A stretch of DNA of 33,610 nucleotides, taken from contig DYFQ01000018.1 in assembly GCA_020725105.1 (NCBI GenBank), forward strand, positions 16,671-50,280, given 5' to 3'. A program made the position numbers and the translations under genes. The notes below the pieces were generated by a model, which was not told the DNA's origin, did not search any database, and saw nothing but the letters and a program-made list of their open reading frames with translations. The stretch comes from Symbiobacterium thermophilum (lineage in GTDB: Bacteria > Bacillota > Sulfobacillia > DYFQ01). Shown here in pieces: positions 1 to 33,610 of the stretch (within the stretch, counting starts at the first letter, position 1; every line of letters starts with the position of its first letter).

Positions 1-482
1 GTGACGGCGTAGTGGGTGAGGAGCGGCGAGGCGTTCCTGGCCACCACCGACGACACGTTCACGATGCGCCCCCGGACGCCGTGGCGGACCATGCGGCGGG
101 CCACCCCCTGAGCCACGAGGAAGGCGCCGCGGAGATTGGTCCGGTGGATCCAGTCCCACTCCTCGACGGAGATGTCCAGGAACGGAGTACGGGCCAGCAC
201 TCCGGCGTTGTTCACCAGGATGTGTAACGGACCCAGCCGGGCCTCGGCCTGGTCGAGCAGGCGCTGGACTTCCGCCGGGTCGGACACGTCGGCCTGGATG
301 GCCACGGCTTCCCCGCCGGTCCGCTGGATCGCGGCGACGGTCTCCGCCGCCGCGTCGGCGGAACGGTGGTAATTGACGGCTACCCGGGCGCCCGCCCGTC
401 CGAGGCCGAGCGCCACCGCCCGGCCGATGCCCCGGCTCGCTCCCGTGACCAGCGCCGCCCTACCCCTCAGGTCGTGCTCCAC
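1..482 (-). CDS. SDR-family oxidoreductase (FabG-like), 3' end outside window
   Basis: Partial NAD(P)H-dependent short-chain dehydrogenase/reductase; 160 residues are visible from a GTG start. The Rossmann cofactor motif TGASRGIG sits near residues 13-20, the structural NNAG motif is present, and the strand carrying the catalytic serine region (NVSS) follows. The catalytic tyrosine of YxxxK is visible as YAVT, with the lysine just beyond the window edge. An AGGGGGG ribosome-binding site precedes the start. It resembles 3-oxoacyl-ACP reductase (FabG) and related alcohol or sugar dehydrogenases; the substrate cannot be decided from this half. It begins about 32 bp after the tldE stop on the same strand, so it may be co-transcribed with tldD-tldE. 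Confidence 0.9.
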   Translation of the reverse strand, partial: MEHDLRGRAALVTGASRGIGRAVALGLGRAGARVAVNYHRSADAAAETVAAIQRTGGEAVAIQADVSDPAEVQRLLDQAEARLGPLHILVNNAGVLARTPFLDISVEEWDWIHRTNLRGAFLVAQGVARRMVRHGVRGRIVNVSSVVARNASPLLTHYAV

Positions 483-514
483 TCCGGTTCCCCCCTGCCG
501 CCGACCCGCCGAGA

Positions 515-1867
515 TCAAGCACCGCCCACCGCCAGCCTGGCCACGCGGAAGGTGGGCGCCCCGGCGAAGCCCCACACCGGCACGAACCGGAGATCGGACC
601 CGACGGCGTCGATGTCGCGCAGGAGATCCAGCAGGTGGCCGGCCACGGTCATCTCGCGCACCGGCTCCGCCAGTTTCCCACCGCGGATCCAGCGCCCGTT
701 GACCCCCAGCGACAGGTGGCCGGAGATGGGGTTCGCGCCGCCGGTGCCGAGACCGCTCAGGTCCATGGCGTAGAGGCCGTCTCTGACCTCGCCGACGATC
801 TCTTCCGGGTCAGAATCTCCGGGGGCGACGAAGAGGTTGGTGGGCAACACCGCCGGCACGGCACGGAACGATTCCCTGGCCGCGTTGCCCGTGGACCGGC
901 GGCCGGCCTTGCGTGCGGTGTAGCTGTCGTGGAGAAACCCCTTCAGCACCCCGCCGTCGATCAGTACCGAGCGCCCGGTAGGAGTGCCCTCCCCGTCGAA
1001 GGGAGCGCTGGCCAGCCCCTGGGGCAACCGGCCGTCGTCCACCACCGTCACCAGCTCCGAGGCAACCCGGCTGTCCTCCCTGCCGCAAAACAGCGAGCGG
1101 TTCTTCTGCACCGCGTCGGCCGAGAGAGCCTGGGACAAGAGGATGCCGGCCAGCATGGCTCCGGCGTGGGCCTCGAAGACCACGGGCACCGTCCGGCCGG
1201 GCGCCTGGCGGGCCCCGAGGAGTGAGACGGCGTGGTCCACCGCCTCCGCGGCCAGGCGCTCGGGGTCCAGGGCGGCCAGGGAGCGGCCGTACACGAAGGC
1301 GAACCCCGTCTGCACGTCCCCCGCCGACTCGGCCTGGGCCTGCAGCAGCATGAAGCAGCCGTTGGCCCTGTACTGGCCGCGAAACCCGCGAGAGGTGGCA
1401 AGCTCCACGTCCAGGGCGCGGTCGGTGTATCTCAACGTCCGGACCGAGCGGACCCGGCCGTCACGTTCCAGGGCCAGGCGCTCGGCGGCGACCGCCAGCC
1501 CGACCTTGTCCTCGACGCTGGCCCCGTCGAGGCTGGCGTCGTAACAGTCGAGCGGGGAGAACTCCGCCGGGTCGGGAAGTCCCTGGTGCTCGTCGGGCGC
1601 GGAGAACGCGGCGTTCTCCACCGCCTCTTTCACCAGTCGTTCCAGCCCCGCCTCGGAAAGGTCGGTGGTGTAGGCAAACCCCAGCCGGTGGTCACGGAAC
1701 ACCCGCATGCCGGCCCCCCGGCCGGCCGCGGCGGAGAGCTCTTCCACCTCACCGCGGTAAACCTTGAGGCTGGTTTCCCGCCGGTGTTCCAGGTAAAGCT
1801 CGGCCTCGCCGGCGCCGAGCTTCAACGCCCGGTCCAGGCAGTCCTCGATCCGAAGGCCGGTCGTCAT
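515..1867 (-). CDS. tldE: TldE/PmbA-family protein, metalloprotease subunit
   Basis: 450-residue PmbA/TldE-type protein. In characterised TldD-TldE complexes this is the subunit without the zinc site; it pairs with TldD to degrade unfolded peptides or mature modified peptides and is linked to CcdA antitoxin turnover. The sequence has the family layout: an N-terminal region with VYRGEVEEL and GAGMRVF, and a C-terminal region with VLPTNLFV, GTGGANPISGHLSLGVNGRWI and GEVREMTVAGH-like segments. No HExxH is present, as expected. The start ATG overlaps the tldD stop by one base (TGATG), which implies translational coupling. The reading frame stays open far upstream, but that extension is the shadow of tldD. 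Confidence 0.93.
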   Translation of the reverse strand: MTTGLRIEDCLDRALKLGAGEAELYLEHRRETSLKVYRGEVEELSAAAGRGAGMRVFRDHRLGFAYTTDLSEAGLERLVKEAVENAAFSAPDEHQGLPDPAEFSPLDCYDASLDGASVEDKVGLAVAAERLALERDGRVRSVRTLRYTDRALDVELATSRGFRGQYRANGCFMLLQAQAESAGDVQTGFAFVYGRSLAALDPERLAAEAVDHAVSLLGARQAPGRTVPVVFEAHAGAMLAGILLSQALSADAVQKNRSLFCGREDSRVASELVTVVDDGRLPQGLASAPFDGEGTPTGRSVLIDGGVLKGFLHDSYTARKAGRRSTGNAARESFRAVPAVLPTNLFVAPGDSDPEEIVGEVRDGLYAMDLSGLGTGGANPISGHLSLGVNGRWIRGGKLAEPVREMTVAGHLLDLLRDIDAVGSDLRFVPVWGFAGAPTFRVARLAVGGA

Positions 1868-3258
1868 CAGCCATCCCTCCGCTCGGTCCCGCCCACGGTC
1901 AATTGCTGCACCCGTAGCGTGGGCTGGCCCACTCCGGCCGGGACACCCTGCCCGTCCTTGCCGCAGGTGCCGGCGCCGTGGTCCAGGTCGTCGGCCACCA
2001 TGTCGATGCGGTGGAGCACGGCCGGACCGTTGCCGATGAGGGTGGCGCCCCGCACCGGCTCCTCCAGGCGTCCGCCACGGATGAGGTAACCTTCGGCCAC
2101 CGTGAACACGAAGTCGCCGGTGGCCGTGTTCACCTGGCCGCCCAGGAGGTATCTGGCATAGAGACCGTAATCGGTCGCGCGGATGATTTCCTCGGGCCGG
2201 TGCGGGCCCGGACCGATGAAGGTGTTGGTCATCCGGGGGATCGGGGGGTGCCGGTAGGACTGGCGCCGACCGTTCCCGGTGGAGGGCCGGCCATCCTTTC
2301 GAGCCCGGATCCGGTCGTACATGTAGCCCGTCAGGCGCCCCGCTTCGATGAGCACGGTGCGCTCGGGCGGCTGGCCCTCGTCGTCGAAGCCAAATGACCC
2401 CCACTGGTTCGGAAGGGTCGCGTCGTCGTAGGCCGAGACCACCGGCGAAGCCACCTGCTGGCCCACCCGGCCGGTGTACACCGAACCCTTCTGCACGGCG
2501 TCGGCCTCCAGGCCGTGCCCACACGCCTCGTGGAACAGGACCCCGCCCCAGCCATTGGCTATGACCACGGCCATCGGCCCCGACGGCGCCGGGCGGGCGC
2601 GGAGGTTTACCAGCGCCTGCTCGGCCGCCCGCCGGCCCAGTTCCTCCGGCGGCCACCGGTCGAACAACTCGAATCCCTGCTGCCGCCCGACCCTGGCCGT
2701 GCCGGTCTCGAGTTGCCGGCCGTCGGCCGCGATGGCCCTTACGGCATAGTTCAGGTAGACCCGCTCGTCCTCGGCCCAGAGGCCTTCGGAGTTCACGACG
2801 CCGATGCGCCTGACGGTCTCGCTGTAGTCCACCGTCACCTGCCGGATGAGGTCGCTCGTCCCACGGGCGGCCCGCTCACCCCTCACGACCAGGTCGACCC
2901 GGTAGGCGCCGTCGGCACCGGCGAAGGGACGTCCTACGGTCGGCACCCGGCGCTCCGGTCCCCGGGAGAGGTCGATGACGCGGGAGGAGGCGTGCCGCCG
3001 GCTGGCCGACGCGGCCGTCCGGGCTGCCTCCAGCAGGGCTTCGTCGCTCAGGTCGTCGGTGTACGCGTAGGAACTGGAGTCGCCGGTCACCACCCGGATC
3101 CCGACTCCCATCTCCCGGCCGCTGGTCACGCGTTCGATGCGGCCGGTTTCGGCGTGGATGGTCCGCCTGGCGGTGTCCTCGAAGTAGACTTCGGCAAAGT
3201 CGCAGCCCCACCGGGTGGCCGCGCGGAGGACGCGCCGCAGCGTGGGTTCGGTCAGCAA
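1867..3258 (-). CDS. tldD: TldD-family zinc metalloprotease
   Basis: 463-residue TldD, the catalytic partner of the adjacent TldE. The zinc site is visible as HEACGH at residues 243-248, inside VLFHEACGHGLEA, and the later ligand cysteine is in TCGKDGQ (Cys432), as in characterised TldD proteins. The length fits the family. The start is TTG: the codon directly upstream in frame is TGA, so no earlier start is possible, and an AAAGGGG Shine-Dalgarno lies about 9 bases before it. The gene is coupled to tldE through a one-base stop/start overlap. Just upstream lies a decayed regulator fragment rather than an intact gene, so the operon may start here or at the small gene further upstream. Confidence 0.95.
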   Translation of the reverse strand: MLTEPTLRRVLRAATRWGCDFAEVYFEDTARRTIHAETGRIERVTSGREMGVGIRVVTGDSSSYAYTDDLSDEALLEAARTAASASRRHASSRVIDLSRGPERRVPTVGRPFAGADGAYRVDLVVRGERAARGTSDLIRQVTVDYSETVRRIGVVNSEGLWAEDERVYLNYAVRAIAADGRQLETGTARVGRQQGFELFDRWPPEELGRRAAEQALVNLRARPAPSGPMAVVIANGWGGVLFHEACGHGLEADAVQKGSVYTGRVGQQVASPVVSAYDDATLPNQWGSFGFDDEGQPPERTVLIEAGRLTGYMYDRIRARKDGRPSTGNGRRQSYRHPPIPRMTNTFIGPGPHRPEEIIRATDYGLYARYLLGGQVNTATGDFVFTVAEGYLIRGGRLEEPVRGATLIGNGPAVLHRIDMVADDLDHGAGTCGKDGQGVPAGVGQPTLRVQQLTVGGTERRDG

Positions 3259-3376
3259 TCACTCGCGCCCCTTTCCGGGAAGATCGACCGAAGCAGCCGC
3301 TTCTTCCCCGAGGGACGGTTTTCCTTGAGGGCCGGTCCTCATGTCGCGCTGCCCGGAGCGCGCAGAGGCCTGTTAC

Positions 3377-3561
3377 TTATGGTAGCTCCTTGAGCCTGGA
3401 ATCGTCGAAGTAGGCGGCCAGCACCTGACGCTGGAACTCCGTGGCGTCACGGTCGGCGGCCAGGCCGGGCAGCGCGGGCGCGGCCGGCACTCTGCGGGCG
3501 CCGGCCTGGAGGGCGGCCACTGGATACGCAGGCGGTTGGGGTCGGCAAGGGCCTTGCGACC
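3377..3561 (-). pseudogene. Remnant of an ArsR/DUF2087-type transcriptional regulator
   Basis: Two short pieces typical of one protein family lie close together in different frames. At 3520-3555 the minus strand reads KALADPNRLRIQ, the hallmark start of the ArsR winged-helix domain. At 3380-3439 another frame reads EFQRQVLAAYFDDSRLKELP, which resembles the start of the DUF2087 domain (VL..FFDxxxRLKxIP), and then stops at TAA (3377-3379). In intact ArsR-DUF2087 regulators these segments are separated by the rest of the helix-turn-helix domain and followed by a longer DUF2087 domain. Here only about 80 bp separates them and the C-terminal part is missing. I infer an internal deletion, a frameshift and truncation. 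The matches are by eye and short. Confidence 0.45.
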
Positions 3562-3570
3562 GGACCGAGC

Positions 3571-3795
3571 TCAGCCCGAACCGGTGTCGCCGGGACCACC
3601 TCCGGGCGGGGGGCCGTACTTCTCCAGCTGCTTTTCCAGCCGCCGGAGAACCTGCGTGCCCAGGGTCTGAGCCACCCCTTCCCTGAAGCTCGCATAATCC
3701 GCGTACCCGAACTGCCGGGCCAGCGCCTGCTCCATCTCGGCCCGCGTCGGGCCGGCCGCTTCGGGCCGCGACGGTCCGGCATCAGGCATCGACAT
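3571..3795 (-). CDS. Small hypothetical protein (74 aa)
   Basis: A 74-residue ORF that I do not recognise. It starts at ATG with a well-placed GGGAGG Shine-Dalgarno (spacing about 5). The first 17 residues are Pro/Ala-rich. A charged, probably helical core follows, with EMEQALARQFGYADY and LRRLEKQLEKYG, and the tail is Gly/Pro-rich and ends GDTGSG. The frame stays open upstream as Gly/Pro-rich shadow, so the internal ATG was chosen by its ribosome-binding site. It lies between the threonine dehydratase gene and the ArsR/DUF2087 remnant. The remnant's N-terminal piece is in the same frame just past the stop. It may be a genuine small cytoplasmic protein; no function can be assigned. Confidence 0.5.
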   Translation of the reverse strand: MSMPDAGPSRPEAAGPTRAEMEQALARQFGYADYASFREGVAQTLGTQVLRRLEKQLEKYGPPPGGGPGDTGSG

Positions 3796-3976
3796 CGCGC
3801 CTCCCTGACATACCGTTCCCCCACCCCGACCAGAACCGCCGCCGCCAGCGCCGCCGGAGGACGCACGGGCGGGACGGCGAGCATGAAACGGGCCTGGGGG
3901 AAGAATGTCCCAGAAGCAGCAGCCTACTCCTGGCAATATTCCCCAGCCGGCGCCGCCGCCCGGCCCCCCACGGTCG

Positions 3977-4003
3977 AAAACACCTGGAGGAAACACCCGG
4001 AGG
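3977..4003. repeat. Tandem duplication of a 13-14 bp unit
   Basis: Two adjacent near-identical copies, AAAACACCTGGAGG (3977-3990) and AAACACCCGGAGG (3991-4003), lie just past the threonine dehydratase stop. No function is evident. The remainder of 3796-4020 contains no other gene or clear signal. Confidence 0.5.
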
Positions 4004-4020
4004 AATTCAGGCCCAGGAGC

Positions 4021-5016
4021 TCATGATCTCCTCGTCGGAGAACCGCCGCTACCAGACGGCGGGAGGTCCAGCAGCCTCTTGAACGCCTCGTCGGACAGGT
4101 TGGCCCCCGAGACCACCACGGCGATCCGGCTCCCGAACCGGCCGGCACCATACCGCAGCAGCGCCGCCACCCCGGCAACGCCCGCCGGCTCGGCCACCAC
4201 CCGCTCAGTGGCCAGGAGCACCGCCATGGCCTCGAGCAACTCGGCGTCGGTCACCGGCAGCACCCCGGCCACGTACCGGCGGGTAAGCTCCAGGGTCCAC
4301 TCCCCCGGCTTCCTTGCCGCCAGGCCGTCGGCCACCGTTTCCACCCGCTCCAGTTCGACAACGCGGCCGGCGGCCAGGGACCGGATCATGGAGTCGGCTC
4401 CCTCGGGCTGAATACCGAAGACCCGCGGCGCGGGGTTCAGGTAGCTGCCGCAAGCGGCAAGCCCGCTCACCAGTCCGCCTCCTCCGACCCCCACCAGCAC
4501 GGCGTCGAAATCCCCGGCGGACGCAAGTTCCAGGGCCAGGGTTCCCTGGCCGGCGATGACGTGGGGGTCGTCGTAGGCGTGGACCTGGCTGAGCCCCCCG
4601 GCCCGGCCGAGCTCCAGGCTCCGCTCGTAGGCCGCCTGGTAGTCGTCGCCGTGCTCCACCACCCGGGCGCCCTCGGCCTGGATGGCCGCCACCTTCTGCG
4701 GGTTGGCTCCTCGGGGCACGCACACGACGGCCGGCCGGCCGTACAGCCGCGCCGCCCGGGCCACCGCCAGGCCGTGGTTGCCGGCCGACGCGGTGATCAC
4801 CCCGCCCGTGGTACCGGAGTCGGCCAGGGCCTGGAGCTTCACCAGGGCACCACGCAGCTTGAAGGTACGAATGGGAGTGAAGCAGTCCAGCTTCAGGTAG
4901 ATCTCGGCACCGACCCGGGCGGACAGATTCGGAGCGGCCAGCACCGGCGTGGGCGGGAAAACCCGCCTGACCACCGCCTCGGCGTGAACGAAGTCACTGA
5001 GTTCGAGCCCAACCAC
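4021..5016 (-). CDS. Threonine/serine dehydratase, PLP-dependent, without ACT domain
   Basis: 331-residue fold-type II PLP enzyme of the IlvA/TdcB group, which deaminates L-threonine to 2-oxobutanoate or L-serine to pyruvate. The PLP lysine is Lys53 in TFKLRGA, the substrate loop SAGNHG is at 77-82, and the phosphate-binding glycine loop GVGGGGL is near 176-182. The C-terminal strand VVSGAN is present. It has no C-terminal ACT regulatory domain, so it resembles short catabolic or serine/threonine dehydratases rather than feedback-regulated biosynthetic IlvA. Start GTG with GGGGGTGG about 5 bases upstream. A serine racemase or diaminobutyrate-type activity cannot be excluded. It lies 67 bp downstream of uvrB, a position often held by uvrA in other bacteria. 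Confidence 0.88.
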   Translation of the reverse strand: MVGLELSDFVHAEAVVRRVFPPTPVLAAPNLSARVGAEIYLKLDCFTPIRTFKLRGALVKLQALADSGTTGGVITASAGNHGLAVARAARLYGRPAVVCVPRGANPQKVAAIQAEGARVVEHGDDYQAAYERSLELGRAGGLSQVHAYDDPHVIAGQGTLALELASAGDFDAVLVGVGGGGLVSGLAACGSYLNPAPRVFGIQPEGADSMIRSLAAGRVVELERVETVADGLAARKPGEWTLELTRRYVAGVLPVTDAELLEAMAVLLATERVVAEPAGVAGVAALLRYGAGRFGSRIAVVVSGANLSDEAFKRLLDLPPSGSGGSPTRRS

Positions 5017-5083
5017 GGCGCCACCCCCGCACTGCGGCGCGGCCTCCGCGGCCGCGCCCCATGCGCGGTGCGTTCAACCTCCC

Positions 5084-7063
5084 TCAGGCCCGCACCTGCT
5101 GCTCCAGTTCGAAGATCATGTCCCGCAGGGTGGCGGCCCGCTCGAACTCCAGCCGCCGGGCGGCGTCCTTCATCTCCTTGCGGAACCGCTCGATCAGGGC
5201 GGGCACCTCGCGCCGCGGCAGTTCCTTCAGGTTTTCCGGCAGGTACTCCATGGTCCGCTCGGCCACCCGGGTGGCCTGGATGACGTCGCGGACCGCCTTT
5301 CTGACCGTTTCGGGAGTGATGCCGTGGCGCCGGTTGTATTCCATCTGGATCCGGCGGCGGCGGTTGGTCTCGGCGATGGCCCGCCGCATGGAGTCGGTCA
5401 CCACGTCGGCATACATGATCACCTGGCCGTGGACGTTTCGGGCCGCCCGGCCGATGGTCTGGATCAGCGAGGTCTCCGACCGCAGGTACCCTTCCTTGTC
5501 GGCGTCCAGGATGGCCACCAGCGATACCTCGGGCAGGTCGAGGCCCTCCCGAAGGAGGTTGATGCCCACCAGCACGTCGAAGACGCCGAGCCGCAGGTCG
5601 CGGATGATCTCCATCCGCTCCAGGGTGTCCACCTCCGAGTGCATGTAGCGGGCCTTGACACCGTGCTCCTTCAGGAAGTCGGTCAGGTCCTCGGCCATCT
5701 TCTTGGTCAGGGTGGTGACCAGCACCCGCTCGCGGGCGGCCACCCGGCGCCGGATCTCGTCCATCAGGTCGTCGATCTGGCCCTCGGTGGGCCGGACCGC
5801 CACTTCCGGGTCCACCAGGCCGGTCGGCCGGACGATCTGTTCCACGAGCGCGGCCGAGTGCTTGAGCTCGTACGGTCCGGGGGTGGCGGAAACGAACACC
5901 ACCTGGCCCACCCTGGCCTCGAATTCCTGGAAGGTCAGCGGCCGGTTGTCGTAGGCCGACGGCAGCCGGAAACCGTGGGCCACCAGGGCGTCCTTGCGGG
6001 ACCGGTCGCCGTGGTACATCCCCCGAAGCTGGGGAACGGTCTGGTGGGACTCGTCCACCACCACCAGGAAGTCCTCGGGGAAGAAGTCCAGGAGGGTGAA
6101 GGGGGGCTGGCCGGGCGCGCGGCCGGTGAGGTGGCGGGAGTAGTTCTCGACTCCGGGGCAGTAGCCCACCTCCCGGAGCATCTCCAGGTCGTAGCGGGTG
6201 CGCTGCTCAAGCCGTTGCGCCTCCAGGAGCTTGCCCCGGGACCTGAAGTACGCCAGCCGGTCCTCCAGTTCGGCCTCGATGGCCACGATGGCCCGGCGGA
6301 GCTTCTCCTCGGTGGTCACGTAGTGGCTGGCGGGGAAGATGGCCACGTGGTCCCGTTCCGCCAGCACCTCGCCGGTGAGCACGTCCATTTCGGTGATGCG
6401 CTCGATCCGGTCGCCCCAGAACTCCACCCGGACGGCCCGCTCGGTGAAGGAGGCCGGGAACACGTCCAGCGTGTCGCCGCGGACCCGGAAGGTCCCCCGC
6501 TCGAAGGCGACGTCGTTGCGCTGGTACTGGATGTCCACCAGCTTTCTCAGGGTTTCGTCCCGGTCGCGCACCATGCCGACCCGCAGCGAGACCGACAGGT
6601 CCCGGTAGTCCTCGGGGGCGCCCAGGCCGTAGATGCAGGAGACACTGGCCACGATGACGACGTCCCGCCGCTCGAACAGGGCCGAGGTGGCGGAGTGGCG
6701 GAGCTTGTCGATCTCGTCGTTGATGAGCGCGTCTTTCTCGATATAGGTGTCGGTCTGGGGCAGGTACGCCTCGGGCTGGTAGTAGTCGTAGTAGCTGACG
6801 AAGTACTCGACGGCGTTTTCCGGGAAGAATTGCTTGAACTCGCTGCAGAGCTGGGCCGCCAGGATCTTGTTGTGGGCGATCACCAGGGTGGGCCGCTGAA
6901 GCTCCTCGATGGCCCACGATACGGTCGCGGTTTTCCCGGACCCGGTGATCCCCAGCAGCGTGACGGCGCAGTGCCCGGCCCGCACCGCCTCCACCAGTTG
7001 CCGGATGGCCCGGGGCTGGTCTCCACTGGGGTTGAAGTCGGCGACCATCTTGAAGGGCGGCAT
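5084..7063 (-). CDS. uvrB: UvrABC excinuclease subunit B
   Basis: 659-residue UvrB, the helicase-fold damage-verification subunit of nucleotide excision repair. UvrA loads it and it recruits UvrC. Walker A GITGSGKT is at 38-45. The beta-hairpin region rich in Tyr ([10 protein letters not shown], about 91-100) that clamps one DNA strand is intact. The DESH box is near 335, and helicase motifs V/VI ([28 protein letters not shown]) follow. The UVR domain that contacts UvrC is at about 622-657 ([22 protein letters not shown]). The length is normal. Start ATG with GGAGG about 6 bases upstream. It is the last gene of the ftsEX/ctp/PDZ block, 34 bp after the PDZ gene. No uvrA is present in the window. 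Confidence 0.98.
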
Positions 7064-7097
7064 CGAGAACCTCCGAAGCTGGCGCGGCGGGCGGCAC

Positions 7098-8381
7098 CTA
7101 CCGGCGCCAGAGGTCTTTCAGGGCCCGCCAGGCCCGGTCCAGGCGCCCCATGGGTGACAGCCGCCCCAGTTCCACGTGGCTTTCGTCGCCGGGCTCGGGA
7201 ACGGGGATGATCCCCAGCGGCGTCTGGCCACCCATGTAGTGGTCGGTCCGGGCCACAAACTCCGAGCCGTCGGGCCGCCTGACGGACAGTTCCAGGTAGA
7301 AGCTGGCGTCCAGCAGGGCGTGGCGCAGTTCCTCCCGGCCGTTCACGAGCCGGTCGTTGACGGTCAGGATCACGTCGCCCGACCCCAGGCCCAGGCCGGC
7401 GGCCGGGGAACAGGGCATCACGTCCAGCAGTCGCACGCCTCGCTCGGGCGGGACGAAATAGGGCCGGCCGTGCTGCTCCCGCCCCATGCCGACGCGAACG
7501 ACCCACTCGTGGCCGAGCGGCGCGAACAGGGCGGCTACCCACCAGAAGGGCGCGGAGCGGGAGGCCACGACGGCCAGCGCGAGCAGGCTCACGCTGTACA
7601 GCATCAGGTAGAGGGCGCTTTTCCGCACCCTTACCTTGGGCGGCACCGTCAGCGCCAGGTCCCCGTAGCCCAGAATGGCGGCCACCGGAAGCAGGGTGTA
7701 CACCACGTCCGGGCGGTCGGCCAGTTCCGCGACGGGCCGGATGAGAGGCCACCACTCGGGCATCTCGATGAGGCCTTCCAGCAACTCGCGGTGGGGCACG
7801 GCGATGAGGAACAGCACCGCCAGGGGCAACGGCCAGAACTTCTGCAGGCTGAAGCCGCCCACCACCCGGTTGAACCGGTCGCGCACATAGAGGGGCGTGG
7901 CGTGGGCGGCGCCGCTCATCCAGATGAGCAGGCTCTCGATGATGTGCAGCACGGCCACGAGGCCCATGAGCCCGGGGATGTTGACCTGGGGCCAGCCGAC
8001 CACCAGCGAGGTCAGCGCCACCAGGCCCCCGGCGTAGGCGAAGCAGACGAACCTGGGGTGAACCAGCATCAACACCACGGCCACCAGGAGGACGTAGCCG
8101 ATGCCGGTCCCCTCGAGGGACACCCCGACCACCGCCATGACCAGGCTGCCGGTGATACCGGCCACCGCCCCGGAGGCAAACGCCAGCAACGTGCGCTGGA
8201 AGACGGTGGACTTGGCCGCGCCGTAGATGCGCCGCTCCAAGTCGTGGATCCGGCCGTACTGCATGGCGGTGATGCCCACCAGGATCCAGAAGAACAACGA
8301 GTTGGACGGGCTGAAGACGAACTGCGGAATCGTCTTCACCACGGCCAACCCGATATCAAGCCACGGATAAAGCACGATCAA
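7098..8381 (-). CDS. Polytopic membrane protein with C-terminal PDZ domain (MinJ-like)
   Basis: 427-residue integral membrane protein. The first 300 or so residues hold about eight hydrophobic segments. A soluble PDZ domain follows at roughly 320-375, with the pattern [29 protein letters not shown], and then a charged tail. This layout matches B. subtilis MinJ, a topological factor linking DivIVA to MinD at division sites; in B. subtilis minJ also lies near ftsEX and ctpB. Function as a division-site or envelope scaffold is inferred from this layout and context. The TTG start is 19 bases after the ctpA stop, with GGCGGTGA upstream; a GTG two codons later is possible. It belongs to the ftsE-ftsX-M23-ctpA-PDZ-uvrB series. 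Confidence 0.82.
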
Positions 8382-8399
8382 GTCACCGCCATCGTGGCG

Positions 8400-9656
8400 C
8401 TAGCCCCCGCGGATCCGCTCGGCCAGGAGTTCCAGGGCCTTGCGAAGCTGGACGTTGCGGGGATCGTCGGGATCGTCCAGGCGGACCCGGCCTTCGTCCG
8501 GCCCGGCTTTTTCGTTCTCGACCACCACGTGGGGCTCGATGCCCTGACCGTGAATGGTGTGGCCGTTAGGCGTCAGGTACTGGGCGGTCGTGATCCGTAC
8601 GGCGGTCGGTTGCTCCAGGTAGTTCAACTCCCAGACGCGCTGGACCGACGCCTTGCCGAAGGTCCTGGTGCCGACCAGGAGCCCCGCCTCCCGGTCCTTG
8701 ATGGCGCCGGCGACGATTTCCGACGCGCTGGCCGAGTTCTCGTTCACCAGCACCACCAGGGGGATCCCCAGCCCGCCACCGCTGGCCCGGTAGACCTTGG
8801 GCGCGGCCCCGCGCTCCACCACCTGCACTATGGGGCCGGCAGGCAGAAGGAGGTCGGCGAACTCGATGGAGACGTCGAGGTAGCCGCCGGGGTTGGAACG
8901 CAGGTCCAGGAGCAGGCCCTTGGGCTGGGCCTGCTGCGCGGCCTGCCACGCCGCCCGGAACTGGGCCATGGTCTTCTCGTTGAACATCATGAGCCTGATA
9001 TAGGCCACCGGCCCGGCCTCGGTCCGGAAGACCTTGTGGCTGACGGTGGGAATCTCGATGACGGCCCGCTCGATGGTGACGTCGAAGTCCTCCACACCGG
9101 CCCGGCGGATGGTCAGGGTCACCTTGGTGCCCGGCTTCCCGCGGATCATCGTGGCGACCTCGTCCACCTTGCGGCCGACGACGTCCTGCCCGTCGACCTT
9201 GACGATGCGGTCACCCTCTCGCAGGCCCGCCTTGTCGGCGGGAGTGCCGTCAAACGGGGCGACGACCACCACGTGACCGTCCTTGGCTTCAATCTGCATC
9301 CCCACGCCCGCGTAGAGGCCCGCGCCCTCGATGCGCATCTCCTCGAACAGGCGGGCGTCGAGGTAGTACGAATATGGGTCGCCAACGGCCTCCACCAGAC
9401 CGCGGGTAGCGCCCTCGATCAGCTTGCCCGGGTCGGAAACGGCCTCTGGATCGACGTACTCCTGTTGCAGCCGCTTGAGGACGTCAAAGAACTGGCGCCA
9501 TTCGGGGGTGTCCAGGTCGGCCGGTGCCGAGGTCAGATACGGGCTAAGGTAGGAGCGCGCCCAGGGTATCCGTCCGGTGGCCATCCCCCAGGTCACGGTG
9601 TTGGTCAACAAGAGCATGACGATGAGCCAGAGGACGGCCGTGCGACGCCGCATCAT
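8400..9656 (-). CDS. ctpA: S41 C-terminal processing protease (CtpA/CtpB family)
   Basis: 418-residue secreted or membrane-anchored serine protease. One N-terminal hydrophobic anchor (residues about 6-27) is followed by a helical region, a PDZ domain at about 115-190 and the S41 catalytic core. The Ser/Lys dyad fits Ser310 in NENSASASE and Lys335 in TFGKASVQ; their 25-residue spacing equals that of CtpB in B. subtilis. In spore-formers CtpB cleaves SpoIVFA and SpoIIQ during sigma-K activation. Other family members cut division or cell-wall regulators, and the neighbours here (ftsEX, M23 peptidase, PDZ scaffold) allow either role. The tandem ATG at 9656/9653 is used because upstream sequence in frame is hairpin-forming and lacks a signal anchor. 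Confidence 0.93.
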   Translation of the reverse strand: MMRRRTAVLWLIVMLLLTNTVTWGMATGRIPWARSYLSPYLTSAPADLDTPEWRQFFDVLKRLQQEYVDPEAVSDPGKLIEGATRGLVEAVGDPYSYYLDARLFEEMRIEGAGLYAGVGMQIEAKDGHVVVVAPFDGTPADKAGLREGDRIVKVDGQDVVGRKVDEVATMIRGKPGTKVTLTIRRAGVEDFDVTIERAVIEIPTVSHKVFRTEAGPVAYIRLMMFNEKTMAQFRAAWQAAQQAQPKGLLLDLRSNPGGYLDVSIEFADLLLPAGPIVQVVERGAAPKVYRASGGGLGIPLVVLVNENSASASEIVAGAIKDREAGLLVGTRTFGKASVQRVWELNYLEQPTAVRITTAQYLTPNGHTIHGQGIEPHVVVENEKAGPDEGRVRLDDPDDPRNVQLRKALELLAERIRGG

Positions 9657-9688
9657 GGGTCCGGTTTGCCCCTTCCCGCCCGGGTGTT

Positions 9689-9715
9689 CCCGCCGTCGCC
9701 CGGAGCGACGGCGGG
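9689..9715 (-). repeat. Perfect 11-bp inverted repeat in the ctpA leader
   Basis: CCCGCCGTCGC (9689-9699) and its exact complement (9705-9715) flank a 5-base loop, about 33-59 bases upstream of the ctpA start. No T-tract follows, so it is not a typical Rho-independent terminator. It could stabilise or regulate the ctpA mRNA leader. Confidence 0.6.
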
Positions 9716-9770
9716 GCTCCAAAACCCCAGCACCCGGCAGATGCTTGACCCTACCGGGGAACGCGCCCTC

Positions 9771-9779
9771 AGTTTACCA
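9771..9779 (-). promoter_or_regulatory. Candidate extended -10 promoter for ctpA
   Basis: Reading the minus strand, TGGTAAACT matches an extended -10 (TGn plus TAAACT). It sits in the 150-bp gap between the M23 peptidase gene and ctpA. No convincing -35 is seen 16-18 bases upstream, which is tolerable for an extended -10. Confidence 0.35.
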
Positions 9780-9807
9780 CAAGGTACTGGTGGCGGGTAG
9801 CGCGGGA

Positions 9808-11034
9808 TTACCTGGGAAGCCAGCCCAGCGGGTCGACCTGTTTGCCGTCCAGCCGGACCTCGAAGTGCAGGTGCGGGCCGGTCGACAGTCCCGTGCTGCC
9901 GACCTTGGCGATGACGGTTCCCGCGGGATGGACGGTGTTGCTGACCCCCAACACCAGCCTGGACGCGTGGGCGTACAGCGTCGACACTCCGGCGCCGTGG
10001 TCCATGATGATGGTCAGCCCGTAACCGCCGAGCGGGCCCGAGTAGATCACGCGGCCCAGCGCGGCCGCGTAGATGTTGGCGCCGGTGGGAGCGGCGATGT
10101 CGAGCCCTTTGTGCATCCGGTACTGCCGGATGACGGGGTGGAAGCGCATGCCAAAGGGCGACGTGATCCGCCGGTACTGCGGGTCGAGCGGCCACCGGAG
10201 CTTGATCTGGGAGCGGTCGGTGGGCAGGCCGCCCAGCCGGGCCATCTCCTTTTGCAGCGCGGCGATGTCCTTGGAGATGCTGTCCTCGAGGCGTTCCTGC
10301 TCCTCGATGGCGCGCAGGTACTCCTCCGCCTGGCTCTGCAGGGAAGCCAGGGTCCGCTCGCGCTGGAGCTTGTCCGCTTCGAAGCTGGCCTTCTTGAACC
10401 TGGTCTCGGCGGCCAGGCGTTCGACACGGGCGCGGGCCTCCTCCAGTTCCGCCTTGCGCCGGGCGACCGTCTCGCGATAGGCGTCGGCCTCGCGCATCAA
10501 CTGGATGTCGGCGCCGATGATCTGCTGCAGGACGGAAAGGCGGGTGAGAAAGTCGGAAAAGGTCGTCGCGGAAAAGAGGACCTCGAAGTAGCTGACGGTA
10601 CCCAGTTCGTAGGCGGCGCGGACCCTGCCCCGCAAAAGCTCGATGCGGCGGGCGAGCTGGGCCTCGGCCGCCCGCAGTTCCCGGGTGATGGCTTCCACCT
10701 GCCGGCGGGCTTCAGCCAGTTGCTGTTCGAGAACGGCCAATTCCCGCTCGGTGAGGTGCAGCCGCTTCTCGATGCGCTGCAGCTCCGAGAAGACGCTGCG
10801 CTCCCGCTGCTTGGTCTGCTGGAGCAGCTGGCGGTGGCGGTCCAGTTGCCGCTGGATCCGGAGCAGGTCGTCCTGCTTTTCCTTCAACTGGTCGGAGACG
10901 CGGCGCAGGTCGTCCGCGGCCGAGGCTCCGGCCGGCGCCGCCCGGAAGCCGGTGAACAGGCCCGCCACAAAGACAACGGCCAGTCCCAGGGCCAGGACGC
11001 GACTGACTTTCCGGGCTCCGCCAGACACCGCCAT
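9808..11034 (-). CDS. Secreted coiled-coil M23 murein hydrolase (FtsEX-associated, EnvC/PcsB-like)
   Basis: 408-residue exported protein: an N-terminal signal or anchor (about 10-35), a long charged coiled coil (about 38-260) and a C-terminal M23/LytM domain. Zinc and catalytic residues are visible in MHKGLD, YAHAS and HLHFE, so the peptidase should be active, unlike E. coli EnvC whose LytM domain is degenerate. Position directly after ftsX suggests that FtsEX gates its septal hydrolase activity, as FtsEX does for EnvC, PcsB or CwlO. Its start is 60 bp after the ftsX stop. The ATG at 11034 is close to the GAGGTGG motif, so the GTG two codons later (11028), with better spacing, may be the true start. 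Confidence 0.9.
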   Translation of the reverse strand: MAVSGGARKVSRVLALGLAVVFVAGLFTGFRAAPAGASAADDLRRVSDQLKEKQDDLLRIQRQLDRHRQLLQQTKQRERSVFSELQRIEKRLHLTERELAVLEQQLAEARRQVEAITRELRAAEAQLARRIELLRGRVRAAYELGTVSYFEVLFSATTFSDFLTRLSVLQQIIGADIQLMREADAYRETVARRKAELEEARARVERLAAETRFKKASFEADKLQRERTLASLQSQAEEYLRAIEEQERLEDSISKDIAALQKEMARLGGLPTDRSQIKLRWPLDPQYRRITSPFGMRFHPVIRQYRMHKGLDIAAPTGANIYAAALGRVIYSGPLGGYGLTIIMDHGAGVSTLYAHASRLVLGVSNTVHPAGTVIAKVGSTGLSTGPHLHFEVRLDGKQVDPLGWLPR

Positions 11035-11093
11035 CCACCTCACGACCGGGACCCGGCCACCCTCCGGCGGGGAGCCGGCCCTCTCGGATCCGG

Positions 11094-11983
11094 CTACACT
11101 CGCAAGAAGCGCCGCAACGAAACCGTGCTGCCAACGGCGCCGAGGAACGCGCCCAGGACCACCAGGACCAGGTTCGTCCGACGGACGAACTCCCTGGCCG
11201 CCTCCCCCGCCAGCAGCGGCAGGAACGGAACCACCCGCTCCGCCTGCTCCACCAGCCACGGATACCCCTGCCAGGTGAGGCCGGCGGTCAGGCCCGCCCC
11301 CAGCATCCCGAGGAACAGGCCTTCCAGCAGGAAGGGCCACCTGATGAACCAATCGGTGGCCCCGACCAGTTTCATGATGCCGATCTCTTCCCGGCGGGCG
11401 AAGACGGTGAGCCGCACGGTGTTGGAGATGATGAGCACCGTGGCGACGGTCAAAAGCGCCACCAGGCCCAACCCGATCCAGCGGACAAACCTGGTGACGC
11501 TGAAGAGCTTGTCCACGAACACCTGGCCGTAGTTGACCTCGGCCACGCCCTGGAGCCGGCTGATGACCTCCGCCGTGGGCACCACCTGCTCGGGCCGGGC
11601 CACGGCCACCTCCAGGCTGTCACGGAGGGGGTTCATCTCCTCCACCGCGTCCAGGAGTTCGCGCCGGCTGCCGAACTGCTCCCGCAGCCGTTCCAGAGCC
11701 TCCTCGCGGGTCACCACCTCGACGGAGGCGACCCCCTCCAGCCCGGCCACGGCCTTGGCCAGCGCCTCGCGGGTCTCGGGAGTCGCGTCCTCGGCGATGA
11801 ATACCCTGATCTGCACCTGGGCCTCGACCGCGGCGGCCAGGTGGTCCAGGTTTCCGGCCACCAGGAGCGTGCTCGCCAGCACGGTCAGGCACACGGCCAC
11901 GGTGGTGACGGAGGCCAGGCTCATGAGGGAGTTCCTGCGCAGGCTGGCCAGGGCTTCACGGGTACCGTAGGCCAGGGCGCGGA

Positions 11984-11987
<4 letters not shown>
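11094..11987 (-). CDS. ftsX: Cell-division ABC transporter-like permease FtsX
   Basis: 297-residue FtsX. It has an N-terminal transmembrane segment (about 20-45), an extracellular domain (about 50-160) and three C-terminal transmembrane segments, the standard FtsX topology. With FtsE it forms a transmembrane signalling complex that activates peptidoglycan hydrolases rather than transporting a solute. Its GTG start overlaps the ftsE stop by four bases (GTGA), so the two are translationally coupled. The next gene encodes the likely hydrolase partner. In B. subtilis FtsEX is needed for normal entry into sporulation, which fits the promoter found upstream of ftsE here. Confidence 0.96.
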
Positions 11988-12718
<731 letters not shown>

Positions 12719-13131
12719 CGGCCGTCACCCTAGCCTTCCTGGCGGGAGCGAGGCTTCAGCTCCGGGCCAACAAAAACGCGGCGACTTCCGCCTATCCCGG
12801 CTGAAGCCCCCGCACTGGCCGCCAGATAGCCGTTTTCGCCGCAGGCGAATCGACACGGCCCGCGCGATAGCCACCTTCACTGGATACGGGTGCCGGTTAT
12901 TCGACATAAAACACGGTTTTTCCTGCGACTCACAGCGCTCTCCGTCGCAAACCTTGACGGGCGTGCTGCAAGCCAAGGCTTCGATCCGCGCCAACCCGGC
13001 GGGCATCTACGATCGAGACCTGGTCATGCAGATTATGGACGAGCAGCGGCGAAACGACGAACTGCGCCGGCACGCCGCCACGTAACAAGGTCCAGGCCAG
13101 CGGAAAGAGGGTTTCGTGCGACTCCCCGGGT
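12719..13131. other. 413-bp gap upstream of ftsE: sigma-H promoter, otherwise mostly featureless
   Basis: The gap between the transketolase and ftsE genes holds a sigma-H-like promoter (12899-12926) facing ftsE. A possible short plus-strand reading frame (12954-13085) ends ASIRANPAGIYDRDLV plus a charged helix; it has no visible ribosome-binding site and I do not call it a gene. A minus-strand frame covers 12725-13006 but shows biased, shadow-like composition. The 5' UTR from the sigma-H start to ftsE would be about 170 bases. No terminator was found. Confidence 0.5.
12899..12926 (-). promoter_or_regulatory. Sigma-H-type promoter upstream of ftsEX
   Basis: Minus strand: -35 GCAGGAAAA (12926-12918), 12-base spacer, -10 GTCGAAT (12905-12899). 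This fits the B. subtilis sigma-H consensus RNAGGAWWW-N11/12-RNNGAAT at every defined position. The same -10 also contains TGTCGAA, a Spo0A-box core, so overlap of the two is possible. The predicted transcript reads into ftsE about 180 bp downstream. Confidence 0.6.
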
Positions 13132-14118
13132 TCAGTCAGCCTTCCTCCGCAGCACCCGGCGGGCGGCGGAGACGATGTCGTCGGGGGTCAGCCCGCGGGC
13201 CTTCAGCAGGTCCTTCCAGGTGCCGGACTCGCCGAACACGTCCTTGATGCCCACCCGTTCCATGGGCGTGGGCCGGCGTTCGCCCAGGACTTCCGCCACC
13301 GCGGAGCCCAGGCCGCCGATGACGCTGTGCTCCTCGCAGGTCACCACGGCGCCCGTCCGGGCGGCGGCCGCGCAGACCGTCTCCTCGTCCAGGGGCTTCA
13401 CCGTGGAGACGTTGAGCACCAGGGCCTCGATGCCCTCGGCCGCCAGCCGCTCGGCGGCGGCCAGGGCCTGGCTGACCATGATGCCGCAGGCCATCAGGGC
13501 CACGTCCCGGCCCTCCCGTAGGACGGTGGCCCGGCCCAGCCGGAACCGGTAGCCCTCGGCGTCGAAGATCACCGGCACGCTGGGCCGGCCCATGCGGAGA
13601 TAGACCGGGCCGTGGTGGGCGTGGATGGCCCGCACGGCCTGGGCGGTCTCCACCGCGTCGGCGGGCACCACGACGGTGAGGTTGGGCAGGCTCCGCATGA
13701 GGGCGATGTCCTCCACGGTCTGGTGGGACCCGCCGTCCTCCCCGACCGTGACGCCGGCGTGGCTCAGGCAGATCTTGACGTTGAGGGCCGGGTAGGCGAT
13801 GGAGTTCCGCAGCGGTTCAAAGGCCCGGCCGGTGCCGAAGACGGCGAAGGTGGAGACGAAGGGCTTCTTGCCCGCCAGGGCCAGGCCGGCGGCGATGCCC
13901 ATCAGGTTCTGCTCGGCGATGCCCACCTCGAAGAAGCGCTCGGGAAAGCGCTCGGCGAACTTGATGGTCTTGGTGGACTTGGCCAGGTCGGCGTCGAGGA
14001 CCACGATGTCCGGGTCCTCGGCCCCCAGCTGGGCCAGGGCGTCGCCGTAGGCGTCCCGGGTGGCCACGGCCCGGGGCGGCGACTCGGTCTTGGCCAGCAG
14101 CAGGCGGGGCCCGTCCAC
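13132..14118 (-). CDS. Transketolase, C-terminal subunit
   Basis: About 328 residues covering the pyrimidine-binding and C-terminal domains of transketolase. With the adjacent N-terminal subunit it should form a complete thiamine-diphosphate enzyme that moves two-carbon units in the pentose phosphate pathway. The ThDP-activating glutamate lies in GIAEQNLMGIAAG, after a DADLAKST motif. The HAGVTVGEDGGSHQ segment and a C-terminal transketolase/pyruvate-ferredoxin-type domain (EEHSVIGGLGSAVAE) follow. The first possible GTG (14124) overlaps the upstream stop as GTGA. The GTG at 14118 has better spacing (7) from GGGGAGG and was chosen. DXP synthase is excluded because the protein is split and lacks that family's longer N-terminal domain. 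Confidence 0.93.
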   Translation of the reverse strand: MDGPRLLLAKTESPPRAVATRDAYGDALAQLGAEDPDIVVLDADLAKSTKTIKFAERFPERFFEVGIAEQNLMGIAAGLALAGKKPFVSTFAVFGTGRAFEPLRNSIAYPALNVKICLSHAGVTVGEDGGSHQTVEDIALMRSLPNLTVVVPADAVETAQAVRAIHAHHGPVYLRMGRPSVPVIFDAEGYRFRLGRATVLREGRDVALMACGIMVSQALAAAERLAAEGIEALVLNVSTVKPLDEETVCAAAARTGAVVTCEEHSVIGGLGSAVAEVLGERRPTPMERVGIKDVFGESGTWKDLLKARGLTPDDIVSAARRVLRRKAD

Positions 14119-14120
14119 GG

Positions 14121-14996
14121 TCACGCCTCCCCGTCCAGCGGCGGCGGCGGCTCGAGGCCGGCCGCCGCGGCCCAAGCGTCGAGTTCCGCCAGGGCCTGGC
14201 GCAACTGCTCCGGCGAGGCCGGCTTGCCGTGCCAGTCCAGTTCGTGCTCCATGAAGGACACGCCCTTGCCCTTTACCGTGTGGGCGATGATCATGGTCGG
14301 CCGTCCGGCCGTCCGGCGGGCCTCGGCCAGCGCGTCGAGGATCTGGACCAGGTCGTGGCCGTCCACCTCCACCACGTGCCAGCCAAAGGCGCGGAACTTG
14401 TCGTCCAGGGGTTCGGGGTTCATGATCTCCCGGACCGGACCGTCCGTCTCCAGCCCGTTGAAGTCGAGAAGGGCGCACAGGTTGTCCAGGCGGAAGTGGG
14501 CGGCGGCCATGGCGGCCTCCCAGACCATCCCCTCCTGGCACTCGCCGTCGCCGATGACGGTGTAGACGCGCCACGGCCGGCGGTCGAGCTTCCCGGCCAG
14601 CGCCATTCCCACCGCGATGGAGATGCCGTTACCCAGCGAGCCGGTGGCCGCCTCGACGCCCGGGGTCTTCAGGTCGGGGTGCCCCTGCAGGAAGCTGCCG
14701 AGCTGGCGCAGGGTGAGGAGCTCCCGGCGGTCGAAGAACCCGCGCTCGGCCAGGGCGGCGAACTGGGCCGGGCAGCCATGGCCCTTGGAGAGGACGAACC
14801 GGTCCCGTTCGGGCCAGTCGGGGCACCGGGGGTCCACGCGCAGCTCGTGAAAGTAAAGGGCGGCCATGATCTCCGCCATCGACAGGGAACTGGAGGGATG
14901 ACCCGAGGCGGCCCTGGTGGTCATGATCAGGCTGTGGCGGCGGATCGTGTAGGCGTGGGTCTGGAGCCGCTTGATGAGGTCCGGGGGATAGCTCAC
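14121..14996 (-). CDS. Transketolase, N-terminal subunit
   Basis: 291 residues covering the ThDP diphosphate-binding domain of a split transketolase. SGHPSSSLS near residue 31 and SKGHGCPAQFA carry cofactor-contact residues. The diphosphate/Mg motif runs from GDGECQEG to LLDFNG. The C-terminus has HTVKGKGVSFME. Two-subunit transketolases like this are common in Archaea and clostridia. The GTG start overlaps the wecG stop by four bases (GTGA). An AAGGAGG lies about 13 bases upstream and a closer AAGG is also present. The reading frame continues upstream but that part is Gly/Arg/Ala-rich shadow of wecG. It is coupled to the C-terminal subunit downstream. Confidence 0.94.
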   Translation of the reverse strand: MSYPPDLIKRLQTHAYTIRRHSLIMTTRAASGHPSSSLSMAEIMAALYFHELRVDPRCPDWPERDRFVLSKGHGCPAQFAALAERGFFDRRELLTLRQLGSFLQGHPDLKTPGVEAATGSLGNGISIAVGMALAGKLDRRPWRVYTVIGDGECQEGMVWEAAMAAAHFRLDNLCALLDFNGLETDGPVREIMNPEPLDDKFRAFGWHVVEVDGHDLVQILDALAEARRTAGRPTMIIAHTVKGKGVSFMEHELDWHGKPASPEQLRQALAELDAWAAAAGLEPPPPLDGEA

Positions 14997-15772
14997 CGGT
15001 GACCTTGTGCCTCCTTGCGCCCCGCCCGCCGGCGCCCGAGCCGGGCCAGCAGCACGGCGGCGGCGAACCGCGGCAACACCAGCTGGCGGCGGAGCCGCCT
15101 GGGCTCCCGGACGAGCCGGTAGAGCCATTCCAGGTTGGCCCGCTGCCAGCCCTCGGGCGCTCTGGCCACCCGGCCGGCGATCACGTCAAAGCTACCGCCC
15201 ACGCCCATCAGCACCATTTTAGCCAGAGCCGACCGATTCCTGCCCATCCACCGCTCCTGGCGGGGGGAACCCATCCCGACGAAGACCAGGTGGGGTCCGG
15301 CGGCCCGGATCGCGTCCAGGACGGCCGGAAGCTCGCCGGCGGTGAGGTACCCGTGGCGGAACCCTACCACCGTGGTGGCGCCGTAGGTCTTGCGGATGCG
15401 GCTCTCGGCCGCCGCCGCCACTTCGGGAGCGCCGCCCAGGAGGTAAACCCGGTAGTCCCTCCTGGCCGCCAGTTCAAGCAGCCTCAGGAACAGGTCGTAG
15501 CCCGCCACCCGTCCCGCCAGCGGCCGGCCCAGCAGCCGAGACGCCCAGACCAGGCCAACTCCATCCGGGACCGCCAGGTCGGCCTCGCGCAACACGGCCA
15601 GGAGTTCGGGGTCGCGCCGGGCCGCCATCACCATCTCCGGGTTGGGCGTCACCACCAGCCCGCCCGCGCCGGCCCGGACCAGCCGGTCGACCACCTCGAC
15701 CGCCTGGTCCATGGTGACATTATCCACCGGAACCCCCAGGACGTCCACTCGCAGGGAGCCTTCAGCCGCCAC
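14993..15772 (-). CDS. WecG/TagA/CpsF-family glycosyltransferase
   Basis: 259-residue GT26 glycosyltransferase. TagA homologues transfer ManNAc onto GlcNAc-diphospho-undecaprenol to complete the linkage unit of wall polymers. Family motifs are clear: LGVPVDNVTM near the N-terminus, VTPNPEM, the catalytic aspartate in PDGVGLVWASRLLG, and GMGSPRQERWM. The C-terminus (about residues 205-255) is basic and probably mediates membrane association. The GTG at 15772 overlaps the csaB-like gene's stop by 11 bases and leaves a short leader before the conserved RVDVLGVP. GTG 15748 is an alternative. Next to the csaB-like gene it suggests secondary cell-wall polymer synthesis. Confidence 0.92.
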   Translation of the reverse strand: MAAEGSLRVDVLGVPVDNVTMDQAVEVVDRLVRAGAGGLVVTPNPEMVMAARRDPELLAVLREADLAVPDGVGLVWASRLLGRPLAGRVAGYDLFLRLLELAARRDYRVYLLGGAPEVAAAAESRIRKTYGATTVVGFRHGYLTAGELPAVLDAIRAAGPHLVFVGMGSPRQERWMGRNRSALAKMVLMGVGGSFDVIAGRVARAPEGWQRANLEWLYRLVREPRRLRRQLVLPRFAAAVLLARLGRRRAGRKEAQGHR

Positions 15773-16868
15773 CGGCGCTACCCGCCTCGCCGAGCGCCCC
15801 GAGGGCCAGCGAAGCGTTGTCCCGCGCCGCCGCCGCCAGGGGCCTGGTTGCTCTGAGGATGTTGCGGCTGAGCTTGTCCCGGTCCCGCCAGGCCGTCTCC
15901 AGCCGGAAGAGCACGTCCTCGGCCCGGGCGCTCTCACAGTGCAGGGCCGGTCCCAGGCCCACCTTTTCGGCGAACGCCGCCACCCACGGCTCGGAGCTGA
16001 CGGGGACCGTCGGGACGCCGGCGGCGGCCGCCAGGACCATGCTTTCCAGGTCCATGCTGAGCAGGAGGTCAAACCTGGCCACGTGCTCCACCAGTTCGCC
16101 GCCTTCGATCGGCCGGCCGTGAACGGTGACCCGGTCAGGGTGCCGCACGGCCTTGAGCACCGCCCGGCAGACCACCAGATCGTTGGGGTAGCACATGGGA
16201 AACAGCGCGACCTCGGCGTCCAGGTTGGCCGCCAGGTGGTCGGCCACCCTGGCCAGCATGGCGACGCGCGAGGCCGCCTCTTCCGACGAGCGGGGCGCGA
16301 TGCCCAGCACCGGACCCCTTGCCGGCCGGCCAGCGGGGGCCGCCCCACTCTGGCCCACGTCCCCGCCCAGGGACAGGCAGGGATAGGCGGTCACCTTCAC
16401 CGGCGGGCGGCGGACGCCCAGGCCCTCCAGCGCCTCCCGACTACTGGCGCAGGGCAGCAGGATCAGGTCCGCCTGGTCGAGCAACCGGTGGCAGAGCCGG
16501 CGGAGGAGCGGCGACCGCAACGGGCCAAACCCCAGCCCGCACAGGACCACCTTGCGGCGCAGGGCGTTGGCGAGGCCCATGAGACCCAGCGTGTAGCGGA
16601 CGTCGGAGCCACGGTTCAGGTCGTGGAACCCCCCACCCGCCACGAGAAAGCCACTGGCCGAGCGGAGCGCCCGGGCGATGGCCACCACGTCGGACCGACC
16701 GATCGACCTGACGCCGTGCACGCGGCCGGTCCGTCCCGGCCGGCCCGACACCACGGTAAGCCCGACGTCGGGGTTTTGCGCCCGCAGATCGCGGACCAGG
16801 GCGGCCAGGGTGGCCTCGTGGCCCGCGCCGCCCAGGCCGAAGGGGCCGCACAGCACCAGACCGGGCAT
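15762..16868 (-). CDS. csaB: CsaB-like polysaccharide pyruvyltransferase homologue, hallmark residues altered
   Basis: 368-residue protein of the polysaccharide pyruvyl transferase family. Typical CsaB adds ketal pyruvate from PEP to wall-polymer ManNAc, creating the binding site for S-layer SLH domains. The overall GT-B-like pattern is kept: VAGGGFHDL at 76-84 for the usual GGGSLLQD, SREALEGLGV near 143-152, and a C-terminal domain ending in a helical DKLSRNI region. Key motifs deviate, however. The usual SMRLHxLIFAA, whose Arg and His contact PEP, is SMDLESMVLAA here (271-281). The N-terminal GNxGDE is GLGGAGHE, and the usual RD before SxExL is PC. It may be a diverged-specificity or inactive copy. 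ATG start one base after the DUF2993 stop (TGAGATG). Confidence 0.85.
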   Translation of the reverse strand: MPGLVLCGPFGLGGAGHEATLAALVRDLRAQNPDVGLTVVSGRPGRTGRVHGVRSIGRSDVVAIARALRSASGFLVAGGGFHDLNRGSDVRYTLGLMGLANALRRKVVLCGLGFGPLRSPLLRRLCHRLLDQADLILLPCASSREALEGLGVRRPPVKVTAYPCLSLGGDVGQSGAAPAGRPARGPVLGIAPRSSEEAASRVAMLARVADHLAANLDAEVALFPMCYPNDLVVCRAVLKAVRHPDRVTVHGRPIEGGELVEHVARFDLLLSMDLESMVLAAAAGVPTVPVSSEPWVAAFAEKVGLGPALHCESARAEDVLFRLETAWRDRDKLSRNILRATRPLAAAARDNASLALGALGEAGSAGGG

Positions 16869-16869
16869 C

Positions 16870-17580
16870 TCAGTCGGCGCTCTCGGCCTCGATCACGAGC
16901 CAGCCAGGCTCCAGCCGGACCTCGCGGGCCCGCAACGGGGTGGGAAACAGGGTCAGGTCGATGAACGGCTCGGGGCCGCCCAGCATCTCGGTTAGCACCG
17001 GCAGGAACTCGGCAGGCAGTTTCACGCCTTCGACCGCCACCTCCTGGAACACGAAGGCCACCCGGGTGCCGTCCTGGACGGCGGTCATGGTCCCCACGGC
17101 CGCGACGCGCACCGGCCGCCCGGCCAGCACCATCCGCCCGCCGACCCTGAGCCGGCCGGCTTCGACCTCCAGTTCAGGCTCGGTGAGCCGCGGAACGCTC
17201 TCCAGGAGGTACTGGCGGAGGTGGTCCTGGTGCACCCGGACGGTGACTTCGAGGCCCTCGGCCCGGGTCACCACCACTTCCCTGCGGGTGAGCAGCTCTC
17301 GCAGGTTGAGGCTGAGCTGTCCGACGCTGACGGTGAGTTCGTCGATGATCAGGCCGGTGGTGGGGACGCTCCTGGATTCCACGGTCACCCGGTCGATCCG
17401 GCCCAGGAGCATCTTGAGGGCGGGATACGCCTTCAGCCGCACGTCGGCCTCGGCCGGTGGGCCGAACTTCCGCACCAGGCTGACCTCGAGGGCCCGTTCC
17501 GCGAACCTGGGCAACGCCAGTTCCGCCAGGCCAAGCAGGATAGCCAGGCTTACCAGGGCAACGATCAGAGGCCGCAACAT
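16870..17580 (-). CDS. DUF2993 (LmeA-like) lipid-binding-type protein
   Basis: 236-residue protein with one N-terminal signal or anchor (LIVALVSLAILLGLAEL, about 5-21), then a beta-rich exported domain. Hallmarks of DUF2993 are visible: the AYPALKMLLGRIDRVTVESRSV segment (about 52-73), alternating polar/apolar strands, and GWLVIEA at the C-terminus. The mycobacterial relative LmeA is a periplasmic phospholipid-binding protein needed for lipomannan elongation. A role here in envelope lipid or polymer handling is inferred from that family and the adjacent csaB-like and wecG genes. ATG start with GGGAGG six bases upstream. It is tightly linked to the csaB-like gene downstream, and 115 bp separates it from prfB upstream. 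Confidence 0.85.
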   Translation of the reverse strand: MLRPLIVALVSLAILLGLAELALPRFAERALEVSLVRKFGPPAEADVRLKAYPALKMLLGRIDRVTVESRSVPTTGLIIDELTVSVGQLSLNLRELLTRREVVVTRAEGLEVTVRVHQDHLRQYLLESVPRLTEPELEVEAGRLRVGGRMVLAGRPVRVAAVGTMTAVQDGTRVAFVFQEVAVEGVKLPAEFLPVLTEMLGGPEPFIDLTLFPTPLRAREVRLEPGWLVIEAESAD

Positions 17581-17695
17581 GGAGGACCTCCCTTGTGCCG
17601 GCTCCTGCGTGAAGCTTTCGTGTCCGGACGGTCAATTCCTGGGACGGACCGGGCGAGCCAGGAGTTCCCGGCCCGGCCGGGTCACCGCCGGGCCG

Positions 17696-18854
17696 TTAGC
17701 CGGGGCGCGGCCCCCCGCCGTGACCGCCGCCGGGCGGGGTGCCGCCCTGGTGGACCCGGGAGCGTTCGGCCTCCAGGAAAGAGTAGATGAAGGGGTCCAG
17801 TTCGCCGTCCATCACGGCCCGGATGTTACCCACCTCGACGCCGGTCCGGTGGTCTTTGACCAGGGTGTAGGGGTCGAAGACGTAGGACCGGATCTGGCTG
17901 CCCCAGGCGATCTCCCGGTGCTCACCCCGGAGCTGGGCCAGTTCCTTTTCCCGCTCCTCCTCGCGGAGCTTCAGCAGGCGGGCCTTGAGGATCCGCATCG
18001 CCGTCTCGCGGTTGGCGTGCTGCGACCGCTCGTTCTGGCAGGTCACCACGATGCCGGTGGGCAGGTGGGTGAGGCGCACGGCGGAACTGGTCTTGTTGAC
18101 GTGTTGACCGCCGGCGCCGCTGGCCCGGAAAGTGTCCACCCGCAGGTCCTCGGGGTCGATCTCGATCTCGCCGTCTTCGGGCAGGTCGGGGATCACGTCC
18201 ACCGACGCGAACGAGGTGTGCCGCCGGGCGGAGTAGTCAAAGGGCGAGTGCCGGACCAGCCGGTGGACCCCCCGCTCGGCGCGGAGAAAGCCGTAGGCGT
18301 TGTCCCCCTCCACCAGCAGGGTCACGCTTTTCAGGCCGGCCTCCTCCCCTTCCACCATGTCCAGCACTTCCAGCCGGTAGCCGTGGTCCTCCGCCCACCG
18401 GATGTACATCCGGTAGAGCATCTCCACCCAGTCCTGAGCGTCGGTCCCCCCGGCGCCGGCGTGAAGCGCAAGGATGGCGCTGTGACGGTCGTAAGGGCCG
18501 TTCAGCAGGGTCTCCAGTTCCAGGTGTCGCACGTCCCGCCGCAGCCGACCGAGTTCCTGGCGAAGCTCGGCGGCGATAGACGGGTCGGCCTCCTCGGAGG
18601 CCAGTTCGGCCAGGGCCAGGGCGTCCCCGGCCCGCCGGGTGAGGTCGTCGAACCGCTCCAGCCGCGCCTTCGCGGTAGCCAGCGCCTGGACGGTCTGCCT
18701 GGCCCGCGCCTGATCGTCCCAGAAGCCCGGCCGGGCCATGGCCGCTTCGAGGGACTGCTTTTCCTCCCTCAGGCGGGGCAGGTCAAAGGGAATCCCCCAG
18801 TTCCCGGAGCCGGGTCAGGAGATCTTCAAGGGCACGGCGTTCCTCGTCATACAT
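17696..18854 (-). CDS. prfB: Peptide chain release factor 2, with programmed +1 frameshift
   Basis: RF2 terminates translation at UGA and UAA. It is encoded in two frames. A 23-codon leader starts at ATG 18854 and reaches CTT then an in-frame TGA (18785-18783). A +1 shift at CTT-T-GAC skips T18785 and continues for 362 residues to 17696, giving about 385 residues. A GGGGG tract precedes the slip site, as in E. coli and B. subtilis prfB, where RF2 autoregulates itself. The stop-codon tripeptide SPF (RHSPFDYS) and the catalytic GGQ (GAGGQHVNKTSSAVR) are present. The last 20 or so residues are an unusual Gly/Pro-rich tail. It follows secA by 18 bp; the usual secA-prfB order is kept. Confidence 0.97.
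18782..18800 (-). promoter_or_regulatory. prfB programmed +1 frameshift site
   Basis: Minus strand: GGGGG, five bases, then CTTTGAC. Ribosomes pausing at TGA for lack of RF2 slip on CTT. The slip heptamer is the same as in E. coli. The internal Shine-Dalgarno-like tract is two bases further from the slip codon than in E. coli. Confidence 0.92.
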
Positions 18855-18872
18855 GTTGGTCTTGTACCTCCG

Positions 18873-21671
<2,799 letters not shown>

Positions 21672-21705
21672 GCTGAACCCGTTCCTTTCCCCGGCCGTCG
21701 CGGGT

Positions 21706-21741
21706 CCGGGCGCCCTATATGATACCACACCGGGCGCCCGG
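21706..21741 (-). promoter_or_regulatory. secA upstream element: extended -10 inside a perfect 10-bp inverted repeat
   Basis: CCGGGCGCCC (21706-21715) and its exact complement (21732-21741) flank an A+T-rich 16-base centre. On the minus strand the centre contains TGGTATCAT, a good extended -10 (TGn plus TATCAT, core 21719-21724). No -35 is evident. The repeats could bind a repressor around the -10 or form a transcript hairpin; no T-tract follows. Confidence 0.45.
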
Positions 21742-21794
21742 CGCGGGTCGAAGCTGGGCTGCTCAGGGCGACGCGGGTTTCACCGCGGGTCGCG

Positions 21795-22385
21795 CTACCG
21801 CTCCGGCGCTGCTGCCTTCCGTGCCGGAGGCGCCTGCATTGCGGGAGGACGCATGATGGCGTTCACCGCCACGAAGGTCCCGGCCAGGATCAACCCGTCG
21901 CCGGCGCTGAACACCGCGGGCTTGGGAAAGGGGGGCGGCAGGACGAAGATGTCGGCCAGCACCCAGAGACGGGTGCCCGGCACCAGCAGTTGATGGGTGA
22001 AGCTCGCGCCCAGCTGCAGCCCGCTGATCAGGTGAACGTATCCGGCCTGCAGCAGCGCCGCCTCGGAAACGGGCATCCGGCCGCCGTTGGCCGCGATCAC
22101 CACGAAGTTGGCCAGCATGCCGAGGCCGATCAGCTTGAAGCCGGGGGTGAAACGGTTCTGCCAGGCGGCCACCAGGATCAGAACGTACGACAGCAGGTGG
22201 GCGCCGGCAGCCACGACTCCCGGCAGCGGCCACCCCTGCCCCGCGGCCAGCATCAAGAAAGCCTGGAGCCCGAAACCGGCGAAGACCAGTTCGATACGGC
22301 GGAAGTTGTATGCTGCCAGGGCGGCCAGGCTGCCACCCCGCAACAGGGCAACCACCACCGCCACCAGCACGCCGGCAGTAAGCAA
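21795..22385 (-). CDS. DUF5317-family integral membrane protein
   Basis: About 196 residues with five or six hydrophobic segments. Near the N-terminus is the motif LLRGGSLAALAAYNFRRIELVFAGFGLQ, typical of the DUF5317 family of small multi-spanning membrane proteins; the function is unknown. A conserved-looking NGGRMPVS segment follows the third hydrophobic region. The C-terminal 20 residues are Pro/Ala/Arg-rich and cytoplasmic-looking. The TTG at 22385 lies nine bases after a GGGGAGG ribosome-binding site and was preferred; the frame is open to a TTG at 22415 without such a site. It follows the HD-GYP gene by about 67 bp on the same strand and probably ends that operon. Confidence 0.75.
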   Translation of the reverse strand: MLTAGVLVAVVVALLRGGSLAALAAYNFRRIELVFAGFGLQAFLMLAAGQGWPLPGVVAAGAHLLSYVLILVAAWQNRFTPGFKLIGLGMLANFVVIAANGGRMPVSEAALLQAGYVHLISGLQLGASFTHQLLVPGTRLWVLADIFVLPPPFPKPAVFSAGDGLILAGTFVAVNAIMRPPAMQAPPARKAAAPER

Positions 22386-22452
22386 TGTGTCAATCCTCCC
22401 CGGGCAGTCAAACAATCTCGATAGCGAAATGATGGCACGACCGCACGGTCGC

Positions 22453-23931
22453 TCAGTCGTTCCCCGATGAGGCGGCGTCGACCCGCCGGGCGCGGCGGGA
22501 AGCGGTCCGCCCCTTGGCGCCCGGGGCGCCGGCCTTGCTCAGCTTGGGGCGCAGGGCAGCGGCGGGCCTGGCCCGGTCGGGCTCGGGCGCGGCCTCCGCT
22601 TCGCCCGGCTCGCCGGCCGGCGGGCTCCCCGCGAGGATCTCCTCCTGCCTTTCGATGGGGATCGGGGGCTCGGCCAGTTCCAGCTTACCTTCTTTCACTG
22701 CCGCGATGAGGGCGTCTACGACGACGGGGCTGAATTGCCTCCCGGAGTGACGGCGCATCTCCTCGAGGGCACCCTGCAGGGTCAGCGCGCGCTTGTAGGG
22801 GCGCACGGTGGTCATGGCGTCCAGCGCGTCGGCCACCCCGATGATCTGCGCGCCCAGGGGGATCTCCTCGCCGGAGCGGCCGGTGGGATAGCCGTTTCCG
22901 TCGTACCATTCGTGGTGATACCTGATCCAGTCGACGACTTCCTGGTCCAGCGGCCGGACCTCGCTGACGATGTCGGCGCCCAGGGCCGGGTGCCGCTTCA
23001 TGACGGCGTATTCCCCCGGCTCGAGCCGGCCCGGCTTCAGCAGGATGCTGTCGGCGATGCCGATCTTGCCGATGTCGTGGAGCACGGCCGCGTACTCGAG
23101 CCGCTCCAGCTTGTCCTCGCTAAACCTGAACTGTCGCCCGAGCGCCACCGCGTAGCGGGCCACCCGGTCGGAATGGCCACGGGTGTAAGGGTCCTTGGCC
23201 TCGACGGCGCGGACGAGGGCCCGCACGGTGCTGCCGTGAAACTCCTTCAGGTCGGTGTATCGCTGCATAGCGTAACGGGCCACCAGCAGGGGCACGAAGA
23301 ACAGGACCGCGCCGACCCAGCCGACGCTGGCATACACCAGGGCAAGCAAGACGCCGACCGGGATCAGGGCCAGGTTGTGAGGGGTGGCCCACCGCATGTA
23401 CTTGGTCCAGAGGGGCAGGATGGCCACGCCGTCACGCAGACTGAAGAAAGCCGAGACGAAGCCCGCGTTGAAGACGAAGTACAGGCCGCCGGCCACGACA
23501 ATCGCGCCCAGGCTCCGCAGCTCCGCGACGCCGCCGCCACTGCCGCGGAGCGCTTCGTACGCCAGGCCCGCCAGGGTGGCAGAAGCGCCGAGTTGAGCCC
23601 GGTTGAACAGAACCCAGAGAACCGGTATTTTCCCTCTGAGGTCGACCAGTCTGACCGTGCCCAGCGCAGCGACTAACCCGGCCCAGCCAGACCCGAAGAG
23701 CATGATCGCCGCCACGATCACGCCGGAACCGACCGACACGGTCGCTTTCATCCCCGGTAGCCGGACGGGCACGGCCTCGGCAAAAACCGCCAGCACCATG
23801 ACGACCAGCAGGGACGGCAGGCGCGCGGCGGGCGCCCTGTGGAGAGCATAAGCCAGCAGGGCAAAGCCGCCCGCCGACGCGGCTATCAGGTACGCGCGAG
23901 AATACCTTTCTGACCTGGCCGAACCAGTCAC
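22453..23931 (-). CDS. Membrane HD-GYP domain protein (putative c-di-GMP phosphodiesterase)
   Basis: About 492 residues. The N-terminal half (about 1-215) has six to eight hydrophobic segments and no obvious extracytoplasmic sensor domain. The C-terminal half is an HD-GYP domain (about 230-420). It shows HSDRVARYA, HDIGKIGI with the HD dyad, RHPALGADIV, HHEWYDGNGYPTG (the GYP motif), and ADALDAMTTVRPYK. These are the metal-binding and catalytic residues of c-di-GMP phosphodiesterases, so it is probably active; the substrate is not proven. A Pro/Ala/Arg-rich tail of about 70 residues follows. The GTG at 23931 has GAGGTGG five bases upstream; the longer open frame to 24009 covers the end of the small-peptide gene. 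It lies 43 bp downstream of that gene. Confidence 0.9.
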   Translation of the reverse strand: MTGSARSERYSRAYLIAASAGGFALLAYALHRAPAARLPSLLVVMVLAVFAEAVPVRLPGMKATVSVGSGVIVAAIMLFGSGWAGLVAALGTVRLVDLRGKIPVLWVLFNRAQLGASATLAGLAYEALRGSGGGVAELRSLGAIVVAGGLYFVFNAGFVSAFFSLRDGVAILPLWTKYMRWATPHNLALIPVGVLLALVYASVGWVGAVLFFVPLLVARYAMQRYTDLKEFHGSTVRALVRAVEAKDPYTRGHSDRVARYAVALGRQFRFSEDKLERLEYAAVLHDIGKIGIADSILLKPGRLEPGEYAVMKRHPALGADIVSEVRPLDQEVVDWIRYHHEWYDGNGYPTGRSGEEIPLGAQIIGVADALDAMTTVRPYKRALTLQGALEEMRRHSGRQFSPVVVDALIAAVKEGKLELAEPPIPIERQEEILAGSPPAGEPGEAEAAPEPDRARPAAALRPKLSKAGAPGAKGRTASRRARRVDAASSGND

Positions 23932-23974
23932 GGCAGCCACCTCGGCCCAACAAAACAAGACCGGCGACACACGC

Positions 23975-24055
23975 CTAGGCACCGATCTGGAAGTTCGCCC
24001 CCCCCGCAACCACCAGGGCGAGGAGCGCCAGCAAAACCTTCAGGACACGGGCCAT
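23975..24055 (-). CDS. Tiny hydrophobic membrane peptide (26 aa)
   Basis: An ORF too short for routine gene calling: MARVLKVLLALLALVVAGG followed by ANFQIGA and TAG. Basic residues at 3 and 6 precede an uninterrupted 14- to 15-residue hydrophobic stretch, as in a single-pass membrane peptide. A GGGGGAA lies nine bases before this ATG; an upstream in-frame ATG at 24064 would add MAQ. It sits between the 231-aa gene and the HD-GYP gene, same strand, 43 bp from the latter. I do not recognise the sequence. By analogy with small membrane regulators it might modulate the neighbouring membrane HD-GYP protein, but this is speculation. Confidence 0.45.
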   Translation of the reverse strand: MARVLKVLLALLALVVAGGANFQIGA

Positions 24056-24108
24056 CTGAGCCATTCCCCCGCGCGCAGCATTCGGCCGACATTCGCTAGC
24101 GCCGGCCG

Positions 24109-24139
24109 CGCCCGCTCCGCTCGGGTCGCCCGCTCCGCT
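24109..24139. repeat. 13-bp direct repeat, 18-bp period
   Basis: CGCCCGCTCCGCT occurs at 24109-24121 and 24127-24139, separated by five bases. It lies in the gap between the 231-aa gene and the small peptide gene. It could be a protein or RNA recognition site or a simple duplication. Confidence 0.5.
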
Positions 24140-24180
24140 TCAGGAAGCCGTCCGGGTATGTCGCCGGTCTTGAAGCTTTT

Positions 24181-24876
24181 TCAGTTTTTTCTGGCCAGCA
24201 GCGCGAAACGGCGGTTGATGGCGTCCAGCGCCGCCCGGGCGACCGCTTCCATCGCGTCCGGTCGCACGACGGCGCAGCCGACGAACAGCTCCTCGCTGCC
24301 GTCGGTGGTCAGCGTCACCAGCACCACTACCGCCTGTTGCTGGGCCACGGACACGAGGACCACGTCCTCGAGGGCAAACAGAGCGTCCGTTCGGAAATAC
24401 CGCTCTACCGCCCGCAACGTCGCCGCCGCCATGGTGCGCAGCCGCGAGGTTGTCGTGTGGGGCCCGGTCGACACGCCCTCGGCGGTGACATCGTCCAGTT
24501 CGACCTCGACCCGGGCCTCACCCTGCCGGCCTCTCACCGTGTAGCTCACGGTCTTCAGCCGTACCCGGGTTACGGCTCCGACGGCCCGTTCGTCTTCGGC
24601 CTGGACCTGGGCGATGCTGATCTTCTTGTGGTCCACGGAGATGCCGAAGTGGGCCATGAAGGCCGACTCGATGTCCCGCACGATTTGCTTGGGATTGCGC
24701 CCGGCGCCCGCCAGGACGTGGATCTCCTCGATGTTCCCGCTAGAGTCCACCACCACCCGTGCGGAAATGACCTCTCGGATCTGGCGGATGATGTCGTCGT
24801 ACCGCCGCACGTTGAGAGCTTGCTGGGCGTCGGGCTCAACCGGCTTCCCGGACGGATCAACTGATCGGTTACCCAT
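24181..24876 (-). CDS. Hypothetical protein (231 aa), soluble, two-domain
   Basis: I do not recognise a named family. The protein is soluble with no signal peptide. Residues about 26-90 look like one compact alpha/beta domain: DDIIRQIREVISARVVVD, then IEEIHVLAG, then GRNPKQIVRDIESAFMAHFGISVDHKKISI. Residues about 100-228 look like a second domain with two beta-beta-helix repeats (VEVELDDV then LRTMAAATLRAVERYF; VVVLVTL then AVARAALDAINRRFALL), loosely reminiscent of small ligand-binding regulatory domains such as that of LeuA. ATG start with GAGGGA six bases upstream. It heads the probable operon with the tiny peptide, the HD-GYP protein and DUF5317. The upstream region carries a Spo0A-type box and a sigma-H-like promoter. 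Confidence 0.8.
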   Translation of the reverse strand: MGNRSVDPSGKPVEPDAQQALNVRRYDDIIRQIREVISARVVVDSSGNIEEIHVLAGAGRNPKQIVRDIESAFMAHFGISVDHKKISIAQVQAEDERAVGAVTRVRLKTVSYTVRGRQGEARVEVELDDVTAEGVSTGPHTTTSRLRTMAAATLRAVERYFRTDALFALEDVVLVSVAQQQAVVVLVTLTTDGSEELFVGCAVVRPDAMEAVARAALDAINRRFALLARKN

Positions 24877-24958
24877 CCACGTCCCTCAAGATGACCTTTG
24901 CCCTACCACGCCCGGCGGCATGCCTCGCCAGTAACCAGTAATACCGCAGTACATGTGA

Positions 24959-25031
24959 CTTCGACTTAGCAGCCGCCGTTCCTGCGTCAACTCCCGTCCT
25001 GACACGGGGCAAAGACCAACAAGATTCGACA
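24959..25031 (-). promoter_or_regulatory. Putative Spo0A box and sigma-H-like promoter upstream of the 231-aa/HD-GYP operon
   Basis: Minus strand: a Spo0A-box core TGTCGAA at 25031-25025, then 39 bp downstream -35 GCAGGAACG (24985-24977), an 11-base spacer and -10 GTCGAAG (24965-24959). The promoter misses the sigma-H consensus at two -35 positions and one -10 position. An overlapping TTGACG (24990-24985) could instead serve a sigma-A promoter. Confidence 0.35.
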
Positions 25032-25067
25032 CATTACGACCACAGGTGCCCCCCGCCGCGGGCTGCG

Positions 25068-26309
25068 TCACTTAGGGTTTCGGCCGCGCAGGGGCAGAAC
25101 TTTATCGCGGCCCAGCCCAATCGGCTCGGACGCCATCACCGCCGGCGGCACCTCCGGGCCGCCGGGAGGCCCCAGGGCCGGCACGGCGCCCTGCTCGACG
25201 AGGGTCGCCGCCATACCCCAGACTCCGCCCGAGACCAGGCAGTGCCCGCCCAGGATGATGGGTTTGGGCGCGGCCAGCACCGCTTCGGTGAAGCGCCGGA
25301 CTTCCGGGTCCCCGATCTGATGGGGCGTTCCCAGGTCCGAGTGGAAACGGTCCCACTCGCTCACGTCTTTGTGCCAGTGGGCGAACAGCACCCGCGTGTC
25401 GATGAAGGCGGCGTCGGCCACCCCGCACAGGTCGGCCACGAAGGTCTCGGGGCCGACCCGGTCGATGTAACGGCCGAGCAACGAGGTCACCTGGCGCCGC
25501 TCCACCAGCCCCATGGCCCGCATGCCCCGCTCCTCGCTGAAGACCCGCACCCGGACGGGAAAGTGGGCGTTGAGGTACCAGACCACCGTCGGGCCCACGC
25601 GGCCGGCCAGCGCCACTTCGGCCCCCGGGCGGCACAGGACCGCTTCTGCCCGGGCCAGCCGCTCGGACGCCCAGCCGGTCTCCGCCACGGCCCGGCGCAG
25701 GCGCGGCCCGGTCCGGGAGAGCCGGCCCAGCATCAACACGTCGGTGGGGGTGTCCAGGTCGAAGTTGATCCACGGCGAGTTGGGCAAGAGCACCCGCTCC
25801 AGCCCTACCTGCCGCAAGGCGTAGCCAAGCTGGTTGTCGGAGGTCGGAAGGGGGATCAGGCGCACGGCGCCGGCAGGGGTCCAGCCGACCACGTCGGCCG
25901 ACTGGGGGTTGTTCACGACGACCCGGGGGGTGTTCACCTGCAGGGCGCGGGCGATGCGGCGGAAGTCGGCCGGTTCCATCAGGGGCGCCGAGGCGCCGCC
26001 GAGGTAGAGCACCCGCTCGGGGGCCAGGTCCGCCAGCACCCGCAGCAAGGATCGGCCGAAGTGAAAGTCCTGCGGGGCTTCCTGGTTCACCCGGACCTGG
26101 GCCCCGGCGGCGGCCGCGAGTTCGGCCAGATCGGGGTAATTGGTACACAGGACCACCGGCTCGTAAGCGGGAATCGCCCTGAGCTTCTCGATGGTTTCCA
26201 GAGTGGCGGCCCGCCGGACCGCCGCCATGGCGCGGTCGATGTCTGTCCGGGGGTCGCCGCCTTCGAAGATGATGGCGCACACTGGAGCCGCCGCGTTCCA
26301 TCCCCCCAC
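25068..26309 (-). CDS. Hypothetical protein with nucleotidyltransferase-like (GT-A fold) N-terminal domain
   Basis: 413 residues. The N-terminal half resembles NTP/sugar-nucleotidyltransferases of the MobA/CofC type: a start strand CAIIFEGGDPRTD (11-23), TIEKLRAI, VVLCTNYPDLAELAA, VLYLGGASAPLM (100-111, at the usual GGxxPL position) and FDLDTPTDV (183-191), a typical end-of-domain motif. The usual glycine-rich nucleotide loop (GGxSxRMG) is absent, so transferase activity is doubtful. The C-terminal half (about 205-413) is unfamiliar; it includes FIDTRVLFAHW and GGHCLVSGGVWGMA. The GTG start has no clear ribosome-binding site, and codon 10 (GTG) is an alternative. It follows hpf by 26 bp, probably in one transcript. 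Not assigned a pathway. Confidence 0.75.
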   Translation of the reverse strand: MGGWNAAAPVCAIIFEGGDPRTDIDRAMAAVRRAATLETIEKLRAIPAYEPVVLCTNYPDLAELAAAAGAQVRVNQEAPQDFHFGRSLLRVLADLAPERVLYLGGASAPLMEPADFRRIARALQVNTPRVVVNNPQSADVVGWTPAGAVRLIPLPTSDNQLGYALRQVGLERVLLPNSPWINFDLDTPTDVLMLGRLSRTGPRLRRAVAETGWASERLARAEAVLCRPGAEVALAGRVGPTVVWYLNAHFPVRVRVFSEERGMRAMGLVERRQVTSLLGRYIDRVGPETFVADLCGVADAAFIDTRVLFAHWHKDVSEWDRFHSDLGTPHQIGDPEVRRFTEAVLAAPKPIILGGHCLVSGGVWGMAATLVEQGAVPALGPPGGPEVPPAVMASEPIGLGRDKVLPLRGRNPK

Positions 26310-26335
26310 GTGGCAGCCGTGGCGGCCGCCAGGCT

Positions 26336-26872
26336 CTAGGCTTCAGGCTCGATGAGCCCGTACTTGCCGTCCCGCCGGCGGTACACGACGTTGATCGTCT
26401 CGGTATCGACGTTGGTGAAGACGTAGAAGTCGTGGCCCAGGAGGTTCATCTCCATCACGGCCTCTTCGGGGCTGATCGGCTTCAGGTGGAACCGCTTGGT
26501 CTTGACGATGGGCGGCTCCTCGGGTTCTTCGTCCTCCGCCATGCCCTCGGCCCAGGGCTTCACGCCGCCCAGCTTCTGAAACCGTTTCCAGAGGCGGGTC
26601 TTGTACTTGTCGACCTGCTTGCCGAGCTTGTCGACGACAAGGTCGATGGCGGCATAGACGTTGTCCGTCTCTTCCTGGCCGCGCAGGAGAACCCCGTTGA
26701 GGGGTACCGTGACCTCTACGATGTGCCGGCCCCGCTCCACGCTCAGGTTGACCTGGGCCGGCAGGGAAAGGGGGGTCTCGAAATATCGCTCGAGTCGCGA
26801 GAGCTTCTTCTCAAGGTACCGCTTGATCTGCGGCGTGACGGAGATGTTCTTGCCGCGAACCACGATCTGCAC
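26336..26872 (-). CDS. hpf: Long-form ribosome hibernation promoting factor
   Basis: 178-residue long HPF. The N-terminal domain (1-about 100, MQIVVRGKNISVTPQIKRYLEKKL) binds the 30S decoding region. A charged linker (about 105-120) follows. The C-terminal domain (about 122-178, KTKRFHLKPISPEEAVMEMNLLGHDFYVFTN) dimerises ribosomes into inactive 100S particles. The length and both domains match the B. subtilis protein, which is expressed in stationary phase and stress. GTG start with GGGAGA about nine bases upstream. The 365-bp upstream region contains a candidate promoter, a 17-bp palindrome and a terminator. Confidence 0.97.
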   Translation of the reverse strand: MQIVVRGKNISVTPQIKRYLEKKLSRLERYFETPLSLPAQVNLSVERGRHIVEVTVPLNGVLLRGQEETDNVYAAIDLVVDKLGKQVDKYKTRLWKRFQKLGGVKPWAEGMAEDEEPEEPPIVKTKRFHLKPISPEEAVMEMNLLGHDFYVFTNVDTETINVVYRRRDGKYGLIEPEA

Positions 26873-26987
26873 TGGCGATCATCTCCCATCGGCGGAGTCG
26901 GGCCAACCCTCGGCGTTCCCTCTGCCCTCCTTCTTTCATGGGTCAGGGCCGATTCCCTGCCCTTGCCCGTCCAACTCTTCTACCTTC

Positions 26988-27020
26988 AGTATCGGCCACC
27001 AGGGCCGGTTTGCAACCGGC
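26988..27020 (-). promoter_or_regulatory. Candidate hpf promoter with palindromic operator over the -35
   Basis: Minus strand: -35 TTGCAA (27015-27010), 16-base spacer, -10 GATACT (26993-26988). The palindrome GCCGGTT-TGC-AACCGGC (27004-27020, 7-bp perfect arms) covers the -35, as a repressor operator would. The promoter match is moderate. Confidence 0.4.
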
Positions 27021-27062
27021 GATTGCCGCGACGGGCGGGCCAAGAGGGGAAACAAGGCGGAC

Positions 27063-27090
27063 AAAAAACTGCCCGGGTTGACCCCGGGCA
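27063..27090 (-). terminator. Rho-independent terminator, minus strand
   Basis: Minus strand: stem TGCCCGGG, loop GTCAA, stem CCCGGGCA, then GTTTTTT. The 8-bp stem is perfect. It lies upstream of hpf and beyond the plus-strand DUF3243 gene, so it would stop comF transcripts that have run antisense through DUF3243, or act as an attenuator for a longer hpf leader. Confidence 0.75.
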
Positions 27091-27177
27091 AGCGGAACCA
27101 CACACACCTCGAACCGTTCGACCATCCCCGGCATTCGCTCCTGTCCCACCATTTCCTTCCGCCCGGCCGCGCCCGTC

Positions 27178-27207
27178 GCATAGGCCGGGCGGGCCGGTAC
27201 CATACTA
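27178..27207 (+). promoter_or_regulatory. Sigma-G-type (forespore) promoter for the DUF3243 gene
   Basis: Plus strand: -35 GCATA (27178-27182), 18-base spacer, -10 CATACTA (27201-27207). This fits the B. subtilis sigma-G pattern GHATR-N18-CATnHTA. The ribosome-binding site (GGGGGAGGA) and TTG start follow at a suitable distance. Confidence 0.5.
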
Positions 27208-27237
27208 CGGCCAGGTATCGCGGGGGAGGACTGTAAG

Positions 27238-27498
27238 TTGCAGACCACCGATAGCTTCCAGCATTTCGTCAACGAGCTTTCGGAGAAGGTCGGCGCCGCC
27301 CGGGAGGCGGGCTGGCAGCAGGGGCAGATCGTGCAGCAGGCCACCAGGCTCGGTGACTGGCTGGCGCGGGAAGTGAGTCCCCGGACTCCCGAGCAGAAGC
27401 TCTTGAAGGAACTGTGGCAGGCGGCCGACGAGCGCGAACAGCAGGCCATCGCCTCCAGCATCGTCAAGCTGGTTCAGCGTCAGGGCAAGGTACACTAG
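27238..27498 (+). CDS. DUF3243 family protein (YmfJ-like)
   Basis: 86-residue DUF3243 protein of unknown function, the only plus-strand gene in the window. The family pattern is clear: FVNELSEKVGAAREAGWQ, then VQQATRLGDWLAREVSP, then EQKLLKELWQAADEREQQAIASSIVKLVQ. It is predicted to be small, helical and cytoplasmic. The TTG start has a strong GGGGGAGGA ribosome-binding site seven bases upstream. A sigma-G-type promoter precedes it, which suggests forespore expression; I recall ymfJ being listed in the B. subtilis sigma-G regulon, but that needs confirming. It converges with comF, and the two TAG stops share a single CTAG at 27495-27498. Confidence 0.88.
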   Translation: MQTTDSFQHFVNELSEKVGAAREAGWQQGQIVQQATRLGDWLAREVSPRTPEQKLLKELWQAADEREQQAIASSIVKLVQRQGKVH

Positions 27499-28259
27499 GC
27501 CGAATATTCCTCGACCCCGGCCACGACCAGCCCGTAGACCTGGCCGGCGCCCGCCGCCAGCAGGGCCCGGGCGCCCGCGTCAAGGGTTGCCCCCGTGGTC
27601 ATGACGTCGTCCACCAGCACCACGCGCGCCCCGTCAACGGAGCCGGGAGCGGCGGCGAAGGCGTCACGCACGTTGGTGGCGCGTTCCTCGGCCACCAGGT
27701 CCACCTGGGACCTGGTGGCCCTGACACGTCTGAGGGCCCCGGCGGCAACCGGCAGGCCGAGCCAGCGGCCGGCCGACCGGGCCAGCAGGAGGCTCTGGTT
27801 GAAGCCGCGCTGGCGCAGCCTGGCGGGGTGAAGCGGGACCGGCACGAGGCAGTCGACGGGCCCGAAGGCGCCGCGTGCCACGACCCCGGCCAGGAACGGG
27901 CCCAGAAAGTCGGCAAGCCAGGTCGCCCGGCCAAACTTCAGGCGCAGGACCGCCTCCTGCACCGGCCCGGAATAGGGCGCCGCCGCCCGCGCCAGGGCAA
28001 AGGCCGGCGGCCGCTCGCGGCAGCCGGCACAGTACCACGCCTCGCCGGGTTTGCCGCACCGGGGACAGACCGCCGCGCCCGGCCCGCAGCGGGCCAGCAG
28101 GGCGGCCAGGGTCTGCCCGCAACCGCCGCAGAGGGCGTCGGGGCCGGAAGCCGGGCGGTCACAGACGGGGCAGCGCAACAGCCGTGGAAACACCAGTTCC
28201 AGGGCGCCGGCGGCCAGTTCCCGGGCGTACGCCGCCCAGTCCGTCGGTTCTGCGGCCAA
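27495..28259 (-). CDS. comF: ComF family phosphoribosyltransferase-like competence protein
   Basis: 254-residue ComF/GntX-type protein. N-terminal zinc-finger cysteines are visible in RCPVCDRP, LCGGCG, VCPRCGKP and YCAGC. The PRTase-like domain follows, with LKFGRATWLADFLG, VPVPLHPARLRQRGFNQSLLLA and the PRPP-binding loop VVLVDDVMTTGATLD near 214-228. In competent bacteria ComF acts in the cytoplasm during DNA uptake and helps load single-stranded DNA. TTG start with GGGAGGGAC about seven bases upstream. Its first 101 bases overlap the 3' end of the upstream glycosyltransferase-like gene in another frame, and its stop shares CTAG with the convergent DUF3243 gene. A likely transcript end is the terminator at 27063-27090. 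Confidence 0.94.
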   Translation of the reverse strand: MAAEPTDWAAYARELAAGALELVFPRLLRCPVCDRPASGPDALCGGCGQTLAALLARCGPGAAVCPRCGKPGEAWYCAGCRERPPAFALARAAAPYSGPVQEAVLRLKFGRATWLADFLGPFLAGVVARGAFGPVDCLVPVPLHPARLRQRGFNQSLLLARSAGRWLGLPVAAGALRRVRATRSQVDLVAEERATNVRDAFAAAPGSVDGARVVLVDDVMTTGATLDAGARALLAAGAGQVYGLVVAGVEEYSA

Positions 28260-28746
28260 CTGGCGTCCCTCCCTGGCCGGACCGCCCGCCGGGCCCGCGC
28301 AAAAGCCACGTCAGGCTCCGCCGGATCGCGTCAGCCTCGACTTGGCCGGTCGCGTCGTAAACCACCACGACGGGAGAGCGGCAGAGAAACAACCCCGCTT
28401 CGGCACCCGACCCCGCGGCGGGAACCTCGACCACGCGAACCCCGGGCTGCCGCCTGGCGAGCCGGTGGAGAATGGCCGCCGTCTCGTCGGTCGAACCGTG
28501 ATCCACCAGCACCACGTCGCGCACGGCGCCGCCGGCCCCCGGTTCCAGGTCCAGCGCGTGGCGGACCAGCCCCTCGACAACCGGAGCCTGGTTGCGGAAC
28601 AGAAGCAGGAGACTGCAGCTGGCTTCGGGAGCCGGGGCCAGCCGGTGGCGCAGCCAGCCCCAGCCGGACCGGGCCAGGGTCAGCAGGCCCACGCCGGCAA
28701 GAAACCAGAGGGTCCAGGCCAGCCAGGCCTGGGCCGGCTCGAGCAT
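28159..28746 (-). CDS. Short membrane-anchored glycosyltransferase family 2-like protein
   Basis: 195 residues. An N-terminal transmembrane helix (LAWTLWFLAGVGLLTLA, about 8-24) precedes a small GT2-like Rossmann core: SLLLLFRNQAPVVEGLVRHAL, VRDVVLVDHGSTDETAAILHRLA (the DxGSxDxT motif, about 87-108), VRVVEV and VVVVYDATGQVEAD. It lacks the later acceptor-binding half of normal GT2 enzymes, so catalysis is uncertain. The last 40 or so residues are Gly/Arg-rich and overlap comF by 101 bp, which suggests readthrough into comF after loss of an earlier stop, or a late frameshift. ATG start with GGGAGGAC upstream. Function unknown; it lies between metK and comF. Confidence 0.65.
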   Translation of the reverse strand: MLEPAQAWLAWTLWFLAGVGLLTLARSGWGWLRHRLAPAPEASCSLLLLFRNQAPVVEGLVRHALDLEPGAGGAVRDVVLVDHGSTDETAAILHRLARRQPGVRVVEVPAAGSGAEAGLFLCRSPVVVVYDATGQVEADAIRRSLTWLLRGPGGRSGQGGTPVGRRTDGLGGVRPGTGRRRPGTGVSTAVALPRL

Positions 28747-28843
28747 GCGAGTCCTCCCACCGGCCCGCGATTCCAAGCCTGGTGGGCGCGGTGGGGCCGG
28801 CCCTCCATCCTATGCCGGGCCGCCACGCCAGGGAAACTCCCGG

Positions 28844-30103
28844 CTACTCGCCGTTGCCGCCGGCCGGGGACGCCCGCGAGACCGCCACCTGCTCCGCCGA
28901 GGTCAGCCCCGCCTCCCGCCGGAGTTCCCCGACCCGGTCCGTCCGCTCCCAGGGAAGGTCCAGGTCGGACCGGCCGAAGTGACCGTAAACCGCCGTCTGC
29001 CGGTAGATGGGACGCCGGAGGTCGAGGTCACGGATGATGGACGCCGGCCTCAGGTCAAAGCAGCGCCGGACGAGTTGGGTCAGCTCGGCGTCGGGAGCGA
29101 CGCCGGTGCCGAAGGTGTCCACCAGCAACGACACGGGCCGGGCCATCCCGATGGCGTAGGCCACCTGAACCTCGCAAACGCGGGCCAGCCCGGCGGCGAC
29201 CAGGTTCTTCGCCACGTAGCGCAGGGCATAGGCCCCCGAGCGGTCCACCTTGGTCGGGTCCTTCCCGGAGAACGACCCGCCCCCGTGCCTGGCGTAGCTG
29301 CCGTAGGTGTCCACGATGATCTTGCGACCGGTGAGGCCGGTATCGGCCTGGGGCCCGCCCAGCACAAAGCGGCCGGTGGGATTCACCAGATAGCACAAGT
29401 TCCCGCCTAGCAGCTCCGGCGGGATGACCTGCCGGACCACGCGCTTGTACAGGTCGTCCTGGAGGGTCTCCAGGCTGACGTCGGGCTCGTGCTGGGCGGA
29501 GATCAGAACGGTGTCCACCCGGACCGGCCGCCCACCGGCGTATTCCACGGTCACCTGGGTCTTGCCGTCGGGACGCAGGTAGGGCAGGATTTTCCGGTGC
29601 CGGACCTCGGCCAGCCTGCGGGCCAGGCGGTGCGCCAGGACGATGGGCATGGGCATGAACTCCGGGGTCTCGTCACAGGCAAAGCCGAACACCATGCCCT
29701 GGTCCCCCGCCCCGATGGTGTCGGCGTCGCCGGCCCCGGCTTCCCGGGCTTCGAGGGCGGTGTCCACGCCCCTCGCGATATCGGGGGACTGTTCGTCGAT
29801 GGAGGTGAGCAGCGCGCACCGCTCGGCGTCAAAGCCGAGTTCGGCCCTGGTATAGCCGACGTCGGTGATGGTCCGGCGAACCAGGCGCCGCAGGTCGATG
29901 ACGGCCGACGTGGTCACTTCCCCGGCCACCAGGGCCAGCCCCCTGGTCAGCAAAACCTCCACCGCCACCCGGGCCGCCGGGTCCTGTTCCAGGTAGGCGT
30001 CGAGGATGGCGTCGGAGATCTGATCGGCCAGCTTGTCCGGGTGCCCCTCGGTGACCGACTCCGAGGTGAACACGAACCGTCCCCCGGCACGCAGGTGCGT
30101 CAT
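28844..30103 (-). CDS. metK: S-adenosylmethionine synthetase
   Basis: 419-residue MetK, which makes SAM from methionine and ATP. Signature motifs are intact: [15 protein letters not shown] near residue 18, [10 protein letters not shown] near 140, and [19 protein letters not shown] near 275. The three-domain layout and length are standard, with a slightly extended Ala/Gly-rich C-terminus. ATG start with AAAGGGG seven bases upstream. Expression is controlled by a SAM-I riboswitch in the 5' leader, giving direct feedback by the product. Confidence 0.98.
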
Positions 30104-30142
30104 TGCTCAGCCCCTTTCCAGGCGGGCCGCCGCGACCGAAAC

Positions 30143-30174
30143 AAAAAACCTCTCCAACCGGAGCCGAAGAGGTT
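30143..30174 (-). terminator. SAM-I riboswitch expression-platform terminator
   Basis: Minus strand: AACCTCT (30174-30168) pairs with AGAGGTT (30153-30147) and runs into a T-tract (complement of 30143-30148). It lies directly downstream of the SAM aptamer and 40 bases before the metK start. Confidence 0.88.
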
Positions 30175-30185
30175 CGGGGCCGCCT

Positions 30186-30330
30186 CTCATCTCCCAGAAG
30201 GTTGGATCCGTGGCGGGCGCCGCGCTGGCAACGCCCGCATTACCACTTCTGCCGGAATTGGCACCGTCACCGCCGGGCGGCCGGTTGCCGGGGAGTCATC
30301 AGGCCGGTCCCTCGTCCCGCTCTTGATAAG
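30186..30330 (-). promoter_or_regulatory. SAM-I (S-box) riboswitch aptamer
   Basis: The minus-strand leader of metK has the S-box core. CTTATC (30330-30325) and GATGAG (30191-30186) form P1, AGAG follows, then GAGGGACCGGCC-UGAUGA, CCCGGCAACC and GGUGCCAAUUCC. These are the conserved kink-turn and SAM-pocket segments. High SAM should favour the terminator immediately downstream. Confidence 0.95.
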
Positions 30331-30358
30331 GGCAGGTGGTCATATTCACTTTGAAAGC

Positions 30359-30387
30359 ATCGTAGCACGCGGGGAAAACCCTGTCAA
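30359..30387 (-). promoter_or_regulatory. Sigma-A promoter of metK
   Basis: Minus strand: -35 TTGACA (30387-30382, perfect), 17-base spacer, -10 TACGAT (30364-30359, two mismatches). It lies about 30 bases upstream of the riboswitch. Confidence 0.85.
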
Positions 30388-30396
30388 CGCAGGGGC

Positions 30397-30864
30397 TCAG
30401 CGGCCCGGCGGCCCGGACGGCCCACCCACGGCCTCGGCGTCTGCCAGGGCAAACAGGACCTCTCCCTCGGCCGCCAACCGGTCAGCGACCGTGGCCCGGC
30501 CGCGGGCCTTGCCGAGCCGGCCGCGGAGGGTCACGAGCTCGACCTCGAGCCGGAGCAGGTCGCCGGGCAGCACGGGGCGGCGAAACCGGACCCGGTCGAT
30601 CCCGGCGAAAAGGCCCAGCTTACCCCGATGCTCCTCGGCGGCCAGCAAGGCCACCGCCCCCACCTGCGCCATGGCCTCCAGGATCAGCACCCCGGGGAAG
30701 ATGGGCCGGCCGGGGAAGTGGCCTCGAAACACCGGGTCGTCGGGACTGACGTGCTTCTGGCCCACGGCCCGGCGGCCGGGCTCCAGTTCCAGGATCCGAT
30801 CCACCAGCAGAAAGGGGGGGCGGTGGGGAATGATCGCCTGAATGGCCGCGGAGTCCAGTTCCAC
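30397..30864 (-). CDS. fabZ: 3-hydroxyacyl-[acyl-carrier-protein] dehydratase FabZ
   Basis: 155-residue hotdog-fold dehydratase of fatty-acid synthesis. The catalytic histidine is in [14 protein letters not shown] and the glutamate in [23 protein letters not shown] and [16 protein letters not shown] are also typical. The GTG at 30864 gives the family's usual N-terminus (M-E-L-D...IIPHR); GTG 30873 three codons upstream is possible. The frame stays open through most of mreB, but that part is shadow. It lies 32 bp downstream of the mreB-family gene and just before the metK promoter. Confidence 0.95.
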
Positions 30865-30896
30865 CCGTTCCACCCGCCCTGGTATAGCCTTCCCCG

Positions 30897-31919
30897 TCAA
30901 ATGACCCGGCTCTGCTCGAACACGTGGTCGTGATAGGTCTCGTAGAACTCCAGGGCCCGACCGGTGCCCATGGCCACGCAGGACATGGGATCCTCGGCCA
31001 GAAACACCGGGACTCCCGTCTCGTCGCTGACCATCCGGTCCAGGCCGTGCAGGAGCGCACCGCCCCCGGTCAGCACCATTCCCTTTTCGGAGATGTCGGC
31101 CGCCAGTTCCGGAGGCGTCCGCTCCAGGACCGACCGGATGGCCCGCACGATGGCCTCCAGGGGCTCCCTCAGCGCCTCGAAGGCCTGGGCCGAGGTGATG
31201 GTCACCGTCTTTGGCAGCCCGGTGATGAGGTCGCGGCCCCTGATCTCCGCCTGGGCGCTGCGGGCCCGCGGGTAGGCCGTGCCCGCCTGGATCTTGACGT
31301 CTTCCGCCATCCGCTCGCCGATCATGAGCCCGAACTCCCGCCTCACGTAGCGGGCGATGGCGTCGTCCATCTTGTCCCCGGCGACCTTGATGGAATCGGA
31401 GAGCACCACCCCGCCCAGAGAAAGAATGGCCACGTCGGTGGTGCCGCCACCGACGTCCACCACCATGTTCCCCGACGGCTTGGTGATGTCCAGGCCGGCT
31501 CCGATGCTGGCCGCCAGGGGCTGCTCGATCAGGTAGGTCTTGCGGGCGCCGGCCCGGGTGGCCGCTTCGATGACCGCCCGCTTCTCCACGGTGCTGGCCG
31601 CCGACGGGATGCCGATCATGATCCGGGGCCGGAACAGCATCCGCCGGCCGCAGACCTTGCGGATGAAGTAGCGCAGCATGGTCTCGGTGACCTCGAAGTC
31701 GGCGATGACCCCGTCTCTGAGGGGCCGGACGGCCACGATGTGGCCCGGGGTCCGGCCCACCATCCGCCGGGCCTCGTCCCCGATGGCCAGCACCTTGCCG
31801 GTGGCGGTGTCGACGGTCACCACCGAGGGTTCCCGGAGCACAATCCCTTTCCCCCGCAGGAACACCAGCACGTTGGCGGTGCCCAGGTCGATCCCCATGT
31901 CGGTGCCGAGACTCGCCAC
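30897..31919 (-). CDS. mreB: MreB/Mbl-family rod-shape actin
   Basis: 340-residue bacterial actin that organises lateral cell-wall synthesis. Nucleotide-binding motifs are visible: [12 protein letters not shown] near the N-terminus (phosphate 1), [12 protein letters not shown] near 155 (phosphate 2) and [13 protein letters not shown] near 285 (adenosine). An amphipathic membrane-binding N-terminus (MASLG) is plausible but short. In Bacillota the copy downstream of spoIIID is usually mbl or an extra mreB, so the exact paralogue is uncertain. GTG 31919 is chosen because GGGTGGGG lies six bases upstream and it matches the family's usual N-terminus; the frame is open upstream to 31949. Confidence 0.95.
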
Positions 31920-31949
31920 GACCGACCCCACCCTCCCGCGTCGGGACAA

Positions 31950-31985
31950 GCCCGGCGCACAAAAAAAGAAGCGTCAGCGCCGGGC
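31950..31985 (-). repeat. 9-bp perfect inverted repeat with T7-containing loop before mreB
   Basis: GCCCGGCGC (31950-31958) and GCGCCGGGC (31977-31985) flank an 18-base loop that on the minus strand contains seven T residues. The T-run is inside the loop, so this is not a normal terminator. It sits 31-66 bases before the mreB start and could form a leader hairpin. Confidence 0.5.
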
Positions 31986-32033
31986 CCGAACCTGCTCGGT
32001 GGCGTCCGCCTGCTTACCGGCCGCGGTCTACCA

Positions 32034-32066
32034 CGCCGGCCAGCATTCGCCAGCAGGCCGGCGAAT
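32034..32066 (-). repeat. Overlapping, mutually exclusive hairpins between spoIIID and mreB
   Basis: CGCCGGCC (32034-32041) pairs perfectly with GGCCGGCG (32056-32063). Alternatively ATTCGCC (32045-32051) pairs perfectly with GGCGAAT (32060-32066). The two share bases, so only one can form at a time, as in an attenuator. No known riboswitch core was recognised. Confidence 0.45.
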
Positions 32067-32121
32067 CCCTCCGCCGTGGTGGAACGGCCTGCCAGGCGTC
32101 CGGTACCGAGCCCGCGCGGTT

Positions 32122-32379
32122 TCAGAGGAGGACCTTTTCCCGGTACTTGCGGCGGGTGGCCTCCCCGCCCCGGATGTGGCGCTCGGCCTTGTTCTGGTTC
32201 AGGATGTCCTGGACCTGGGAGGCCAGTTGCGGGTTGACCCGGGCCAGGCGCTCGGTGACGTCCTTGTGGACGGTAGACTTGGAAACCCCGAAGACCCTGG
32301 CCGCCTCGCGGACCGTGGCCCTGGACTGGATGATGTGAGAGGAAACGTCAAGCACCCGCTTCCAGATGTGATCCTTCAC
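32122..32379 (-). CDS. spoIIID: Sporulation transcriptional regulator SpoIIID
   Basis: 85-residue mother-cell DNA-binding protein. The whole family sequence is recognisable: IWKRVLDVSSHIIQSRATVREAA, then the helix-turn-helix VFGVSKSTVHKDVTERL (about 30-46), then a basic C-terminus with HIRGGEATRRKYREK. In B. subtilis it is made under sigma-E and represses or activates many sigma-E genes, including the switch to sigma-K. GTG start with AGGAGG eight bases upstream. A weak sigma-E-type promoter lies upstream. Its position before an mreB-family gene and next to the spoIIQ-like gene is typical of Bacillota. Confidence 0.98.
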   Translation of the reverse strand: MKDHIWKRVLDVSSHIIQSRATVREAARVFGVSKSTVHKDVTERLARVNPQLASQVQDILNQNKAERHIRGGEATRRKYREKVLL

Positions 32380-32447
32380 CCCTGGGCCTCCTCTCGCGGG
32401 GTTCGCCGAGGACGTTCGCCCGACGCGGGGAACCGGCCAGGCTGCTA

Positions 32448-32477
32448 ATCTATATGGCCCGGCCCAGGGAAAAATGC
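32448..32477 (-). promoter_or_regulatory. Candidate sigma-E promoter for spoIIID
   Basis: Minus strand: -35 GCATTTT (32477-32471), 14-base spacer, -10 CATATAGAT (32456-32448). This resembles the sigma-E pattern (KMATATT, N14, CATACAMT) with a few mismatches. It lies about 70 bp upstream of the spoIIID start. Confidence 0.4.
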
Positions 32478-32514
32478 TGGTGCGGGAAGTCGCTGATCTG
32501 AAGAACAGCCCTGT

Positions 32515-33336
32515 TCAGCGCGCTACGAGGTAGGCGAAGGGATCGCGCGGCTGGCCGTCCGTCCACAGTTCGAAATGAAGGTGGGGCCCCTCGGCCACCT
32601 CGGCGAGCCCCGGGTCACCCACGTAGCCCAACACCTCGCCGACGTCCAGCGCCTGGCCGGGCCGGACGGTGGCCGCCTGCAGGTGGGAATACACGGTCCG
32701 CACCCGGCGGCCGTGGTCCAGGATCACCGTGGTCCCGTGCAGGGGCGAACTCAGCACCTGATCCACCCTGCCCGGTAGCGGGGCGGTGACCGGGGTGTCC
32801 GGCGCCGTACGGACGTCGATGCCCTGGTGGTAGCGCCAGTCGGCGTGGGTCCGGGAATACGCCCAGCCGAAGGGAACGATCACCTCGCCCACGACCGGCC
32901 AGGGCAGGGTCCCGGCGGCCGGAGGCAACTCCAGACCCGCCTCTCGCCGGTCCTTGGCCACCTCCGGCGCGGCGGCCGCGCCGGCGCCGGCCTGTTCCCC
33001 GGTCGCCGGGGCGCCGGTCACGCCACCGGCCTCGCCGGTGGCCGCCGTCCCGGGCTCCGGCTGGGACTGTGTTTCGGCCAAAGGCGGCGTCTCCGGCGGT
33101 GCCTGGACCCCCTGCCGCGCCGCGGCCCCCCACCTCAGTCCCAGGCCGATCCCAGCCAGCACGGCCGCGACGGCCAGCAGGGCGCCGGCGCGCCGCGACC
33201 AGAGCCGCGGCAGGCGCGGCAGCCTGCCGGCTACGGAGCGTGGCCGGCGGATCGGGGATCGGGCGGACTCGCGCGTCCGGTTGATGATGCGTTGCACCGA
33301 GTCGGGCCAGGGCCCCTGGTCCACCAAAGGAGTCAC
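32515..33336 (-). CDS. spoIIQ: SpoIIQ-like M23 peptidase (forespore engulfment)
   Basis: 273-residue membrane-anchored M23/LytM protein. A basic cytoplasmic N-terminus is followed by one transmembrane helix (AGALLAVAAVLAGIGLGL, about 50-67), a Pro/Ala/Gly-rich linker (70-130) and the LytM domain (about 140-273). All metal and catalytic positions appear kept: YHQGID, TVYSHL and HLHFEL. So unlike B. subtilis SpoIIQ, which lost a zinc ligand, it should be an active endopeptidase, as in clostridia. The location between spoIID and spoIIID is the classical spoIIQ locus. A sigma-F-like promoter lies so close that the GTG at 33336 would be nearly leaderless; an internal GTG (codon 14) is an alternative start. 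Confidence 0.88.
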   Translation of the reverse strand: MTPLVDQGPWPDSVQRIINRTRESARSPIRRPRSVAGRLPRLPRLWSRRAGALLAVAAVLAGIGLGLRWGAAARQGVQAPPETPPLAETQSQPEPGTAATGEAGGVTGAPATGEQAGAGAAAAPEVAKDRREAGLELPPAAGTLPWPVVGEVIVPFGWAYSRTHADWRYHQGIDVRTAPDTPVTAPLPGRVDQVLSSPLHGTTVILDHGRRVRTVYSHLQAATVRPGQALDVGEVLGYVGDPGLAEVAEGPHLHFELWTDGQPRDPFAYLVAR

Positions 33337-33344
33337 CCCTGGCC

Positions 33345-33374
33345 CAGCATTTCCAGAAATCTCCTGGGTTATGC
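33345..33374 (-). promoter_or_regulatory. Candidate sigma-F promoter for the spoIIQ-like gene
   Basis: Minus strand: -35 GCATA (33374-33370), 15-base spacer, -10 GGAAATGCTG (33354-33345). This fits sigma-F (GYATA-N15-GGnRAnAnTW) except at two -10 positions. The predicted start site is only a few bases from the annotated GTG. Confidence 0.4.
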
Positions 33375-33403
33375 AGGTTTGCCCCAGGCGGCAGCATCCG
33401 GCC

Positions 33404-33610
33404 TCAGTCGTCGAACAGGGGTTCCAGGGTTACGTCCCGGTAATAGTGGGCCAGGATGGCTTCGTAGGTCTTCCCGGCCCGGGCCATCGCGTTGGCGCCA
33501 TACTGGGAAAGACCTACCCCGTGGCCGTAACCGCGGGTGGTGAAGGTGACGCGGTCGCCCGACACCCGCCAGGTGAACCAGGCCGAGTTCAGGCCCAGCG
33601 CGCTACGAAA
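33404..33610 (-). CDS. spoIID: Stage II sporulation protein D, C-terminal fragment (5' end outside window)
   Basis: The last 68 residues of SpoIID, the membrane-bound lytic transglycosylase that with SpoIIM/SpoIIP drives engulfment. The C-terminal hallmark GYGHGVGLSQYGANAMARAGKTYEAILAHYY is clear, preceded by FRSALGLNSAWF. The gene is on the same strand, 67 bp upstream of the spoIIQ-like gene. Confidence 0.95.
   Translation of the reverse strand, partial: FRSALGLNSAWFTWRVSGDRVTFTTRGYGHGVGLSQYGANAMARAGKTYEAILAHYYRDVTLEPLFDD

Follow-up and report, generated by a model that had tools for sequence, protein, structure and literature searches.

The 413-bp gap upstream of ftsE in Symbiobacterium thermophilum carries an element that is likely to be a sigma-H promoter, one that would place an ftsE-ftsX-M23 hydrolase-S41 protease gene set under the transition-phase sigma factor, with transcription itself being inferred. 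The element is located on the minus strand at 12926-12899 of the window, by which we mean the whole 33,610-nucleotide stretch of DNA that was analyzed, and consists of the -35 sequence GCAGGAAAA, a spacer of 12 nucleotides and the -10 sequence GTCGAATAA (the minus strand over 12897-12926 reads GCAGGAAAAACCGTGTTTTATGTCGAATAA). It sits between a transketolase-family gene and ftsE and points toward the latter. The promoter, its flanks and the genes that it would serve are as follows.

13132-14574, minus strand: transketolase-family gene, the other border of the gap
12918-12926, minus strand: -35 element GCAGGAAAA of the putative sigma-H promoter (sequence, genome pattern search, class conservation)
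12900-12906, minus strand: Spo0A-box core TGTCGAA, overlapping the -10 element (sequence; core as in PMC3485338; association with Spo0A)
12899-12905, minus strand: -10 element GTCGAAT (sequence; conservation of GTCGAA at ftsE sites in 106 genomes)
12892, minus strand: predicted transcription start about 7 nucleotides past the -10 element, inferred from sigma-H promoter geometry and unmapped
12719-12892, minus strand: predicted 5' leader of about 174 nucleotides
11984-12718, minus strand: ftsE, cell-division ABC ATPase with a TTG start; the best solved relatives are the FtsE structures 6z4w and 6z63
11094-11987, minus strand: ftsX, with an FtsX extracellular domain
9808-11352, minus strand: PcsB/CwlO-type coiled-coil M23 peptidase (coordinates are those of the open reading frame; translation probably starts below 11094)
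8400-9722, minus strand: S41 PDZ protease of the ctpA/ctpB type
7098-8381, minus strand: PDZ-domain protein, the last gene of the cluster

A first-pass annotation of this DNA, made from sequence alone, had proposed that the site matches every defined base of the sigma-H consensus, that it lies in an otherwise G+C-rich gap, and that it faces ftsE. All three of these claims held. The sequence GCAGGAAAA conforms to the -35 consensus RNAGGAWWW, GTCGAATAA conforms to the -10 consensus RNNGAAT, and the N12 spacer falls within the 11 to 12 nucleotides expected between sigma-H elements. The site has a G+C content of 36.7% versus 63.7% for the gap and 69.7% for the window, and the ftsE start lies at 12718 on the minus strand. 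The annotation had also called for a genome scan, which was done by matching consensus patterns without position-weight-matrix ranking. The full pattern RNAGGAWWW-N11/12-RNNGAATWW has a single match in the whole 2.74-Mb genome, which is the ftsE site, and the reversed control pattern has none. Even the shorter pattern RNAGGAWWW-N11/12-RNNGAAT is expected by chance only about 0.0002 times in a gap of the same composition, counting both strands. No sigma-70-type promoter for ftsE was found in the 413-bp gap. The possibility that the gap contains a mobile-element remnant was also considered and rejected, as the genome contains no second full copy of the gap and matches just 40 bp of it elsewhere. 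A short plus-strand reading frame of 43 amino acids at 12954-13085 (LTGVLQAKASIRANPAGIYDRDLVMQIMDEQRRNDELRRHAAT) resembles a protein tail; it has no NCBIfam match and no above-threshold Pfam match, and may possibly be a gene remnant.

Conservation of the element was analyzed in DNA upstream of ftsE from 56 genomes of the same class, mostly from different families, whose FtsE proteins are 53-71% identical to the S. thermophilum query. The motif [AG]GGA-N14/15-GTCGAA occurs on the coding strand within 300 bp upstream of ftsE in 47 of these 56 genomes, at distances of 52-276 bp before the ftsE start, while dinucleotide shuffles predict 0.2 genomes and the antisense strand yields none. The GGA core is present in all 47 sites and the preceding A in 42 of them. 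A scan that allowed gaps of 12 to 16 nucleotides between AGGA and GTCGAA returned gaps of 14 in 33 genomes and of 15 in 14 genomes, and no others; these correspond precisely to the two spacings permitted for sigma-H. A stricter form, AGGA-N13/14-TGTCGAA, is found upstream of ftsE in 32 of the 56 genomes. Because the class genomes have little other intergenic sequence in common, this retention indicates selection on the element itself.

The element is also present at ftsE in 64 of 86 genomes of a phylum-wide sample, representing 36 of 49 families, and the strict form occurs there 61 times on the coding strand versus once on the antisense strand. Carriers include Thermohalobacter berrensis, Ammonifex and Thermacetogenium metagenome-assembled genomes, Firmicutes UBA911 and Thermosyntropha lipolytica, the last with the site TGTAGAAC. 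As a point against the promoter model, it was not seen at ftsE in a Peribacillus or in several Lachnospiraceae. In about 60 non-Firmicutes there were essentially no carriers, with one chance-like match. For the more distant genomes, ftsE starts and orthology rest on alignment only, and none of these genome counts represent independent events. With these reservations, the arrangement is likely to be old and retained over the class and a large part of the phylum, so that the alignment of relatives that the first-pass annotation had suggested as a check came out in favor of its promoter claim. These results also bear on the trivial explanation that the site is a functionless chance match. Scanning any window for promoters will yield some; however, a match that is unique in its genome, that has the low expectation given above and that recurs at orthologous ftsE genes with almost no antisense counterpart all but excludes this explanation.

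Conservation does qualify how the site should be described. Among 106 ftsE sites the -10 hexamer is GTCGAA in 103 and thus near-invariant, while the base following GAA is A in 44 and T in only 26. "Consensus-perfect" is therefore an accurate term for the S. thermophilum genome but not for the family, in which conservation does not extend to the closing T of GAAT. This is weaker than a pure sigma-H -10 would predict and counts against the sigma-H reading. The last T also varies, however, in part of the SigH promoter set of C. difficile (PMC7438776).

Identification of the responsible sigma factor as SigH rests on several observations. S. thermophilum encodes SigH (G000:C57; 380 bits versus a curated cut-off of 294.8), as do 57 of 61 genomes of the class, and it also encodes a protein with a Spo0A C-terminal domain. 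A point against this identification is that the genome has a second SigH-like factor (L035, G000:C3:78103-78672), although it scores 172-177 bits, under the SigH cut-offs; additional SigH-like copies are present in two other class genomes (G003 and G048). The spoIIAA gene is a classic sigma-H target. The organism's own spoIIAA (L152, G000:C35) has a sigma-H-like AAGGAAAAT...GTCGAAG at -63 (full site GAAGGAAAATATTGCCTTCCGTCGAAG), and that of relatives has GGCAGGAAA...GGCGAAT. Within the window, the shorter consensus is matched at just one other place, by GAAGGAAAT-N11-AGCGAAT at 27159-27133 on the minus strand, which lies some 260 bp ahead of hpf (26336-26872). The corresponding gene of B. subtilis, yvyD, is controlled by both sigma-B and sigma-H (Drzewiecki et al. 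1998, cited in PMC12421865). Thus, a similar motif is indeed present at undisputed SigH targets of this organism, as exemplified by spoIIAA and hpf.

The same element is widespread outside of ftsE. The pattern AGGA-N13/14-TGTCGAA occurs 589 times across 61 class genomes versus 99 for the reversed pattern, and sites with TGTDGAA are likewise enriched (691 versus 422). For example, in the S. thermophilum genome (L159-L164) it precedes genes for a type IV pilin-like protein, a FadR-type regulator and a peptidoglycan-binding protein, and in the relatives G018 and G030 (L165-L178) it precedes flgB (twice), divIVA, nadD, ruvC, nrdR and spoIIAB. These examples were named by eye from translations, and it is possible that the motif-bearing genes outline a class-wide regulon. 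An inverted repeat spanning the -35 element and spacer was also considered, having initially appeared enriched in the class (p ~0.001) and in C. difficile SigH promoters, but was dropped when it failed a control in which spacers were swapped between sites (p 0.16-0.49) and was not seen again in the phylum sample.

Comparison with characterized systems provides further support. In C. difficile, promoters with mapped start sites that are lowered in a sigH mutant include those of spo0A (AGGA-N14-TGTCGAAT), lplA (AGGA-N13-TGTCGAAT) and ssuA (AGGA-N13-TGTCGAAG) (PMC7438776, Table 3). Their architecture, AGGA-N13/14-TGTCGAA, is identical to that of the ftsE element, so that use of this form by SigH is established in the published record, but in C. 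difficile it serves other genes and, as a point against the model, no ftsE promoter appears in that SigH list. The B. subtilis sigma-H promoters of spoVG, spoIIA, ftsAZ and yvyD/hpf share the same -35 (RNAGGAWWW), -10 (RNNGAAT) and N11-12 spacing, and sigma-H likewise controls sporulation-entry and cell-division genes in that organism. In contrast to B. subtilis, the -10 sequence here is nearly fixed as GTCGAA with a final T that varies among relatives.

This near fixation raises the alternative that the site is solely a Spo0A operator held at a fixed place, with AGGA belonging to some other recognition unit and ftsE being transcribed by another sigma factor. In favor of this alternative, TGTCGAA is the most conserved part of the element and GAAT is not conserved. 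Against it, GGA is invariant in the class sites, the spacing is confined to the two values permitted for sigma-H, the same -35 stands ahead of -10 sequences at spoIIAA that are not 0A boxes, the gap offers no sigma-70-type promoter, and C. difficile promoters of identical form depend on sigH (PMC7438776). We consequently view an operator-only role as very unlikely.

We therefore return to the sigma-H promoter reading, in which there remains the question of what the overlap with a Spo0A box signifies. The first-pass annotation had noted that the -10 contains the Spo0A-box core TGTCGAA, which held (12906-12900, minus strand), and had suggested that Spo0A could block or tune the promoter, a suggestion that has gained support but remains unproven with the direction of any effect inferred. 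Spo0A contacts this core at G2, C4 and G5, and the DNA-binding domain of C. difficile Spo0A binds fragments from spo0A, lplA and ssuA (PMC3485338). When joined with the mapped promoters in PMC7438776, these data lead to the inference that a single heptamer can be both a SigH -10 and part of Spo0A-bound fragments in C. difficile. Furthermore, the ftsE site is present in 80 of 102 Spo0A-positive genomes but in 5 of the 15 that lack Spo0A (Fisher p 0.0008, with no correction for relatedness); the 22 Spo0A-positive genomes without it count against the promoter model. Of the five Spo0A-negative carriers, three have a completeness of only 80-84%, and CGTCGAA is found in the remaining two.

A rival explanation is that this is a plain sigma-H promoter with a fortuitous preference for GTCGAA at its -10 in this clade, in which case the resemblance to a Spo0A box would be incidental and Spo0A would be inactive at the site. 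Consistent with this, sigma-H sites at spoIIAA in the class use GGCGAAT and GATGAAT in addition to GTCGAA, the enrichment of TGTDGAA implies that C is unnecessary for this promoter class, and two Spo0A-lacking genomes that are at least 90% complete keep an AGGA..CGTCGAA site. On the other hand, the C that is nearly universal at ftsE contributes just some two thirds of the TGTN excess seen across genomes (490 for TGTCGAA versus 269 for the other three bases together), the preference for A over T after GAA is a better match to a 0A box than to GAAT, and no Spo0A-lacking genome of at least 90% completeness has the full TGTCGAA. We cannot dismiss an incidental match, but the balance tips slightly away from it. 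A role for Spo0A, while unproven, is favored because GTCGAA is near-invariant, because the site is associated with Spo0A, and because Spo0A binds the C. difficile fragments. The overlap at ftsE is thus likely to be meaningful, with no binding data available in S. thermophilum. A bolder reading, to which as a whole we give slightly less than even odds, is that at ftsEX a sigma-H -10 element and a Spo0A box merged into one near-invariant heptamer early in the evolution of spore-forming Firmicutes, that SigH would turn the FtsEX-hydrolase operon on and Spo0A~P would lower its expression through those very base pairs, and that the resulting timed pulse of wall hydrolysis would be an ancestral step of sporulation entry.

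Turning to the genes downstream of the promoter, the order ftsE-ftsX-coiled-coil M23 hydrolase-S41 protease was found behind the site in all five of the named positive genomes whose translations were inspected. It is likely that the S41 and PDZ genes are on the same transcript as ftsE, ftsX and the hydrolase gene, which is an inference made without transcript data. An RNA regulator within the 174-nucleotide leader was considered and rejected given a non-significant fold (z -0.58) and no Rfam match. The predicted leader also contains a terminator-like hairpin with a T run (12792-12780, minus strand) that is at chance level and could be either an attenuator or nothing.

By undergoing an ATP-driven conformational change, FtsEX switches a peptidoglycan hydrolase. 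FtsEX is also paired with a coiled-coil hydrolase in B. subtilis, where cells without FtsEX are delayed in entering sporulation, an effect exerted through CwlO (PMC7828314, PMC6705773). The central claim of the first-pass annotation, that a sigma-H promoter drives the ftsEX cluster, is largely supported by conservation, spacing and the presence of SigH, with transcription remaining inferred. In our model, SigH polymerase would start near 12892 at the end of growth, about 174 nucleotides before ftsE, such that slowing growth would lead SigH-RNA polymerase to raise FtsEX and the hydrolase and thereby have wall remodeling on hand at sporulation entry. Competition between Spo0A~P and SigH polymerase is possible because the -10 element is also a perfect Spo0A box. 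Such competition, for and against which the case seems to us equally strong, would produce a pulse or ceiling and not sustained expression, as rising Spo0A~P is inferred to cap expression by occluding the -10. A role for the ftsE promoter during vegetative growth also remains possible and is not excluded.

The link to sporulation in B. subtilis differs from that proposed here in that it involves protein activity, whereas here it would involve transcription of ftsEX, and the hydrolase and S41 protease genes are in the same cluster as ftsEX here. Indeed, the help that FtsEX gives to B. subtilis sporulation has so far been attributed to control of CwlO activity and not to transcription. The open-access literature searched yielded no mention of a direct sigma-H promoter for ftsEX, which does not exclude prior knowledge. 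In the absence of transcript data, ftsEX is likely to be a new and deeply conserved sigma-H target. If so, a sigma-H promoter retained at ftsE over dozens of families would bring FtsEX and its hydrolase into the core transition-phase regulon in many spore-forming bacteria. With the overlap being near-invariant, single-base changes permit a clean test of competition between Spo0A and SigH polymerase at shared promoters, and conservation of the element at ftsE in more than a hundred related bacteria suggests that there is an old and real tie between wall remodeling and spore formation.
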